From NCBI GenBank assembly GCA_036504215.1, contig DASXVO010000033.1, positions 62,001 to 126,000 on the forward strand: a stretch of DNA of 64,000 nucleotides, in the 5' to 3' direction. The translations under genes were made by a program, and so were the position numbers. Within the stretch, counting starts at the first letter, position 1; each line of letters opens with the position of its first letter. The DNA is from Vicinamibacterales bacterium (GTDB lineage: Bacteria; Acidobacteriota; Vicinamibacteria; Vicinamibacterales; Fen-181). Below the pieces are notes generated by a model. It searched no databases, had not been told where the DNA came from, and saw only the letters and a list, made by a program, of their open reading frames with translations. This document shows positions 1 through 64,000 of this stretch, piece after piece.

Positions 1-20
1 AGCGAGACACCGAAAGACAC

Positions 21-377
21 GTGACATCCGCGCGCTTTCGCCGCATCGGGCGCCTGTTTGCCGTGCTGCTGCTCGCATGGACAGCAGCCGACATCTGCGA
101 TTTCGGTCTCTGCCGGCACGACCGCGAGCCGATTGCGCCGGCCGTCCCCGCGGGGCCGCACGGCGCCCGCACGGTCACGGCCTGGGCACCGGACACCGGC
201 GCACCGTCTGACGCGGCGGACCTTGGTGAAGACTGCTTCTGCTGTTCGCCGTACGTCGATGTCCAGACGCGCGTCGCGATCACGGTCACCTACTCGTTCG
301 CGTGGAAAGTCGCCTTCGACCTCGCGGCGCGGCCAGACGTGGCCGCGTCACGTCTCTATCACCCGCCGCTCGCCTAG
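21..377 (+). CDS. Small exported Cys-rich hypothetical protein ahead of a metal efflux operon
   Basis: 118 residues from a GTG start. A basic N-terminus (RRIGRLFAVLLLAWTAAD) looks like a signal peptide or anchor, followed by a Pro/Ala-rich stretch and a DCFCCSPYV motif near residue 75 that could bind a soft metal. No family recognised. It lies 92 bases before the outer-membrane factor of the RND efflux operon, on the same strand, so a role in periplasmic metal handling is a reasonable inference and nothing more. The start is uncertain because no clear Shine-Dalgarno is seen and the window begins only 20 bases upstream. Confidence 0.55.
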   Translation: MTSARFRRIGRLFAVLLLAWTAADICDFGLCRHDREPIAPAVPAGPHGARTVTAWAPDTGAPSDAADLGEDCFCCSPYVDVQTRVAITVTYSFAWKVAFDLAARPDVAASRLYHPPLA

Positions 378-469
378 ACTCACCGAGCACACACGCCCCC
401 GCTCCGGCCCGCCGGCCGATTGGCCGCGCTGAATCTTCGGCATCCTGCCCCCAGGTAGTCCGTACAGTC

Positions 470-1777
470 ATGCGCACACTGACCGTTCCCTGTATCTGCC
501 TGATCGCATACGTGTCGTTCTCCGGCACCGCACGGGCCCAGGCCGGCGATATCCCGTCGCGGCTCTCGCTGGCTGACGCGCTTGCCCTCGCCGAGCAACG
601 CAACCCGGCCCTGGCATCGGCCCGCCAGCAGGCGGCCATCGCCGACGCCGGAGCGATTGCGGCTCGACAATGGCTGAACCCGGTCTTCAACCTGGCCGGA
701 GCGAAGTACCGCCCTGGTGAGCCTACGGGCACGAGTTTCCTGAACCAGCAGGAGCTCAGCGTCCAGATCGAGCAGCAGTTGGAAACCGCTGGACGCCGCC
801 GGTGGCGGTCGGCCGTGGCCGCTGCGGCACAGGGCGCAAGCCGATCGGGCATTGAGGATCAGCGCCGACAACTGCGCCTCGAGGTACAGCGCGCCTACTT
901 CCAGCTGGTGCTGGCCCGCCTCGATGCCGACGCGGCCGCGACCTCGCTCGCCGACATCGACAAGGTGATCGCGCTCAACCGCTCGCGCTACCAGCAGGGC
1001 GAGATTTCCGGCGGTGAACTGCGGCGGCTGGAGGTCGAACGCCTGAAGTTCACCGACGACGTGCTGGCGGCGGAACTGGAGAGCCGACACGCCAGGAGCG
1101 CGGTGCTGGCGCTCCTCGGGGCTCGCCGGCTGGATCTGCCGATCGAGCCGAGCGACGGCCTGGTTGCCAGCGACGGCACGGCGGCCGGCCTGCCGGCCGG
1201 GAGCGGCACGTCTCTCGATGTCGAGGCGATTGCCGCCCAGGCCCTGTCGGGCCGCCCCGACCTCGTCAGCGCCCGCCAGGATCAGTCGCGCAGCCGGGCT
1301 GAACTCGGGCTGCAGCGCGCCATCCGGACGCCCAACGTGTCAGTGGGCGCCGGCCTGCTCCGAGACTTCGGTGTGAACGGGCTGATGTGGAACGTCACTG
1401 TCCCGCTTACGCTGTTCGACCGCAACCTGGCCGGCATCACGCGCGCCGAGGCCGAGGCACGCCTTGCCGACAGCCGAGTGCGCGAGCGGGAGCTGGCGGT
1501 CTCGCTCGACGTGCAGCAGGCAGTCGATCTCGTCGAGATCAGCCGCCGGCGCGTCGAATACCTCGAGCGCGAGTATGTGAAGAAGGCCCGCGAAGCGCGC
1601 GACGCGGTGCTCGCCGCCTACCGATCCGGCGAAACCCCCCTGCTCGATTTCCTCGACGCCCAGCGCGTCTATCGCGACGTGCTCCGCGCCTACAACCGAG
1701 CGCTGTTCGATCATCGACTCAGCCTCATCCAACTCGAAGCCGCCGTCGGGACCGCTCCCGGAGGACCGCATTCATGA
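470..1777 (+). CDS. czcC: TolC/CzcC-family outer-membrane efflux channel
   Basis: 435 residues from the ATG at 470, chosen because a signal peptide follows directly (MRTLTVPCICLIAYVSF, then SGTARAQA). Two repeats of the outer-membrane efflux protein family (OEP) follow, with typical starts such as SLADALALAEQRNPALASAR and, in the second half, ALSGRPDLVSARQDQSRSRAELGL. This is the outer-membrane exit duct of a tripartite heavy-metal efflux pump. The stop codon overlaps the next start (ATGA at 1774-1777), so it is translationally coupled to the adaptor gene. An in-frame start at 302 would add residues ahead of the signal sequence and is unlikely. Metal specificity cannot be read from this subunit. 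Confidence 0.9.
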   Translation: MRTLTVPCICLIAYVSFSGTARAQAGDIPSRLSLADALALAEQRNPALASARQQAAIADAGAIAARQWLNPVFNLAGAKYRPGEPTGTSFLNQQELSVQIEQQLETAGRRRWRSAVAAAAQGASRSGIEDQRRQLRLEVQRAYFQLVLARLDADAAATSLADIDKVIALNRSRYQQGEISGGELRRLEVERLKFTDDVLAAELESRHARSAVLALLGARRLDLPIEPSDGLVASDGTAAGLPAGSGTSLDVEAIAAQALSGRPDLVSARQDQSRSRAELGLQRAIRTPNVSVGAGLLRDFGVNGLMWNVTVPLTLFDRNLAGITRAEAEARLADSRVRERELAVSLDVQQAVDLVEISRRRVEYLEREYVKKAREARDAVLAAYRSGETPLLDFLDAQRVYRDVLRAYNRALFDHRLSLIQLEAAVGTAPGGPHS

Positions 1778-2979
1778 TCCGCCGCTTCTCGTTGCTCCTG
1801 TTTCTGCTCTTGGTGGCCGGCTGCGGGCCTGGTGCCGCGCCTCCGGCCGAGCGCACCGCGACGCCACCGGCTGAAGCCGCGCGGCGCGGCGCACCGCGCG
1901 AGCTGCGCGTGGCCGGCGACCTGCAGAAGAAATGGGGGCTCGTCACAGGACCTGTCGCGCGGCTCTCGGTATCGGGCGCGCTGACGCTTCCTGGCGTGAT
2001 CGCGCTCAACCAGCAGCGCACCGCGCAGATTTCGTCGGTCCTCGAGGGCAAGGTGACGTCGATCGGTGCCGATCTCGGGGATCGCGTGCAGAAGAACCAG
2101 GTGATGCTGGTGCTGCACTCGCCCGCCTTCGCCCAGGCGCAGACGGCCTTCCTGCAGGCCGCAGCCCGGCGGACGGTGGCACGGCGCGAGCTCGACCGCG
2201 CCAGGGAACTTCTGAAGGACGAGGCGATCCAACAGAAGGAATTCCTGCGGCGGCAGGCGGAGTACGAGGCAACCGTCACCGAGTACGGCCTCGCCGAGTC
2301 CCAGTTGCACTCGTTCGGGTGGGATCACCCGCAGCTCGACGGACTGTTGCAGCGCGCCGCGCGCGTCACGGGCGATCTCTCCGATCTCGTCGAACCTCTG
2401 CTGAAGATCCGCGCGCCGATCGACGGCCGCGTCATCGTCCGTGACGTCGTCGTCGGCGAACACGTGCACCCGGACAAGCTCCTGTTCACGGTGTCGGAAC
2501 TGTCCACGCTCTGGGCGGTGCTCGATGCCCGCGAGAAGGATCTCCCGGCCTTGGTCGCGGGCGCGCACGTATCGATCGCCACGGAGGTCTACCCGGACCG
2601 CCGATTCGAGGGCCGGGTATCGCGGATCGGCGATGTCGTGGACGAGAAACTGCGGACCATCAAGGTGAGGGTAGAGGTGCCGAACCCGGGTGTGTTGCTG
2701 AAGCCGAACATGTTCGTGCAGGCCACGCTCGACGGGCGCCGCGGCACGCGCGAGGTGCTCGGGGTGCCCGAAGACGCGATCCAGACCGTGGAGGGCGAGC
2801 CCACGGTGTTCGTCGTGTCGCCCGATCGCGGGTTCGCCATGAGACCGGTGGCCCTGGGCGATCGCGTCGGCGCCCAGCGCGTGATCGCCCGAGGCCTCGA
2901 CGGCACGGAAACCATCGTCATCACCGGCGCGTTCAACCTGAAGGCCGAACTCCTGAAGAGTTCCTTCGCCGGCGAATGA
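1774..2979 (+). CDS. czcB: RND efflux periplasmic adaptor lipoprotein (CzcB/CusB family)
   Basis: 401 residues. The N-terminus MIRRFSLLLFLLLVAGC ends in a lipobox with the lipidated Cys at residue 17, so it is anchored in the inner membrane facing the periplasm. A low-complexity linker is followed by a lipoyl/barrel-sandwich half (ISSVLEGKVTSIGADLGDRV), a helical hairpin rich in Ala/Arg/Glu, the second lipoyl half (IRAPIDGRVIVRDVVVGEHV) and a beta-barrel plus membrane-proximal domain. It bridges the pump at 3044 and the channel at 470. The start overlaps the upstream stop. No His-rich or Met-rich N-terminal metal-binding tail is visible, so specificity is open. Confidence 0.9.
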   Translation: MIRRFSLLLFLLLVAGCGPGAAPPAERTATPPAEAARRGAPRELRVAGDLQKKWGLVTGPVARLSVSGALTLPGVIALNQQRTAQISSVLEGKVTSIGADLGDRVQKNQVMLVLHSPAFAQAQTAFLQAAARRTVARRELDRARELLKDEAIQQKEFLRRQAEYEATVTEYGLAESQLHSFGWDHPQLDGLLQRAARVTGDLSDLVEPLLKIRAPIDGRVIVRDVVVGEHVHPDKLLFTVSELSTLWAVLDAREKDLPALVAGAHVSIATEVYPDRRFEGRVSRIGDVVDEKLRTIKVRVEVPNPGVLLKPNMFVQATLDGRRGTREVLGVPEDAIQTVEGEPTVFVVSPDRGFAMRPVALGDRVGAQRVIARGLDGTETIVITGAFNLKAELLKSSFAGE

Positions 2980-3043
2980 TCCCGGGGCGCGGAGCCCGGA
3001 ATCCGGTGCCGACAGTCTCGAGCCGAAAGCCCAGAGCCTTCCT

Positions 3044-6000
3044 ATGCTCGAACGTCTGATGCTCTTCTCGCTGCGAAACCGGCTTCTCGTCGGTCTCGCG
3101 CTCGTCCTCGTCGTCGCGGTCGGATCGTGGGCCGTCGCGACCATTCCGATCGACGCATTCCCGGACGTCACCAACATCCAGGTGGAGGTCGTCAGCACCG
3201 CGCCAGGCCTGTCGCCGCTCGAGATCGAACGCGCGATCACCTACCCAATCGAGTCGGCGATGCGCGGCCTGCCCGGGCTCGTCACGATGCGCTCGGTGAC
3301 CAAGTACGGCATCTCCGTCGTCACGCTCGTGTTCCGCGATGACGTCAACATCTACTTCGCACGACAGCAGGTGTTCGAGCGGTTGGGCGAGATCAGCCGA
3401 AAAGTGCCCGAAGGCGTCGAGACAACGATGGGGCCGATCGCGACGGCCATGGGCGAGATCTATCAGTACACGCTCGAGCAGTCCAAACCGGGTGACACCG
3501 GCCCGGCCGTCCCTGGGAGCGAGGCTGCCGCAGGCGAAACCGTCCGCCTGACGAAGCTGCGGACACTGCAGGATTGGGTTGTGGCGCCGTTGCTCAAGGG
3601 CGTGACGGGCGTGACGGAGGTGAACTCGTTCGGCGGCTACATCCAGCAGTTCGAGGTGCTGGTCAATCCCGATCGTCTGCTGAAGTACGACCTCTCGGTC
3701 GAGACCGTGCGCGCCGCGATCCAGAGAAACAACGCCAATGTGGGCGGCAGCGTCGTCACCCGCGGATCGGAGGAGTACATCATCCGCGGCGTCGGGATGA
3801 TCCGGTCCGAGGCCGACATTCGGTCGATCGTCCTGCGATCGCAGGGCGGCAGCGGCGTATTCGTCGGCGACGTGGCCGACGTTCGCATCGGCCATGCCGT
3901 GCGTCAGGGCGCCTCCCTCAAGGACGGGCGGGGCGAGGCCGTGGGCGGAATCGTGCTGATGCTGCGCGGTGAGAACAGCCGCAACGTGGTGGCCGCGGTC
4001 GAGGCGAAGGTCCAGGAGATCAACGGGAGCCACGTCCTGCCCGAGGGGACGAGGCTCGTCCCGTTCTACCGGCGGTCGCCGATTGTCGAGGCCAGCACGA
4101 GAACCGTCCTGAAGGCGCTCTTCGAAGGGTCGATTCTGGTCATCGCGGTCCTGGTGCTGTTGCTCCGCAGCGTGCGTGGCGCATTCGTCGTCATCCTCGC
4201 GCTGCCGCTGTCGATCCTGCTCACGTTCACCGTTCTGCGCGTCGCCGGCATCAACGCCAACCTGATGTCGCTCGGCGGCCTGGCGATTTCGATCGGGATG
4301 ATCATCGACGCCACGATCATCCAGGTGGAGAACGTGCAGCGCCGGCTCGGCCGGAATGGATCGGCCGGCGGGCGGAATGGACGGCTGACCACGGTGCTGG
4401 CCGCCGCGATGGAGGTACGGAAGCCGAGCATCCTCGGCGAACTCATCATCGCGCTGACCTTCGTACCGATCATCACGCTCGAGGGCCTCGAGGGAAAGAT
4501 GTTCTCCCCGCTGGCCTTCACGGTCGCGCTCGCGCTGCTCGCCTCGCTTCTCCTGTCCATCTTCATCATTCCGGTGCTGTGCCTCGTCGTGCTCCGCGCG
4601 GAGACGAAGGAGAGCCCGGTGCTGCACGCGATCCAGCGTGTCTACCTGCCGACGCTGCACTGGACGATCGGGCACCGTGCGGCGGTGATGGCGATCGGCG
4701 GCGCGATGGTCGTCGGTGCGCTCGCGCTCGTGCCGCGGCTCGGCACCGAGTTCCTGCCGATCATGGACGAAGGCGCGTTCGACATGGACGTGCAGATGCT
4801 GCCGGGTGTCTCCCTCGAGAAGGCACTCGAGACGACCATGGAGCTCGAACGCCGGCTGATGCGGTTTCCCGAGATGGACACCGTCGTCTCGCGAACCGGC
4901 CAGACCGGCGTGGCCATCGAGGCCCGCGGAGTGGACAAGACCGGCTTTGTCGGCGCGCTCAAACCACGCGCCGAGTGGCGGACCGCGCGGTCGCGGGAGG
5001 AACTTGCGGACAAGATGCGCGGTGCGCTGGCCGACATCCCGGGCATGGTCATCAGCTTCAGCCAGCCGATCCAATGCCGCATCGACGAACTCGTGGCCGG
5101 CACCCGCGCCCAGGTGATCGTGAAGCTGTTCGGCAACGACCTGACCGTACTCAAGCGGAAGGCCGGCGACATCGCTCGAGTGCTCGGGCAGGTTCGGGGA
5201 GCGACGGATCTCAGCGAGGAGAGGGTGGCCGGCCAGCCGTACCTGACCGTGTCGGTCGACCGCGAACGGATGGCGCGGTACGGCGTCAACGCCGCGGACG
5301 TGCTTGGATTGATCGAGACCGCCATCGGCGGCAAGCCCGTATCGCAGGTGTACCTCGAGAATCAGGTCTGCGACATCGCGATCAGGTTTCCTGAGGAGCA
5401 GCGACGGTCGGTCGAGGGTCTCTCGAGTCTCCTCATCGACGCCCCTGGCGGCGCGCGCCTGCCGTTGAGTCAACTGGCCAAGGTCGAGATCCAGGAAGGC
5501 CCGGCCCAGATCTCCCGCGAGAACGGCCAGCGGCGAATTGGCGTCGAGGTCAATGTGACGGGCCGGGATATCGGCAGCTTCGTGGCAGAGGCCCAGAAAC
5601 GATTGAAGGCGCACGTGGCGCTGCCGGCTGGCTATTACCTGACGTGGGGCGGCCAATTCGAGAACCAGCAGCAGGCGATGCGCCGGCTGGGGATCATCGC
5701 GCCTGCGGTCGCGGCGCTGATCTTCGTCCTGCTGCTCGTCACCTTTGGCAGCGTGCGGTCGGCTTTCCTGGTGATCTTCAACCTGCCGTTCGCGCTGGCG
5801 GGCGGGGTGTTCGCGCTGTGGCTGTCGGGGCTCTATCTCTCCGTTCCGGCCTCGGTGGGGTTCATCGTGCTGTTCGGCGTGGCCGTCCTCAACGGCGTCG
5901 TGCTGATCTCGTCGATCGCCCAGTTCCGGGCCGATGGGGTCCCCCTGGGCCAGGCGGTGCTGGCGGGGTGCGAGTCGCGGCTGCGGCCCGTACTCATGAC

Positions 6001-6172
6001 CGCGGCGATTGCCGTCTTCAGCCTGCTGCCGATGGTGTTCGCGACCGGGCCCGGTGCCGAGGTCCAGCGCCCGCTCGCGGTTGTCGTGGTGGGCGGACTG
6101 ATCACGTCCACGCTGCTGACGCTGCTCGTGCTGCCGGCGGTGTACGGGTGGGTCGAGCGAAACGACGGGTGA
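3044..6172 (+). CDS. czcA: Heavy-metal efflux RND pump, CzcA/CusA family
   Basis: 1042 residues, the normal length for HME-RND inner-membrane proton/metal antiporters. It has an N-terminal helix (LRNRLLVGLALVLVVAVGSW), then the family signature (IPIDAFPDVTNIQVEV), a periplasmic porter domain, helices 2-6, a second porter domain from about residue 560, and the C-terminal helix bundle ending LPAVYGWVERNDG. The helix-4 motif (LGGLAISIGMIIDATIIQVEN) is nearer the CusA pattern than the DFG-IVDGAV pattern of Co/Zn/Cd CzcA pumps, which hints at a monovalent-metal or less usual substrate. It starts 64 bases after the adaptor and ends the operon before a strong hairpin. Confidence 0.93.
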   Translation: MLERLMLFSLRNRLLVGLALVLVVAVGSWAVATIPIDAFPDVTNIQVEVVSTAPGLSPLEIERAITYPIESAMRGLPGLVTMRSVTKYGISVVTLVFRDDVNIYFARQQVFERLGEISRKVPEGVETTMGPIATAMGEIYQYTLEQSKPGDTGPAVPGSEAAAGETVRLTKLRTLQDWVVAPLLKGVTGVTEVNSFGGYIQQFEVLVNPDRLLKYDLSVETVRAAIQRNNANVGGSVVTRGSEEYIIRGVGMIRSEADIRSIVLRSQGGSGVFVGDVADVRIGHAVRQGASLKDGRGEAVGGIVLMLRGENSRNVVAAVEAKVQEINGSHVLPEGTRLVPFYRRSPIVEASTRTVLKALFEGSILVIAVLVLLLRSVRGAFVVILALPLSILLTFTVLRVAGINANLMSLGGLAISIGMIIDATIIQVENVQRRLGRNGSAGGRNGRLTTVLAAAMEVRKPSILGELIIALTFVPIITLEGLEGKMFSPLAFTVALALLASLLLSIFIIPVLCLVVLRAETKESPVLHAIQRVYLPTLHWTIGHRAAVMAIGGAMVVGALALVPRLGTEFLPIMDEGAFDMDVQMLPGVSLEKALETTMELERRLMRFPEMDTVVSRTGQTGVAIEARGVDKTGFVGALKPRAEWRTARSREELADKMRGALADIPGMVISFSQPIQCRIDELVAGTRAQVIVKLFGNDLTVLKRKAGDIARVLGQVRGATDLSEERVAGQPYLTVSVDRERMARYGVNAADVLGLIETAIGGKPVSQVYLENQVCDIAIRFPEEQRRSVEGLSSLLIDAPGGARLPLSQLAKVEIQEGPAQISRENGQRRIGVEVNVTGRDIGSFVAEAQKRLKAHVALPAGYYLTWGGQFENQQQAMRRLGIIAPAVAALIFVLLLVTFGSVRSAFLVIFNLPFALAGGVFALWLSGLYLSVPASVGFIVLFGVAVLNGVVLISSIAQFRADGVPLGQAVLAGCESRLRPVLMTAAIAVFSLLPMVFATGPGAEVQRPLAVVVVGGLITSTLLTLLVLPAVYGWVERNDG

Positions 6173-6174
6173 AT

Positions 6175-6227
6175 CGGGAAAGATGAAGAGGTGACACTCT
6201 CCATGTCACCTCTTCCACGCCTTCCCG
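6175..6227. terminator. Perfect 12-bp hairpin between convergent czcA and glyA
   Basis: GAAGAGGTGACA at 6185-6196 is perfectly complementary to TGTCACCTCTTC at 6204-6215 with a 7-base loop, extended by an outer CGGGAA/TTCCCG pair at 6175-6180 and 6222-6227. It sits directly after the czcA stop and 13 bases before the glyA stop, so it probably serves both transcripts. There is no clean U-tract on either strand, so it may work as an RNA-end stabiliser or a weak terminator. Confidence 0.6.
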
Positions 6228-6239
6228 GATCGCGGGTGA

Positions 6240-7499
6240 TCAGGCGCGCGGCGCCTCGATCCCGGGGCACGGGAAGCCGGCGCAGAAGTCCCGGACCTCG
6301 GTCGCCACGCGGTCGAGTTCGGCCTCGTTGGCGACGTTCTCCGCGACACGGTTGAACCATGCCGCGATCTTCGCCATGTCCGGGTCCTTCATCCCGCGCG
6401 AGGTTACCGACGGCGTGCCGAGGCGGAGGCCGCTGGGGTCGAACGGCTTGCGCGGATCCCCAGGTACGGTGTTGTAGTTGCACTCGAGGCCGGCTCGGTC
6501 GAGGGCTCGCGCGTAAGCCTTGCCGGTCATGCCGCGTGGTGTGACGTCCATCAGAATCAGGTGGTTGTCCGTGCCGCCAGAGATCAGCTTGAAGCCGTAC
6601 CCGGCAAGCCCCTCGGCGAGCGCCCGCGCGTTGTTCACGATCTGATGCGCGTAGGCCTTGAACGCGTCCGTCGAGGCTTCCTTCAATGCCACGGCAATCC
6701 CCGCCGTCGTGTGATTGTGCGGGCCGCCCTGCAGGCCGGGGAAGACGGCCTTGTCGATCGCCTTGGCCATCTCCTGCGTGCACAGCAGCATGGCACCGCG
6801 CGGACCGCGCAGCGACTTGTGCGTCGTCGTCGAGACGACGTGGGCGTGCGGGACGGGCGTGGGGTGAGCCCCGCCAGCCACGAGTCCGGCGATGTGGGCC
6901 ATGTCCACGAGCAGGTGCGCCCCGACCTCGTCGGCGATCGCGCGCATTGCAGCGAAGTCGATGATCCGGGGATACGCGGTCGCGCCGGCGATGATCAGTT
7001 TGGGCCGTTCCTTCACCGCCAACTCGCGCACCTGGTCGTACTCGATGAGGCCGGTCTCGATGTTGACGCCGTACTGCACGCTGCGGAAGAACGCGCCGGT
7101 GATCGACACGTTCCACCCGTGCGTCAGGTGGCCGCCGTGAGGCAGCGCCATGCCCATGACGGTGTCGCCCGGCTTGAGCAGCGCGAAATAGACCGCGAGG
7201 TTCGCGGGCGAACCGGAGTACGGCTGGACGTTCGCGTGATCCGCCGCGAAGAGCGCCTTCGCCCTCTGGATTGCCAACTGCTCGAGGGGATCGACAAACT
7301 GCTGGCCCTCGTAGTAACGCTTGCCGGCGTAGCCTTCCGAATACTTGTTGGTGAAGATGCTGCCCGTCGCATCGAGCACCGCGCGGGACGCATAGTTCTC
7401 GGACGGAATCAGGCGGATCTTGTCGAACTCGCGGCGCTCTTCGGCCGCGACGAGCGCCGCCACTTCCGGGTCGGCCTGGGCCAGATGCGGATCGATCAT
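6240..7499 (-). CDS. glyA: Serine hydroxymethyltransferase
   Basis: 419 residues, the standard bacterial length. A PLP enzyme of the cytoplasm that interconverts serine plus tetrahydrofolate with glycine plus methylene-tetrahydrofolate. Family hallmarks: RLIPSENYASRAVLDATGS near residue 20, YSEGYAGKRYYEGQQFVD, DMAHIAGLVAGG and the PLP-lysine motif STTTHKSLRGPRG near residue 225, then KAVFPGLQGGPHNH. The ATG at 7499 is preceded by TCCTGGAG as ribosome-binding site; an in-frame extension upstream would run through the hairpin at 7521-7585 and is rejected. It is transcribed in the same direction as the transhydrogenase-like operon but separated by 233 bases of structured repeats. Confidence 0.97.
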   Translation of the reverse strand: MIDPHLAQADPEVAALVAAEERREFDKIRLIPSENYASRAVLDATGSIFTNKYSEGYAGKRYYEGQQFVDPLEQLAIQRAKALFAADHANVQPYSGSPANLAVYFALLKPGDTVMGMALPHGGHLTHGWNVSITGAFFRSVQYGVNIETGLIEYDQVRELAVKERPKLIIAGATAYPRIIDFAAMRAIADEVGAHLLVDMAHIAGLVAGGAHPTPVPHAHVVSTTTHKSLRGPRGAMLLCTQEMAKAIDKAVFPGLQGGPHNHTTAGIAVALKEASTDAFKAYAHQIVNNARALAEGLAGYGFKLISGGTDNHLILMDVTPRGMTGKAYARALDRAGLECNYNTVPGDPRKPFDPSGLRLGTPSVTSRGMKDPDMAKIAAWFNRVAENVANEAELDRVATEVRDFCAGFPCPGIEAPRA

Positions 7500-7520
7500 A
7501 AACGCTCCAGGAAAAGAAAA

Positions 7521-7585
7521 GGTGCCGACGGGCAACTCGATGAGGGCTGAGAGGGCTCCCTCATCATCGTCCGCCCGTCGGCACC
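7521..7585 (-). terminator. Long hairpin with T-rich tail just upstream of glyA
   Basis: GGTGCCGACGGGC (7521-7533) pairs perfectly with GCCCGTCGGCACC (7573-7585). Inside lies a second pair, GATGAGGG (7539-7546) with CCCTCATC (7558-7565). On the minus strand the 13-bp outer stem is followed by TTTTCTTTTCC, which resembles an intrinsic terminator. It ends about 20 bases before the glyA start codon, so it is either the terminator of the upstream operon with glyA starting inside or just after it, or a glyA leader/attenuator. Confidence 0.55.
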
Positions 7586-7595
7586 TGGTCAAGAT

Positions 7596-7732
7596 CAGTC
7601 GGAACTGACGCCCTCAGTCGGAACTGACGCGGTCAGTCGGACTGACAGGCGACATCGACCAGCATCATCGACCGACCCGCATCGCCGACTGACAACCATC
7701 ATCGACTGACAAGCAACACCGACTGATTTGCG
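7596..7732. repeat. Tandem short palindromic repeats between the transhydrogenase operon and glyA
   Basis: CAGTCGGAACTGACG occurs at 7596-7610 and 7615-7629, and CAGTCGGACTGACA at 7634-7647, giving a 19-base period. The core CAGTC-G-GACTG is itself palindromic. Looser copies (GACTGACA at 7687 and 7704, ACCGACTGA at about 7718) and related ATCGAC words continue to the stop codon of the upstream gene. No coding frame is apparent. Confidence 0.6.
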
Positions 7733-10700
7733 TCAGCTCCGTTCCGTGAACAGTCCCTTGAACCATCGTTCGAACCGGACATCGACGTGATCGAACGCGG
7801 CCGTCGGGACCGGATGCACTTCCGCCGCCGTGGCGTTCGCGATCTTCTCCTCGAGCGGGAACCGACTCGCGTCCCAAATCGCATCCGGCTCCTGGCTACC
7901 GACCGCGACGTGGCGGTAGATCGGCGCCACGCGTCGGATCTCGTCGAACACCTCCGCCGGGCTCCCGTACGGCATCTTGAACCGCAGTCCCATCTTCGCC
8001 GCCAGCGCCGTGATGATCTGCCACGTCTGGTATCCGCTCCGCGGCGGGATCGCCCGGCCCAGCAACTGCACTCGCCGCTCGGAGTTCGTCACCGTCCCGG
8101 ACGTCTCCGGTGTGCTGCTCATCGGCAGCACCACGTGCGCCGCCTGTGCGGTCTTGGTCGGGAACAGATCCGCCACAACGAGGAACTCGACCGCCTCGAG
8201 ACCGGCGCGGATGTCGTCCGGCAGGTCGGCGGCACCGAGCGGATCCTCGCCCAACACGACCGCGACCTTGATCTTCTTGTCGGCAAGCAACCGCGCGACG
8301 TCCGCCTCGCCAGTGTCCAGGTCACGGAGCGCCACGCTCCAGCTCTTCTCCAGGTCCTCGACGACCGCCTGGTCGGTAATCGACCGATAGCCCGGATACC
8401 ACGCCGGATGCGCACCCATGTCGAGGAGGCCCTGCATGTTGGCCTTCTCGTGCATGGGCAGCACCAGGCATCCGAGGGTTCGGGCCGCTGCCGCGAGCGA
8501 ACGCGTATCGTCGAGATGGCGCACGCCCCGGTAGTCGCGGTTGAAGATCAGCACCTTCCGCTGGCTGCCGGAGAGGATTGCGGCTGCCTCCCGGATCGCC
8601 TCGATGGTCACGCCGGCCTTCTCAGCCACCTGCGCGGGCGTGAGCGAGGTGACAGCGCCGGTGGCCTCCAGCCGTGCCGCCGGGTCCTGACCGGCACTCC
8701 GCACGCTCTCGGCCACGATGGCCTGCAGGACGAGCGTCTGCGCGTCGGGGGCGCACTGCAGGAACAGTTCCGAGCACTGTGCGGTGCGGTTGTCGGTCGG
8801 TCCGATGTACACCAGTCGTGCGCCGTTCCTGATCGCACGCTTCGCGATCAGATCGACGACGAAGTGCTCTGCGTCGAGATCCGAGTTCACCACGAGGATG
8901 GCCTGGGCCTGCGCCACGTCGGGATACGTCGCGGTGGCAAGCACGTCGGGCGCGAACAGGTCACGGTTCACCAGGTGGCTGAACGACGTGACGTTGTGCG
9001 TCTTGAGCGCCACCCGCGCGAACTTCTGCGCGAGGTAGATCTCCTCGTTCGTCATGCGCGGCGAGACGAACACCGCCATCTCGCGTCCCGCGTACTGCCG
9101 CGACAACTCCTTCAGCCGTTGGCCAGCATGCGCGAGCGCTTCGTCCACCGACGTCTCAACGACGGGGTGGCCGTTGCGCACTCGCGCCGTCGACAGGCGG
9201 TCCTTGTCGTGCACGTAGTTGAAGCCGAACCGTCCCTTCCGGCAGTGATTGCCGAAGGTCACCTCGTTCCGCTCGTTGCGGGACACCTTCACCAGCGTGT
9301 CGCCGAAGGCGTCGTAGTCAATCCGGCAGCCGACGCCACAGTAATGGCACACGCTCCCGGTCGACTCGGTCCTCCACGGACCCGGCTTCGCCAGCGGCAG
9401 CCGCTGCTCGATGGCGCCGGTCGGGCAGGTGCCGATGCACAGCCCGCAGGACACGCACTCGGTGTCGAGCAGCGACCCGCCGAGCGCGGGAGCCACGACC
9501 GTGCCGAATCCCCTGTTGATGAACCCGTAGGCACTGACGCCGACGACATCACTGCAGATGCGGACGCATCGACCGCACAGGATGCACTTGTTCGCGTCGA
9601 GCTCGATGAGCGGATGCGAGCTGTCGCGTTCGTGCTGCCGGGCCTCGCCGAGGAAGTGCTTGACGTCCACGCCGTAGTCGGTCGCGTATTTGCGCAGGTC
9701 GCAGTCGAACAGCGCCACGCACCCGCACTCCAGGCAGCGGGTCGTCTCTTCGCGCATGTCGTCGGTCGAGTATCCGAGTTCGACCTCCATGAAGGTCTTC
9801 ACGCGCTGATCGACCGGGATCAGCGGCATATGGCGCTTCGGCTTCTCTTCCTTGGAGCGGAGGTCGTTGATCGTGATCTTCGAGAACACATCTTTCCGGC
9901 TGAGGAAGGCCTCGGGCTCGGGCCGTGCCTTTCCCTCGCGGATGTAGGTGTCGATGGCGTAGGCGGCCTTCCGGCCGGCCGCGATCGCTTCGATCGCCGT
10001 GGCGGCGCCGGTGACGACGTCACCGCCCGAGAAAACGCCGTCCGCGGTCGTCTCGAACGTCTTGTCGTTGACCTGCACCGTCTGCCAGCGCGTGAGGCCG
10101 AGCGCTTCGCCCTCCGGCAGGAAGCCGGGCACCTTGCCGTCCACGAGGTCCGTGACGGTCGTGCTCTGGCCAATCGCCGCGATGACGAAGTCGCATGGCA
10201 CGAGGAACTCGGACCCCCGGATCGGCTTCGGGCTGCGGCGGCCGGACGCGTCTGGCTCGCCGAGTTCCATCCGCTGGCACTCGACGGCGGTGAGCCGTCC
10301 GTCGGCGTCGGTCACCACCCTGGTCGGCGCGTTGAGCAATTCCAGCTTCACGCCTTCCTCGACGGCGTCGCGAATCTCGGCATCGTTGGCCGGCATCTCG
10401 GCGCGCGTGCGTCGATAGAGGATCTTCACCTCGGCCACGCCGAGCCGCAGCGCGGTCCGTGCGCAGTCGATCGCGGTGTTGCCGCCCCCGACGACGCAGA
10501 CCGTGCCGTGGATGTCGATCTTGCGCCGCAGGCCGAAGTTCTTGAGGAACTCGATGCCCGAGAGCACCCCGGACGCGTCCTCGTTCTGCACGCGCATCAG
10601 CGAGCTGCGCCAGGCGCCGATACCCAGGAAGACGGCCTCGAAGCCCTGCTGCTTGAGGCTGGCGATCGTGAAGTCCTTGCCGAGCGTCGTGTTCGTCTTG

Positions 10701-11485
10701 AGCGTCGCACCGAGGCCGAGAATCTGGGCGATCTCGAGGTCGAGTACGTCCTTCGGGAGGCGGTACTCGGGGATCCCGTAGCGGAGCATGCCGCCCGGCT
10801 CCGGCTGGCCCTCGAAGATCTCGCAGGTGTAGCCCTTCGTCGAGAGGTAGTACGCGGCCGACAGGCCGGCGGGGCCGGCACCGACGATCGCGACCTTGCG
10901 GCCGTTCTTTGGTGCGACGTCCGGCCGGAACGCCTCCGGGCTGTTCAAGTCGAGGTCACTGATGTAGCGCTTGATGTAGTCGATGCCGACGGCCTCGTCG
11001 AGCAGCGTCCGGCGGCAGCCCTTCACCTCGCACGGACGCGTGCAGACGCGGCCGCACACCGACGGCAGCGGGTTGGCCTGCTTGATGAGCGCGATCGCGT
11101 CCCTGTACTTGCCGATGGCCGCCAGCGCGATGTAGCCCTGGATGTCGATACCGGCCGGGCACGAGATCTGGCACGGCCCGACGCAGTCGGCGTAGTGATC
11201 GGAGAGCAGGAGTTCCAGCGCGGCCTTCCGCGACTGCCTGACCTCGGCGTTGTTCGTTTCGACGACCATGCCGCTCATGACTCTGGTCGAGCAGGCGGGC
11301 ATGAGCGACCTCGCCCCCTTCACCTTCACCACGCAGACGAAACACGACGCAAACGGCTCGAGCTGCGCGTCGTCGCAGAGCGTGGGAATGGTCTCGATGC
11401 CGTGCTGGCGCGCCACCTGGAGAATCGTCTGGCTGCCGTCTGCCATCACCCGCTTGCCGTCGATTTCAAGCTTCACAAGGGACAT
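7733..11485 (-). CDS. NuoG/GltD/formate-dehydrogenase-like fusion, candidate StnC-type NADPH subunit
   Basis: 1250 residues. Order: NuoG-type [2Fe-2S] domain (C37, C48, C51, C65); GltD-type N-terminal Fe-S region (C101, C105, C109; C144, C148, C152, C157); FAD site VGAGPAGLSAAYYL at 201; NADPH-type site VVGGGNTAIDCART at 331; two ferredoxin clusters (C634-C644 and C677-C687); then a molybdopterin-oxidoreductase domain with its own cluster (C713, C716, C720, C748). In formate dehydrogenases the Mo ligand Cys/Sec is followed by His; here the aligned positions are Val839-Asn840, so formate chemistry is unlikely. Such a GltD plus NuoG-like chain is known as StnC of the Sporomusa Stn transhydrogenase, which hands electrons to NADP. 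It follows the NuoF-like gene by 5 bases. The ATG at 11485 starts the 2Fe-2S domain properly. Confidence 0.85.
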   Translation of the reverse strand: MSLVKLEIDGKRVMADGSQTILQVARQHGIETIPTLCDDAQLEPFASCFVCVVKVKGARSLMPACSTRVMSGMVVETNNAEVRQSRKAALELLLSDHYADCVGPCQISCPAGIDIQGYIALAAIGKYRDAIALIKQANPLPSVCGRVCTRPCEVKGCRRTLLDEAVGIDYIKRYISDLDLNSPEAFRPDVAPKNGRKVAIVGAGPAGLSAAYYLSTKGYTCEIFEGQPEPGGMLRYGIPEYRLPKDVLDLEIAQILGLGATLKTNTTLGKDFTIASLKQQGFEAVFLGIGAWRSSLMRVQNEDASGVLSGIEFLKNFGLRRKIDIHGTVCVVGGGNTAIDCARTALRLGVAEVKILYRRTRAEMPANDAEIRDAVEEGVKLELLNAPTRVVTDADGRLTAVECQRMELGEPDASGRRSPKPIRGSEFLVPCDFVIAAIGQSTTVTDLVDGKVPGFLPEGEALGLTRWQTVQVNDKTFETTADGVFSGGDVVTGAATAIEAIAAGRKAAYAIDTYIREGKARPEPEAFLSRKDVFSKITINDLRSKEEKPKRHMPLIPVDQRVKTFMEVELGYSTDDMREETTRCLECGCVALFDCDLRKYATDYGVDVKHFLGEARQHERDSSHPLIELDANKCILCGRCVRICSDVVGVSAYGFINRGFGTVVAPALGGSLLDTECVSCGLCIGTCPTGAIEQRLPLAKPGPWRTESTGSVCHYCGVGCRIDYDAFGDTLVKVSRNERNEVTFGNHCRKGRFGFNYVHDKDRLSTARVRNGHPVVETSVDEALAHAGQRLKELSRQYAGREMAVFVSPRMTNEEIYLAQKFARVALKTHNVTSFSHLVNRDLFAPDVLATATYPDVAQAQAILVVNSDLDAEHFVVDLIAKRAIRNGARLVYIGPTDNRTAQCSELFLQCAPDAQTLVLQAIVAESVRSAGQDPAARLEATGAVTSLTPAQVAEKAGVTIEAIREAAAILSGSQRKVLIFNRDYRGVRHLDDTRSLAAAARTLGCLVLPMHEKANMQGLLDMGAHPAWYPGYRSITDQAVVEDLEKSWSVALRDLDTGEADVARLLADKKIKVAVVLGEDPLGAADLPDDIRAGLEAVEFLVVADLFPTKTAQAAHVVLPMSSTPETSGTVTNSERRVQLLGRAIPPRSGYQTWQIITALAAKMGLRFKMPYGSPAEVFDEIRRVAPIYRHVAVGSQEPDAIWDASRFPLEEKIANATAAEVHPVPTAAFDHVDVRFERWFKGLFTERS

Positions 11486-11490
11486 ATGGG

Positions 11491-13257
11491 TCAGTCCTTC
11501 GCAATCGCACCGAGATTGCAGGCTTTGTAGCACTCGCCGCACACCGTGCACTTCGACTGGTCGATGACGTGCACCTTCTTGCGTTCGCCAGTGATGGCGC
11601 CCGCCGCGCAGGCCTTCAGGCACAGCATGCAGCCGCTGCAGTCATCGGTGATCGTGTAGGTCAGCAACTTCTGGCAGTGGTGGGACGGGCACTTCTTGTT
11701 CGTGATGTGTGCCTCGTACTCCGACCGGAAGTACTTCAGCGTCGTGAGCACCGGGTTGGGGGCCGTCTGGCCGAGGCCGCAGAGCGACGAGTTCTTGACG
11801 CGAGCCGCCAGGTCCTCGAGCAACTCGATGTCGCCATCCCGCCCGTCGCCCTCCGTGATGCGCGTCAACACCTCGAGCATGCGCTTGGTGCCGATGCGAC
11901 AGAACGTGCACTTGCCGCACGATTCGCGCTGCGTGAACTCGAGGAAGAACCGGGCGACGTCCACCATGCAGGTGGTCTCGTCCATCACGACGAGGCCGCC
12001 CGACCCCATGATGGCCCCCGTCCTGTTGATCGACTCGTAATCGATCACCGTGTCCTGGAGCTGGGCCGGAATGCAGCCGCCCGACGGCCCGCCCATCTGC
12101 ACCGCCTTGAACCTGCGGTCATCGCGGATGCCGCCGCAGATGTCGTAGACGATCTCGCGGATCGAGATCCCCATCGGCACCTCGACCAGGCCGCCGTGCC
12201 GGATCTTGCCGGCCATCGCGAACACCTTGGTGCCCTTGCTGTTCGACGTACCGAGCGAGTTGAACGCCTTCGCACCGTTCATCACGATCCAGGGCACGTT
12301 GGCGAACGTCTCGACGTTGTTGATCGACGTCGGCTTCTCCCACAGCCCCTTGGTGGCAGGGAACGGCGGGCGGACGCGCGGCATGCCGCGCTTGCCCTCG
12401 ATCGACATCATGAGCGCCGTCTCCTCACCGCACACGAACGCGCCGGCGCCCTCCTTCAGCTTGATGTGGAAGGCGTGCGTGCTGCCGAGGATGCCGTCGC
12501 CGAGGAAACCGCGCTCCATGGCCTGCGCAATGGCGATGTTCAGCCGGTCGATGGCTTTCGGGTACTCGGCGCGCACGTAGATGTAGCCGTGGTCGGCGCC
12601 AATCGCGAAGCCGGCAATCACCATGCCTTCGATCACCGAGTGCGGATCGCTTTCGAGCACCGAGCGGTCCATGAACGCACCCGGGTCGCCCTCGTCGGCG
12701 TTGCAGATGATGTACTTCTGCGTGCCGGCCGCCATGCGCGTGAAGCGCCATTTCATCCCGGTGAGAAACCCTGCGCCGCCCCGGCCGCGCAGCCCCGATT
12801 CGATCATCATGTTGACGAGCGCATCGGGGTTCTTGGCGTCGAGCACCTGCTGCAGCCCGCGATAGCCGCCCACCTTGATGTATTCGTCGATCGACTCGGG
12901 GTCGATGTTCCCGCAGTTACGCAGAACGATCCGCTGCTGGCGGCCGAGGTAGGCGTGGTCGCTGCCCTTGCCGCTGCTCGTCCAGACGAGCCAGTCGGCG
13001 ATTGGCGCGCCCTGGCCCACGTGCTCGTCGATCAGGCGGCCGACCTTGTCGGGGCTGATGTGCCCGTACAGATAGCGCTCGCCGTCGCCGTTGCTGATCT
13101 CGACGAGCGGCTCCTGGTAACACATGCCGACGCAGCCGGTCTTCAGCAGCTCGGGGGCGTCCGCCAGATCGGTCAACTTGGCTTCGAGCGCCCGGTAGGT
13201 GTCCTCGGCGCCAGCCGCGATCCCGCACGTGGAAAGGCCAACCGTCACCCGCGTCAT
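11491..13257 (-). CDS. nuoF: NuoF/HydB-like NADH-binding flavoprotein subunit
   Basis: 588 residues. A thioredoxin-like [2Fe-2S] segment (STCGIAAGA at 9-17, GCVGMCYQEP at 41-50) precedes the NuoF core with the NADH/FMN loop GLRGRGGAGFLTGMKW (155-170) and NADEGDPGAFMDR (187-198), an SLBB region, the N3-type [4Fe-4S] motif (C447, C450, C453, C493), and two extra C-terminal ferredoxin clusters (C540, C543, C546, C550; C570, C573, C576, C580). The extra ferredoxin tail is typical of HydB of bifurcating hydrogenases and of StnB, not of respiratory complex I. The start overlaps the stop of the NuoE-like gene (ATGA), so the subunits are translationally coupled. Predicted role: NADH oxidation or reduction at FMN, the likely bifurcation site. 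Confidence 0.92.
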   Translation of the reverse strand: MTRVTVGLSTCGIAAGAEDTYRALEAKLTDLADAPELLKTGCVGMCYQEPLVEISNGDGERYLYGHISPDKVGRLIDEHVGQGAPIADWLVWTSSGKGSDHAYLGRQQRIVLRNCGNIDPESIDEYIKVGGYRGLQQVLDAKNPDALVNMMIESGLRGRGGAGFLTGMKWRFTRMAAGTQKYIICNADEGDPGAFMDRSVLESDPHSVIEGMVIAGFAIGADHGYIYVRAEYPKAIDRLNIAIAQAMERGFLGDGILGSTHAFHIKLKEGAGAFVCGEETALMMSIEGKRGMPRVRPPFPATKGLWEKPTSINNVETFANVPWIVMNGAKAFNSLGTSNSKGTKVFAMAGKIRHGGLVEVPMGISIREIVYDICGGIRDDRRFKAVQMGGPSGGCIPAQLQDTVIDYESINRTGAIMGSGGLVVMDETTCMVDVARFFLEFTQRESCGKCTFCRIGTKRMLEVLTRITEGDGRDGDIELLEDLAARVKNSSLCGLGQTAPNPVLTTLKYFRSEYEAHITNKKCPSHHCQKLLTYTITDDCSGCMLCLKACAAGAITGERKKVHVIDQSKCTVCGECYKACNLGAIAKD

Positions 13258-13724
13258 GAGCGCTCCCCCTTCTGGTATTTCTTCACGACCTTCACGGCGG
13301 CCGACGGGCTGAGGTTGCCGTAGGTCGCGTTGCTGATCATCAGCACCGGCGCGAGCGAACAGCAGCCGAGGCAGGAGACGGTCTCGATGCTGAACAGCCG
13401 ATCGGCGGTCGTCTCGCCGTTCGGGATGCCGAGGTGCTTCTCGACGGCCTGGCTCACTTCCACCGCCCCGCTCACGTGGCACGCGGTCCCGTGGCACACG
13501 CGCAGCAGGTGCTTGCCGACCGGCTTCAGCCGGAACTGCGCGTAGAAGGTGGCCACGCCGTAGATCTGCGAGAGCGGGATCCCGGAGACCTTGTGGATCT
13601 CCTCGAGCCGCTCACGGCGCAAGTAGCCGTCCTCGGTTTGCGCCTCCTGGAGGAGCGGGATGAGCCGCCCTTCCTCGCCGACGAAGTGCTGGTTCTTGAA
13701 GTTGTAACGCCGGTGGGTCTGCAT
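13254..13724 (-). CDS. nuoE: NuoE/HydC-like [2Fe-2S] thioredoxin-fold subunit
   Basis: 156 residues. Helical N-terminus, then the four-cysteine [2Fe-2S] motif C77, C82 (CHGTACHVSG) and C118, C122 (SCLGCCSLAPV). This is the 24-kDa type subunit that pairs with NuoF/HydB. No other complex I genes (nuoA-D, H-N) are nearby, so a soluble enzyme is implied. It lies 51 bases downstream of the zinc-ribbon gene and overlaps the nuoF-like start by 4 bases. ATG start with no competing upstream start. Confidence 0.93.
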   Translation of the reverse strand: MQTHRRYNFKNQHFVGEEGRLIPLLQEAQTEDGYLRRERLEEIHKVSGIPLSQIYGVATFYAQFRLKPVGKHLLRVCHGTACHVSGAVEVSQAVEKHLGIPNGETTADRLFSIETVSCLGCCSLAPVLMISNATYGNLSPSAAVKVVKKYQKGERS

Positions 13725-13775
13725 GATGACTCCCGTGGTGCCACGTGCGCGTGCCGCGAACCGATTGGACCGGGG

Positions 13776-14177
13776 CTAGTCGTGAGGGATCTTGAACATT
13801 CGGTTGAGCAGGTCGATCATCTCGTCGAGATCGCCGAACCCGCCGAGCGCGTGGCCGCGGCAGCCGCGCCGCCCGCAGAACTCGATCGAGCCACCGCCCG
13901 CGAGGTTGAGTGAGGCCATCGACGCGTCGCACAGCTTGCACCGACTGTCGATCGTCAGGCTGCGCTCGCACGTGGGACAGCTGAACTCGGTGACATCCCC
14001 GTCACCGATCGGAAGGTCGGTCTCGATGTTGTAGTCGCCGAACATCGCACTCAGGCGAACCACGCCTTCCTGCTGCGTCCCAGCCACCCGGGCGCCCAGG
14101 ACGACGTGCTCCCCATCTGTGAGCGCAGCCTGGCAGTTCGGACAGCGGACATCGAGCAGGAGCAGCTGCTGGCTCAT
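13776..14177 (-). CDS. Zinc-ribbon hypothetical protein, first gene of the transhydrogenase-like operon
   Basis: 133 residues from the ATG at 14177. It shows three Cys pairs or quads: CPNC at 12-15, CPTC then CKLC in the middle, and a C-terminal FCGRRGCRGHALGG. The pattern suggests two zinc ribbons or a rubredoxin-like fold. No named family recognised. It is 51 bases upstream of the NuoE-like gene on the same strand; an assembly, cluster-delivery or regulatory role for that complex is inference from position only. Confidence 0.6.
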   Translation of the reverse strand: MSQQLLLLDVRCPNCQAALTDGEHVVLGARVAGTQQEGVVRLSAMFGDYNIETDLPIGDGDVTEFSCPTCERSLTIDSRCKLCDASMASLNLAGGGSIEFCGRRGCRGHALGGFGDLDEMIDLLNRMFKIPHD

Positions 14178-14353
14178 GACGCTGGGCCTCCGGCCCCAAG
14201 AGTGTCGTGGGGCGAGGAAATCGAGAGTCTGGCGGCTGGATCGTATCGATCCCGAGGGGCAGGACGAGTCTACCAACAAGTTGTCGCGGCCGACAAGCTA
14301 GGCTATAGCGATTGCTTAACAGTAGACGCTGCCCTCTGACGGCGAGCCACCGG

Positions 14354-17200
14354 TCATTTCTTTCTCAGTTGTTCCAGCGTCTTCTTCAGCGACTCCAGCC
14401 GCAGGCCTGCCTCGCCCAGCTTGCCTTCCGCCGTGAGCCGTTGGTAGTCGGCCAGATCCTTGGCTGCCTGGTCGATCAACGCCTGCACGTCGGGTGCCGC
14501 CGCCGCGACAGTCGGGGCCGGGGCCGGTGGCGGGACTGCGCCCGCTCCCGAGGTCCCGCCCCTCGTCGGCACACTGGCAGCGGTCGCGGCCGCCTCGCCG
14601 AACAAGCTGGCCATCGCGACATCGAACGTGGGACCGTAGCCGAGGCTGTCCTGCAGCGCGAGCACGACGAGGCGCAGCTGCGGCATCGGGCTGCGCTCGG
14701 CCTGGAGGTAGATCGGCTTCGCGTACAGCAAGGCGCGGCCGATCGGGATGACGAGCAGACTGCCCCGCCGCACGTGGGACCCCTGCTGGTTCCACAGCGT
14801 CAGCTGCGATGAGAGTTGCGGGTTCTGGTCGATGCGGGCCTCGACCTGCAGCGGTCCGTCGATCAAGCGTGTCTTCGGGAAATCGTAGACGCGCGCCGTG
14901 CCATACGCCGCACCGTCGCTCCGCCCCGCGATCCAACCGATCAGGTTGTTCCGGTTCGACGGGGTGAACGGCAGGATCTCAACGAACTCGAGGTCCCGCT
15001 CACCGGGCAGGCGCATGAGAACGAAGTTCGGATCGAGCGGGCGCGTCACCTGCTCCCGGTCCTCGCTGAGCGTCACCTCGCTCGCCACGCTCCACAGATC
15101 CTCGCGGTTGTAGAACACCTCCGGATCCCGCATGTGGTACAGGCTGAATGCGGCCGCCTGGGCCTTGAGCAGCAATTCCGGGTACCGCACGTGGGCGCGC
15201 AGATCCGCCGGCATGCGGCTGGCGTCGGTGAACAGCGATGGGAACACCCGCCGGTATGCCGCGATGATCGGGTCGGTCGGATCGAACACGTAGAACGTCA
15301 CGGTCCCGTCGTAGGCATCCACCACCACCTTGACGCTGTTGCGGAGGTAGCTGATCTGGAGGTCGCCAAGGCGGTAGTGGCGGGCGTAGGGGAACATGTC
15401 GGAGGCGGTGAATCCGTCCAACATCCAGTAGAGTCGGCCATCCCCGCCCACGACGACGAACGGATCCGGATCGAAGGTCAGGAACGGCGCGAGCGCGCGG
15501 ACGCGTTCCCGGACGTTCCGGCGCATGAGGAGCCGGCTCTCGGGCGTGATGTCGTCGCTGAACGGCAGCTTCGACAGTTCCCCGGTACCGGCGTGCGCCG
15601 CGAGCAGCAGGCGCCGGCCGAACGAACCGATCGGAATGCCGCCCTTGCCCTCGTACGAGGTGTAGTTGTTGCTCTCGCCCTGCGGGTAGTTGAACTCCTT
15701 CTGCCGCGTGCAGACGTAGACGTCGGTGTTGGTCGCCTGACCGAAGTAGATCTCCGGACGCGTCACCTTGATCTCGGGCGCGGTGCTCTGCACCGGCATG
15801 TTGCTCAGCACGAGTTCCGGCAACCCTTCGGGCGTGAACCCGTTCACCGTATTCATCGTCACGCCGTAGCCGTGGGTGTAAATCAGCTTCTCGTTGATCC
15901 AGTTGCGGCTGCTCTCGGGCAGCTTCTCGAGACTCAGCTCGCGGGCCGCCACCATCATCTGCCGCACCTCGCCTCCGATGCGGTAGCGGTCGATGTCGAT
16001 GTCCGGGAAGTCGTAGTAGGTCCGGATCTCCTGGATCTGCCGGAGTGTGTCCTGCAGCGCACGCCAGTCCCACAGCCGGATGTTCTGGACCGTCGCCGAG
16101 TTGTCCGCAAGGTCCACCGCCGCCGTCCCGCTCTCGGCGGGGAACGGGCGCTGCTCGAGATGATCGAGGTCGAAGGCGCGCCGCGTGAACTCGATGTTGT
16201 GTTCGATGTACGGACGCTCGCGCACCAACTGGTTTGGCTTCACGATGAAGCCCGTGACGTACCACGACACGATGGTCAGCCCCACGTAGACGACGACCGC
16301 CGGCGCCACGGCGGCGATCACGACGACGAGCCGGCGCGGGCCGACGGCGTTGTAGACGGCAATCGCGGCGCCGACGACCAGGGCGAGCGCCACGAACAGC
16401 AGGCCGGGAATCAGGATGTGCGCGTCCGAGTACCCGACGCCGGAGAAGATCGTGTGGTCTTCGAACAACTGGTCGTACCGCATCAGATAGACGCGCCACG
16501 CCAGGACCATCAACACGAACGCCACCGCGAACGACACGGCGCGGAAGCCGCGGCGTGGCGCGGTCACATCGAACAGCGATGCCTCGTCGGGCGCGCCGGA
16601 CAGCACCAGCGAGATGATCGAGGCGATGAGCACCACGAAACCAATCGTCGTGAGCCACGTGGCCAGCAGCTGCCAGACGGGCAACGTGAACAGGTAGAAC
16701 GCAACCGGCCGGCCGAAAATCGGATCGGCAACCGAGGCAACACCAGCGGCCGCCTGTCCGTGGTGGTAGAGCGCGAACGTGTTCCACTCGGCCATCATGC
16801 CCGACGCGGCGCCGAGCGCGACGACGAGCGAGACGATCCAGGTGACCGCGCGGATGACGGGATCCAGCGAGAAGGACACTGGCTGGCCGTTGACGAACAG
16901 CGTCTGTGCGCTCAGCCGGGGAGGGCGCAGCAGGCGCAGAGCGAGGAAGAGGATGGCGAACGTCGCCAGGCCGAAGCCGGTGAACAGAACGGCCTTCAGC
17001 TCGAGCGTCCGCCAGAACACGTCCGAGTAGCCGAGCGACCCGAACCAGAGGGACTCGACGTACCACGACAGCATGGTACGGCCGCCCAGGAACAGCAGCA
17101 CCACGATGGCGAGGAGCGCCAGGCGTGCGTGGCGCAGCCGCCGGCCGCCGGATCCGCCGAACAACAGACTGGAACGTCTTCCGGCGTCTGGAATCTCCAT
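14354..17200 (-). CDS. UPF0182 family membrane protein
   Basis: 948 residues. Several predicted transmembrane helices fill the first third (for example LALLAIVVLLFLGG, LATFAILFLALRLL, FVVLIASIISLVLSG, VVVIAAVAPAVVVYVGLTIV), followed by a long extracytoplasmic domain with the UPF0182 hallmarks YTHGYGVTMNTVNGFTPEGL and LLMRRNVRERVRALAPFL, a Pro/Ala linker, and a C-terminal helical coil (LKKTLEQLRKK). The function of this family is unknown. The start at 17200 is preferred to 17230 because a GGGGAG ribosome-binding site precedes it. It is the last gene of a three-gene minus-strand unit after the HAD phosphatase, with a 69-base gap. Confidence 0.9.
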   Translation of the reverse strand: MEIPDAGRRSSLLFGGSGGRRLRHARLALLAIVVLLFLGGRTMLSWYVESLWFGSLGYSDVFWRTLELKAVLFTGFGLATFAILFLALRLLRPPRLSAQTLFVNGQPVSFSLDPVIRAVTWIVSLVVALGAASGMMAEWNTFALYHHGQAAAGVASVADPIFGRPVAFYLFTLPVWQLLATWLTTIGFVVLIASIISLVLSGAPDEASLFDVTAPRRGFRAVSFAVAFVLMVLAWRVYLMRYDQLFEDHTIFSGVGYSDAHILIPGLLFVALALVVGAAIAVYNAVGPRRLVVVIAAVAPAVVVYVGLTIVSWYVTGFIVKPNQLVRERPYIEHNIEFTRRAFDLDHLEQRPFPAESGTAAVDLADNSATVQNIRLWDWRALQDTLRQIQEIRTYYDFPDIDIDRYRIGGEVRQMMVAARELSLEKLPESSRNWINEKLIYTHGYGVTMNTVNGFTPEGLPELVLSNMPVQSTAPEIKVTRPEIYFGQATNTDVYVCTRQKEFNYPQGESNNYTSYEGKGGIPIGSFGRRLLLAAHAGTGELSKLPFSDDITPESRLLMRRNVRERVRALAPFLTFDPDPFVVVGGDGRLYWMLDGFTASDMFPYARHYRLGDLQISYLRNSVKVVVDAYDGTVTFYVFDPTDPIIAAYRRVFPSLFTDASRMPADLRAHVRYPELLLKAQAAAFSLYHMRDPEVFYNREDLWSVASEVTLSEDREQVTRPLDPNFVLMRLPGERDLEFVEILPFTPSNRNNLIGWIAGRSDGAAYGTARVYDFPKTRLIDGPLQVEARIDQNPQLSSQLTLWNQQGSHVRRGSLLVIPIGRALLYAKPIYLQAERSPMPQLRLVVLALQDSLGYGPTFDVAMASLFGEAAATAASVPTRGGTSGAGAVPPPAPAPTVAAAAPDVQALIDQAAKDLADYQRLTAEGKLGEAGLRLESLKKTLEQLRKK

Positions 17201-17269
17201 ACAGCTCCCCCCGGCGGGGGAGTGTAGCATCCTTCCCCTTCTTTCTCGGCAGGTCTCCGGTTTTGTCGC

Positions 17270-18097
17270 CTACAGCGCGAACCGGTCGATGGCCGCCGCC
17301 ACGCCGGCTTCGTCGTGGCCGAGCGTCACGTGCCAGCCGCGCTGCTTCAGCTCTTCCACGGCGTTACCCATCACCACGGGCAGCCCGGCGAACTCCAGCA
17401 TCTCGCGGTCGTTGAAGTTGTCGCCAATCGCCATCACCTCGCCGGAGGTCAGTCCACGGCTGGCCACCCACTCGGCCAGCGTCGCGCCCTTCGTGCAACC
17501 GCCGCGGTTCACGTCCACCAGGGAGAAGTCCCGCGATTCGTACTCGGTGACGGCGATGGCCACCTCGCCGCCGACGGCCAGGGCCCGGACGGTGTCGACC
17601 AGTTCCCGCATGCGGAGGACGGTGCCCGAATACATCACCTGGATCGGGTCCTCGGTGAGGGCGGCCTCGAGCGGGATCGACTCGACGATGAAGTCGCGGT
17701 TCCGGTCGAAGTAGGAACGACGGTGGGGATCGCTCAGATCGAGGCGCTCGTGCACGACCTGCGCTGAGCGCGGGCGATCGAAGACGAGCGCCGTCGCCTC
17801 GCGGAACGCGGCCGTGCCCTCGACCACGATCCTGGCGGTGGCCGCCGGCAGGAGGTGCCGCGCGAGCGTCTCGCCGTTGTGCGCCTTCACGATCGCCCCG
17901 CCACTGACGATGAGGGTGAGCGGCGCGTCGATCGCGTCGATGACCGGCCGCGCGAAATCGAATCGCCGGCCGGTCACGAGCGCCACCTCGATTCCGCGGT
18001 CCGTCGCCCGCCGGATCGCGTCCCGGTTCGCCTCCGGAACGCGCCACTGGCTGTCCAGGAGCGTGCCGTCGACATCGAGGGCGATGAACCGAATCAC
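17270..18097 (-). CDS. HAD-superfamily Cof-type sugar/nucleotide phosphatase
   Basis: 275 residues from a GTG start that overlaps the upstream stop by 4 bases (GTGA), indicating translational coupling. HAD motif I is FIALDVDGTLLDS at the N-terminus (nucleophile Asp8, acid Asp10), motif II is VSGGAIV, the motif III lysine is in GGCTKGATLAEW, and motif IV is MAIGDNFNDREML. The C2-type cap between motifs II and III marks the Cof subfamily, which dephosphorylates small phosphosugars and cofactors. The substrate cannot be assigned. Confidence 0.9.
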   Translation of the reverse strand: MIRFIALDVDGTLLDSQWRVPEANRDAIRRATDRGIEVALVTGRRFDFARPVIDAIDAPLTLIVSGGAIVKAHNGETLARHLLPAATARIVVEGTAAFREATALVFDRPRSAQVVHERLDLSDPHRRSYFDRNRDFIVESIPLEAALTEDPIQVMYSGTVLRMRELVDTVRALAVGGEVAIAVTEYESRDFSLVDVNRGGCTKGATLAEWVASRGLTSGEVMAIGDNFNDREMLEFAGLPVVMGNAVEELKQRGWHVTLGHDEAGVAAAIDRFAL

Positions 18098-19548
18098 TTC
18101 ATGCCCGCCGCGAACCGGGTCCATGGCTTTGTCGGCATGTCGCGCAGCAGGCCCTTCATCCAGCCGTACTCCGGATGCTGCTGGAGGAACGCATCGGCTT
18201 TGAAGTCGGGCGCGCACTGATGGCCCATCGCCGCCCACAGCTGCATCGACGCCGCCATGGTCCCGTCGGCAACCTTCGATTGCACCGTGCCGCCGGGGAA
18301 GTAGGGCGGGTAGTTCCACTCGGGGATGCCGCGCGGCGAACCGTCCACGACACCGCACAGCGACCGTTCGTTCGGACCGTCCTTCTTCTCGATGACGTCA
18401 TACTTGTCGGCCTCGAACTGTTTGGCCACCTCGATGTCGATCCTGCCCTTGAACTGCGCCATGAGCTGTTCCCAGCGCACGCGGCGGGCGTTCGGCGAGC
18501 TGTCCTTCTTCTTCGTATCGAACGTCGTCTCGGCCTTGATGAGCTTCGCGTCCACCGGGAAGTTCGCGCCCACGAAGTACCCGTCCTTCGTCCGGCGAAG
18601 GCTGTGTTCCTTCAGGCCCAGCTCGAACAGCGCAATCTCACCCGTCTTGTTGTCGGCCAGCAGCCAGTCGTTCGCGTAGCCGCCGTTGTTCCCGTCCAGC
18701 ATGATCCGGACGTAGTCGTCGATCGAGTTGCTGTACTGCATCGCCTTGCGCGCCCGCATGAACTCGGGGACGCCGTTCGGATCGAATCCCTCGAAGCCCG
18801 TGATCGTCGTCTCGGTGATCATGATCCCGTTCGAGTTGATCCCGAAGTCGTCGTCGCTGACGATGACACCGGGCAGGCCGTCCATCAGGATCCGGTTCCC
18901 CTTCTCGGGCTTGAGGTCGAAGACGATCTGCCACCTGGAGCCGATCGCGTAATTCGTCCAGTTGTTGTGGGCGATGACGATCTTGCCGTCCTTCGTGTAG
19001 CTGCCCGTCGCCACGAACGCACTGCAGTTACCTGGCGCCTTCTGCGTGGGCGACTTGCCCTGCTGCTTCTCGAGCCACGGCACGTAGTAGTCGGGCAGTT
19101 CTTCGATGGCGTTGAGCGCGATGACGTCCCAGCGGTCTGCCTTGACGCCCTTGGCGGCGAGACCCGCGACGATGCCGTCGATCTCCTGCTGGTACTCGGC
19201 GTCCATCCTCGGCCAGAGCATCTGCTCACCGGCCTGGCGGTAGAACGCCCAGTCCCTTTTGGTCTGGTGCTCCGTGAAGGCGCGGAAGACGCGCAGCAGG
19301 TCCGCCGTTTCGGCGGCGAGCAGATACCCGTGCTGGAAGCCGAGCGTCGCCGGATTGCCCTCGAGGTGCACGAAGATCCAGCCATTCTGTTCGTCGAGGC
19401 GGTAGCTTCCCGTCAGCCGGGTATCGGGCTGCGCCGTCGCGGCGGGAGGCTGGGGCGGCTTGTCGCTGGCCGGCTGCGGGCCGCGGCACGCTGACAGCAC
19501 CAGGCCGATGAGCACGAACGGAAGAACCAGCGCGGAACGTCGCCTCAC
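18094..19548 (-). CDS. C45-type Ntn-hydrolase lipoprotein (phospholipase B-like or acyltransferase-like)
   Basis: 484 residues from a GTG start preceded by GGGAGGTG. The N-terminus ends in a lipobox (LIGLVLSAC), so the mature protein is a lipoprotein. The motif PGNCSAFVATGSYTKDGKIV at about residue 175 carries the Cys expected to become the N-terminal nucleophile after autocleavage, and IVIAHNNWTNY supports the C45/phospholipase B-like fold. Family members hydrolyse or transfer acyl groups from amides; the natural substrate here is unknown. First gene of a unit with the HAD phosphatase and UPF0182 protein. Confidence 0.82.
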   Translation of the reverse strand: MRRRSALVLPFVLIGLVLSACRGPQPASDKPPQPPAATAQPDTRLTGSYRLDEQNGWIFVHLEGNPATLGFQHGYLLAAETADLLRVFRAFTEHQTKRDWAFYRQAGEQMLWPRMDAEYQQEIDGIVAGLAAKGVKADRWDVIALNAIEELPDYYVPWLEKQQGKSPTQKAPGNCSAFVATGSYTKDGKIVIAHNNWTNYAIGSRWQIVFDLKPEKGNRILMDGLPGVIVSDDDFGINSNGIMITETTITGFEGFDPNGVPEFMRARKAMQYSNSIDDYVRIMLDGNNGGYANDWLLADNKTGEIALFELGLKEHSLRRTKDGYFVGANFPVDAKLIKAETTFDTKKKDSSPNARRVRWEQLMAQFKGRIDIEVAKQFEADKYDVIEKKDGPNERSLCGVVDGSPRGIPEWNYPPYFPGGTVQSKVADGTMAASMQLWAAMGHQCAPDFKADAFLQQHPEYGWMKGLLRDMPTKPWTRFAAGMK

Positions 19549-19690
19549 AACACACCTCCCAGAAGGAGTCGGGACCATTTTCCGGGAATCATGACAGAAC
19601 TGTGAGAAGAATGCCTCATCACGAGAAAATCGTCCCGACCCCAATTCTGGCCAGCCTCAGTCCGCCGGGTGCGGGTAGAATCGTGGCGTC

Positions 19691-20812
19691 ATGAGCGGGC
19701 TGCGCCGCATTCTCCACGTGGACATGGACGCCTTTTTCGCGTCCATCGAGCAGCGCGACGATCCCACCCTGCGCGGACGCCCCGTGGCCGTGGGCCGCGA
19801 CCCGTCCGAGCGGGGTGTTGTGGCGGCCGCCAGCTATGAGGCGCGCCGGTTCGGCGTCCACTCCGCCATGCCCACCGCCCACGCGCTGCGGCTCTGCCCC
19901 GCGCTCGTTGTCGTGCCTCCCGACTTCACGCGCTACCGTTCGGTGTCCGCGCTGATCCAGGAGATCTTCCGGTCGGTCACGCCGCTCGTCGAACCGCTCT
20001 CGCTCGACGAAGCCTACCTGGACGTCACCGAGAACGCGTGGCAGGAACCGCTCGGCATGAACGTGGCACGACGCATCAAGGACTGTATCCGCGAGTCCAC
20101 CCGGCTGACCGCGTCGGCGGGCGTCGCACCGAACAAGTTCCTCGCGAAAGTCGCGTCCGGCTGGAAGAAGCCCGACGGCCTGACGGTCGTGGCGCCCGAG
20201 CGCGTCGAGAGCTTCCTGCGCGATCTGCCCGTGGACGCACTGTGGGGAGTGGGCCCGGTCACGGCGCGTCGCCTTCGTGCCATCGGCATCGAGAAGACCG
20301 TGCAGCTGCGCGTGGTCGATCGGGCGGCGCTGCAGCAGGCGGTCGGCAGTGCCGCCGACTGGCTGATTCAGCTCGCGCACGGCGTCGACGATCGTCCGGT
20401 CGAACCGAACCAGCCGTCGAAGTCGTCGGGGACGGAGAACACGTATTCGCAGGACCTTCAGGACATCGGCCGCATCCGGTCCGAAATCGATCAGATGGCA
20501 CGGGAAGGCGCCGGGTGGCTGGAGCGCGAGAACCTTTACGCCCGCACGGTGACGATCAAAGTGCGGTATTCGGACTTCACCACGATCACGCGCAGCCACT
20601 CGGCGTGGCCGGCGACCCGCGAACCGGATCTGATCGCAGGCCGGGCGCTCGACCTGCTCGACCGGACGGAGGCGGGCCAGCGCCCAGTGCGTCTGCTGGG
20701 CGCCAGCGTTCACAACCTCGAAGACTCCCCCGCCGAGGCCCCGTCACGCCGTCGCATCCGGCCGCTGCCGCTCTTCGACAACCTGCCGGACGATTCGATG
20801 GCGGACGGGTAG
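19691..20812 (+). CDS. dinB: DNA polymerase IV (Y family)
   Basis: 373 residues. Catalytic acidic sites are seen in HVDMDAFFASIEQRDDP at the N-terminus and SLDEAYLDVT near residue 100. The fingers motif GRDPSERGVVAAASYEARRFG, the helix-hairpin-helix region (LWGVGPVTARRLRAIGI) and the little-finger domain follow. It carries out error-prone translesion synthesis. No clear LexA box is seen in the 142-base divergent gap with the lipoprotein gene, and there is no obvious C-terminal beta-clamp motif beyond the LPLFDNLPDD tail, which could serve as one (QLxLF-like). Confidence 0.95.
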   Translation: MSGLRRILHVDMDAFFASIEQRDDPTLRGRPVAVGRDPSERGVVAAASYEARRFGVHSAMPTAHALRLCPALVVVPPDFTRYRSVSALIQEIFRSVTPLVEPLSLDEAYLDVTENAWQEPLGMNVARRIKDCIRESTRLTASAGVAPNKFLAKVASGWKKPDGLTVVAPERVESFLRDLPVDALWGVGPVTARRLRAIGIEKTVQLRVVDRAALQQAVGSAADWLIQLAHGVDDRPVEPNQPSKSSGTENTYSQDLQDIGRIRSEIDQMAREGAGWLERENLYARTVTIKVRYSDFTTITRSHSAWPATREPDLIAGRALDLLDRTEAGQRPVRLLGASVHNLEDSPAEAPSRRRIRPLPLFDNLPDDSMADG

Positions 20813-20841
20813 AGACACTCCGCTGCCTGCGCGGTGTCCGT

Positions 20842-21936
20842 CTACTTCTTCACGGGCGGCTTCGGCGGCGGCGGCACGGGGATGACGGGCTTCGGCTTCG
20901 GCGCGCCGAAGCGCACCCGCAGGCCACCGCCCACCTGGAACCCGCCCGCATCCACCGGCACCGACACGCCCTGGCCCGTCGCATCCTTCACGGTGAACGT
21001 GGCCGACGCGCGCGCATAGCGGACGAGTCCGCCCGCGCCGATGTTCGGCGTGAAGAAGTAGCCGACGTCGGCCCCGAGATTGAACCCCCAGGCCGTCTGC
21101 GACGCGTCGGTCGTGTTGCCTCGCACCGAGTTGACGACGTCGTACGGATAGACGTCGGTGAACCCCACCGACCCGGCGAGCGTCTGTTTCACACTGAAGA
21201 CCGACGGCCCGCCGGACACCAGCAGCAGCATCTTCGGCGACAGCGGAATACCCCACGTGCCGACCAGGTGAATGCCGGTCTCGCTGTGCGACGCCTCGAA
21301 CTCCCCGGCCAGCGTCCGGGCTCTGTTGAGATAGAGCGGGTTCGGGAGCGACCCGGCAATCGTCGCCGGGACCGAGTGGGACACGGCCGTGACCGCCGCT
21401 CCGACCGCCAGGTTCCGCCAGACGCGATAGCCGCCGTTCACGTCGACCCCGGGGCCGTTCTTCGCCGGGTAGCCGATGCTGGCCGAGGCGCCCTCGGCGA
21501 AATACGTCCAGGACATTCGTTGATCAATCGCCGAACTGCCGCCCTGATACAGGCCGTTGACGCCGAAATATCCCATGTCCAGCCAGTCGCCCGGCTTCGG
21601 CGCCGGCTTCCGCGCCGCGGCCGGGGCCCCCGGCTTGGCCGGCTGGCTGCCCGTCCGCGCGCTCACCGTCGGCGCCGCGCCCGGCTGCATCTCCACGAGC
21701 GACGCGAGCACGTAGCCTTCCTTCTTCGTCTGCGGATCCCGCACCTTGTACCAGTCGCGGTTCACGTCGAGCACATCGAGCAGGCGGCCCGCTTCCAGTT
21801 GCTGGACGGCGGCCGCCGTCTGGCTCGCGGCGGCGCGCAACACCGCTCCCCCGACCTTGACCTTCACGGTGGCGGCTCCCGCAGGAATCGCCAGCAGCAA
21901 GACGAGCACGAACACGAAAGACGCTCTCTTCAGCAT
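20842..21936 (-). CDS. SH3-domain and outer-membrane beta-barrel protein
   Basis: 364 residues. Signal peptide MLKRASFVFVLVLLLAIPAGA, then a bacterial SH3 domain (residues about 22-85, with AAAVQQLEAGRLLDVLDVN and WYKVRDPQTKKEGYV), a Pro/Ala/Lys linker, and a C-terminal OmpA-like beta-barrel with alternating hydrophobic strands (GVDVNGGYRVWRNLAVGAAV). The protein ends in a Pro-Lys tail (PVPPPPKPPVKK). It probably spans the outer membrane with the SH3 domain towards peptidoglycan. It starts 10 bases after the M4 protease stop, so the two are co-transcribed. Function unknown. Confidence 0.75.
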   Translation of the reverse strand: MLKRASFVFVLVLLLAIPAGAATVKVKVGGAVLRAAASQTAAAVQQLEAGRLLDVLDVNRDWYKVRDPQTKKEGYVLASLVEMQPGAAPTVSARTGSQPAKPGAPAAARKPAPKPGDWLDMGYFGVNGLYQGGSSAIDQRMSWTYFAEGASASIGYPAKNGPGVDVNGGYRVWRNLAVGAAVTAVSHSVPATIAGSLPNPLYLNRARTLAGEFEASHSETGIHLVGTWGIPLSPKMLLLVSGGPSVFSVKQTLAGSVGFTDVYPYDVVNSVRGNTTDASQTAWGFNLGADVGYFFTPNIGAGGLVRYARASATFTVKDATGQGVSVPVDAGGFQVGGGLRVRFGAPKPKPVIPVPPPPKPPVKK

Positions 21937-21946
21937 GGCATTCCTC

Positions 21947-23617
21947 CTAGAACACGCCCACGGCCGACCACGCCTGCGTGACCGCCCGCTCGGCAGCGCT
22001 CCCCGCCCCGTAGAGGCTGGTCGCCGTCGAGATGGTTTTCGCGCGCGCCAGGCTGAACGTCGCATTCGAGGGAAGCGTCGTGAAGCCCTTGAAGAAGATC
22101 TTCTCGATCTGCTCCCGGTTCGCCGCGCCCACGCCCTGCACCGCCAGGCCGGACGTCTTGTTCGTCCCACCCTCGATGGCCAGGTAGAACGCGTGGCTCG
22201 CAATCGTCGAGTTCGTGTGCACGCCGCCGTTGTCCGACGTCCCCGTGTAGCGCTTCGTGAAGTGGTCGGGGTCGCCGAAAATCGACGGATCGGCGAGGCT
22301 GCGGAGGCCCGCCCGGCTGCCGGGTTTGTACGGGGACGGCTTGAACGCGTCCTCGCCCTCGAGATAGTCCGCCTGGAGCACGCCGTTGCCTGGCGACTGG
22401 AAGTAGAACTCCGTGCCGGTTCCCATGATGTCGGAGAACGCCTCATTGAGCGCTCCGGACTCGTTCCGATAGATCAGCCGGGAGGTCAGGCCCGTCACGC
22501 CGTGCGAGATTTCGTGGGCGACGATGTCGAGCGCCGCGGCGAAGTAGTCCACCGACTGGCCTTCGGGCACCGTGTAGTAGTTGCTCGGCAACCCTTCGCC
22601 CAGCACCATCAGGTCCTCGAAGTTCGCCCCGCACGACCCGCAGAAGAATGCGTTGAGCAGGTAGGTCCCCGTCTGGTCCGACGTGTACTTCGCGATGTCC
22701 GCGCGCCTCGCCGGGTGCACCATCGTGTAGATGGGACGCGAATACTGGTAGCCGTGCCGCTTGTAGTAGTAGTCGATCGTGTACCCCACGTAGGTATGCC
22801 CGTCGACGACGACGCTGTCGGTCCAGGTCGAGGCCGTGTTGACGGCGATGTCGCCGGTGACCAATGGGGTGATGCCCTCCGCGATGAGATCCGCCCGGGC
22901 CACGTCGCCCTTGATGTCGTAGCTCCTGATCGCGACCGGACGCATCTGATCCCACGCCTGGAACGTCGTGCCCTGCTGGGTGACGCTCAGCTTCTTCAGG
23001 TCGCCAAGCACACCGTTGCCGGTGACCCCTGTCGCGGTCTGGGTCTGCAAGTCGTTGTACTCCAGCTCGACCACGCCGGTCTGCGCGTTGATGAACAGGA
23101 CCGGTCGCTTCTGGTTGTGGAACGCGGTGAGCCGGTAGGTGAGGACGAAGGACCCGTCGTCGCGCGGCAGGATCGTCAGCGCGGGTCTCAGCCGACCGGA
23201 CGTTGGGATACCGGTCTGGCGCGTGAAGATGCTGACCGCCTCGGCCTCGCTGAGTTTCGGCGTCGTATCCAGAGCCGTCACGGTATAGAGATTGGTGGTC
23301 ACCGAGAGCGTCAGCTTGCCATCCGTCTCACGGATCGCTTCCCCGCCGAAGACCGAGACATTCTGGAAGTACTGGTCGTATCGCTCGTGCCGATGCCCCG
23401 GCACGGTCGAGTCGTCCTGCACCACGCGGAGCCGCAGTTCGTGCTCCCGCTCCATGGCCGTCAGGCGGTCGTCCCACTCTCGGAGCGCCCGTCCGCCATC
23501 GGCAACGACACGCACCGCTCCCCCGCGGCCCGGTTGATCGGAACGCGCGGTCACGAAGACACCGAGCGCGATGACCAGCGTCAGTGCCACGGTCACGACG
23601 CAACTGATTCTACTCAT
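21947..23617 (-). CDS. Secreted M4-family (thermolysin-like) zinc metalloprotease
   Basis: 556 residues. Signal peptide (MSRISCVVTVALTLVIALG), then an FTP/PepSY-type propeptide with typical TKLSEAEAVSIFTRQTGI spacing, then the catalytic domain. The zinc motif HEISH spans residues 368-372 and the third ligand is Glu392 in NEAFSD, exactly 20 residues after His372 as in thermolysin. The transition-state His lies in NGGVHTNSTI. No C-terminal PPC or PKD domain remains. An alternative ATG at 23635 exists. It is co-transcribed with the SH3/barrel protein. Confidence 0.92.
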   Translation of the reverse strand: MSRISCVVTVALTLVIALGVFVTARSDQPGRGGAVRVVADGGRALREWDDRLTAMEREHELRLRVVQDDSTVPGHRHERYDQYFQNVSVFGGEAIRETDGKLTLSVTTNLYTVTALDTTPKLSEAEAVSIFTRQTGIPTSGRLRPALTILPRDDGSFVLTYRLTAFHNQKRPVLFINAQTGVVELEYNDLQTQTATGVTGNGVLGDLKKLSVTQQGTTFQAWDQMRPVAIRSYDIKGDVARADLIAEGITPLVTGDIAVNTASTWTDSVVVDGHTYVGYTIDYYYKRHGYQYSRPIYTMVHPARRADIAKYTSDQTGTYLLNAFFCGSCGANFEDLMVLGEGLPSNYYTVPEGQSVDYFAAALDIVAHEISHGVTGLTSRLIYRNESGALNEAFSDIMGTGTEFYFQSPGNGVLQADYLEGEDAFKPSPYKPGSRAGLRSLADPSIFGDPDHFTKRYTGTSDNGGVHTNSTIASHAFYLAIEGGTNKTSGLAVQGVGAANREQIEKIFFKGFTTLPSNATFSLARAKTISTATSLYGAGSAAERAVTQAWSAVGVF

Positions 23618-23737
23618 GAGAACCTGTGACTCCATTCTGACCGAACGGTCCACGTCCAGTCGCCGGTCATTCTAATCCGGATCGCCGTTCCGTTCACTCG
23701 GGTTGGGGGAAGGAGCGTTGCACGAAAAGAGCGACGG

Positions 23738-24379
23738 TCACTTCGTTCCGGCGCGGAGTCCTGTCGGACAACTCACGCCGGTGCCGCCCAGACCGCAGTA
23801 CCCGCCGGGGTTCTTGGCGAGGTATTGCTGGTGGTAGTCCTCGGCGTAGTAGAACTCCGGCGCCGGCGCGATCTCGGTGGTGATGGCCGCATGGCCCGCC
23901 TCCGACAGGCGGCGCTGGTAGGCGTCGCGCGAGGCCGTCGCGGCCCGGAACTGCCCGTCGTCGAAGGCGAAGATTGCGGACCGGTACTGCGTGCCGATGT
24001 CGTGGCCCTGCCGCATGCCCTGCGTCGGATCGTGATTCTCCCAGAACGTGCGGAGCACGTCTTCGTACGTCACTCGGGATGGATCGAACACGACGAGCAC
24101 GACCTCGGCGTGACCGGTGCCTCCGCTGCACACCTCGCGGTACGTGGGATTCGGCGTGAACCCGCCGGCGTAGCCCACGGCGGTCGTCACCACGCCCGGC
24201 AGTTGCCAGAACTTCCGTTCTGCGCCCCAGAAGCAACCCATGCCGAGGAGCGCCCGCGCGGAGCCCGCCGGAAACGGTGGACGGAGGCCTGCGCCGTTGA
24301 CGAAGTGTGCCTCCGGCACTTCCATCGGCTCCGATCGGCCGGGCAGCGCCTCGCCCGGCGTCGGCATCCGCAGTTTCAT
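23738..24379 (-). CDS. msrA: Peptide-methionine (S)-S-oxide reductase
   Basis: 213 residues. The catalytic motif GMGCFWGAE places the nucleophile Cys at residue 49. Other family blocks are [27 protein letters not shown] and [19 protein letters not shown] with recycling cysteines at the C-terminus ([12 protein letters not shown]). It repairs oxidised methionine. The 40-residue N-terminal extension lacks a convincing signal sequence; an in-frame GTG at 24394 is possible. It is divergent from the HDOD gene. No msrB is adjacent. Confidence 0.94.
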
Positions 24380-24492
24380 CGATTCCAGTCCCACGGTCTT
24401 CTCCCTGCCGGCCCACTTCTGATGATAGCAAAGACCGGACGGCCGCTCTCGATTGACAGGACAGGCCGGGCGTGGTTTCATCAGCCATCCGT

Positions 24493-26064
24493 ATGGATCA
24501 GCCTCCCCCGCCTGCCGTGGAGCGCCTGCTGGCGGCCATCCGCAAGAGCGGAGACTTCCCCGCCATGGCCCGGAGCATCGGCCTCATCAGCACGCTCACC
24601 GCGTCTGAAGCCACATCTTCCGGCCTGCTCGCCGACACGATCCTGCAGGACTACGGCCTGACCCAGAAGGTCCTGCGGCTCGTCAATACGGCGGCGTTCG
24701 CGCAGTACGACGAGGTGACGACGATCACCCGCGCGGTGCTGCTGATGGGATTCGACCGCGTCCGCAGCGTCGCGACCGGCCTGATGCTCTTCGAGCACCT
24801 GGCCAAGCACGCGCGCACGGCCAATCTGGCCGACGTCATGAACATGTCCTTCTACAGCGCGGTCCTCAGCCGGAACATCGCGGAGGACTCGGGCTTCGCG
24901 GATGGCGAGGAAGCGTTCATCAGCGCGCTGTTCCACAAACTCGGGCGGATCCTGGTCGCGTTCTATCTCCCGAAGGAATTCGCCGAGATCCAGGCGGGCG
25001 AGGCCGGAAAGGAACCGGCGACGATCCGGAGCGTGCTGGGGCTGTCGTACGAAGCGATGGGCATCGCCGTGGCGCAGGGTCTGAACCTGCCGGCGAAGCT
25101 CACGGAGAGCATGGTACGCGTGCCAGGCGATGCGTCCAGTCGCGTGCTGAGCCCGGGGGAACGCCTCGGCTGCCTGGCGACGCTGGCGAACGACATCACC
25201 GAAGTCCTGGCTGCGGATGCCGATCCGCACTTCAAGCAGGCCGAGATCGAACGCCTGGTCGGCTCCTACGCCAAGGTGGTCAAGATCGGCAAGAAGATGG
25301 GCGACCTCATCGCCCGGTCGGTCAAGGAACTCAAGGAGTCGTCCTCGACCTTCAAGCTCGAGTTGCCGGGCAGCCGGTTCATCGCGGGGTTCGGGGAGAT
25401 GCGCGCCAAGTCGGTCGTCTCGGCGGCCGGGCGCGCCGCGGGCTTTGCCGAAGCGTCGAGCGCCGGCGCGCTCGTGCCCGATGAGTCCGAGGACCCGTCC
25501 GGCTTGGTGGCTGGCCCGATGCAGCCTGAGACGATCCTCACCAAGGGCCTCCACGAAATCACCTCTCTGCTCGTCGCCGAATACACGCTGGACGATGTGC
25601 TGCGCGTGGTGCTCGAGACGATCTACCGTGCGCTTGGCGTCGAGAGAACGCGTGTGTACTTCCTGCTGAAGGATCCGTCGTTGTCCGTGGCGCGGTTCCG
25701 GTTCGGGTTCGGCCAGTCGGCCACCGAGATGAAGGGCTGGTTCGAGATTCCGATCTCCGGAAGCGAGGATCTGTTCAGTCTTGCGCTCACCGAGCAGAAG
25801 GACATCGTAGTCAAGGATGCGACGGCCATGGAGGTGCTGGCCGCGCTGCCCGATTGGTATACGCGCAACGGCGTCGCCGATCGCTATCTGGTGCTGCTGC
25901 CCCTGGTCGTCGATCAGAAGTCCGTCGGCCTCTTCTACGTGGACGGCGAGAAGGAAGTGCTGCCTCTGCTGACGCCGCCCGTGCTCAATTACCTGAAGGT
26001 GCTGCGCGGCCAGGTCGTCCTGGCCATCAGGCAGAAGGCCACCCGCGCCCCGGGACGACGGTAA
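24493..26064 (+). CDS. HDOD-GAF signalling protein
   Basis: About 523 residues. Residues about 10-270 form an HDOD domain ([38 protein letters not shown]), a degenerate HD fold common in bacterial signalling. A short linker precedes a GAF domain (about 355-510) beginning [35 protein letters not shown]. No output enzyme domain is attached, so it probably acts through protein contacts, for example in cyclic-di-GMP or motility control. Start uncertain: ATG at 24493, or GTG at 24472; neither has a strong ribosome-binding site. Confidence 0.85.
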
Positions 26065-26086
26065 TCCGGCCCGGCACCCCACCACC

Positions 26087-26242
26087 ATGAGCACCTTCGG
26101 CATCGTCGGCACCGCGCGCACCCCTGGCACCCCCAGCACCTTCGGCACCGTCCGCACCTCCAGCACCCCCAGCACCCCCAGCACCTTCGGCACCGTCCGC
26201 ACCCCCAGCACCCCCAGCACCTTCGGCACCTCCAGCACCTGA
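26087..26242 (+). repeat. 9-bp GC-rich minisatellite upstream of the PfkB kinase
   Basis: About seventeen degenerate copies of a 9-base unit of the form AGCACCTTC / GGCACCGTC / CGCACCCCC, arranged in a higher-order pattern in which AGCACCTTCGGCACCGTC recurs. Because the unit is 9 bases, one frame stays open by chance (a 51-codon Ser-Thr-Pro/Gly-Thr-Val repeat from the ATG at 26087 to TGA at 26240-26242, six bases before the next start). I treat it as a repeat, not a gene. Confidence 0.75.
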
Positions 26243-26247
26243 TTCCC

Positions 26248-27117
26248 ATGTCCCTCCGCCTGCTGGTCATCGGTGACATCGCCTGGGATGTGCTCGTGCG
26301 GCCCGTCGCGGACTTCGTGTGGGGTGCGGACGTCTACGGGTCCGTGGACCTCCTGCCGGGAGGATCGTCGGCCAACGTGGCAGTGTGGGCGCACAGGCTG
26401 GGTGCGCACGTGACGCTGGTCGGCAAGGTCGGCCACGACCGCATGGGACAACTGATGCGGGGCCATCTCGAGGACGAAGGGGTTGCGGAGCGCGTGGCGA
26501 TGGTCCACGGCGAGACCACGCGCATCGGCGTCATCGTCCGGCCCGACGGGGAGCATGCGTTCGTCACCGATCACACGCACCCGCTCCATGTCGAGGCGAC
26601 CGATCTGCCGCTCGCGATGCTCGACCGCACCGATGTCGTCTTCCTGAACGGCTACTCGGTGTTCATGGCGCGGTCGGCGTCCTTCGCCAGACCGCTGTTC
26701 GACGAGGCGCGGAGGCGCGACATCCCGGTGGCGTTCGATCCCTCATCCGCCAGCCTGATCGGCGTGTACGGCGCCGCCCGCCTGCTCGACGAACTCGGCG
26801 CGCTCGACGTCCTCCTCGCCAACGAGGACGAAGCCCGCGCACTGGCGCCTGGCCAGCCGGCCGTGTCACTCCTGTCGCGGGCGCGGCTCGTCGTGATCAA
26901 GCAGGGCGGCCTGGGCGCGACCGCGATCGGGGCGACCGGCACCACCACGGCGCCTGCCGAGTCGATCAGCGCGGTGGACACGACGGGCGCCGGCGACGCG
27001 TTCGACGCCGCGTTCCTCGTGGAGTACGGGCAGCACGGAAACCTCGACGTGGCTCTCGCCGCCGCCAACCATCTCGGCGCCCGCGTCGCCTCGCGCCTCG
27101 GCGCCCAGACGTTGTAG
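26248..27117 (+). CDS. PfkB-family carbohydrate/nucleoside kinase
   Basis: 289 residues, the ribokinase-fold length. The N-terminal pattern VDLLPGGSSANVAVWAHRLG matches family signature 1, and VDTTGAGDAFDAAFLVEYG is signature 2 with the catalytic Asp. It phosphorylates a sugar or nucleoside with ATP. Substrate not assignable: no sugar pathway genes flank it. Start ATG at 26248 immediately after the minisatellite; no Shine-Dalgarno stands out. Confidence 0.88.
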   Translation: MSLRLLVIGDIAWDVLVRPVADFVWGADVYGSVDLLPGGSSANVAVWAHRLGAHVTLVGKVGHDRMGQLMRGHLEDEGVAERVAMVHGETTRIGVIVRPDGEHAFVTDHTHPLHVEATDLPLAMLDRTDVVFLNGYSVFMARSASFARPLFDEARRRDIPVAFDPSSASLIGVYGAARLLDELGALDVLLANEDEARALAPGQPAVSLLSRARLVVIKQGGLGATAIGATGTTTAPAESISAVDTTGAGDAFDAAFLVEYGQHGNLDVALAAANHLGARVASRLGAQTL

Positions 27118-27134
27118 CGTTCGCCGTCATCCAA

Positions 27135-27194
27135 CACAGAGATCGCGGAGGATCGCCGTTGAATACGCCTCGGCGGGCTCTGCGCGCTCTGTGT
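27135..27194. repeat. Inverted repeat between convergent PfkB and permease genes
   Basis: ACACAGAG at 27135-27142 matches CTCTGTGT at 27187-27194, with further GC-rich self-complementary words between (for example GCCGTTGAATACGCC flanked by CGG/CCG). It fills the gap between two convergent genes and probably acts as a bidirectional transcription-end structure. The CACAGAG word resembles intergenic repeats common in bacterial genomes. Confidence 0.45.
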
Positions 27195-27206
27195 CGAATC
27201 CTCCGA

Positions 27207-28463
27207 TCACTCGTATCGCAGCGCTTCGATCGGGTCGAGGCGGGAGGCGCGGAGGGCGGGCCAGAGACCGCTGATCAGGCCGGTCACCGAGAGGATGGTG
27301 GTTGCCGTGACGAGAATCGCCGGGGAGAGGATCAGGTGGATGTCGGTCGAGCGAGACGCGTCGCCGATCAGGCTCGCGATGAACGGCAGGACACCGACCG
27401 CTTTCACGATCGCGCAGGAGAGCACGATGCCGGCCAGGCCGCCGGCGAATGTGATGGCGATGCCTTCGAACAGGAACTGCGCGAGGATGTGGCCGCGGCG
27501 CGCGCCGAGCGCCTTGCGGACACCGATCTCGCGGGTCCGCTCCTGCACCGACACCAGCATGATGTTCATCACGCCGACCCCGCCAATCATGAGCGTCAGC
27601 GTCCCGATGAACAGCAGGACGACCATGAGGCCTCCCGCCATGCCGTCGACGATGGCCATGATATCGGCGCTCGAGTCGATGCGCAGCGCCCGCTCGTCGC
27701 GTGCGTCGAACCGGTGCCGCAGCGCCAGCACCTCGCGGACCTGCTTCTCGGCGATGTTCTGCTGATCCGGCCGGACGGCCTGGTACACGAGATAGTCGAG
27801 GTACTCCTGCGCGAACATCGACTTCATCGTCGTGTGCGGGATGAACACGGACATCGAGTCGGGCCAGAAGTACGACGACAGCTGGGCCTTCTGCGCGAGC
27901 ACGCCGACGACCTCGAACGACAGCCCGCCGATGCGGATGACCTGCCCGACCGGCGGGATGTTGCTGAACAGCTTCTTTGCAACATCCGTCCCGACGAACG
28001 CCACGCGGCGGTGCTTCTCGCAATCCTCGTCGTTGATGAACCGGCCGTTACCCGCCGTCTCCGAGCGCATCACGCCATACTCCGGCGCCACGCCGCGCAC
28101 GCCGGCCGTCGTCGATCGCGTCCCATAGATGAGCGGCAGCGACTCGAGGTACTCGGGGCTCGCGTACTTGACCGTGCCGAGTTCGCGCAACGCCTCGACG
28201 TCTTCCACCTTCAGGAAGATCCGGCGTCCGGCCCGCTCGCCGCCCACCTGTGTGCTCGTCTGGCCGCCGCGCATCCGCGCGGTGCCGTCCGAGATTGCGT
28301 TCCGGAACCCGACGACGAGCGCGGTTCGGAAACCCTGCCCGTACGCCATCAGGATGACGACGGTGACGATGCCCCAGGCGATGCCGAGCATGGTGAGGCC
28401 GGCGCGAAACCGGTGGTCGCGAATCGCCGCCGCCGCCTGGAGCATAACTTCCTTGAGGAGCAT
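27207..28463 (-). CDS. MacB-type ABC transporter permease (second of a pair)
   Basis: 418 residues with one N-terminal helix (LTMLGIAWGIVTVVILMAYG), a large periplasmic MacB_PCD domain, and three C-terminal FtsX-type helices ending SRLDPIEALRYE. The motif VQERTREIGVRKALGARRGHI is diagnostic. It lacks the ATPase domain of true MacB. It follows the first permease by 15 bases. Probably part of a type VII (mechanotransmission) transporter with the MacA-like adaptor. Confidence 0.9.
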   Translation of the reverse strand: MLLKEVMLQAAAAIRDHRFRAGLTMLGIAWGIVTVVILMAYGQGFRTALVVGFRNAISDGTARMRGGQTSTQVGGERAGRRIFLKVEDVEALRELGTVKYASPEYLESLPLIYGTRSTTAGVRGVAPEYGVMRSETAGNGRFINDEDCEKHRRVAFVGTDVAKKLFSNIPPVGQVIRIGGLSFEVVGVLAQKAQLSSYFWPDSMSVFIPHTTMKSMFAQEYLDYLVYQAVRPDQQNIAEKQVREVLALRHRFDARDERALRIDSSADIMAIVDGMAGGLMVVLLFIGTLTLMIGGVGVMNIMLVSVQERTREIGVRKALGARRGHILAQFLFEGIAITFAGGLAGIVLSCAIVKAVGVLPFIASLIGDASRSTDIHLILSPAILVTATTILSVTGLISGLWPALRASRLDPIEALRYE

Positions 28464-28478
28464 CGGATCTCTCTCGCC

Positions 28479-29786
28479 CTACATCTCGTACCGCAGCGCC
28501 TCGATCGGCGTCAGCGCCGCCGCGCGCCGCGCCGGATACGTGGACGCCGCGACGCCAATCAGCGTCAGCACGCCGATGGCCAGGACCGTGGTCTGCCAGG
28601 TCGTCACCATCCCGGAGAAGCGTTCGGGCATCGGCGCCAGGTTGACCAGCGCACACAGCCCGTATCCGACCGCGTACCCCATGACGCCGCTCAACAGCGT
28701 CAACGAAAAGCCCTCGCTGAAGAACTGCCACTGCACATTCCGCGAGGTGGCGCCTGTCGCCTTTCGGATCCCGATTTCTCTCGTGCGCTCCTTCACGGCC
28801 ACCAGCATGATGTTCATGACACCGATGCCGCCGAGCGCGAGCGTGATGAGGCTGACCCACACGAAGAAGGTGTGCATCGCCCCGATCATCTTCCCGAACA
28901 TCACCGACTCGATGGCGGTGTTCCACATCGAGAGCGCTTCGGGGTCGCCCGGATCGAAACCGTGGCGCGGCCCGAGCACCGACCGGATGTCGGTTTCGAC
29001 CGGACCCTGTGCCTCGAGGCCGAGAAACCCGCCGATGCCCTCCCGTTCGAGCCACTCCTGCAGCTGCCTGGCCACCTCGGCGCGCGGCGCGGCGATGATG
29101 GCCGACAGCGAGTCCGCGGTGCTGCCGTTCGTCGTCATCGGGAAGTCGGCGCGCGCGGCTTCGTACGGGAGGAAGAGCCGTTCGTTGTCGGCACCGGTGT
29201 AGTTCGAGTCCTGGTCCTTCTTCCGGATGCGCCCGATCACGGTATACGGGATGCCGTTCAGGCTGAGTTCACTGCCCACCGGGTCGCGCTCGGCGAACAG
29301 CTGCCGGGAGGCCTCCGACCCGATGACCAGCACGCGGCGTCCCTCGTGACAGTCCATCTCGGAGATGAGGCGCCCGCGGTCCACCTCGATCGTCCGCATC
29401 CGCTGAAACGACGGCCAGATACCGCTCAATTGGAGCGTGCTCGCGTTGAAGGGACTCTTCGCCTTCACCGCACCGCGCATCAGCTCCGGTGACACGTCCT
29501 CGAGCAGCCGCGAGCGTTCGGCCAGCAGGCGAACGTCCTGGATATCGAGACGAATCGTCCGGCCGGCGCGCGCGCCACCCGCCTGCATCGCCGTCCGGCC
29601 GTTCCGGATGATGACGACGTTCCTGCCGAGTTCCTCGAGGACGTGCTGGTTTCCGCGCTGGAACCCTTCGCCGACCGCCGACAGCAGCACGATGGAGATC
29701 ACGCCCCACATGATCCCGAACATCGTGAGGAAGCTGCGCAGCTTGTTGGCTGCCAGGTTCGACCAGGTCTGACGAAGGAGTTCCAT
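28479..29786 (-). CDS. MacB-type ABC transporter permease (first of a pair)
   Basis: 435 residues, same architecture as its neighbour: N-terminal helix (LRSFLTMFGIMWGVISIVLL), periplasmic domain, three C-terminal helices, signature VKERTREIGIRKATGATSRNV and ending LTPIEALRYEM. The two permeases are clearly paralogous but divergent, consistent with a heterodimer. ATG at 29786 with GAAGGAG upstream. It lies 51 bases after the adaptor stop. No nucleotide-binding protein gene is present in the unit. Confidence 0.9.
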   Translation of the reverse strand: MELLRQTWSNLAANKLRSFLTMFGIMWGVISIVLLSAVGEGFQRGNQHVLEELGRNVVIIRNGRTAMQAGGARAGRTIRLDIQDVRLLAERSRLLEDVSPELMRGAVKAKSPFNASTLQLSGIWPSFQRMRTIEVDRGRLISEMDCHEGRRVLVIGSEASRQLFAERDPVGSELSLNGIPYTVIGRIRKKDQDSNYTGADNERLFLPYEAARADFPMTTNGSTADSLSAIIAAPRAEVARQLQEWLEREGIGGFLGLEAQGPVETDIRSVLGPRHGFDPGDPEALSMWNTAIESVMFGKMIGAMHTFFVWVSLITLALGGIGVMNIMLVAVKERTREIGIRKATGATSRNVQWQFFSEGFSLTLLSGVMGYAVGYGLCALVNLAPMPERFSGMVTTWQTTVLAIGVLTLIGVAASTYPARRAAALTPIEALRYEM

Positions 29787-29837
29787 ATGGACTCGGGCTT
29801 TCGACTCTGTGCCGGACGAGGACCGACGGACCCTGCG

Positions 29838-31037
29838 TTACTGCAGGATCACGCGATCCCCGGCCGCGAGCCCCTTGACCACCTCGGTCCTGGTACCGTT
29901 GCTGACGCCGAGCGTCACGGCCACGCGCTCGCGACCGGTCTTCGTGCCGGCGGCAACCTTCTCGGCGTACGCATTCCGCTTGGCGTCGTAGATCACGGCG
30001 CGCTCGGGCACGATGAGCGTGCGCTTGTGCTCCTCGAGGACGATCTCCGCGTTCGCCGTCATGTTGGCGCGCAGTTCGCCCGACCCGTTGTCGATCGACA
30101 CCCGCACCTCGAAGTTCACGACGTTGTCCTTCTCGACGCCCATCGGGGCGATCTGCGTGACCTTCCCCTCGAACTGGCGATCCTTGAACGTCTCCACCTT
30201 GATGCGCGCCGGCTGTCCGAGGCGGACCAGGCCGATGTCCGCCTCGTCCACCTTGCCCTTGACGTACACCCTGCCGATGTCGCCCAGCACCATCACGAGC
30301 GTGGCCGAGGAGCCGAGGTTGAGGATCGAAGACACGGGGCTGCCGATCTCGATGTCCCGCGACAGGACCGTGCCGTTGATGGGCGACCTGATGGTCGCGT
30401 TGGTCAACTCCTCTTCCGTCCGGTCCACCGTCGCCTGCGCCTGCGCGACGGTGGCCCGCGCCTGGGCGACGCGAGCCTCGCTCACGCCGAGCTGCGACTT
30501 CGCGGCCGCCTGCTTGTTGGACGCCTGGTCCAGCGCGTTTCTCGCATCGTCCAGATTCTGCGGTGAGATGAGTTTCTCGCGGGCGAGTTGGTCGGCACGC
30601 TCCAGGTTGCGTTTGGCGAACAGCACCTCGGGGCCGGCTGCCTCGATCCGGTTCTTCGCGAGCTCCGCCTCGGCAGCCTTCAGATTGGCCTGCGCGCCGG
30701 TGAGCGCGGCACGCGACTCGCGGAGCCGGGCGGCCAGGTTGTCGCGGTCCAGCTCGGCCAGGATTTGCCCCTCGCGCACGACATTGCCGACCTCGACCTT
30801 CAGTTCCTTGATGATGCCGTTCGCCTTCGACTTGATCTCGACCTTGGTAATCGGCTCGACCTTGCCGGTTGCGACAACCGACCGCGCGAGATCGCCGCGC
30901 TCCACGGTCGCGAGACGGGCAGGATCGACTGCGGTCGCCGGACGGGCGAGAACCGTGTACCCGAACGTGCCGACAATGCCGAGCGTGACCACGATCACGC
31001 CAATCCACACCACCCTGCGTCGCTTTGGCATCGCCAT
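29838..31037 (-). CDS. MacA/HlyD-family periplasmic adaptor
   Basis: 399 residues from the ATG at 31037, preceded by GGGAGGTT. An uncleaved N-terminal helix (RRVVWIGVIVVTLGIVGTFGYTVL) anchors it in the inner membrane. The lipoyl halves (VVATGKVEPITKVEIKSKANG and NATIRSPINGTVLSRDIEIGSP) flank a long alpha-helical coiled coil (about residues 95-200, rich in Ala, Glu and Arg). A beta-barrel and membrane-proximal domain follow. It should couple the two MacB-type permeases to an outer-membrane TolC-like channel; the czcC-like channel 30 kb away is not an obvious partner. Confidence 0.9.
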   Translation of the reverse strand: MAMPKRRRVVWIGVIVVTLGIVGTFGYTVLARPATAVDPARLATVERGDLARSVVATGKVEPITKVEIKSKANGIIKELKVEVGNVVREGQILAELDRDNLAARLRESRAALTGAQANLKAAEAELAKNRIEAAGPEVLFAKRNLERADQLAREKLISPQNLDDARNALDQASNKQAAAKSQLGVSEARVAQARATVAQAQATVDRTEEELTNATIRSPINGTVLSRDIEIGSPVSSILNLGSSATLVMVLGDIGRVYVKGKVDEADIGLVRLGQPARIKVETFKDRQFEGKVTQIAPMGVEKDNVVNFEVRVSIDNGSGELRANMTANAEIVLEEHKRTLIVPERAVIYDAKRNAYAEKVAAGTKTGRERVAVTLGVSNGTRTEVVKGLAAGDRVILQ

Positions 31038-31257
31038 ACCCGGAACCTCCCGCAAGCGCAGGCGGCCTGCGCCGTGAAACACACGCGTCCGCTCTGCTTC
31101 TCCATACGCACGCGGCGAGAACAGGGTTCCATTTCCGTGCCCGCGTGGCAGCCGGGCCCGCGGCGTGGTAAGGTAGTGGGTATAACTCACAATTGAGAGC
31201 TCGCCGGGGGCCATCGCGGTCCGCCGGCCCAGGGCTCGTTCAGGAGATGGTGTCAGG

Positions 31258-31572
31258 ATGGCGAAGAGCAGCAACGGGAGCAGCACCAACGGAGAACCCA
31301 AGGCCCGCCGTGCGCCGGAACGACGGCGAAGCACCAAACCCACCGCGAAGGCGGCCTCCCAGGCGCCCGACATGGCGCGATCGCAGGAACCGAGTGGCCA
31401 GCCGATCGAAAGCCCGGCGAGATCCCTGGAAGGTGTCGGGCACACGCCTGCTCCGGAAGAGGTTCGCCGGCGAGCGTACGACATCTACGTCCGGCGCGGA
31501 CAGGGAGACGGGCGGGACCTGGACGATTGGTACGAAGCCGAACGCCAGCTGATGGAACGCCGACACCACTAA
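31258..31572 (+). CDS. DUF2934 protein
   Basis: 104 residues. The first 65 are low-complexity, basic and Ser/Pro-rich; the C-terminal PEEVRRRAYDIYVRRGQGDGRDLDDWYEAERQL is the DUF2934 signature, common in Acidobacteria and Proteobacteria and of unknown function. GTCAGG precedes the ATG. It converges on the uspA gene with the two stop codons overlapping at 31569-31572. Confidence 0.85.
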   Translation: MAKSSNGSSTNGEPKARRAPERRRSTKPTAKAASQAPDMARSQEPSGQPIESPARSLEGVGHTPAPEEVRRRAYDIYVRRGQGDGRDLDDWYEAERQLMERRHH

Positions 31573-32009
31573 ACGGTCCGCGGACTCCCTTTTGCCCGCA
31601 GGAGTAGCACCGGCATCCGAACGCGATGGCGGACGTGGTCTACGGTCTGCCCGTGGATCACGTCGCTCACGCCGCGGTGGCCGTGTGTCGCCATCGCAAT
31701 CAAATCGACGCTCTTCTCCTCGGCGACGCGGCAGATCTCCTTCGCCGGATCGCCCATGGCCAGCAGCGCGTCCACCTCGAGGCCCTCGGCCGTGAGCTGT
31801 GCCTGCACGCGCCCGAGGTACGCGCGGTCCTCCTGCATCTCCTCGGATTCGCGCAAGTTCAGCTCGTCGTAGTGGCGCGCCGCCCATCCGTCCGCCACGT
31901 GCACGAGCAGCAGCCGCGCCCCGGTCAGTTTCGCAAGCGGCGCCACGTGCTCGACGATTGTCTGATCGGCGTCCGAGTTCTCGATTGCCACGAGGATGTG
32001 TCGGTACAT
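31569..32009 (-). CDS. Universal stress protein, UspA family
   Basis: 146 residues with the usual N-terminus MYRHILVAIENSDADQTIVEHVAPLAKLTGARLLLVHVADG. The ATP-binding loop is MATHGHRGVSDVIHGQTVDHV; it keeps G-x2-G but lacks the final G-S/T, so ATP binding is uncertain. Its ATG follows the Nramp stop codon with no base between (TAG then ATG at 32012-32007), implying translational coupling and a link between manganese import and stress. Confidence 0.9.
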   Translation of the reverse strand: MYRHILVAIENSDADQTIVEHVAPLAKLTGARLLLVHVADGWAARHYDELNLRESEEMQEDRAYLGRVQAQLTAEGLEVDALLAMGDPAKEICRVAEEKSVDLIAMATHGHRGVSDVIHGQTVDHVRHRVRMPVLLLRAKGSPRTV

Positions 32010-33362
32010 CTAGAACCACCCTCTCACGGTTTCCCACAACAGCCAGGCGTTCAGCAGGGTGATCAGGGCGGCGCACGGCCACGCAATCAGCTTCAACCAT
32101 GGGCCAATCGCCAGCTTCCCCATGCGGCGCCGGTCGCTCACGAACAGGATCAGCGGGATCACGGCAAACGGCAACTGCAGACTGAGGATGACCTGGCTGA
32201 AGATCAGCAGGCTCCCGCTGGCGCGCTCGCCGAAGAGGATGACCGTCATCAACGCCGGAATGATGGCCACCAGCCGCGTGATCAGCCGCCGCAGCCAGGG
32301 CCGCATGCGGAAGTTGAGAAACCCTTCCATCACGATCTGTCCGGCCAGCGTGCCGGTCAGCGTTGCGTTCTGCCCGGAGAACAGCAGCGCGAGCGCGAAC
32401 ACCGTGGAGGCCACCGTCGTGCCGAGCAGCGGCGTCAGCAGCTTGTAGGCGTCAGAGATGTCCGCTACGTGCTCGTAGCCGGTTCCGTGGAACGTCGCGG
32501 CGGCGACGACGAGGATCGCGCCGTTGATGAACAGCGCCGAGGTGAGCGCGACCGTCGAGTCGAGGCTCGCGAACGAGACCGCCTCGCCCCGGCTCTCCTG
32601 CGAATCGCCATACTGGCGCGTCTGCACGATCGACGAGTGCAGGTACAAATTGTGCGGCATCACCGTCGCGCCGAGGATCCCGACGGCAATGTAGAGCATC
32701 TCCCGGTCCCGAAACAGCTGCGTCGTCGGCAGGAGGCCTCGGGCGACCGCGACGAGATCCGGCTTCGAGAAGAACAGCTCGACCGCGAAGGCCCCGGCGA
32801 TGCCGGCGATGAGCAGCACGACGAGGCCCTCGACGTATCGGAAGCGATGGTGCTGGAGGTAGAGAACGATCAGGACGTCGGCCGACGTGAGACAGACGCC
32901 GACCGCCAGCGGGAGGCCGAACAGCAGGTTCAGCGCGATGGCCGAGCCGATGACCTCGGCGAGGTCCGTCGCCGCAATCGCAATCTCGGCCAGGCCCCAC
33001 AGCAGCAGCGTCGTCCGGCGGCTGAAGTGGTCGCGGCAGGCCTGCGCGAGGTCGCGGCCGCTCGCGATGCCGAGGCGGGCGGCGAGCGCCTGCAGCAGGA
33101 TCGCGAGGAGGTTCGAGGCGAAGACGACGCAGAGCAGCGCGTAGCCGAAGCGGGCGCCGCCGGCGATGTCGGTCGCCCAGTTGCCGGGGTCCATGTAACC
33201 AACGGCGACCAGGTAGCCCGGACCCGAGAACGCCAGCAACTTCCGCCAGAAACCCGCACCAGCGGGAACGGCGATCGTGCCATGCACTTCCGGCAGGCTG
33301 ACCTCGCCTGCTGAGACGTGCGACGTCAGTGGACGGTCGCCAGGAGAGGGAGAGGAGGCCAC
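32010..33362 (-). CDS. mntH: Nramp-family Mn(II)/H+ symporter
   Basis: About 450 residues from the GTG at 33362. Eleven or so transmembrane helices. The helix 1 metal site DPGNWATDIAGGA and helix 6 site MPHNLYLHSSIVQTR are intact (Asp, Asn, Met ligands), which is the manganese/divalent-metal signature. The start is uncertain: the open frame extends further upstream, but conserved sequence begins only at FWRKLLAFSGPGYLVAVGYMDPGN. No Mn riboswitch or clear MntR box was recognised upstream. Confidence 0.9.
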   Translation of the reverse strand: MASSPSPGDRPLTSHVSAGEVSLPEVHGTIAVPAGAGFWRKLLAFSGPGYLVAVGYMDPGNWATDIAGGARFGYALLCVVFASNLLAILLQALAARLGIASGRDLAQACRDHFSRRTTLLLWGLAEIAIAATDLAEVIGSAIALNLLFGLPLAVGVCLTSADVLIVLYLQHHRFRYVEGLVVLLIAGIAGAFAVELFFSKPDLVAVARGLLPTTQLFRDREMLYIAVGILGATVMPHNLYLHSSIVQTRQYGDSQESRGEAVSFASLDSTVALTSALFINGAILVVAAATFHGTGYEHVADISDAYKLLTPLLGTTVASTVFALALLFSGQNATLTGTLAGQIVMEGFLNFRMRPWLRRLITRLVAIIPALMTVILFGERASGSLLIFSQVILSLQLPFAVIPLILFVSDRRRMGKLAIGPWLKLIAWPCAALITLLNAWLLWETVRGWF

Positions 33363-33455
33363 CCCGGCATTTTCGCACCGATCGGGGCGTGGAGCGAGGG
33401 AACTGGAGACAGGAGCCAGGAGGCGGGAGGCAGCAGTCAGAACGCGCCGCTGCTC

Positions 33456-33633
33456 GACCCACGGCTGCAAGCGCGCCAGCGAGGTTGTGGTGCGCGCCCC
33501 CGTTCCGAGGATGGAGTTCGAGAGCACGCTCGAATGCGGCGATGACCTCGTGCGGCCTGCCGGTCAGGGCGAGCAGGCCAACGACGACACCGGCACGGCG
33601 GCCGAAACGCCTCGTCGCCTCGACGGTCATCAA
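33456..33633 (-). pseudogene. TPR-protein fragment upstream of mntH
   Basis: A 60-residue stretch reads RRAGVVVGLLALTG then PHEVIAAFERALELHPRN and GGAHHNLAGALAAVGR, a clear tetratricopeptide repeat. The frame then runs into the mntH gene in another frame without further TPR sequence, so only about one and a half repeats remain. Likely the remnant of a deleted TPR gene. The remaining parts of the 329-base gap between mntH and the tRNA hold nothing recognisable. Confidence 0.5.
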
Positions 33634-33691
33634 CGCGCACGACAGCGCCCCGACGAGCGCCCAATCGGCCGTGCTATCATGACGACGGCGT

Positions 33692-33768
33692 GCGCCCGTA
33701 GCTCAGTTGGATAGAGCGTCGGCCTTCGAAGCCGCAGGTCGGGGGTTCGAGCCCCTCCGGGCGCACCA
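33692..33768 (+). tRNA. tRNA-Arg (anticodon UCG)
   Basis: 77 bases including an encoded CCA. The acceptor stem GCGCCCG pairs fully with CGGGCGC. D-arm GCTC-AGTTGGATA-GAGC, anticodon loop CTTCGAA giving anticodon UCG (reads CGA), T-arm GGGGG-TTCGAGC-CCCTC with one G-U pair. The 27:43 pair is a T-C mismatch; otherwise canonical. It adjoins a decayed integrase, as expected for a tRNA used as an integration site. Confidence 0.95.
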
Positions 33769-33995
33769 ACCTTCGCTCATGGCTGCACGCGAAGGCGGAC
33801 TCCCAACCCAAGGGTCATCCACTGCGGCGGTAGCCCTGCCTTGGTCGTCCTCCCCGTTTCTGACGGATTCGAGTTGTCCCGATGGGCTGCCGTGGCTGAG
33901 GCACGGAGCCTCCCGATTCGAGACGACCGCCACCAGGTGGATGATCCTCCCGTCGTCCGAGTTGCTGGCGCAAGCGCTGTTTCTCGGGCCTCTAC

Positions 33996-34352
33996 GCGTT
34001 CTTCCGTGGCCTCAACTTGTCCGGCGAGACCAGGCGGCGTAAGGACAGCAGCGACTGGTCACCATCGAGGTGACCGCGCCAGCGGCCGAGAACGGCGTGG
34101 AATAGAGGCCCATGGGCAGCAGGTCATAGGCCGGCAGGGTTCGTCGTGCAGCGGGAGAAACGTGTCGAACGTCGCAGCGGCAGCTTTGCGCTTCTTCTCG
34201 CCCGGGTCCAGGCCGTGAGCGAGATCGCCGAGCACCTGGCGCGCCAGCTCACGAGCGGCCGCAGGAGTCAGCACGGTCCTCGATCCGAGCGTGTACCATC
34301 GTCCGTGACCGAGCAGCGCGCAATAGCTGTGCCTGGCGGCTCGCGTGCGTGG
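33996..34352 (-). pseudogene. Decayed tyrosine-integrase N-terminus beside tRNA-Arg
   Basis: One minus-strand frame reads HSYCALLGHGRWYTLG, then SRTVLTPAAARELARQVLG and DLAHGLDPGEKKRKAAAATF, matching the arm-binding (DUF4102-like) start of phage/ICE integrases. A frameshift near 34150 leads to a second frame (LGRWRGHLDGDQSLLSLRRL), probably the start of the core-binding domain, which then stops. The catalytic domain is absent. The remaining sequence from 33769 to 34518 shows no other gene. Confidence 0.6.
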
Positions 34353-34518
34353 CCAGGTGACCAGCGGCGTGAGGCGTGAGGCGAGTAGGCGTGCTCGCAA
34401 GAGCGCGGGCGGCCGCCGGGCGCGGCGGCCGCCCCACCACAGATGGAGTCGCAGACTGCCGTCCAGTCCGCGGCGCACCGGAGTGCGTGATGGAACAGGA
34501 GGTGGTGAAGTGGGGTCG

Positions 34519-34860
34519 TCAGCCCTCGAGGGTCTTGATCTTGGCTTCCGTCCCACCCGCCTTGATGGCCACCTTCACCGCGTCTTCCATGGGGTCCTTG
34601 AAGGGCACCTCAATGCGTAGCAATCCGTTCACGTAGGTCGCTTCGGCCTTGTCAGGCTTCACCGGCCAGCCCAACGCCAATGCCGACACGTACTCGATGT
34701 CCCTGGCCGGCGCCAACAAATAGACGCTGTCTGCGAGAATCTTCACATCGATGGTCTCCGTTGGCGCTCCTGGGATGGCGAACTCCACGATCAGCTTGTG
34801 CTGCACACCGTCGGCGTACGCAACGGTATCAGGCGCAACCTTCATTCGTTCTACCTGCAT
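34519..34860 (-). CDS. Hsp20-like (alpha-crystallin fold) small protein
   Basis: 113 residues from the ATG at 34860, preceded by GGAGGGTG. Beta-rich with the pattern KLIVEFAIPGAPTETIDVKILADSVYLLAPARD, the characteristic alpha-crystallin-domain opening, and a late LLRIEVPFKDPMEDAVKVAI strand. It lacks the long N-terminal arm and the C-terminal I-x-I motif of classic oligomeric Hsp20, so it may be a minimal or CS-domain-like variant. It is isolated between the integrase remnant and the receiver fragment. Confidence 0.65.
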   Translation of the reverse strand: MQVERMKVAPDTVAYADGVQHKLIVEFAIPGAPTETIDVKILADSVYLLAPARDIEYVSALALGWPVKPDKAEATYVNGLLRIEVPFKDPMEDAVKVAIKAGGTEAKIKTLEG

Positions 34861-34917
34861 CTCGACACCCTCCTTTTGCCCCTCTGTCCCCTTCAACCAC
34901 CACGAGAATCCGACATG

Positions 34918-35115
34918 TCAGTAACCTACCAGCCGCGACGAGGCGCGTCTGTTCAAATACGTACACTCGTTCTCCACGGTGACACCCGTTTGATCTGCAG
35001 CCGCACGAGCCAGAACGCGCGGGAGAGTCCGGACGGCCAGGCACAACATCTCGCGGGTGTCATCGTCGTCTTCCACGACGAGCACGCGCAGCGGCGGTCG
35101 ATACGCTCTGAACAT
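34918..35115 (-). pseudogene. Truncated response-regulator receiver domain
   Basis: 65 codons. Only LRVLVVEDDDDTREMLCLAVRTL matches the first strand and acidic pocket of a receiver domain; the phospho-acceptor region and the rest are missing, and the tail is not receiver-like. It lies head to head with the histidine kinase at 35256. Probably a remnant of a response regulator. The other bases between 34861 and 35255 hold no recognisable gene. Confidence 0.45.
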
Positions 35116-35255
35116 GGCCCTGAGGCGACACCACGCACTGCGTGCTCCCGTCGAGCGTCTTCACGTCGTTGAGCCCGTCCGTCGCGCCGGACTCCAATCC
35201 CGGCAGGGCTTGCTGATGCCAGCCGGTCTGCCCGATAGCGGATGAGAAACTCAGG

Positions 35256-37073
35256 ATGAGCAGCAAAGCCATCGACAGTAAGGCCGGAACCGTCGGCGCC
35301 AACTCAAATGCCTCGTCGGCCGGGAGCTTGTCTGGCAGAATGGCGTCCGGAGGTACGGCGTCCCCGCTCTCGCCAATGGAAACACCCGACCGCCAGGAAA
35401 TCCGGCTACTGTTCGACGACTACCTGCGGATGTACGCCGGGCGCGACGATCGCCTCACGACCTACTTCAGCCAGGATTTCTCCGGCTTCACGGGTGGAGG
35501 GGATTTCCTGGTCAAGGACAGGGAACAGTGGGTTGCGATCACTCGGCAGGACTTCGCCCAGGTCAAGGATCCACTCCGGATTGAACTCAAGGACGTGGCC
35601 ATCCAGGTGCTGGCCGACACCCTCGGTGTCGCGACCGGCTTCTTCGCGATCCACCTGCCGATCGAAGACCACATCCTGTCGCGAGAGACCGCGCGCCTCG
35701 TGCTGATCTTCCGCAAGGAGGAAGGCGGATGGAAGATCTCGCACAGCAGCATCTCGATTCCGTACCACCTGGTTCGCGAGGGCGAAGTCTATCCGCTGAA
35801 GGAGCTGGTGGATCGCAATCGGTTCCTGGAGGAAGTGGTTGCGGACCGGACGACGAAGCTGTCCGAGGCCAACGATCAACTGCGCCGGACGAATGACGAT
35901 CTGACGAGAGAGATTGCGGAGCGCCAGCAGACGGCCGAGGCACTGCAGAGAAGCGAGGAACGGTACCGCTCCGTCGTCAACGCCTCCCCCGACGACATCA
36001 CGATTACGGATGCCGAGGGCCGCATCCTCATGGCGTCGCCCACGGCATATGGGATGTTCGGCGGTGACCCGACCGACGAGTTCCGCGGGCGTCCGCTCAC
36101 CGACTTCATCGTCCCCGCAGATCGACAGCGCGCACTGGGCCAGGTCGCGCAGAAGCGCCAGGGCGTCGTCACCGGCCCGAGCGAATACCGCGGCCTGCGC
36201 CTCGACGGAAGCACCTTCGATATCGAGGTGAACAGCGAGTTCATCGGTGACGCTGCCGGATCGCCCACGGGCATGGTCGTGATTGTCCGAGACATCACGG
36301 GGCGCAAGCAGGCGGAAGCGGAAAAGGAACACCTGCAGGCGATCAACCGACAACTCCAGAAGGCGGACAGCCTTGGCCGCCTCGCCGGGGCCATCGCTCA
36401 CCACTTCAACAACCAACTCGGAGCCGTGATCGGGAACCTGGACCTGGCCATCAGGGACCTCGATGACGGAGCGAACCCGCGCGCGGAGCTCGCAGAAGCG
36501 TTGACGGCATCCCACAAGGCCGCGGAGATGAGCGGCCTGATGCTGACCTACCTGGGTCAGTCATTCGACAAACGTGAAGCGCTCGACCTGTCCGAGACCT
36601 GCCGCCGGAGCCTGCCCATTCTTCGAGCGGCCATGCCGGCAGGAGTGGCGCTCGAATCCGACCTGCCCATGCCGGGCCCGGTCGTCGTCGGGAACGCGAA
36701 CCAGGTGCAGCGGATGCTGACCAACCTGGCCGCCAACGCATGGGAAGCCATCGGTGCGAGCCCGGGCGCGATCCGCCTGAGCGTGAAGACGGTGTCCGCC
36801 GAGGTCATCCCACCCACCCATCGTGTTCCGCCGGACTGGCAGCCGCAGGACAACGCGTATGCGTGCATCGAGGTGACGGACACGGGCTGCGGCATCGAGG
36901 ACAAGGACATCGAGACGCTGTTCGATCCGTTCTTCTCCAGCAAGTTCACCGGACGAGGGATGGGCCTCGCGGTGGTCCTGGGGATTGCGCGCACCTACGG
37001 CGGTGTCGTCATCGTGGAGAGCGAACCGGGTAGGGGCAGCACGTTCCGCGTGTGCCTCCCGGCGTCGATTTAG
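35256..37073 (+). CDS. PAS-domain sensor histidine kinase with SnoaL-like N-terminal domain
   Basis: 605 residues, no transmembrane helix. Residues about 41-170 resemble an NTF2/SnoaL-like domain (IRLLFDDYLRMYAGRDDRLT, then WKISHSSISIPYH). A coiled coil (about 185-230) leads to a PAS domain (YRSVVNASPDDITITDAEGR to VIVRDITGRKQAE). The dimerisation box AGAIAHHFNNQLGAVIGN puts the phospho-His at 382 or 383. The HATPase motifs NLAANAWEA, DTGCGIED and GRGMGLAVV are complete. There is no C-terminal receiver, unlike many soluble hybrid kinases. Start ATG at 35256, alternative at Met41. Confidence 0.85.
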   Translation: MSSKAIDSKAGTVGANSNASSAGSLSGRMASGGTASPLSPMETPDRQEIRLLFDDYLRMYAGRDDRLTTYFSQDFSGFTGGGDFLVKDREQWVAITRQDFAQVKDPLRIELKDVAIQVLADTLGVATGFFAIHLPIEDHILSRETARLVLIFRKEEGGWKISHSSISIPYHLVREGEVYPLKELVDRNRFLEEVVADRTTKLSEANDQLRRTNDDLTREIAERQQTAEALQRSEERYRSVVNASPDDITITDAEGRILMASPTAYGMFGGDPTDEFRGRPLTDFIVPADRQRALGQVAQKRQGVVTGPSEYRGLRLDGSTFDIEVNSEFIGDAAGSPTGMVVIVRDITGRKQAEAEKEHLQAINRQLQKADSLGRLAGAIAHHFNNQLGAVIGNLDLAIRDLDDGANPRAELAEALTASHKAAEMSGLMLTYLGQSFDKREALDLSETCRRSLPILRAAMPAGVALESDLPMPGPVVVGNANQVQRMLTNLAANAWEAIGASPGAIRLSVKTVSAEVIPPTHRVPPDWQPQDNAYACIEVTDTGCGIEDKDIETLFDPFFSSKFTGRGMGLAVVLGIARTYGGVVIVESEPGRGSTFRVCLPASI

Positions 37074-37860
37074 CCGGCCCGTGACGCCGGCTTCATCCGG
37101 CGGTTACATGCGCCGGCTATTGTGTGATCACGGGCGCACGGATAGAGCCTGGTCAGTCGCGTCGGGAGCATCCTCCTGCGCGCCGCGGACACGGGCCCCT
37201 CTGAGCCGGGGCCCGGAGAGTACTCCAAGAGTCACACCTACATCGCTCGCCTCGACGACGACGCAGGGCCCGAGGGAGCAGGTGCACCGACCACACCTCA
37301 ACGCCGAGACCTGTCGAGCGCGGCGGCCGTCCAGCAGTTGCCCGGCATGTGGCTCATCGCCGGCGTCTCGGTCGGACTGATCGCTGTCGCGGGCGAGGAG
37401 GAACGCCCGCTCGTCGCCGAACGCCTGCAACACTTCCCGCACCACCGGCAGACAGGTGACGATCTCGTCGAAGTCGGCCAGGTCTTCGAGGAGCACGCGC
37501 GCCGGCACGCAAGAGGGACACGGCACCGGACGGGTGTGGCTCCCCAATCGACGTGCTCGGTTGAACGGGACGGGGCATAGTCGTCGGGTAACAATGGTGA
37601 CAATAGACACTCCCTGCGGCGACTTTGCACGGGGTGGCAGCAGGAATCGCTTGCAGAACCACGTGTTTCCGCTGGTGCGCAAGTTGCGTTGCTCACCGTG
37701 ACGCATTCCTTCACCGTTCTCGCTGGGTGGTGCCTGAGAACCGGCGTCCAAGCCATGAGGGCTCGTTCCTGCGCTCTGGAGCCTACCGGCTGCTCAGCCC
37801 GCCCGCCGCCCGCAAGGGATTCCGGCGCCTATCTCACCCGACAAGATGGAGGATTGAATC
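37074..37860. other. Gene-poor stretch between histidine kinase and PEP-CTERM gene
   Basis: 787 bases in which no open frame has family resemblance or a convincing ribosome-binding site. A minus-strand frame from 37751 to 37128 is open but compositionally odd. The only structured element recognised is the REP-like repeat near 37495-37545. A probable Shine-Dalgarno (GGAGG) for the PEP-CTERM gene lies at about 37849. Confidence 0.5.
37495..37545. repeat. REP-like palindromic repeat, copy 1
   Basis: Shares GCGCGCCGGCACGC, then AGGGACACGGCACCGG, with copy 2 at 38577-38625 in the same orientation. The second half can fold: GGGACAC pairs imperfectly with a downstream GTGTGGCTCCC. This design is like REP sequences mobilised by RAYT-type transposases; no such transposase is in the window. 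Confidence 0.5.
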
Positions 37861-38517
37861 ATGCGCATCTTCCGTTCCGGCGTGAGCGTCATCGCGCTTG
37901 GGGTGGCGACCGTCGGCCTGGCGGTGGCCTGCTCGTGCCCGGCCGCAGCCGACCCCATCAACCTGGCCCTGAACCCAACTGCTACGGGGCTTCCGAGCCC
38001 GCTCGAATCTGACGCGGGGTGGGGAGGCGGAGGTGGATGGGCCGGCGGTCCGTGGGAAATCGTCGATGGCCAGCGAGGATACCCCGAGTGGTACCACGGC
38101 TTGGCACTTCCGTGGGATGGCGGGCAGCACCAGGCGACGATCGCGCTGGCCTCATCGTCCTGGTTCAACGAAGTCATCATCTGGCATCACAGCTACTATC
38201 CCGTCACCAACCCGTTCCTCGATTACTGGGATGGCACGGCGTGGAATCCGATCAGCTACACGCGGCTGCTGGGCTCACAGCAGGCGCTGGGGTCGCTGTC
38301 GGACATCTACTCCTTCGACGCGGTGCTCGGCAGCAAGGTGCGGTGGACGGTTCCGGCGGGCGCGGCTTTCTGTTCGGGATGTCCAAACCACGCATGGATA
38401 TACGAGTTCGAGGTATACGAGGCCCAGCCGGTCCCCGAACCGGCATCCCTCATGCTGCTGGGAACCGGCTTGATCGGCTCGGCAATGGCTGTCCGCCGTC
38501 GCCGCCGGCACGAGTAG
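37861..38517 (+). CDS. PEP-CTERM exported protein with discoidin-like domain
   Basis: 218 residues. Signal peptide (VIALGVATVGLAVACSCPAAA), then a beta-rich domain (NLALNPTATGLPSPLES, WFNEVIIWHHSYY, LDYWDGTAWNPI) resembling F5/8 type C carbohydrate-binding folds, and a C-terminal sorting signal PVPEPASLMLLGTGLIG followed by a helix and RRRRR. The PEP-CTERM tail is cut by an exosortase and is typical of biofilm and exopolysaccharide proteins. It is flanked by two REP-like repeats. Confidence 0.85.
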   Translation: MRIFRSGVSVIALGVATVGLAVACSCPAAADPINLALNPTATGLPSPLESDAGWGGGGGWAGGPWEIVDGQRGYPEWYHGLALPWDGGQHQATIALASSSWFNEVIIWHHSYYPVTNPFLDYWDGTAWNPISYTRLLGSQQALGSLSDIYSFDAVLGSKVRWTVPAGAAFCSGCPNHAWIYEFEVYEAQPVPEPASLMLLGTGLIGSAMAVRRRRRHE

Positions 38518-38576
38518 CGGGAGTGGGCCAAAGGCATGTGATGGCGCAGGCTTCCTCGCAGGCACGGTATCCGGGT

Positions 38577-38625
38577 CTGCGCGCCGGCACGCCACAGGGA
38601 CACGGCACCGGGCGTGTGCCCTGGC
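38577..38625. repeat. REP-like palindromic repeat, copy 2
   Basis: Same-orientation partner of 37495-37545. Here the hairpin is better kept: CAGGGACACG pairs with CGTGTGCCCTG with one mismatch across the loop GCACCGG. It follows the PEP-CTERM stop by 60 bases and may act as its transcript end. Confidence 0.5.
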
Positions 38626-38628
38626 CGA

Positions 38629-38977
38629 TCAGCGACAGCACGAAACTGCTGACGCTGTGGCCGTCCTATTCGGGTCCCGCAACTCGGTTCCGTGGAGGTG
38701 CTCGTCAAGATCGTCCAGCGGAAGCGCGCGCGGAAATCCGGATGCGTTCCGGCGCCCAAGCTCGGCGGCGTCGGTGACGGTGCCGCGAATCTCACTGCCT
38801 GCGGGTGTGAGGACGGCCACGCGCGCGCGCGCCCGCCACGGTGCCGCCGCTCGGGTCCAGGATCAGCCCGGTGAGGCCACCCGGCGCCGAGATGCTGGCG
38901 GACGTCGGGATGGCGAGGACGGCCGACAGGAGAATCGCCACCAGGGCAGCCACGAGTGGGTTCCACTGGGGGCGCAT
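38629..38977 (-). pseudogene. Frameshifted fourth gene of the TonB-receptor operon (carboxypeptidase-regulatory-like domain)
   Basis: From the ATG at 38977 (GGGGAGACC upstream) one frame reads a signal peptide (VAALVAILLSAVLAIPTSAS) and GLTGLILDPSGGTVAGARAR, the start of a CarboxypepD_reg/Big-like domain, then stops at 38792. The natural continuation (VAVLTPAGSEIRGTVTDA) is in another frame, open to 38629. The break is at a (GC)6 run at 38821-38832; seven or four GC units would restore the frame. It follows the upstream stop by 14 bases, as other genes in this operon do. Beyond 38650 the restored frame is not family-like, so the gene is also truncated. Confidence 0.5.
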
Positions 38978-38991
38978 ACCGGTCTCCCCGC

Positions 38992-40707
38992 TTACTCCAG
39001 CCCAACGAGCCGCGCGGGCTTCAACGTCCACAGGGCGCCCACGTCCCGGCGCGGCCGGCCCTTGGGGAACATCTCGGCGGCGGAGGAGAACATGTAGTTC
39101 ATTCCGGTCGTCAGGCTCCGGCCTGGTTCGGGGGCTGCCAGCGCCTCGACCATCAGACGGAGGAACTGGCTGGCGTTGAGCCGGAGCGCACCGACGGTCA
39201 CCCACGTCGGCACCACGTTGTCGGGCACCGGCTTCCAGGCCTGGTCGTTCAGCGCCTCCGCCAGCCCTGACGCCGCGGCGGCCACTTCGCGCACGGCCAC
39301 CGTCCGTCCGAGCGGTCCAAGGTCGTCGGTCATCTCGAGCGGGCCGTAGACATGCTGCAGCGTGACCGACGGGGGCCACGCGCCGTCGCGATGCCACGTT
39401 GCAAGCGCCGTCGCCAGCATCTGGAACATGTCCGCCAGAGAGAAGTACTCATCGCCGGCACGTGCCGTGAATGGTGGATAGTTCCCGGCCCTGCTCCATT
39501 CCGTCAGCAGATCGTTGGCCGCCGTCCGCAGGATCTCGAGCGACACCGACGCGCCGACGCGCGTCGGTGCCGCGTGTTTCAGATCCGCCATGGCGATGAA
39601 CCGGCTGCCTGGGTTGGCGGGGAAGAACGAACCGGCCAGCCACTCGAGGACGGCATCCTCCCGTTTGAATGCCGCGTCGATTTCCTCGCGCGACTGCAGG
39701 CCATCCTGCCCCAGGTGGGCCGATTTCGGATTGTCATACGCCCACTCGATGGGCGTCGTGTAGCGCCCGCCGCCGAAACCGGGCTTGAGATAGACGTCGC
39801 TGTGAGCCAGCTGGACACGGATGACGTGTGGCCGCGAGCGATCGAGACCGTCGAGGATCTTCTGCAGCGCCTCCGGCCCCTGGTTGGCCACGACGACCTT
39901 CACGGGCGCCCCACTCGTGTTCGACAGGCGAAGCACGTTGTCCATCCAGAACAGCTCGGGCGCCGAGGTGGGCGCGGGACTCATCAATCTGCCGACGGTC
40001 GCGGCCGAGACGCCGTATCCATGGAGCAGCCGTGCCGCGTACACCGTGTTCTCCGGCACACCGGGCAGGATGGCGTCGACCGCGGAGCGGTGGACGTGGT
40101 GGACGATCTCCGAGTCACCCCCAATCTCCTGGCTCACGCCAGATACGTACGCCAGCCGTCCGAACACCTCTGCGGTTCGCATGACGCCGCCGGAGCGATC
40201 TGGATCGGGCAGCCCGGTGACGGGATCCTTGTACTCCGTCAGGAACCACTCGGCCGCCTGGCTGCGCGCCAGCCACCGTTCCGCGCCGGTCGTTGCCCTC
40301 CTCATGTTCGGCCTGGGCCACGTCAGGAAGGTCGGTTCCTGGGCGCCGTCGTAGCCCATTTCGATCAGGCCCGCCCTGGCCGACTCGCGCACCCGGGTCA
40401 GCAGACCGTTCGCCTGGTCCCTGGTCTGCAGCGCCTCGCTCGTCGTACCGGAGAACAGCATCAGGCAGGTGGGTCGGACGCCGGGATGCTGCTGGCGCAG
40501 CCTGCGCATCGTATCCAGCGTGCGCTGCAGACGCTCCTCGCTGATCTCGATGTTCAGATGATCTTCGATCGTGCTGAACAGCGAGATGTAGACCGGCTGC
40601 TTCGACTCCGGGCCGTTGGCAGCCGGCGAGGTCGTGCCGCCGGTCGTCCCGGTGCCGAGCATCGGCAGCGCCACCGCGAGGAACACCGCCGCAAGATATC
40701 CGCTCAT
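38992..40707 (-). CDS. Large secreted protein of unknown function in TonB operon
   Basis: 571 residues from the ATG at 40707. Signal peptide MSGYLAAVFLAVALPMLG. The N-terminal part (PVYISLFSTIEDHLNIEISE and the block PTCLMLFSGTTSEAL) suggests an alpha/beta barrel such as a polysaccharide-deacetylase-like or glycoside-hydrolase-like fold, which I cannot assign. The C-terminal VTVGALRLNASQFLRLMVEAL resembles a pseudomurein-binding-type repeat, suggesting cell-wall or glycan contact. It lies 14 bases after the TonB receptor stop. A glycan substrate for the operon is inference. Confidence 0.65.
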   Translation of the reverse strand: MSGYLAAVFLAVALPMLGTGTTGGTTSPAANGPESKQPVYISLFSTIEDHLNIEISEERLQRTLDTMRRLRQQHPGVRPTCLMLFSGTTSEALQTRDQANGLLTRVRESARAGLIEMGYDGAQEPTFLTWPRPNMRRATTGAERWLARSQAAEWFLTEYKDPVTGLPDPDRSGGVMRTAEVFGRLAYVSGVSQEIGGDSEIVHHVHRSAVDAILPGVPENTVYAARLLHGYGVSAATVGRLMSPAPTSAPELFWMDNVLRLSNTSGAPVKVVVANQGPEALQKILDGLDRSRPHVIRVQLAHSDVYLKPGFGGGRYTTPIEWAYDNPKSAHLGQDGLQSREEIDAAFKREDAVLEWLAGSFFPANPGSRFIAMADLKHAAPTRVGASVSLEILRTAANDLLTEWSRAGNYPPFTARAGDEYFSLADMFQMLATALATWHRDGAWPPSVTLQHVYGPLEMTDDLGPLGRTVAVREVAAAASGLAEALNDQAWKPVPDNVVPTWVTVGALRLNASQFLRLMVEALAAPEPGRSLTTGMNYMFSSAAEMFPKGRPRRDVGALWTLKPARLVGLE

Positions 40708-40721
40708 ACGTTGATCCCGGC

Positions 40722-43700
40722 TCAGAAGCTCACCCGCAGCGCCAGCTGAACCTGCCTTGGCGCCTTCGCCGCGAAGATCCGACTGAATGTGGCGGGCTCG
40801 TCCACGTAGAGTTCCGGCAGCTCGTAGTTCGCCCGGTTGAACAGGTTGAAGACCTGCGCCTCGAGCGTGAGTTCGCTGCGATTGCCAAGCCGGAACCTGC
40901 GCGCCAGCGACAGGTCCACCGATGCGTAGCCAGGGCCACGGAGGATGTTGCGTCCTGCGTTCCCGAAGGTGGCGGGCTCCGGCACGGCGAGCGCGCTCGT
41001 GTTGAACCAGCGGTCCGCGGTCGGATCGGAGGTCGCCGGATCGCCGACCAGGTTGGGATGATCCGAGCCGCTCTGCTGACCGGTGTTGCCCGTGTTGCTG
41101 TTGTCGAACCGCAGGAGCGGAGTGAACGGCTGCCCCGACTGCAGCGTGACGATGCCGCGCAGTTCGGTGTGACGCGTGATGATGCTGCCCGACGGCAGTT
41201 GGCAAATGAACGACGCCGAGAAGCGGTGCCGGATGTCGAAGTTCGACGGCCCCCACTGCGCGGCCATGTTCCGGCTGTCCTGCGGGAAGTTCGGGTCTCC
41301 CTTCGTGCCCAGGAACGACGAGCCGTCGTCCATCGACCTGGAGAGCGTGTAGGCGGCAGATACCGCCACACCGCTCGTCATGGGGCGGCTGAACAGCACC
41401 TGGAGGGAGTGGAACGTGGAACGACCAGCGCTCTCGATGAAGAAGATGCTTCCGTACTCCGGGTATGGCCGCCGGTCCTGCACGTCGCCCGTGCCCGGCC
41501 TCGGCTGATTCAGGTCGCGCGGCCGAATCAGGTGGCTGCCCTTCGAGCCTGCATAGCTGACGGTCGCGGTTCCGACCGACCCGAGCTGGCGCTGGACGCC
41601 GACATTCCAGTGTTGCATGACCGACGTCGTCAGATCCGGGCTCAGCGTGCTGAGCGACGGAGGCGGCGCGAATCCCCCGGTTGAGGGGAACGGGTTGGCG
41701 AGGGTCAGGAGCGAGAACTGCGTCGGGAAGTAGACCCTGAGCGTGAACTGCGGTGGGTTGAAGTACTGTGCGGAGTTCACTTCGAACATGCCCGAGTCGT
41801 AGTACACGCCGTAGCCCCCTCTCACCACCAGGCCGGCGCCAGGACTCCAGGCGATGCCGACCCGCGGCGCGACGTTGTTCCAGTCCGGCTGGACGCCCGA
41901 AGGCGAGATCGAGCCGCTGCCCACTGGGATCACCGTGCCCGTTGCAGGATCGAAGCTGGACATGTGGTTCGCCGGGTCGACGGAGGGGGTGTTGTACTCG
42001 TAGCGCACGCCGAGGTTCAACGTGAGATCAGGACGGATCTTCCAGTCGTCCTGCACGTAGGCGCTGTAGGCCGTGGTGCGCAACTGCAGCGTGTTGTCGG
42101 CCCTCGACTGCATGCCGAAGGACGGCAGGCCGAGCAGGAGGTCGCTGATGCCAGTGCCCGAGACAAAGCCGGAGAATGTCAGCGATCCTCGCGCCAGCAT
42201 GTCCAGGTTGCCGTCGAGCCTCTGGTGACGGATCTCCGCGCCGAGCCGCCATAGATGTCTTCCGCGGTCGAGCGAGAGACTCTGGGCCAGCTGGAGGGTG
42301 GTGGTGTGCCGCCGGATGGGCAGGGTGATGGCGTCCCCGACCTTCGAGAACCCCGCGATCGTGATGGTCGGGTAGCCGAAGTCACGCTCGGGCACCTGCA
42401 ACCAGTTCACCCCCCACAGCCGCCCGACGTCCACTCCCGCGTGCTCGGAGAGAATCTCCCGCGAGTACCGGTTGAACCCGAACCGCGTCGAACTGAACGC
42501 GTGGCTGCCGAGGACGTGCTGGTACTGCAGAAGCGCGTTGTGCGCGGGATCCCTGTAGGAGTTGCCGAAGCCGGACACCGTGTCCGTGTCTTCCGCGTAT
42601 GGGTCGAAGGCGTCCACCATGCCCCTGTTGTAGCGCACGGTCAACTGCCCGGCGTTCGACAACCGGTGGTCCACCCGGATCGCCATCTGGTCCTGGTCTT
42701 CACGGACGGGCGCGTCGTGCACGTAGTTTCCGGAGAGGCCGGCCCGGTTGGCCCGCGGAAACAGATCCAGCACCTTGAGCGCGACCGGATCGATCCGGCC
42801 GGTCGGAATGATGTTGCCGGCGTAGGGCTGTCGCGTAAAGGGATCGATGACGGGCGTGGCCAATTCTGACAGGTTGCCGCTCCGCTGCAGGTCGGTCGGG
42901 ACCGTCGACAGGCGCGTGGCCGTGCGCCGTTCGCGCAGGCGGTCGACGTTGGCGAAGACGAACGTGCGGTTTCGCAGGAGGGGCCCACCGACGCTGAAGC
43001 CGAACTGATTGCGTTCGAACACCGGCTTGTCCGGCGCGGTATCGAACACGTTGCGGGCGTTCAACGCCTGGTTGCGGAAGTACTCGTAGGCCGTCACGTC
43101 GAATCGGTTGGTGCCACTCCTCGTGATGACGTTCACCTGGCCGGACGCGCTCCGTCCGTACTCGGCGCTGTAGCTGTTCGTGGCGATCTTGAATTCCTGG
43201 ATGCTGTCCACGGGAGGCTGGACCACGAAGCGGTTCACGTAGGGGTCGTTGTTGTCCACGCCGTCGAGCAGGAAGTTGTTGTACTCCTCGCGACCCCCGT
43301 TGGCGTGCATCGCAAACGAGCCGCGCGACGACAACTCGGAGCCCTCGGCGGGTGGATTGACCCCGGAGGTGAGCATCGCCAGTTGCAGGAAATCGCGGCG
43401 GTTGATGGGCAGTGCCTGGATGCGCCGCTGGTCGAGGATGCTGCCCAGTTCGGCCGACTCCGCTTGCATCGGCTCGAGGGGCGCGGTCACCAGGACGGTT
43501 TGGGCGATGCCCGCGAGGGGCAGGTGGAAGTCCACCCGGACCTGGCTGTTGACCGCCAGCGGCACCTGCGCGCGATGGATCCGTTCGAGCCCCTGCGCCG
43601 CCGCGGAAACGTCATAGGCCGCCGGCGGCAACTCAGCGAAGCGATACAAACCGGCGTTGTCGGTCGTGGTGGTGCGGGCGACGGCGTGAAGGTTGTCTGA

Positions 43701-43856
43701 AACCGACACCTCAGCATTGGCGATCAGCCGTCCGCTGGGGTCGAACACGTAGCCGCTGATGATCCCCGTGGTCACCTGGGCCCGGGCAACGACGCCGGCG
43801 CCGAGGACGAGCAGCAGCGCCAAAGAGACAGTCTTCGTGCGTGCCATTGGTCCCAT
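40722..43856 (-). CDS. TonB-dependent receptor, Oar-like with carboxypeptidase-regulatory domain
   Basis: 1044 residues. Signal peptide to about residue 26 (VSLALLLVLGAGVVARAQ), CarboxypepD_reg domain (ISGYVFDPSGRLIANAEVSVSD to about 110), plug domain (residues about 125-240, LLDGVDNNDPYVNRFVVQPP and YGRSASGQVNVITRSGTN), and a large 22-strand-type barrel ending in the usual aromatic residue (ALRVSF). Outer-membrane importer typical of Acidobacteria, often for oligosaccharides or peptides. AGGGGGATG precedes the ATG at 43856; an alternative ATG lies three codons later. No TonB/ExbBD genes are nearby. Confidence 0.93.
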   Translation of the reverse strand: MGPMARTKTVSLALLLVLGAGVVARAQVTTGIISGYVFDPSGRLIANAEVSVSDNLHAVARTTTTDNAGLYRFAELPPAAYDVSAAAQGLERIHRAQVPLAVNSQVRVDFHLPLAGIAQTVLVTAPLEPMQAESAELGSILDQRRIQALPINRRDFLQLAMLTSGVNPPAEGSELSSRGSFAMHANGGREEYNNFLLDGVDNNDPYVNRFVVQPPVDSIQEFKIATNSYSAEYGRSASGQVNVITRSGTNRFDVTAYEYFRNQALNARNVFDTAPDKPVFERNQFGFSVGGPLLRNRTFVFANVDRLRERRTATRLSTVPTDLQRSGNLSELATPVIDPFTRQPYAGNIIPTGRIDPVALKVLDLFPRANRAGLSGNYVHDAPVREDQDQMAIRVDHRLSNAGQLTVRYNRGMVDAFDPYAEDTDTVSGFGNSYRDPAHNALLQYQHVLGSHAFSSTRFGFNRYSREILSEHAGVDVGRLWGVNWLQVPERDFGYPTITIAGFSKVGDAITLPIRRHTTTLQLAQSLSLDRGRHLWRLGAEIRHQRLDGNLDMLARGSLTFSGFVSGTGISDLLLGLPSFGMQSRADNTLQLRTTAYSAYVQDDWKIRPDLTLNLGVRYEYNTPSVDPANHMSSFDPATGTVIPVGSGSISPSGVQPDWNNVAPRVGIAWSPGAGLVVRGGYGVYYDSGMFEVNSAQYFNPPQFTLRVYFPTQFSLLTLANPFPSTGGFAPPPSLSTLSPDLTTSVMQHWNVGVQRQLGSVGTATVSYAGSKGSHLIRPRDLNQPRPGTGDVQDRRPYPEYGSIFFIESAGRSTFHSLQVLFSRPMTSGVAVSAAYTLSRSMDDGSSFLGTKGDPNFPQDSRNMAAQWGPSNFDIRHRFSASFICQLPSGSIITRHTELRGIVTLQSGQPFTPLLRFDNSNTGNTGQQSGSDHPNLVGDPATSDPTADRWFNTSALAVPEPATFGNAGRNILRGPGYASVDLSLARRFRLGNRSELTLEAQVFNLFNRANYELPELYVDEPATFSRIFAAKAPRQVQLALRVSF

Positions 43857-43880
43857 GACATCCCCCTGGTTGTTCTGCTG

Positions 43881-44297
43881 CTACTTCTTCTCGTTCTCCT
43901 TCGGCTGTTCCTTGTTCAGGCGAACCTTTCCGGTCCACGAGTGGCCGTGGTCGTCGACCGACACGTCACCTTCCATCCGCTCGGCACCGACGGTGAGACT
44001 GAACCGGTAGGCCGCATCCTCGCCGGAGACCTCAAAGGCGAGCGTGGCGCCTTCGTACTTGACGTTCGTGATGGGCACCTGTCCCTCGCCGGGCCAGGCG
44101 AAGCCGGTGACACCCTTCGTTGTGTCCTCCAGCTTGAACGACACTTGAATGGGAGAGTAGGAGACAGCCGTCCTGATTTCTCCCGCCCATTGGCCCGACA
44201 CCCGTACCTGGGGTAGCGGGACCTTGTCCTGCGCCATCGACGCCCACGAGGCACACGCGATCAGCACGATCACGGCAACGCCGGACTTCATGCGCAT
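43881..44297 (-). CDS. Small secreted hypothetical protein heading the TonB operon
   Basis: 138 residues from the ATG at 44297, preceded by GGGGAGGAT. Signal peptide (MRMKSGVAVIVLIACASWASMAQ), then a beta-rich domain (VRVSGQWAGEIRTAV, VSFKLEDTTKGVTGFAW, MEGDVSVDDHGHSWTGKVRL) reminiscent of small periplasmic lipocalin-like or substrate-tolerance proteins, and a charged C-terminus (KENEKK). No family named. It lies 24 bases before the receptor gene on the same strand. Confidence 0.7.
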   Translation of the reverse strand: MRMKSGVAVIVLIACASWASMAQDKVPLPQVRVSGQWAGEIRTAVSYSPIQVSFKLEDTTKGVTGFAWPGEGQVPITNVKYEGATLAFEVSGEDAAYRFSLTVGAERMEGDVSVDDHGHSWTGKVRLNKEQPKENEKK

Positions 44298-44415
44298 CGG
44301 TATCCTCCCCCGGGGACCGGGTTCAGTGATGCTCAGATAGCGGCTGGCCGGGTCCGGCATCCGCCGGAGCCCGGCCAGAGTTCAGCCTGAGACGATCGTC
44401 ATCGAAACGGCGGTG

Positions 44416-46980
44416 CTACCGCAGCGCCCGTGGGAGAGCCGACACCTGGTTGGACTGACACAACTCGGTTTCGCCCAGCGTCGTCGGCCGGACCACGTAG
44501 TAGTAGGTCGTGCCGTTCACCACCGTGGCGTCGAAGAACACCGTCTGCGTCGCAATCGCGACCGCGATCTTGCTGTAGGGTCCTCCATTGACCGTCGATC
44601 GGTAGACGTTGTAGTGATCCGCGCCCGTCAGCGTCCAGGTCAACTGCACGAGTTTCGACTTGGCCGACGCCTTCAGGTTCGTGATGCACGCCACGCACGC
44701 CGGGTCGGTGGCGGACTTCACGTACACATACCCGGACGCCGTGCTCGACAGGTTTGGCTGGCCACTGCTCGGGTACGCCGTCGCGGTCGTATCGGTCACC
44801 TTGAGCTGGACCAGGTAATTGCCAGGCCCCTTCGCCGTGAACCAGGCCGTCACGTCGGGCTTGATGCCAATCGCGTCGCCGAACGCCGTGCCGAGGTTCC
44901 ACGTGAACTGGTTCGGATTGGCGTAGATGGTATCTGCCGGCTGCCCGGGCTCGCTCTTGCCCTCGTCCGGGTTCACCGACTTCGAGCCGTCGAGGAACCA
45001 GGGCTTGGCACCCGGGCAGAGGTTGTAGGGACCGCCGGCATTGGCCGTCGGCGCCAGCGGCGGAATCGACACGATGACGGTCAGGATCGAGGAAGCCGTT
45101 GCCGGCGTGCCCGCGTTGTCGGTGACCTGGAGCGTCACCGGATAGGTGCCCAGCGCTGCCCAGGTGTGGGTCACGATCGGGCCGTGCAGCTCGAAGATCC
45201 CGTCGCCGTCGATGTCCCAGTCCCACTGAACAATGGTCTTTGCGACATCCTGGTGGAACGAGCCGGTTCCGTCGAGCGTCACGATGGCGCCGGCGACCGC
45301 CGGGTTCGGCGTGGCCACCGCGACCGCCACCGGAGCGCCGCCGGCAAACACCGTGCGGTTCAGCATGATGATCGCCGACGCGGTCTCGAACCGGTACTGG
45401 TTGCCGTCATTGTTGTGGCCGTACCAGTAGCCCCACGTCGTGTTCTGATCGTTGACGAGCGTCCTCGCGATCCCATCGGTCGGGGCGCCCTTGGACGTCT
45501 CGGCACCGTACCAGTCGATGTCAGGGACACCCGCCGTCGCCGAGTGCAGCATCTTGATGCCGTACGGGGTCGTGTCACTCGCGTCCCGGCTGCAGGCCGC
45601 CGGTGTGGGGCACGGGTGCAGCAACAGGGACTTCACGAACGAGAACAGGCCGTAGTAGTAGTCCTTCACGGCGACCGTCGCACCACCCGAGTTGCCGAAG
45701 TTGTTGCGCATCCACGTCTCGACGTTGTCCCACATCGGGTTGCCGCGGCCGACGCCGTCCATCACCATCTGGACCATGCCCGATGGGGTGACCGCGTACG
45801 GGCCCCACGGGTAGTAGCCCGCGCTGGTGTACCCGAACCCGTGCCCGTCGTAGCTGTACTGCAGCCAGACCTTGTTCCATTCCTTCACCAGTGGTGAGAT
45901 GTTGACCGGCCCAGGAGGTGTGTGCTCGGTCCCCCACTCACGGAGTGCGGGAATGATGGAGATCGCGGCCCACTGGCTGGGCGAGTTGTCCGGGGCTTCG
46001 CCGCAGCTGTACCGCCAGCCACCGCCTTGTGGGCTGTTCCTGTACTGACAGTTGACGTACCCGTCCACCAGGTCCTGGACGACGTTGACGTAGGTCATGC
46101 CATCGAGGGCGGCCGGCCCGGCCTGGACGACGGCGTTTGGCGTGCCGCTGCTCACGATCGCATCGACGAAGAACCCACCCTGATAGAACGGGTAGCTCTG
46201 GTTGACGTAGATGGCCTTGGTGTTGCCGTTTCCATCAGGACTGAACGTGCCCTTGGGGTTGGTGATGGATGCGGGGATGGCACTGCCCGTCAGGCAGTAG
46301 AAGAGCTGGCGCATTCCGCGAGCCACGGTTTCCACGTACGGATTGTCCGGGTCTCCGTTCTCCAGGTGGCCGTTCACCTCGAACGCATTCACGTTGGCGG
46401 CCCAGATCGTGTAGTAGCCCGAGAACGCCGCCCCGCCGAACCTGGATCGGTCCCACGCCCCAAGTTCGCTCTCCTTGTGTGACGTTGGATCGACGTAGTG
46501 GTAGCGGTATTGCTCCTTGTGGAGTTCCCACAGTCCCTCGTCGATGGCCACGTTCACCTCGACGGACAGGGACTTCGTCTGGAGCTTGACGTAGTACGGT
46601 TTGCTGGCCGACTCGCCGGTCGTGGTGTTCTGGATGGTCAGACGGGCCGTGAACACCGTGCCGATCGTGCCGGCATACGTGTGGGTGGCTTCGACGACGT
46701 ACATGTCGCTGACCGTTCCGGTCGCCACCGGCGTCCCGTCGCCGTAGTCCCAGGTCCACGCGATGTTGGCTCCCTGGACGCTGGACGTGCCCTTGAGTTT
46801 GACTGCTTTTCCAGGATAGGTGTCGTGCGGGACCAGCGAGTTGCTGGCGACCCAAGGCACGACCTTGACGCCCGGTGGGGCCGCCTGCGCCGGCGCAGCC
46901 AGACCCGCACCGACCAGGGCGATGGCCAGAAGCAGGATGAGTCCCATCGACCGACGGTTGTGAGCTCGGTCGCTGTGCAT
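44416..46980 (-). CDS. Large secreted PKD-domain protein
   Basis: 854 residues from the ATG at 46980, preceded by GAGGAGGAGAC. Signal peptide (SMGLILLLAIALVGAGLAAPAQA). A first PKD-like domain (about 33-130, IAWTWDYGDGTPVATGTVSD), then an alpha-helical repeat region (about 130-555) with terpenoid-cyclase/alpha-toroid-like blocks. A second PKD domain (about 560-660, IVQWDWDIDGDGIFELHG), another Ig-like domain, and a C-terminal fibronectin type III-like unit (SAKSKLVQLTWTLTGADHYN) follow. No catalytic residues recognised. A cell-surface role is likely. Confidence 0.75.
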   Translation of the reverse strand: MHSDRAHNRRSMGLILLLAIALVGAGLAAPAQAAPPGVKVVPWVASNSLVPHDTYPGKAVKLKGTSSVQGANIAWTWDYGDGTPVATGTVSDMYVVEATHTYAGTIGTVFTARLTIQNTTTGESASKPYYVKLQTKSLSVEVNVAIDEGLWELHKEQYRYHYVDPTSHKESELGAWDRSRFGGAAFSGYYTIWAANVNAFEVNGHLENGDPDNPYVETVARGMRQLFYCLTGSAIPASITNPKGTFSPDGNGNTKAIYVNQSYPFYQGGFFVDAIVSSGTPNAVVQAGPAALDGMTYVNVVQDLVDGYVNCQYRNSPQGGGWRYSCGEAPDNSPSQWAAISIIPALREWGTEHTPPGPVNISPLVKEWNKVWLQYSYDGHGFGYTSAGYYPWGPYAVTPSGMVQMVMDGVGRGNPMWDNVETWMRNNFGNSGGATVAVKDYYYGLFSFVKSLLLHPCPTPAACSRDASDTTPYGIKMLHSATAGVPDIDWYGAETSKGAPTDGIARTLVNDQNTTWGYWYGHNNDGNQYRFETASAIIMLNRTVFAGGAPVAVAVATPNPAVAGAIVTLDGTGSFHQDVAKTIVQWDWDIDGDGIFELHGPIVTHTWAALGTYPVTLQVTDNAGTPATASSILTVIVSIPPLAPTANAGGPYNLCPGAKPWFLDGSKSVNPDEGKSEPGQPADTIYANPNQFTWNLGTAFGDAIGIKPDVTAWFTAKGPGNYLVQLKVTDTTATAYPSSGQPNLSSTASGYVYVKSATDPACVACITNLKASAKSKLVQLTWTLTGADHYNVYRSTVNGGPYSKIAVAIATQTVFFDATVVNGTTYYYVVRPTTLGETELCQSNQVSALPRALR

Positions 46981-47161
46981 GTTGTCTCCTCCTCGGCTCG
47001 AGCAGAGGCGGTCAACGCGAATTGTGAGCGGCGGCCTCGTTGGGACGACACGACGCGACGAAGCAGACGGCCGCCTCGCATTGGCGACCCTGCTTCGCCG
47101 CGTCCGTGGAACTGCGGCAGGGCGGGTGCTGGGGCACCCGTTCCTGCGAGCATCCGACTGA

Positions 47162-47893
47162 CTACTTCTTCTTGCGCCGCCCGAGGCGCGCAAGACCGAT
47201 CAGGCCCGTGCCGACGAGCAGCATCGTGCTCGGTTCGGGTACGACGCCGGGACCGGTTTCGACGATGTCCAGGGTGCTCGAGTAGTAGATGTCCTGGCCC
47301 TGGGTGCCGGCCGGCAGCGGATCGTGCTGGTTCAAGAAGAAGGCTGATGCCGGCAGGGTCTCGCCGATGTGGAACGTCAAGACGGCGCGGTGGTCCGCGT
47401 CGAGAGAGAAGTTCCACCCCAACGCCATCGCCACGTCGAATAATCCAGGTGAGCCCACGTGGTTTGTGTTGTCGAGGGCGCCAGCCGTGATGTTCGGGTA
47501 CAAGCTACTGAGCGGCACGCAGTGGTCCCACACCAAGGGGTCGCATCCGGGCACATCCATCTGATATGACTGCCCGGCCACTGGCGCTCCGTGAACCACT
47601 CCCCACTCGTTGTCCCACGGGTTGTTGTCACCGGTGATGTCGTGGTCGAAGTACCCGATGAGCGAGTAGTTACCGGGGGTGCTCAGCGACACGACGATCG
47701 TGCCGAGTCCGGTCCCGAAGTCGAATCCAGCCGCGTTGACGTTGCCTGGGAGGATCGGGTTGCCGATCGCGTCGTAGGTCGCGCTGTTGATCTTGAGGAT
47801 CCAGTCATTGAGTCGGATCGTGTCGGCTGACGCCGCCGACGCGCCGAACCCAAGAACCAGGACCGCGCACAAGACGAGAACGAGTTTCCTCAT
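47162..47893 (-). CDS. PEP-CTERM exported protein
   Basis: 243 residues from the ATG at 47893, preceded by TTGGAGGAAG. Signal peptide MRKLVLVLCAVLVLGFGASAASA, a beta-rich passenger (GLGTIVVSLSTPGNYSLIGYFDHDI), and a C-terminal sorting signal VVPEPSTMLLVGTGLIG, a short helix, and RRKKK. A target of an exosortase, which is not in the window. It lies 181 bases upstream of the PKD protein on the same strand and may be co-expressed with it. Confidence 0.85.
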   Translation of the reverse strand: MRKLVLVLCAVLVLGFGASAASADTIRLNDWILKINSATYDAIGNPILPGNVNAAGFDFGTGLGTIVVSLSTPGNYSLIGYFDHDITGDNNPWDNEWGVVHGAPVAGQSYQMDVPGCDPLVWDHCVPLSSLYPNITAGALDNTNHVGSPGLFDVAMALGWNFSLDADHRAVLTFHIGETLPASAFFLNQHDPLPAGTQGQDIYYSSTLDIVETGPGVVPEPSTMLLVGTGLIGLARLGRRKKK

Positions 47894-48642
47894 ATGAGTC
47901 TTCCTCCAAGTCGAGGATGGCTGCCGACAAACGACTGCGCCGGCCGATTGCCGCGAGGCACGGGCCGGCCGTCCTCTGCACGTCGGCGCCAAAGGCGGTG
48001 CGCGGCCAGTCCATTCCATGGACAAACGGCCTCCGCTCGAGGGGAGTGGTGTTCCTATGGGTTCGGCCGACTAGATGGACGACGAACGCCGAACGGCGAA
48101 CGCCAACGACGCGACCGTGGAGAGAAACAGGCAGACCGCACGCGCGGATACGAGCGCTCGACCCCATTGCGGCGGCGGCTGCCACGCGGGGCTCGTGAAC
48201 CTCGACTCCAAGGCGTCCGCCGGGATGGACGCGCCAGGGATCGGGCCTCGCGAGCGACTCCGAACGTCAAGCTGAAGCAAGAGTCCAACCAGGCGGGCCG
48301 CTGGACACCCGTATTTCGTATGTTTCAGTGTCTTCAAGTAGATACAGTGCAATTGGTGCGCAGCGAAAGAAACTGAAATCACCCCTCAGGTTGACTTTCT
48401 TGGCAGATTCTGCCGAGAGGCTGAATTCGCTACCGCGTCAGCGTGACGACCGCACGGTCATTCAGGGTCGAGCCAGCCGCCAGACGGCATCGGCGATCCA
48501 CCAGGCGCCGACCAGGCGGAAGACCCAGAGCGTGCGGCCGATGCCGAGCAGGGCCAAGTTGTGGCTCGGGAAGGGGCAGCGAAGGGGACGACGAAGAACG
48601 GCGCGGAATGACGAGGCGGCGCGGGCGTGCGACGTGCATTCG
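47894..48642. other. Gene-poor region upstream of the second PEP-CTERM gene
   Basis: About 750 bases with frames open only by GC bias and no recognisable product. It includes a locally AT-richer stretch near 48300-48430 (for example TATGTTTCAGTGTCTTCAAG), unlike the neighbours. I see no RNA gene. Confidence 0.5.
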
Positions 48643-48903
48643 GTGGAGCGAATCGGAGGCACCGCGAAACTCCCCGACAAGGTGGACCTGATCGATTCCG
48701 ACGGCATGTTCCGGGGAGCCACGATGTGCTTCGACAGTGCCCGCCAGCCGATCTGGATCGTCAAGCACGAGGGGCCGGCAAACGAGCTTCGCGGCGTCTT
48801 GGCGTCCGCCTTTGTCGGTGAGGTCCTCTGGACCGGCCAGCTGAAGTCCATCCGGGTCGACCCGAAGACCGGAGATGGCCGGCTCGAGTTGATGCTGCCG
48901 TAA
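48643..48903 (+). CDS. Small hypothetical protein
   Basis: 86 residues from the GTG at 48643: GGTAKLPDKVDLIDSDGM, FRGATMCFDSARQPIWIV and GEVLWTGQLKSIRVDPKTGD. Amino-acid composition looks natural and codon third positions are G/C-rich, but there is no recognisable family and no strong ribosome-binding site. It could instead be the C-terminal part of a truncated gene, since the frame is open upstream to 48328. It ends 35 bases before the htpG relic. Confidence 0.35.
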   Translation: MERIGGTAKLPDKVDLIDSDGMFRGATMCFDSARQPIWIVKHEGPANELRGVLASAFVGEVLWTGQLKSIRVDPKTGDGRLELMLP

Positions 48904-48938
48904 GCTGGAGCTCTTCCGAAGGGGATGATTCTGATCGA

Positions 48939-49016
48939 TGCGGCCGAGGCCCAGGTTCTCCCAGTTGGACTTCGGCACGAACAGCAGCGCCTGGATGGCG
49001 AACGGCGCGTCGGCGG
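48939..49016 (-). pseudogene. Relic of a second htpG, next to htpG's stop codon
   Basis: These 78 bases match htpG bases 50028-50105 at 75 positions and in the same orientation, encoding DAPFAIQALLFVPKSNWENL. The differences give a Ser codon switch (AGC to TCC, synonymous) and Leu to Phe, which suggests the copy came from a diverged but functional homologue and not from simple decay. Sequence beyond both ends is unrelated to htpG. It ends one base after the htpG stop codon. Confidence 0.8.
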
Positions 49017-49017
49017 G

Positions 49018-50859
49018 CTACGGTGCCAGCACCCGCTCGAGCAGTTCGTTGAGCCTCGCCAGCATCGCCCGCGGATCGTCGAGAAGCCCCGCCGCCACCA
49101 GCGCGTTGTCGAGCAACTGCTGCGCCACCTTCACCGCCAGGACGTTGTCCGACCCGCGCATCTTCTGCAGCCCGACGATGATCGGGTGGCGGGGGTTGAC
49201 TTCGAGATCCTGCTTGGCGTCAGGCACCTCGTCCTTGTCCTTCTGCACCGCCCTCAGCATCCGCCTCATCCCGCTGGTCATCATGCGATCCGCGTCGACG
49301 ACCACCGCGGGGCTGTTCACGAGGCGCTTGGACGGCCGTACGGCGCCGACGCGGTCGGCGAGCGTCTCCTTGAGCCACCCGGCGAGTGCCTCGGCATCGA
49401 AGTCCGAGAGCCCCACGCCGGCGACGAGCGGATCCGCCACGGCGAGGTCGGCCTTCTCGGCAGCCCGCAGTGGCTTCCTGTCGAATTCGTGGAGGTGCTC
49501 CATCACGAACTCGTCGATCGGATCCTGGAGGAACAACACCTCGTAGCCGCGTGACTGGAAGACCTCGAAGTAGGGGCTGCTCTCGGCCGCCTCGCGGCTC
49601 GGCGCCAGCAGATAATAGACGTCCTTCTGATCGCCCCGCATCCGCTTCACGTAATCGGCCAGCGAGGTGAGCGTGCCCTTCGGTTGCGCGGACGATTCGA
49701 AGCGGAGGAGCCTGCCGAGCACCTCCCGGTGCACGAAGTCGGTGGCCACGCCCTCCTTGAGGAAGCGCGCGTACTGCGCGTAGAAGCTCTCGTAGAGCGC
49801 GGCCTCCTTCTCGGCGGTCTCGTCGAGGAACTTCAGGAACCGCCCCGTCAGCACCTTGTTGATCTTCTCCAGCAGGGCGCTATCCTGCATCGTCTCGCGC
49901 GAGATGTTGAGCGGCAGATCCTCGCTGTCGACCACGCCCTTCAGGAAGCGGAGCCATTCGGGGAAGAGATTCGGCGCGTGGTCCTGGATCAGCACCTTGC
50001 GGCAATACAGGTTCACGCCGGGCTCGGTGCGGCCGAGGCCCAGGTTCTCCCAGTTGCTCTTCGGCACGAACAGCAGCGCCTGGATGGCGAGCGGCGCGTC
50101 GGCGGTGAAGTGCAACCGGAGCACCGGGTCTTCGTGATCGTGGCCGACGTACTGGTAGAAGGCGTTGTAGTCGGCGTCGGGGACGTCGCCCTTGTTCCGG
50201 GCCCAGATGGCCTGAATCGTGTTGAGGCGAGAGCCGTTCAGTTCGATCGGGAACTGGATGAAGCTCGAATAGCGCTCGACGATGCGCCTCGTCGTATCGG
50301 TCCGGGCGAACTCCTTCGCATCGTCCTTGAGATGAACGACGACCTGTGTGCCGCGCGACAGATCGGCGGCCGGCTCGATCTCGAAGCCCCCGGCGTTCTC
50401 GCTGGTCCAGCGCCAGCCCTGCTCGTCGGGCAGGGACGATCGGGTGAGGACCACCACCTTGGTGGCGACCATGAACGCCGAGTAGAAGCCGACGCCGAAC
50501 TGTCCGATGAGACGCGCATCGGGACGCTGATTGTCGGCCAGTTGCTTGAGGAACGCCTTCGTCCCCGAGTGCGCGATCGTGCCCAGGTTCTCCACCAGGT
50601 CGCCGTGCGTCATGCCGATGCCAGTGTCGGCAATGGTGATGGTGCCCGCCTTGTCATCGGTGGTCACCGAGATCGCGGAGCTGACATCGGGTTGGAACAC
50701 CGTGCTCCCCGACGTCTGGAGGAACCGGAGTTTCTCGCACGCGTCCGCCGCATTGGACACGAGTTCGCGGATGAAAATCTCCCGGTCGGTGTAGAGGGAG
50801 TGGATGACGATGTCGAGCAGTTGCGAGATTTCGGCTTGGAAGTGATGTCGTTCGCTCAT
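49018..50859 (-). CDS. htpG: Molecular chaperone HtpG (Hsp90)
   Basis: 613 residues, normal for bacterial Hsp90. N-terminal ATPase motifs: ELVSNAADACEKLRFL, ITIADTGIGMTHGDLVENLG and IGQFGVGFYSAFMVA. The middle domain includes VPKSNWENLGLGR, NLYCRKVLIQDH and PLNISRETMQ with its catalytic Arg, and a C-terminal dimerisation domain completes it. No Shine-Dalgarno precedes the ATG at 50859; a 53-codon open frame ends four bases upstream, so translation may be coupled to it. Confidence 0.97.
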   Translation of the reverse strand: MSERHHFQAEISQLLDIVIHSLYTDREIFIRELVSNAADACEKLRFLQTSGSTVFQPDVSSAISVTTDDKAGTITIADTGIGMTHGDLVENLGTIAHSGTKAFLKQLADNQRPDARLIGQFGVGFYSAFMVATKVVVLTRSSLPDEQGWRWTSENAGGFEIEPAADLSRGTQVVVHLKDDAKEFARTDTTRRIVERYSSFIQFPIELNGSRLNTIQAIWARNKGDVPDADYNAFYQYVGHDHEDPVLRLHFTADAPLAIQALLFVPKSNWENLGLGRTEPGVNLYCRKVLIQDHAPNLFPEWLRFLKGVVDSEDLPLNISRETMQDSALLEKINKVLTGRFLKFLDETAEKEAALYESFYAQYARFLKEGVATDFVHREVLGRLLRFESSAQPKGTLTSLADYVKRMRGDQKDVYYLLAPSREAAESSPYFEVFQSRGYEVLFLQDPIDEFVMEHLHEFDRKPLRAAEKADLAVADPLVAGVGLSDFDAEALAGWLKETLADRVGAVRPSKRLVNSPAVVVDADRMMTSGMRRMLRAVQKDKDEVPDAKQDLEVNPRHPIIVGLQKMRGSDNVLAVKVAQQLLDNALVAAGLLDDPRAMLARLNELLERVLAP

Positions 50860-50862
50860 GGT

Positions 50863-51024
50863 TCAGTGATTGGCAAGAGTGGGCTGACCCGGCTGTTGCA
50901 AGGCGCGCAGGTACTCCTTGCAGGCGAGGCGCGCGCGAACGAGGTCGCCGTGCTCGAGCTTCAGCGATTGGGCGATGCGGCTGATCTCGTTGTCCTCGAC
51001 CCCGGTAATCGACTGGAGGGACAT
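50863..51024 (-). CDS. Possible 53-residue leader protein before htpG
   Basis: From the ATG at 51024: SLQSITGVEDNEISRIAQSL, then KLEHGDLVRARLACKEYLRA. Predicted mostly helical and charged. The stop (50865-50863) precedes the htpG start by three bases, and htpG itself lacks a ribosome-binding site, so the frame may be translated to couple htpG. No family recognised. The 123 bases from 51058 to 51180 hold nothing I can support. Confidence 0.4.
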   Translation of the reverse strand: MSLQSITGVEDNEISRIAQSLKLEHGDLVRARLACKEYLRALQQPGQPTLANH

Positions 51025-51180
51025 ACCGTATCGTCTCACAGGGCCGGGGCGACACAACAGGAGATACGTCCCGTTCGCCGTCGGCGCCCACCGTCACGCG
51101 CCCCGTTTCGATCACGAGCGGCGAGCCGCCCTGTGACGCTGCTCTGGGCGGCCACGAGTCCAGGGCCCGACCGCTTTCAG

Positions 51181-52701
51181 TCATCCACGGCCGAGCGCGT
51201 TGATTGCGGCGAGGTCGGCGAACAGGCGGGCCGGTTGTTCCCACCGCGCGCCACCGCGTGGCTCGAACCGACCGGGCGGGTGTGCGCCGGCCACCAGCCG
51301 ACGGCCGTCGTCGAGCGAGCCGATCGTCCCCGCCGAGATGGCCTGCACCAGCAGGTTCCCGGTGGCGGTGGCCTCCACGGGCCCGGCGAGCACGTCACGT
51401 CCGGACGCATCGGCCGTTGCCTGATTCAGGTAGCCGTTCATCGACCCGCCGCCGACGACGTGAATGCCCGGAACGGGCCGACCCGTCACGCGCTCGATGG
51501 TTGCGACCGCCGCCGCATAGCGGAGGGCGAGCGAATCGAGGATCACCTTTGTCAGCCGCACCGGGTCGTCGACGTCGTCCTGCCCGGTCGCCGCGAGCGA
51601 GGTGCGGATCGCGCGCACCATGCTGCCTGGCGCAAAGAAGCGCTGGTCGTCCGGGAAGATGACGCCGGCGAAATCCGATACTCGAGCAACGGCTGCGATG
51701 AGCGCCGTCAAATCGTGCCCCCGGCCTTCTGCGGCCCATTCGCGCCGACACGACTCGAGCAACCACAGGCCCATCACGTTTGTCAGCAGGCGCACGCTCC
51801 CGAACACGCCGGCTTCGTTCGTCAGGCCTGCCTCGGATGCCTCCGCGGTCAGAAGCGGCGCATCCCGTTCCACGCCGACCAGCGACCAGGTGCCGGACGA
51901 GATGTATGCCCAGCCCGGAGCGAGCGGCGTGCCCGCGACGGCGCTGGCCGTGTCGTGCGTGCCGGGCGCCACCACGGCGGCGGGTGCGACGCCCAGCCCG
52001 TCGCAGAGTTCCGGCCGAAGTGTGCCAATGGCGGTCCCGGCATCCACGACGTCCGACATCAGGCCGCGCGGCAGGCTCAACCGATCGAAGAGCTGGTCGT
52101 CCCAGCAGCGAGTACCGGCAGCGAGCAACTGGGTGGTGGATCCGTTCGTCCGCTCCGTGACGATCGACCCGCACAGTTCGTGATGACAGAAGTCGGGGAT
52201 GAGGAGGAGGTGGCGTGCACGCTCCGGCAGCCCGTCCCGCACGTGTGCCCGGAGCTGGTACAGGGTGTTGAACGGGAGAGACTGGATACCGGTGCGCGCG
52301 AAGAGTTCGTCACGCGGCACGGCGGTGAAGACCGAGTCCATCGCACCGGACGTTCGTTCGTCGCGGTAGCAGACCGGCTCTTCCACGAGGCGGCCGGCCT
52401 CGTCGAGGAGGGCGTAGTCAACGCCCCACGAGTCGACGCCGACCGAGGTGATCGGTGCGCCCGTCGACGCGGCCGCGTCGTGCGCGAGCCGGAGGCCCAT
52501 GCGGATCCCGTCAATCAGGCCCGCGACGTCCCACCGCAGATGCCCGTCGACGCGGCGTGGAGCATAGTGGAAGCGGTGCACCTCGCTGACGTGGAAGCCC
52601 GTGGCATCCGCACCGCCAATCAGGGCCCGTCCGCTGCCGGCCCCGAGGTCGATCGCGACATGCCGAGCGCCGTGTGTGCCGATTGGATGCGCAACGCCCA
52701 C
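51181..52701 (-). CDS. rhaB: Rhamnulokinase (FGGY family)
   Basis: 506 residues, slightly longer than usual. N-terminal phosphate motif VAIDLGAGSGRALIGG, the rhamnulokinase block SVGVDSWGVDYALLDEAGRL with the catalytic Asp, the ADP-binding region APGTHDTASAVAGTPL and YISSGTWSLVGVE, and the C-terminal adenosine motif IHVVGGGSMNGYLNQATADA. Phosphorylates L-rhamnulose to L-rhamnulose-1-phosphate. The start is a GTG at 52701 with a weak ribosome site. It lies just after the rhaM remnant in a minus-strand block with rhaT and the rhamnosidase. Confidence 0.93.
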   Translation of the reverse strand: MGVAHPIGTHGARHVAIDLGAGSGRALIGGADATGFHVSEVHRFHYAPRRVDGHLRWDVAGLIDGIRMGLRLAHDAAASTGAPITSVGVDSWGVDYALLDEAGRLVEEPVCYRDERTSGAMDSVFTAVPRDELFARTGIQSLPFNTLYQLRAHVRDGLPERARHLLLIPDFCHHELCGSIVTERTNGSTTQLLAAGTRCWDDQLFDRLSLPRGLMSDVVDAGTAIGTLRPELCDGLGVAPAAVVAPGTHDTASAVAGTPLAPGWAYISSGTWSLVGVERDAPLLTAEASEAGLTNEAGVFGSVRLLTNVMGLWLLESCRREWAAEGRGHDLTALIAAVARVSDFAGVIFPDDQRFFAPGSMVRAIRTSLAATGQDDVDDPVRLTKVILDSLALRYAAAVATIERVTGRPVPGIHVVGGGSMNGYLNQATADASGRDVLAGPVEATATGNLLVQAISAGTIGSLDDGRRLVAGAHPPGRFEPRGGARWEQPARLFADLAAINALGRG

Positions 52702-52716
52702 AAATGCTCTCCGCGG

Positions 52717-52833
52717 CTACCTCGGTGGTCGCGGCGGTTGGCCGGCGACGAGCGCCTCGCGCGCGCCGATGCCGGGCGCGTCTTCCTCCGCCGCGCCTTC
52801 ATGCACACGCATCCGGAACGCTTTGCGAATCAC
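52717..52833 (-). pseudogene. rhaM: N-terminal remnant of L-rhamnose mutarotase
   Basis: A GTG at 52833 with a strong GGAGGGGAGTG ribosome site opens a 38-codon frame starting IRKAFRMRVHEGAAEE, the typical RhaM N-terminus (usually about 104 residues). From residue 18 the sequence (DAPGIGAREALVAGQ) is no longer RhaM-like and it stops at 52717, 16 bases before the rhaB start. An internal deletion that removed the catalytic tyrosines and histidines is the simplest reading. Confidence 0.65.
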
Positions 52834-53050
52834 CCTTCACTCCCCTCCGGGCGCGCTCGGGCGCGGGAGCCGAATTCGACGAACCGGAGGACGCGGGGCC
52901 GAACGGTGCCCCCCACGATAACTCAGGGCCAGAACGGGATCCAGCGTGCACGTCGCGCGCAGGGAGTTTCACCGTCCGAAACACTCTGCAGACCGCCGGA
53001 GCGGGAGCTGCCGATGACGAATCGCCTTCCAGCAAGCCGGCCAGCGCCAC
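52834..53050. other. Non-coding remnant between rhaM and the GH31 fragment
   Basis: About 220 bases with no recognisable protein on either strand apart from the ribosome-binding site of rhaM at its left edge. Composition is GC-rich like coding DNA, so it may be decayed gene sequence. Confidence 0.4.
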
Positions 53051-53296
53051 GCCGGCGATCGCACCATCGAGTACGCCGCACCGCCCGACGTGATGCCGCT
53101 CACGCTCGACATCCATCCTGCCGGCCACTCCTCGTGCTGGCTCCAGGAAGACGATGGGATGAGCCCCGAGTATCAGAGGCAGGTCGTTGCGCAGACCGAA
53201 CTCACCGCCGACCTGCGGCCGGGTGCGTTGACGATCGAGGTGCACGCGCCCACCGTGCCCTTCCACGTCGATTCGCGGGCGGTCGATCGGTGGTGA
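53051..53296 (+). pseudogene. C-terminal fragment of a glycoside hydrolase, possibly GH31
   Basis: The plus-strand frame reads DRTIEYAAPPDVMPLTLDIH, then PAGHSSCWLQEDDGMSPEYQ, and ends at 53296. Family GH31 enzymes end with a domain containing the block (L/I)-x-V-x-P-x-G-x-S-x-F-x-L-Y-E-D-D-G; the WLQEDDG here fits. Only this distal piece remains and there is no start. It lies between rhaM and rhaT and faces the other way, suggesting a carbohydrate-active gene was lost here. Confidence 0.35.
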
Positions 53297-53300
53297 CCGT

Positions 53301-54452
53301 TTACGGGTGTGCGCCCAGGTAGTTCCCGTAGCCGACGACGATTGTCGACAACAGCAATGTGGCCACGCCCAGCCGGAGCAAGAGCATCGCCTTGCCGCTC
53401 GCGCCGCGCCACTCCCTGAGGATCACACCCCACATGGTGGCGAAGATGATGATGCTGGCCATGTGCACGGTCCAGCTCGAGAACTTGTACGCGCCCATCT
53501 GCGTCTCGCCCATCGAGTAGAAGAAGAACTGCAGGTACCAGAAGATGCCGCCCATGGCGCTGAACACGTAGTTCCACAGCACGGGCACCGGCGTCTTGTC
53601 CTGGCGGCCATCGGCGGGGATTCGTTTCGCGGGCTCGCCCTCGCCGAAGCCGGGGGCGAGCGCGGTGGACGGCGACTCGGCGCGGATCTGGCAGCTGAAA
53701 TACTGGAACCCGGTGCGGTTCTTGATGTTGAGATGGATGCACCAGAAGGCGTTGGTGCAGAATCCTCCGGCCAGCACGACCACCAGCACGGGCAGCCCCT
53801 GCCAGATGGCATCGGTCCCGTGCTGCATGGTGATGGCCTTGATCGGGTTGCCTGACGCGAGTCCGAAGGCGAAGCACGCGCTGAAGACGCCCGAGACCGC
53901 GGCCACCAGCACGCCCTTCCGGAAGTTGAACTCCACGACGTTGCCGAGCTTCTGCTCCGCCGGCATTTCCACCTCCTTCTTCCGTCCGGCGAGCCCGGTA
54001 ATCAACACGCCGGCCAGGCAGATGAAGACGCCAGCCAGGATGACGTTGCCGTGGAAAGGAGTGATCAGCTTCGCGGTGAATTCGCCCCTGTACCACGGCT
54101 CGGTGAGCGTGCCCACCACGGCGCACCACCCGAGAACCATGGCCATGCCCAACCCGACGCCGAGGTACCGCACGGACAATCCGAACGTGAGATTCCCGAT
54201 CCCCCACAGCATGCCGAAGAAGGCGCAGTAGGCCAGGGTGCTCGGGGGCGTCTCTTGGAGGACCCCCATCAGGTCGTTGGTGTTGAGCGCCGCCATCATC
54301 CACGGCATGATGATCCAGCTGAAGAAGCCGCCGGCAAGCCAATACGTCTCCCAGGACCACCGTCTCACGAAGCGGTAGGGCACGACGAAACTGCCCGAGG
54401 CCAAGCCTCCGAGCCAGTGGAAGAACACGCCGAGGAACGGGTTGGGAGACAT
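53301..54452 (-). CDS. rhaT: L-rhamnose/H+ symporter, RhaT family
   Basis: 383 residues with about ten transmembrane helices. The N-terminus FLGVFFHWLGGLASGSFVVP and the block RRWSWETYWLAGGFFSWIIMPWMMA match the RhaT (drug/metabolite superfamily) pattern, as does FAFGLASGNPIKAI. Imports L-rhamnose released by the adjacent rhamnosidase. It starts 10 bases after the GH106 stop, so the two are co-transcribed, and precedes the rhaM remnant and rhaB on the same strand. Confidence 0.92.
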   Translation of the reverse strand: MSPNPFLGVFFHWLGGLASGSFVVPYRFVRRWSWETYWLAGGFFSWIIMPWMMAALNTNDLMGVLQETPPSTLAYCAFFGMLWGIGNLTFGLSVRYLGVGLGMAMVLGWCAVVGTLTEPWYRGEFTAKLITPFHGNVILAGVFICLAGVLITGLAGRKKEVEMPAEQKLGNVVEFNFRKGVLVAAVSGVFSACFAFGLASGNPIKAITMQHGTDAIWQGLPVLVVVLAGGFCTNAFWCIHLNIKNRTGFQYFSCQIRAESPSTALAPGFGEGEPAKRIPADGRQDKTPVPVLWNYVFSAMGGIFWYLQFFFYSMGETQMGAYKFSSWTVHMASIIIFATMWGVILREWRGASGKAMLLLRLGVATLLLSTIVVGYGNYLGAHP

Positions 54453-54461
54453 GGGTACGTC

Positions 54462-57320
54462 CTATCGTGATGGTGTTGTCGCCCGCGCGGCCGGCGCGGC
54501 GACAAGTCGGATGGGACCGAAGAGACCGGCAGGAACGGGCCGCACCTTGTCCATGTCCTGGGGCTCGAACCGCGTACCGTACCGGAGGCTCAGCAGCGTG
54601 TGGTCGGGCAGCGCGTGCCCGGCCATGTAGTTGATCGCGAGGTTCGCGACGTCGATGCGGATGACGTTGGGGCCCGACCGCAGGAACGGGGTCACGTCCA
54701 GGGAGTACGGCGGGCACCAGACGGAGCCGGCGCGCTGGCCGTTCACGAAGACGACTGCAGCATCACGCACGGGCGCATCGAGCCACGCCTGCATCCGCGC
54801 CTTCGGGCCGCCGACGTCAATGACCTTGGGCGCGCCGAGATCGAGGCGGAGCGACTGTCCGCGTCTCAGCATCGCCGCGGACACGTCGACGGTCTTCTCG
54901 TACCTGGCGACCCCCGAAAAGAACCGCGTCGCCTCATCGTCGGTCCAGGATCGCAGCGTGGCCCACTCCGTGGGCGCCCCCGTCGGACCGAAGGTCACCC
55001 GCCAGCCTGAGCTGATGTCGAGGGGCGGAGGGAGCGTCCCGGATCGTGGGGGACGTCCGGCCGTCATTCCAGCCGCGCCCATGGGGAACACGATCACCGT
55101 GGACTCATACGGCGCGAGGTCGAGGGCCAGCGTCGCGCCAGACCGAGGCGTTGGGCGACGAAGATCGACCGGCGCACGCTCCCCCGTCAACGGGTTCCAC
55201 TGCTCCACCCCACGAGCCGGGACGCGGAATGTCGCGTCGAACGACTGGCGTACGTTCGACGTGTTGGCCACGAAATAGATGTCTCCCGCCTCGGTGCGCC
55301 GGTGCACGAACCCGATGTCCCGAGCGCCGGCGGACACCGCCATGTCGGGCAGCAGGCGGGATCGCAACGCCACGCCGAGATTGGCCTCTTGCTCGACGAG
55401 CAGGCCGGCCGGTGACGCACCGCGGAACAGGCGATCAGCCGTCGTACGGATCTCGTCATGGTCCGAGGGCGAGGCCAGGTAGCCAGGCGCCAGCGCCGGT
55501 GTGCGCCTCGTCGCCACCACGCACACGCCCTGCTTCGCGAAGGACTCGAGCGCACGAATCGTCCGGACCGGCATCCGTTCGACATCCGGGATGACGATGG
55601 CGCGATAGCGGTTCCGACCGATCGCGATGTGGCCCTGATCAACCCGCGCCCGTTCGGCAAGCACGGTGTCATCGATGAAGTCGAGATTGAACCCCGCGTC
55701 GAGAACGGCCGACACGACGTCAGGCCCGAGGCGCCGGGCCATCGCCTCGATCAGGCTCCCGACCTTTCCCGGCGCGAACCGCGCCCAGGCATCGTCGTTC
55801 GGCAGGTAGACGGCGACGTCGTTCGCCGGCCGGCCCTGGCGCAGCAAGAAACTCGTCCGCTGCAGGTAGCGCGCGAGGTCGGGCATCACGATCCACCAGG
55901 GGTTCTTGTCGTTGAAGACGCCAGCGGCGTAGAACCGCCACCCAGGATACGCAACCCCGTCGGCGGTGTACGGCCACCCATGCCCGATCAACTGGTTGAT
56001 GCCCTGGAGGAAGTGCAGGTCGGCTTCCGCCTTCATGTCGAGCGGTGTCGCCATGAACGTCGGCGAATGCAGCCATGTCCACGTCTCGGACGATATGACC
56101 GGCCGGTCGTAGAGGTGCCCGATCGACGCTGCCCACCGCGACGCGCGTAGCGTCTTCCACTGCGCCCCTTCGCCTTCGGGGAGATCGACGCCGGCGTTGC
56201 TCGAGATGGTGGCCGGGGGGATGCCGTATCCCTGGAGCCTGAACCGCGTGCCGTGGCGCCGCGCCCACTCCTGAACGGGCGCAAGGAAGCGCTCCGTCAC
56301 GAGTTCGGTCAGCGTCTGGCCCCAGTCGTGGCGAATCGCGGCCGTGGTCGGCCCGGCATCGAGTACGAGCGCGGGCAGCAACAAACGCAGGTCGTAGCCG
56401 CGGCGAGCCCGAAACGCCTCGAGGAGATCGTCGGTCCAATCGGACCCGTAGACTTCGAGGCTGTCGCAGAACACCGCGTACGGCGGCGCGGCGCCGAAGG
56501 CCGACAGCAGGCGATCGCCAACCGCCTGCAGATAGTGATCGACCGCGGCGCGATCGTAGTGGTTGAGGACGAACCCTTCGGCGCCAACGGCGGGGCGCTT
56601 CACCATCATGCCCGTCCGACTGCTGATGAAGAACAGGACCTCCCGGGCGCGCGGCAGACGATCGGGCAACCGAACGATCCCGTCGGCGATGGGGGTGACT
56701 TCGCGGAGGCCGTCGGTGGTGGAGGCCGGCGAGGACGGCGCCAGAAACGCTGCGATGAGCCGTTCGCCAGCGCGAATGTCGGGCGCGGGCACACGATCGA
56801 CGCCCGAAGCCACGGCAACACGCTCGACCCGCAACCTGCCGGCGGCCTGGCTGATCCCGACCTGTGGGCCGCCGTACGGCCATCCGCTGCCCACGGTGAG
56901 GTCGACGCGCAGGCCGAGCTCTTTCGCCGTTCGAGCGGCGAAGCGCACGTCGTCGATGAAGGCGTCGGAGAGAAACGGGTGGGTGACGAGGTGCTGCGCG
57001 GAATCGTCGAGCACCAACGGATACACCGGCTGGATTTCGAACCCGCCGATGCCGCCGTCCTTCATCAGGCGCATTTCGCGCTCGAGGCCCGCCGTCGTGA
57101 CCGTCGGCCCGAACCACCACCACCGCATCATGATCCGCGCCTCGTCTGGCGGCGTGCGGAACTGGCGTGCGAGGTCGGCCAGGGCGGACGACGCGGCCTG
57201 CGCGGCGGATGGGGGCGTGTTCGTGATCTGCGCGAGAACCGGACGACTCGCGCTCGCCGCCAGCAACACGGCGGAGATGACGGCGGCCGACGTCGCGGTG
57301 CGAATGCCTGTCAGGCGCAT
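54462..57320 (-). CDS. Secreted alpha-L-rhamnosidase, GH106 family
   Basis: 952 residues from the ATG at 57320. Signal peptide ([20 protein letters not shown]). The mature N-terminus has the GH106 signature ([20 protein letters not shown] then [17 protein letters not shown]), an alpha/beta barrel with acidic residues (for example [20 protein letters not shown] and [13 protein letters not shown]), and a C-terminal jelly-roll domain ([20 protein letters not shown]). It would remove L-rhamnose from plant pectin (rhamnogalacturonan) or glycosides outside the cytoplasm. First gene of the rhaT-rhaB unit. Confidence 0.88.
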
Positions 57321-57618
57321 GGTATTGTGTGGAGCCTGCGCGTGTCGGGACGACCGCGCAAGCAATCACACGACGGACTTGATCGGGTACACGTCGCGGG
57401 CGGATCGTCGCGTGTTGGACGCTGGTTCCTCAACCATGGACGTTTTGTATAGCACAACTCCTGACCGCTGTCATGCGGAGCGAGCTGGGGTCGGTGACGT
57501 TTCTGTATGCAAACCCCTCCTCGTGTCGTTCGCCGGGCTTGCCCGGGCCGGGCGCGAAGCGTGACAGTGTCGATCCTGCCGGAGGGGTGGCCGTAGCGAG
57601 GCAAGGGGGGGACACGTC
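57321..57618. promoter_or_regulatory. Divergent promoter region of rhamnosidase and rhamnose isomerase
   Basis: 298 bases separate the two start codons and must carry both promoters. A minus-strand TATACA box is visible at 57446-57451 (reading TTGTGC then TATACAAAA). No operator palindrome was recognised, in contrast to the pduS/ackA region. Confidence 0.4.
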
Positions 57619-58908
57619 ATGGCGATTGCGTGGAATGCGCTCATCGAGGCTGACAGGGACCGATCCGGCGCGGCGCTGGACGACGACTACGACCACCTCG
57701 GGCGCCAACTGGCGCGTCGCGGCATCGACATCGCCGCGGTGCAGGCCCGGGCCGCGGCCTTCGTCGTGGCTGTGCCCTCCTGGGGTGTCGCCACGGGAGG
57801 CACACGCTTCGCACGGTTTCCCGGGCCAGGCGAGCCCCGCAACGTCTTCGAGAAGCTCGACGACTGTCAGGTGGTCAACCGGCTTGTCCGCATCGCCCCG
57901 GATATCTCGCTGCACATTCCGTGGGACGAGCCGGACGATCCGGACGCGCTCCGGGCGTTTGCCGCCGAACGCGGACTCACCCTCGGCACGACCAACTCCA
58001 ACACGTTCGAGGATCAGCCCGGTCAAGCGCAGTCCTACAAGTTCGGCAGCCTCTCTCACACCGATCCGGGTGTGCGCCGGCAGGCCGTGGAGCACAACCG
58101 TCACTGCCTCGAGTTGGGTCAGAAACTCGGCGCGCGCGCACACTCGGTCTGGGTTGGCGACGGCGGCAACTTCCCGGGCCAGCACCACGTGCGCCGGGCG
58201 CTCGATCGGTATCTTGACAGCCTCAGAGCCATCTACGCCGTCCTGCCGCCGGACTGTCGGCTCTTCATCGAGCACAAGCTCTACGAGCCGGCGTTCTATT
58301 CGACGGTGCTCAACGACTGGGGCGTCAGCTACTACTGTGCCCGAGAACTCGGCGACCGGGCGTTCTCGCTGGTCGACTTCGGCCATCATGCGCCGAACGT
58401 GAACATCGAGATGATCGTCGCCCGCCTCATCCAGTTCGGCAAGCTGGGCGGCTTTCACTTCAACGACAGCCAATATGGCGATGACGACCTCGATGCGGGA
58501 TCCGTCAAGCCGTTCCAGCTGTTCCTGGTCTTCAACGAACTCGTGTGCGCGGAGATGGAGCAGGTGGCCGGCTTCGATCCGTGCTACATGCTCGACCAAT
58601 CGCACAACGTGACCGATCCAATCGAGTCACTGATGGTCAGCGCCATGGAGGTGCAGCGGGCCTACGTGCAGGCATGGCTCGTGGATCGTACGGCGCTCCA
58701 CGCCTGTCAGGAGCGCAACGACGCGATCATGGCGCTCGCCACGCTGAAGCAGGCCTTCACGACCGACGTCGCCCCGATACTCGCCATGGCCCGCCGCACC
58801 CGGGGCGGCGCGATCGACCCGGTGGCGGTCTATCGGGCGAGCGGCTATCGGCAGCGCGCAGCGGAGGAACGCCCCGCCGACGCGCGACGCGGAGGCGGGA
58901 TCGTCTGA
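57619..58908 (+). CDS. rhaI: L-rhamnose isomerase, RhaI (Pseudomonas stutzeri) type
   Basis: 429 residues, TIM-barrel sugar isomerase with AAGGGGGG before the ATG. Metal and substrate residues appear in LFIEHKLYEPAFYSTV (Glu), LVDFGHHAPNVNIE (Asp, His) and GGFHFNDSQYGDDDLDAGS (His, Asp), the pattern of the RhaI/xylose-isomerase-like clan and not E. coli RhaA. Converts L-rhamnose to L-rhamnulose, giving the substrate of rhaB. It is divergent from the GH106-rhaT-rhaB block and convergent with the shell gene at 58934. Confidence 0.92.
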   Translation: MAIAWNALIEADRDRSGAALDDDYDHLGRQLARRGIDIAAVQARAAAFVVAVPSWGVATGGTRFARFPGPGEPRNVFEKLDDCQVVNRLVRIAPDISLHIPWDEPDDPDALRAFAAERGLTLGTTNSNTFEDQPGQAQSYKFGSLSHTDPGVRRQAVEHNRHCLELGQKLGARAHSVWVGDGGNFPGQHHVRRALDRYLDSLRAIYAVLPPDCRLFIEHKLYEPAFYSTVLNDWGVSYYCARELGDRAFSLVDFGHHAPNVNIEMIVARLIQFGKLGGFHFNDSQYGDDDLDAGSVKPFQLFLVFNELVCAEMEQVAGFDPCYMLDQSHNVTDPIESLMVSAMEVQRAYVQAWLVDRTALHACQERNDAIMALATLKQAFTTDVAPILAMARRTRGGAIDPVAVYRASGYRQRAAEERPADARRGGGIV

Positions 58909-58933
58909 CGGCAGGGGCTCCCGATTCCGGTCC

Positions 58934-59494
58934 CTACATGAACTCGCGGAACAGTTCCTTCGCGGGCCCCGGGATCACGGCCTTGCCGACCAGGATCCCC
59001 TCCTCGGATGCCACCGCGGCACCAGCCGCGACGGCGGCTTCGACGCTCGCGATGTCGCCCGTCATCAACACGAAGCCCTTGCCGCCAATCGCCATCGCCA
59101 GGTGGACTCGGAAGAGCACCACATCGGCGGCCTTGGCCGCCGCGTCGGCAACTTCCACGATGCTCGACGCGGAGAAGGTCTCGATGAGCCCAAGCGCACT
59201 GACCCGCTCCGGCGCCGCATCAACCGACAAGCCGATCGCGGGGAACACACTCGGGTGCACCTTGGTGACGACGCGCCGTTCGATGAGCGACCCGCCGCAG
59301 AGCGCCGCTCCCGCGTCCACAGAGGATTGCACGGAGGCCACCTCACCGCCGATGACGATGAGGTACTTCCCTGAGCAGATGGTCCGCGCGAGCAGCAATT
59401 CCACGCTCGCCGCTTTGAGCATCGCATCCTGTGCCACGTAGCCAACGGCGATGGAGGCGACCTCGACCAGTCCCACCGACCTCAGCTTCGACAC
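58934..59494 (-). CDS. pduT: BMC-T microcompartment shell protein, PduT-like
   Basis: 186 residues from the GTG at 59494, preceded by GGGAGG. Two tandem BMC domains (about 5-92 and 93-186). In the first, Cys40 in the pore loop TICSGKYLIVIGG aligns with the Cys of PduT that holds a [4Fe-4S] cluster at the trimer centre; the second pore loop reads MAIGGKGF. Such trimers may pass electrons through the shell. It follows the PduS-like gene by 19 bases, and the pair is co-transcribed. Length is typical of PduT (184). Confidence 0.92.
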   Translation of the reverse strand: MSKLRSVGLVEVASIAVGYVAQDAMLKAASVELLLARTICSGKYLIVIGGEVASVQSSVDAGAALCGGSLIERRVVTKVHPSVFPAIGLSVDAAPERVSALGLIETFSASSIVEVADAAAKAADVVLFRVHLAMAIGGKGFVLMTGDIASVEAAVAAGAAVASEEGILVGKAVIPGPAKELFREFM

Positions 59495-59513
59495 GCCAGC
59501 CTCCCTTTCACCC

Positions 59514-60854
59514 TCACGCCTCAATCACCACGGCGTCGCCAACCGAACACACGACGCCCGCGATGCTGGCGTGAATCCGGGCTCCGAGCGCACCGGCCGC
59601 CGGAGCCGCGACGAGATCACTCACCGAGACACGATCGCCCGGTCGAACAACGGCCACGGCAGGGGCGCCGGCGTGCTGCTTGAGCGGCAGCACCACGCGG
59701 CGTGGTGCGACGGCGAGATCCTCGAGCGGCCCGACGTTGTCGAAGTCGGTCAGGCCGAGCCTCGACATCAGGCGGCGCATCGGCACACGCCGGTCCGCCG
59801 CCAGCGGATGCGGCACCACGGATTCTGCCGTTCCGGACCAGGACAGCCCTCTCTCACGTGCGACCGGCTTCGCCGCCGCGCACACGTTCTTGGGGTCGAG
59901 GTTCTCCGGGCACGAATAGAGGCTGCACAGGTTGCACTCGCAGCAGTAGAGCGTGCTCGCCACCATCGACGTCGGGCTCGGGGAGAATCCCAGTGACTGC
60001 ATCGCCCGGTGCGGCTCGATCGGATGGCCCATGAGGTAGCGCGGGCAAAGGTCCGTGCAGAACCGACACTGGTCGCACGCAGACCGGCCGATTCGTGCGA
60101 TTTGGCGCGGGGTCGCCCTGTAGCGGCCTATGAGTGGGTGCGCGGTGGGCAGGACGATGAGGCCGCCGAGGGTCTTGGTGACGACTTCATCGAGCCCGGA
60201 GGCGAGCCGGCCCATCATCACGCCTCCCATCAGCACGTCGAATTCAGCCACGGTGGCCCCGCCAGCCCGCGCGAGGACCGCACCGATGCTCATCCCGACC
60301 GGGACGCGCAGGGTGACCGGCGCCCGAACCGCGCCGCCAACCGTCACGTATTTGTGGGTGACCGGCTCATTCAGGCCGACGTTGACGAGCGTCTCGACAT
60401 TGGCGACGACCGTGTCGACATCCTTGGGCAATCCGCCAGGCGGGATGACGCGACCGACAGCGTCGTAAACCAGCAGGAACTCGTCGCCGGCCGGGTAGCT
60501 GTCGCGAAGCGGCAGGATGCGCACACCCGACGGAAGCCTGGGCGCCAATCCGGACATCACGTCCGAGTACTTCTCCTTGATCCCGATGATCCCGATGCGA
60601 GCGCCGACCAGCCCCATCGCCGCCGAGAGCCCGCGCAGCATCGGTTCCGCGAGATGGGAGAGGAGCTCTCTGTCCTTGTGCAGCAGTGGCTCGCACTCGG
60701 CGCCATTGACGATCATCGTCGAGACGCGGGTCGCCAACTTGGCGGCGGTGGGAAATCCGCCGCCGCCGGCGCCGACGACGCCCAGTTCGGCGATACGTTC
60801 GAGCGACGTGGCCACGGGTGGAACTGGGGACGGCCCGCTGGATCTATTTGGCAT
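59514..60854 (-). CDS. pduS: PduS-like Fe-S flavoprotein (RnfC/Nqo1-type)
   Basis: 446 residues. Glycine-rich nucleotide region GVVGAGGGGFPTAAKL (25-40), NGAECEPLLHKDREL (50-64), an SLBB domain near 165-235, then two [4Fe-4S] motifs (C260, C263, C266, C270; C304/305, C307, C310, C315) and a C-terminal barrel. PduS reduces cobalamin for B12-dependent diol dehydratases; in other BMCs related proteins recycle NADH. The start at 60854 (ATG) is preferred to the GTG at 60866. It pairs with the PduT-like shell protein. Confidence 0.9.
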   Translation of the reverse strand: MPNRSSGPSPVPPVATSLERIAELGVVGAGGGGFPTAAKLATRVSTMIVNGAECEPLLHKDRELLSHLAEPMLRGLSAAMGLVGARIGIIGIKEKYSDVMSGLAPRLPSGVRILPLRDSYPAGDEFLLVYDAVGRVIPPGGLPKDVDTVVANVETLVNVGLNEPVTHKYVTVGGAVRAPVTLRVPVGMSIGAVLARAGGATVAEFDVLMGGVMMGRLASGLDEVVTKTLGGLIVLPTAHPLIGRYRATPRQIARIGRSACDQCRFCTDLCPRYLMGHPIEPHRAMQSLGFSPSPTSMVASTLYCCECNLCSLYSCPENLDPKNVCAAAKPVARERGLSWSGTAESVVPHPLAADRRVPMRRLMSRLGLTDFDNVGPLEDLAVAPRRVVLPLKQHAGAPAVAVVRPGDRVSVSDLVAAPAAGALGARIHASIAGVVCSVGDAVVIEA

Positions 60855-60929
60855 CTCTATGACCACTTTCTATCATATTTGGTCATTGTTGTGACCGATA
60901 GAATAGATAATCTGTTTGACATCTGTCAA
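60855..60929. promoter_or_regulatory. Operator-like inverted repeats upstream of pduS
   Basis: ATGACCA at 60859-60865 and TGGTCAT at 60880-60886 form an inverted repeat with centres 21 bases apart (two helical turns). GGTCA-N6... then TTGTTG-TGACC continues at 60881-60895. A separate 14-base palindrome TTGACATCTGTCAA lies at 60916-60929. The region is AT-rich compared with its surroundings. The TGACA/TGTCA half-site recurs next to ackA, so one repressor probably controls both sides. Confidence 0.55.
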
Positions 60930-61031
60930 TCAGGTTCGTATCATCATGCCGATCGCAGGTTGGGAACAGTGAACAGATAAGGAAATAACACGGTATCAGC
61001 CTCCATCGCTGGACGGCGCCAAAGACGTCAT

Positions 61032-61050
61032 TATCTGTCACTATCTGTCA
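61032..61050 (+). promoter_or_regulatory. Tandem TATCTGTCA operator-like repeats before ackA
   Basis: TATCTGTCA occurs at 61032-61040 and 61042-61050, a 10-base period (one helical turn), just before the ackA start at 61055. The sequence occupies the place of the Shine-Dalgarno, which is not otherwise visible. A third ATCTGTCA sits within the palindrome at 60916-60929. Confidence 0.6.
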
Positions 61051-61054
61051 TTGC

Positions 61055-62221
61055 ATGAACATCCTGGTCGCCAACATCGGGAGCACATCGTTCAAGTACC
61101 GACTGTACGCGGTCGAGCGCGACAGCGTCCTCGCCCAGGGGCGGATTGAACGCATTGGACAGCCCGGGAGCGCCTGTCCGGACTATGAGGCGGCCATCGA
61201 GCAGTGCGTCGCCGGGATCGCAGGCCAGGGCAAGCCGCTGCGACAGCTGGCCGAGCTGGCCGCCATCGGTTTCAAGGCCGTGCATGCGGGCCCGGTGAGC
61301 GGCGCGCGCCTCATCGATGCCGAGGTGCTGGCGGCCATGGACGAGTTCGCGTTCTTCGCGCCCGCGCACAATCCCCCTTACGTCGCCGCGATGCGGTCGT
61401 TCCAGCGGGCGCTCCCCGACGTGCCGCTCGTGGCAGTGTTCGAAACCGCGTTCTTCGACCGGCTCGACGAGGCCACCACCACCTATGCGGTCCCGCTGGG
61501 GTGGCGCGACGAGCTCGGCGTGCGCCGGTACGGATTCCACGGCGCCAGCCATCGCGCCGCCAGCGAGCACACCCGCTCAACGCTCGGCGCGGGCCTCCGC
61601 CACATCTCCTGTCATCTCGGCGGCAGCTCGAGTGTGGCGGCCATTCGCGATGGCGTCGCCATCGACACCAGCTTCGGCATCTCGCCGCAGTCGGGCCTGC
61701 CGCAGAACAATCGCTGCGGTGATCTCGACGTGTTCGCCGCCCTCTTCGTGATGAAGAAGCGCGGTCTCGGTCCGGACGAGATGGCGCGGGTGCTCGCCAC
61801 CGAGTCCGGGTTGGCCGGCCTCAGCGGCCTCAGCGGCGACATCCGCGATCTCGATGACGCCGCCGCGGGCGGCCACGCGCCTGCGCGGCTCGCGCTCGAT
61901 GTGTTCGTGCACGCGGTCCGCCACTACGTGGGAGCCTTCCTCGTGGAGCTGGGCGGCGTCGATGTCGTGACCTTCTCCGGCGGGATCGGCGAGAACAGCC
62001 CGGCGATTCGCGCGGACGTCTGCGCCGGTCTCGCCGGGCTCGGCATCGCTCTCGACCACGGCCTCAACCAGGCGGCCCGCGGAGAGGCCAGGATTTCCTC
62101 GGCCGCCTCGCGTGTGGCCGTCCTCATCGTGCCGGCCGACGAAGAACGGATCGTGGCGCGCGCCACCGCCGACGTCGTGGCGCGGAGGATCGGCGTGTCG
62201 GGAGGCAGGGATGGCCACTGA
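61055..62221 (+). CDS. Acetate/propionate kinase family protein of the microcompartment operon
   Basis: 388 residues with the ASKHA fold: NIGSTSFKYRLY at 7-18, HISCHLGGSSSVAAIRDG at 183-200, NNRCGDLD (Arg220) and FSGGIGENSPAI. Usual substrate-binding and catalytic positions differ: the Arg of HRVVHGG is Lys74 here and the Asp of VFDTAFH is Glu130. It probably makes ATP from an acyl-phosphate generated by PduL (acetyl-, propionyl- or lactoyl-type). PduW is the Pdu equivalent. The start has no ribosome-binding site. Its end overlaps pduL by 11 bases. Confidence 0.85.
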   Translation: MNILVANIGSTSFKYRLYAVERDSVLAQGRIERIGQPGSACPDYEAAIEQCVAGIAGQGKPLRQLAELAAIGFKAVHAGPVSGARLIDAEVLAAMDEFAFFAPAHNPPYVAAMRSFQRALPDVPLVAVFETAFFDRLDEATTTYAVPLGWRDELGVRRYGFHGASHRAASEHTRSTLGAGLRHISCHLGGSSSVAAIRDGVAIDTSFGISPQSGLPQNNRCGDLDVFAALFVMKKRGLGPDEMARVLATESGLAGLSGLSGDIRDLDDAAAGGHAPARLALDVFVHAVRHYVGAFLVELGGVDVVTFSGGIGENSPAIRADVCAGLAGLGIALDHGLNQAARGEARISSAASRVAVLIVPADEERIVARATADVVARRIGVSGGRDGH

Positions 62222-62903
62222 AAACTGCGTGGCATTCAGCCGCGCGCTCATCGAAGACATCGTGCGCCAGGTGGCCGCATCCAGGTTCGGCCCCGGCGGC
62301 CAGAGCGGCCCGAATCCGCTCGTCGTGCATCCATCGGCCCGGCACATGCACGTGAGCCGGGAGGACCTCGATGCGCTCTTCGGCCCTGGCTACGAGCTGA
62401 CGCCGGATCGGCCGCTGTACCAGGAGGGGAACTTCGCCGCGAAGGAAACGGTGACGCTCGTCGGTCGCCGCGGCCGCGTGATCGCGAACCTGCGCATCCT
62501 GGGGCCGCTTCGCACGCGGTCGCAGATCGAGCTGGCGTTCTCCGACGCGATCGGCCTCGGCCTCGAGGATGTGCCGCTCCGTTTGTCGGGCGACATCGCC
62601 GGCACACCCGGCGCGTACGTCATCGGGCCGGCGGGCATGGTCCACCTCCGCGAGGGCGTGATTCGGGCGGCCATTCACGTGCACATGAATCCCGCCGACG
62701 CCGACCACTTCGGGGTGAAGCACGGCGACGTCATGGCGCTTCGGGTCGGCGGCGATGCCGGGATCGTCTTCGGCCGCGTACACGTTCGCATCGATCGCAA
62801 CGCGCGGCTCAACGTGCACATGGACACCGATGAGGCCAATGCGTGCGCGTTGCACCAGGCCAGGGAGTTCGAACTCATCAGCGAGAAAGGGGGCGAGCGA
62901 TGA
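62211..62903 (+). CDS. pduL: PduL phosphotransacylase with encapsulation peptide
   Basis: 230 residues from the ATG at 62211, which overlaps the kinase stop. N-terminal residues 4-26 ([20 protein letters not shown]) form the amphipathic helix typical of BMC cargo. Zinc ligands of the two beta-barrels are seen: RHMHVSRED (His45, His47), IRAAIHVHM (His156, His158) and [10 protein letters not shown] (His203). It exchanges CoA for phosphate on acyl-CoA, recycling CoA inside the compartment. The following shell gene starts by ATGA overlap at 62900. Confidence 0.95.
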
Positions 62904-63235
62904 AATCGGATCAACAGGAACAGGGGCGGGCGACGAAGCCGGCGCTCGGGATGATTGAGACACGGGGGTTGGTGGCGCTCTTCGAAGCCGTCGACGCGAT
63001 GCTGAAGGCGGCCAACGTGACCTTCACGACCTGGGAGCCGGTGGGCTCGGGTCTGGTCACGGCGTTTGTCGAGGGCGAGGTCGCAGCGGTCAAGGCCGCG
63101 ACCGACGCCGGCGCCGATGCCGCGAAGCGGCTCGGAGAGGTTGTGAGCGTCGTGGTGATTCCGCGCCCGCACGACGACTTGAACGGACTCATCGGCACAC
63201 TCGGGCCCAAGCCTGCCGCAGGCAGCGTGGCGTAG
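62900..63235 (+). CDS. BMC-H hexamer shell protein 1
   Basis: 111 residues: a 17-residue polar N-terminal extension ([14 protein letters not shown]), one BMC domain ([21 protein letters not shown] to [14 protein letters not shown]), and a short C-terminal tail. The pore loop is [12 protein letters not shown], the standard G-S-G pore of PduA-type hexamers. It is translationally coupled to pduL. Confidence 0.95.
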
Positions 63236-63261
63236 ACGCGGGTTCTCAAGGGAGCTGGATC

Positions 63262-63531
63262 ATGGTGGAAGCACTCGGATTGATCGAAACCAAGGGGCTC
63301 GTCGGCCTGGTGGAAGCCACCGACGCGATGTGCAAGGCGGCCAACGTCAGGCTCACGCGGACGATGCAGATCGGCGGCGGGTACGTGACGGCGGTCGTGC
63401 GCGGGGATGTGGGCAGTGTCCGGGCGGCCGTTGACGCCGGCGCCGCCGCAGCCAAGTCGGTCGGTGAGCTGGTGGCCTTCCATGTCATCACTCGCCCGCA
63501 CGATGGCCTCGTGGACGGCATGCTCTCGTAG
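63262..63531 (+). CDS. BMC-H hexamer shell protein 2
   Basis: 89 residues, one BMC domain beginning [20 protein letters not shown] and ending [15 protein letters not shown]. The pore loop is [12 protein letters not shown], with G-G-G-Y in place of G-S-G-L, so it may pass different metabolites. AAGGGAGCT precedes the ATG by 8 bases. Confidence 0.95.
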
Positions 63532-63547
63532 ACGCCGGGAGGGCGAG

Positions 63548-63820
63548 ATGGCACAGATGGCAATTGGCATGATCGAAACGCACGGACTCACGGCATTGAT
63601 CCAGGGCGCCGACGCGGCGCTCAAGGCCGCCGATGTCACCTTCAGGGGGTGGAAGAAGGTGGGCAGCGGGTTGTGCACGGTGTTCTTCGCCGGAGACGTG
63701 GCGGCGGTGAAGGCCGCCGTCGATGCCGGCGCCGTGGCGGCGCGGACCGTTGGCGAAGTCGTCAGCGTCCACGTCATTGCGCGTCCGCACGACGATGCGA
63801 TGGCGACCTTGCCGGGCTAG
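63548..63820 (+). CDS. BMC-H hexamer shell protein 3
   Basis: 90 residues, one BMC domain ([20 protein letters not shown] to [15 protein letters not shown]). Pore loop [12 protein letters not shown], with a Cys directly after the G-S-G-L pore, which is unusual and could change permeability or bind a metal or cluster. GGGAGGGCGAG precedes the ATG. Third of three hexamer paralogues in a row. Confidence 0.94.
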
Positions 63821-63907
63821 CCGGCCGCTGACCGCGCGTGCTGGAGGGGGGCGGCGAGGCCTCGCCTGGCAGGTTCCGCGCGGCTCATCCGTCGAAAGGA
63901 AGGGACC

Positions 63908-64000
63908 ATGTTTCTTGCGAAGGTCGTCGGCAGCGTCGTGGCGACGCAGAAGCACGCGAAATTCCAGGGCATGAAACTGCTGCTCGTTCAGCCCTACGTC
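63908..64000 (+). CDS. BMC-P pentamer vertex protein, N-terminus only
   Basis: The first 31 residues are FLAKVVGSVVATQKHAKFQG then KLLLVQPYV, the start of the EutN/CcmL vertex family (usual length about 90-100). GAAAGGAAGG precedes the ATG. The gene is cut by the end of the window. It caps the shell vertices, so the operon encodes both facets and corners of the compartment and continues beyond 64 kb. Confidence 0.9.
   Translation, partial: MFLAKVVGSVVATQKHAKFQGMKLLLVQPYV

Follow-up and report, generated by a model that had tools for sequence, protein, structure and literature searches.

A conserved 10-bp direct repeat between divergent microcompartment operons of an acidobacterium, and its candidate DeoR-family repressor

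Described systems and the microcompartment locus

The PVM-like loci are defined by a class II aldolase encoded with shell genes, accompanied in most of them by a DeoR-family regulator, for which the available text of the defining study gives no operator (PMC4207490). The operators of the DeoR-family RhaR regulators are described, in the accessible part of their source, as imperfect direct repeats with a periodicity of 10-11 bp; the RhaR of Chloroflexus aurantiacus bound its tandem-repeat site by EMSA and was released by L-rhamnulose, but not by L-rhamnose (PMC3870299). In Planctopirus, a pvmA-promoter construct was inducible by rhamnose and its authors think that PvmA is a repressor, but the available text names no operator for the pvm regulator/promoter pair (the word "operator" has 0 occurrences in it; PMC11958385). 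Our literature search, with most subscription journals outside its coverage, found no published operator for fucose/rhamnose microcompartments.

We analysed a window of 64,000 nucleotides (the whole stretch presented here; 66.7% GC) in which two divergent operons are separated by a spacer of 200 bases (Table 1). On the plus strand, the genes for acetate kinase, PduL, and two BMC-domain proteins are followed, beyond the window, by those for EutN, aldehyde dehydrogenase, EutN, class II aldolase, and DeoR. On the minus strand, we set the start of pduS at ATG 60854 because the protein of the relative L028 begins with a similar sequence. The shell set comprises two BMC-P (EutN_CcmL), two single-domain BMC genes, and one BMC-T. 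The gene order, including DeoR, is maintained in most of the relatives that have the locus. The DeoR gene is followed, on its own strand, by a large gene for a MASE1-PAS hybrid histidine kinase (L001:15342-19148, outside the window).

By its class II aldolase (PF00596), shell genes, and DeoR regulator, the locus is classed as a predicted PVM-like (L-fucose/L-rhamnose) microcompartment. The aldolase and the regulator are common to it and to the PVM-like loci, including that of Candidatus Solibacter, and an acetate kinase is a further feature of the PVM type; here, unlike in the PVM-like loci as they appear in the available text, pduS and BMC-T form a separate divergent operon (PMC4207490). The ACI microcompartment of Acidobacteria, which in the accessible description has a BMC-P triplet, a hydroxyacid dehydrogenase, and the AldDH on a satellite locus (PMC8217296), was considered and set aside: the locus has two BMC-P and the AldDH in its main operon. 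No lactate/malate dehydrogenase was found among the locus proteins scanned.

Table 1. Features of the spacer and its flanking genes (window coordinates, except for the DeoR regulator)
Feature	Position	Strand	Remarks
BMC-T shell protein, two BMC domains	58934..59524	-	second gene of pduS operon
pduS-like flavo-iron-sulfur protein	59514..60854	-	first gene of divergent operon
Spacer	60855-61054		between ATG of pduS and start of ackA
O1 extension: weaker third unit TCTATGACCA	reaches 60856	+	
O1: two 10-bp direct-repeat units CTTTCTATCA TATTTGGTCA	60866..60885	+	beside pduS start
Predicted pduS promoter TTGACA-18-TATTCT	60900..60929	-	10/12; palindrome 60916-60929 common to both promoters
Palindrome TTGACATCTGTCAA	60916..60929	.	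read as two overlapping -35 hexamers, opposite strands (consensus scan)
Predicted ackA promoter TTGACA-17-TATCAT	60916..60944	+	11/12 (consensus scan)
O2: three 10-bp direct-repeat units AAAGACGTCA TTATCTGTCA CTATCTGTCA	61021..61050	+	ends 4 bases before ackA ATG
ackA-type acetate/propionate kinase	61055..62221	+	first gene of main microcompartment operon
DeoR regulator	contig C33:129489-130244		last gene of ackA operon; 3.5 kb beyond window

Repeat arrays and predicted promoters in the spacer

The first-pass annotation described the spacer as AT-rich, which is borne out (56.5% AT vs 33% for the window), and proposed as operator an octamer, ATCTGTCA, at 60921, 61033, and 61043. All three copies are present on the plus strand and the octamer is absent from the rest of the 64-kb window. 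Their number alone is weak evidence, because 9 of 100 shuffles reach three (1.17 expected), but all of them sit within 200 bases. At the scale of the 5.92-Mb genome, the pattern ATCTGTN{4,5}ATCTGT has exactly two matches, both in the spacer (none for the reversed control pattern), and TATCTGTCA has five, two of them in the spacer and three within long ORFs whose positional GC resembles that of coding sequence.

We nevertheless rejected the octamer as the unit of the operator: neither strand of L019 or L020, which are the regions that hold the two nearest orthologues, contains ATCTGT, and the spacer of L019 (identical to that of L028) retains 10-bp repeats despite this absence. As we read these sequences, conservation lies not in ATCTGTCA but in a looser 10-bp direct repeat with TCA at its end, and the octamer is one local version of it. 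The three octamers are where the first-pass annotation placed them, but its list overlooked the O1 array and the third O2 unit, AAAGACGTCA (61021-61030), and the octamer at 60921 is out of 10-bp register with both O1 and O2.

The repeats are arranged in two arrays, O1 and O2, in the same orientation on the plus strand. Scored with a matrix from other lineages (the window and L028 being excluded), O2 is the best three-unit site of the window, with 28.5 bits, and O1 (taken as 60856-60885) the second best, with 18.2; the next best in the 64 kb outside the spacer has 8.25. The pattern RTCAN6RTCAN6RTCA has two matches in the genome, O2 and one in overlapping long ORFs on contig C52. The matrix scan of the 64 kb found no such array at the rhamnose genes of the window (alpha-L-rhamnosidase, rhaT, rhamnulokinase, and rhaI), and the switch thus seems local to the two microcompartment operons. 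Control of the alpha-L-rhamnosidase/rhaI spacer (57366-57618) by the same sites was rejected, as it has no 10-bp array, and these genes seem to be controlled in some other way. This spacer has a near-palindrome, TGACCGCTGTCA, at 57462-57473.

Two further elements had been proposed as inverted repeats. The palindrome TTGACATCTGTCAA is present, but it is best taken for two overlapping -35 hexamers that belong to putative divergent promoters. We rejected it as the main operator because the aligned stretch of the relatives is a conserved -35-like region, TTGACTCTGAC. An element TTGACT(C/T)TGA or TTGGCTCTGA occurs in 12 of the 18 spacers scanned, a similar one, TTGACTCTG, is visible in L074, L079, and L081, and other forms are found in the window, L028, and L044. 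The scan of the spacer gave a third promoter match, TTGGCA-17-TATCAT, where shuffles give 0.6 expected matches; forward and reverse matches overlap in many relatives, and matches of this kind provide weak evidence. The -35 stretch of L030 and L031 can also be read as a 10-bp repeat on the reverse strand, so the palindrome may be a third, weaker operator. The GGTCA/TGACC inverted repeat exists too, at 60881-60896, which puts it about 27 bases upstream from the ATG of pduS and not over it as had been claimed.

A separate stretch at 60979-60995, AAGGAAATAACACGGTA, matches 16 of 17 bases of AAGGAAATGACACGGTA in the otherwise different spacer of L032. The pattern of its 15-base core is found once in the genome, and it may be a chance match or a second site.

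The candidate regulator and the proposed switch

The first-pass annotation ascribed the control of both operons to one unknown repressor. The common operator region stands, and it is conserved, but the repressor need not be unknown, because a DeoR-family protein, which is most likely the repressor, is encoded at the end of the ackA operon, by a gene whose start codon shares bases with the stop codon of the aldolase gene (ATGA). We assign this protein to the family by its predicted domains, an N-terminal HTH_DeoR (PF08220, 8.8e-16) and a C-terminal DeoRC (PF00455, 1.3e-39). It passes the curated cut-off of none of the named NCBIfam models of the family (GlpR, AgaR, SrlR, UlaR, DeoR, FucR, and others); the best model is NF041397, with 156.9 bits against a cut-off of 300. 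The search of solved structures by sequence returned a single match, to its C-terminal part only (7l6l, 1.4e-06). The genome holds two DeoRC proteins (E up to 0.001), one of which is this one; the 7 kb around the gene of the other (L096) have no such site, the best scoring -1.3 bits.

The repeats and their placement, the conservation of their register, and the order of the genes lead us to infer that the spacer is a control region shared by the two operons, to which the operon's own DeoR would bind and repress both until released by a sugar intermediate, a reading that we consider highly probable. The DeoR repressor of the ackA-pduL-shell-AldDH-aldolase operon would occupy both arrays: O1 directly follows the predicted pduS promoter, and O2 sits in the interval from the predicted ackA promoter to the start codon of ackA. 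Without substrate, it would shut both divergent operons and its own gene. The releasing intermediate would be L-rhamnulose, L-fuculose, or their 1-phosphates, a proposal made because L-rhamnulose released the C. aurantiacus RhaR from its tandem-repeat operator (PMC3870299, available text). In several Acidobacteriaceae O2 touches the -10 region. In the window it lies about 75 bases beyond the predicted -10, and in L028 it is likewise at some distance on the downstream side of the predicted promoter. Simple occlusion of the promoter would therefore fail to account for control in these two; in the window, O2 would more likely act as a roadblock or through an O1-O2 loop.

This kind of switch is already known, because DeoR-family rhamnose repressors use direct repeats of 10-11 bp (PMC3870299, accessible part); on these comparisons, it is a new lineage-specific case of DeoR-type direct-repeat control and not a new mechanism. 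As far as that text goes, the C. aurantiacus RhaR is likewise a DeoR-family protein of a rhamnose catabolic operon, with tandem direct repeats of about 10-11-bp periodicity and a local regulon. Its repeat consensus is TCGAAA and not a 10-mer ending in TCA, and the account includes no microcompartment, whereas here two arrays flank divergent promoters (PMC3870299). The PvmA of Planctopirus limnophila is also a DeoR-family regulator inside an L-rhamnose/L-fucose microcompartment cluster; the two are likened by family and context, and PvmA is the first gene of its cluster in the available text where the DeoR gene is the last here (PMC11958385). The literature that we found for fucose/rhamnose microcompartments reports a DeoR-family gene and no operator, and the arrays provide a specific candidate operator with a named regulator. 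This would aid the prediction of when acidobacteria build these organelles, and the spacer offers a compact divergent promoter part.

The repeats could instead bind a regulator encoded elsewhere, such as a global sugar or catabolite regulator, since the link from DeoR to the sites is inferred and the search for regulators in the genome covered DeoRC proteins only. We regard this as improbable. The arrays sit upstream of operons holding this DeoR gene even where the gene order differs (L042, L043, and L044), the array is local, with O2 the only intergenic one of the two three-unit matches in the genome, and the DeoR-family rhamnose regulators in the available text of PMC3870299 typically have direct repeats at 10-11 bp.

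Going further with the operon's own DeoR, one can picture a single protein bridging O1 and O2 in one loop around the overlapping divergent promoters, across the Acidobacteriota, with a repeat that drifts along with the recognition helix. We hold this extended version to be rather unlikely. If true, the loop would close the shell/electron-transfer genes and the core operon in one complex, and the loci with an SES helix and mostly (A/G)TCA and those with an SRA helix and TTCA would be a natural series for the DeoR recognition code. In the SES-helix loci, the base before TCA is G in 17, A in 13, T in 8, and C in 1 of 39 units from 14 loci (purine in 30/39); in the SRA-helix loci (L046, L047, and L094, three closely related loci), it is T in 9/9 O2 units. 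The correlation is weakened by L042, which has an SES helix and yet several TTCA units. A coevolution of the helix and this base is a weak lead, with few independent cases.

Conservation of the repeat in relatives

We searched for the DeoR protein in the order (162 genomes, 7 matched at 1e-20, of which 3, source genome included, have at least 77% identity), in the phylum (396 genomes, 8 at 1e-35), in one family (398 genomes, 26 at 1e-50), and in a collection of genome contigs (16 loci). Among named relatives, the nearest are MAGs of acidobacteria, one of them labelled Vicinamibacterales; a planctomycete origin, which the type of locus had suggested, was rejected on this ground. Among the 43 loci mapped (20 + 23), 20 have a match to ackA. 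We excluded three that repeat the same contigs, judging by matching positions or identities (L076, L080, and L082), and L044 for its different gene order. The remaining 16 and the window make 17 spacers; L040 lacks a match to pduS and its spacer is the ackA upstream region only.

Read by eye, the spacers contain 10-mers ending in TCA in head-to-tail register. In 11 of the 17, TCA recurs at lag 10 in 30 pairs, where 300 dinucleotide shuffles gave 2.1 on average and 7 at most. All 17 spacers together give 52 such pairs, the next value among 64 trinucleotides and lags 5-25 being 18, for TCA at lag 20. This lag-10 peak falls within the 10-11-bp direct-repeat periodicity by which the accessible text defines RhaR-type operators (PMC3870299). 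We then ranked sites with leave-group-out matrices, in which the last three columns are fixed by construction, the units having been chosen for TCA at lag 10. The best three-unit site is within the spacer in 17/17 loci of 10-64 kb each; since loci of the same family are not independent, these count as five lineage groups and not as 17 cases. Conservation upstream of orthologous operons, on which the first-pass annotation had made its motif depend, is therefore found for the 10-bp TCA repeat.

In most relatives, a few bases at most separate the last TCA from the ackA ATG, and no Shine-Dalgarno-like purine run is present in the last 30 bases before this ATG in the window, where the first-pass annotation had noted a missing ribosome-binding site. 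The repeats could act in RNA or as translational elements, O2 lying in the ackA leader at the place expected of a ribosome-binding site. This is very improbable: in L032, L034, and L038, some 130-160 bases separate the array from the start downstream of it, which means that closeness to the ATG is not conserved, and O1, with the same plus orientation, would have an antisense orientation in the leader of pduS. That the repeats reflect chance, or the common ancestry of an AT-rich spacer, is less credible still, for even if two-unit runs are frequent among shuffled sequences (13-389 per 1000, depending on the locus) and sister loci resemble one another in sequence, runs of at least three units occur in 14/17 spacers (at least two in 17/17) against about 0.1 expected from the sum of the per-locus shuffle rates, the O2 sequences diverge widely between lineages (CTATCTGTCA, TAATCGGTCA, and TAACTGTTCA) while the register stays constant, and the leave-group-out ranking placed the best site in every spacer.

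The matrix scan also covered 17 loci or regions outside the training set, L096 among them. In L030, L042, L043, and L044, the best site is just upstream of the first gene of the operon; L033, L035, L036, and L037, whose contigs break off inside the operon, have none at that place. In eight loci (L045, L086-L090, L093, and L095), where the DeoR relative has a helix of the SKSS/SRSS type and a microcompartment is mostly absent, the DeoR/aldolase spacer shows no convincing array. Two of these eight have moderate sites near the DeoR gene: one of 16.7 bits about 250 bases before it in L093, and one of 19.5 bits just after it in L087. The aldolase-DeoR operon of L042 gave no match to any BMC gene of the set searched, and upstream of it lies the longest array seen, five consecutive 10-bp TCA units (L042:9035-9084).
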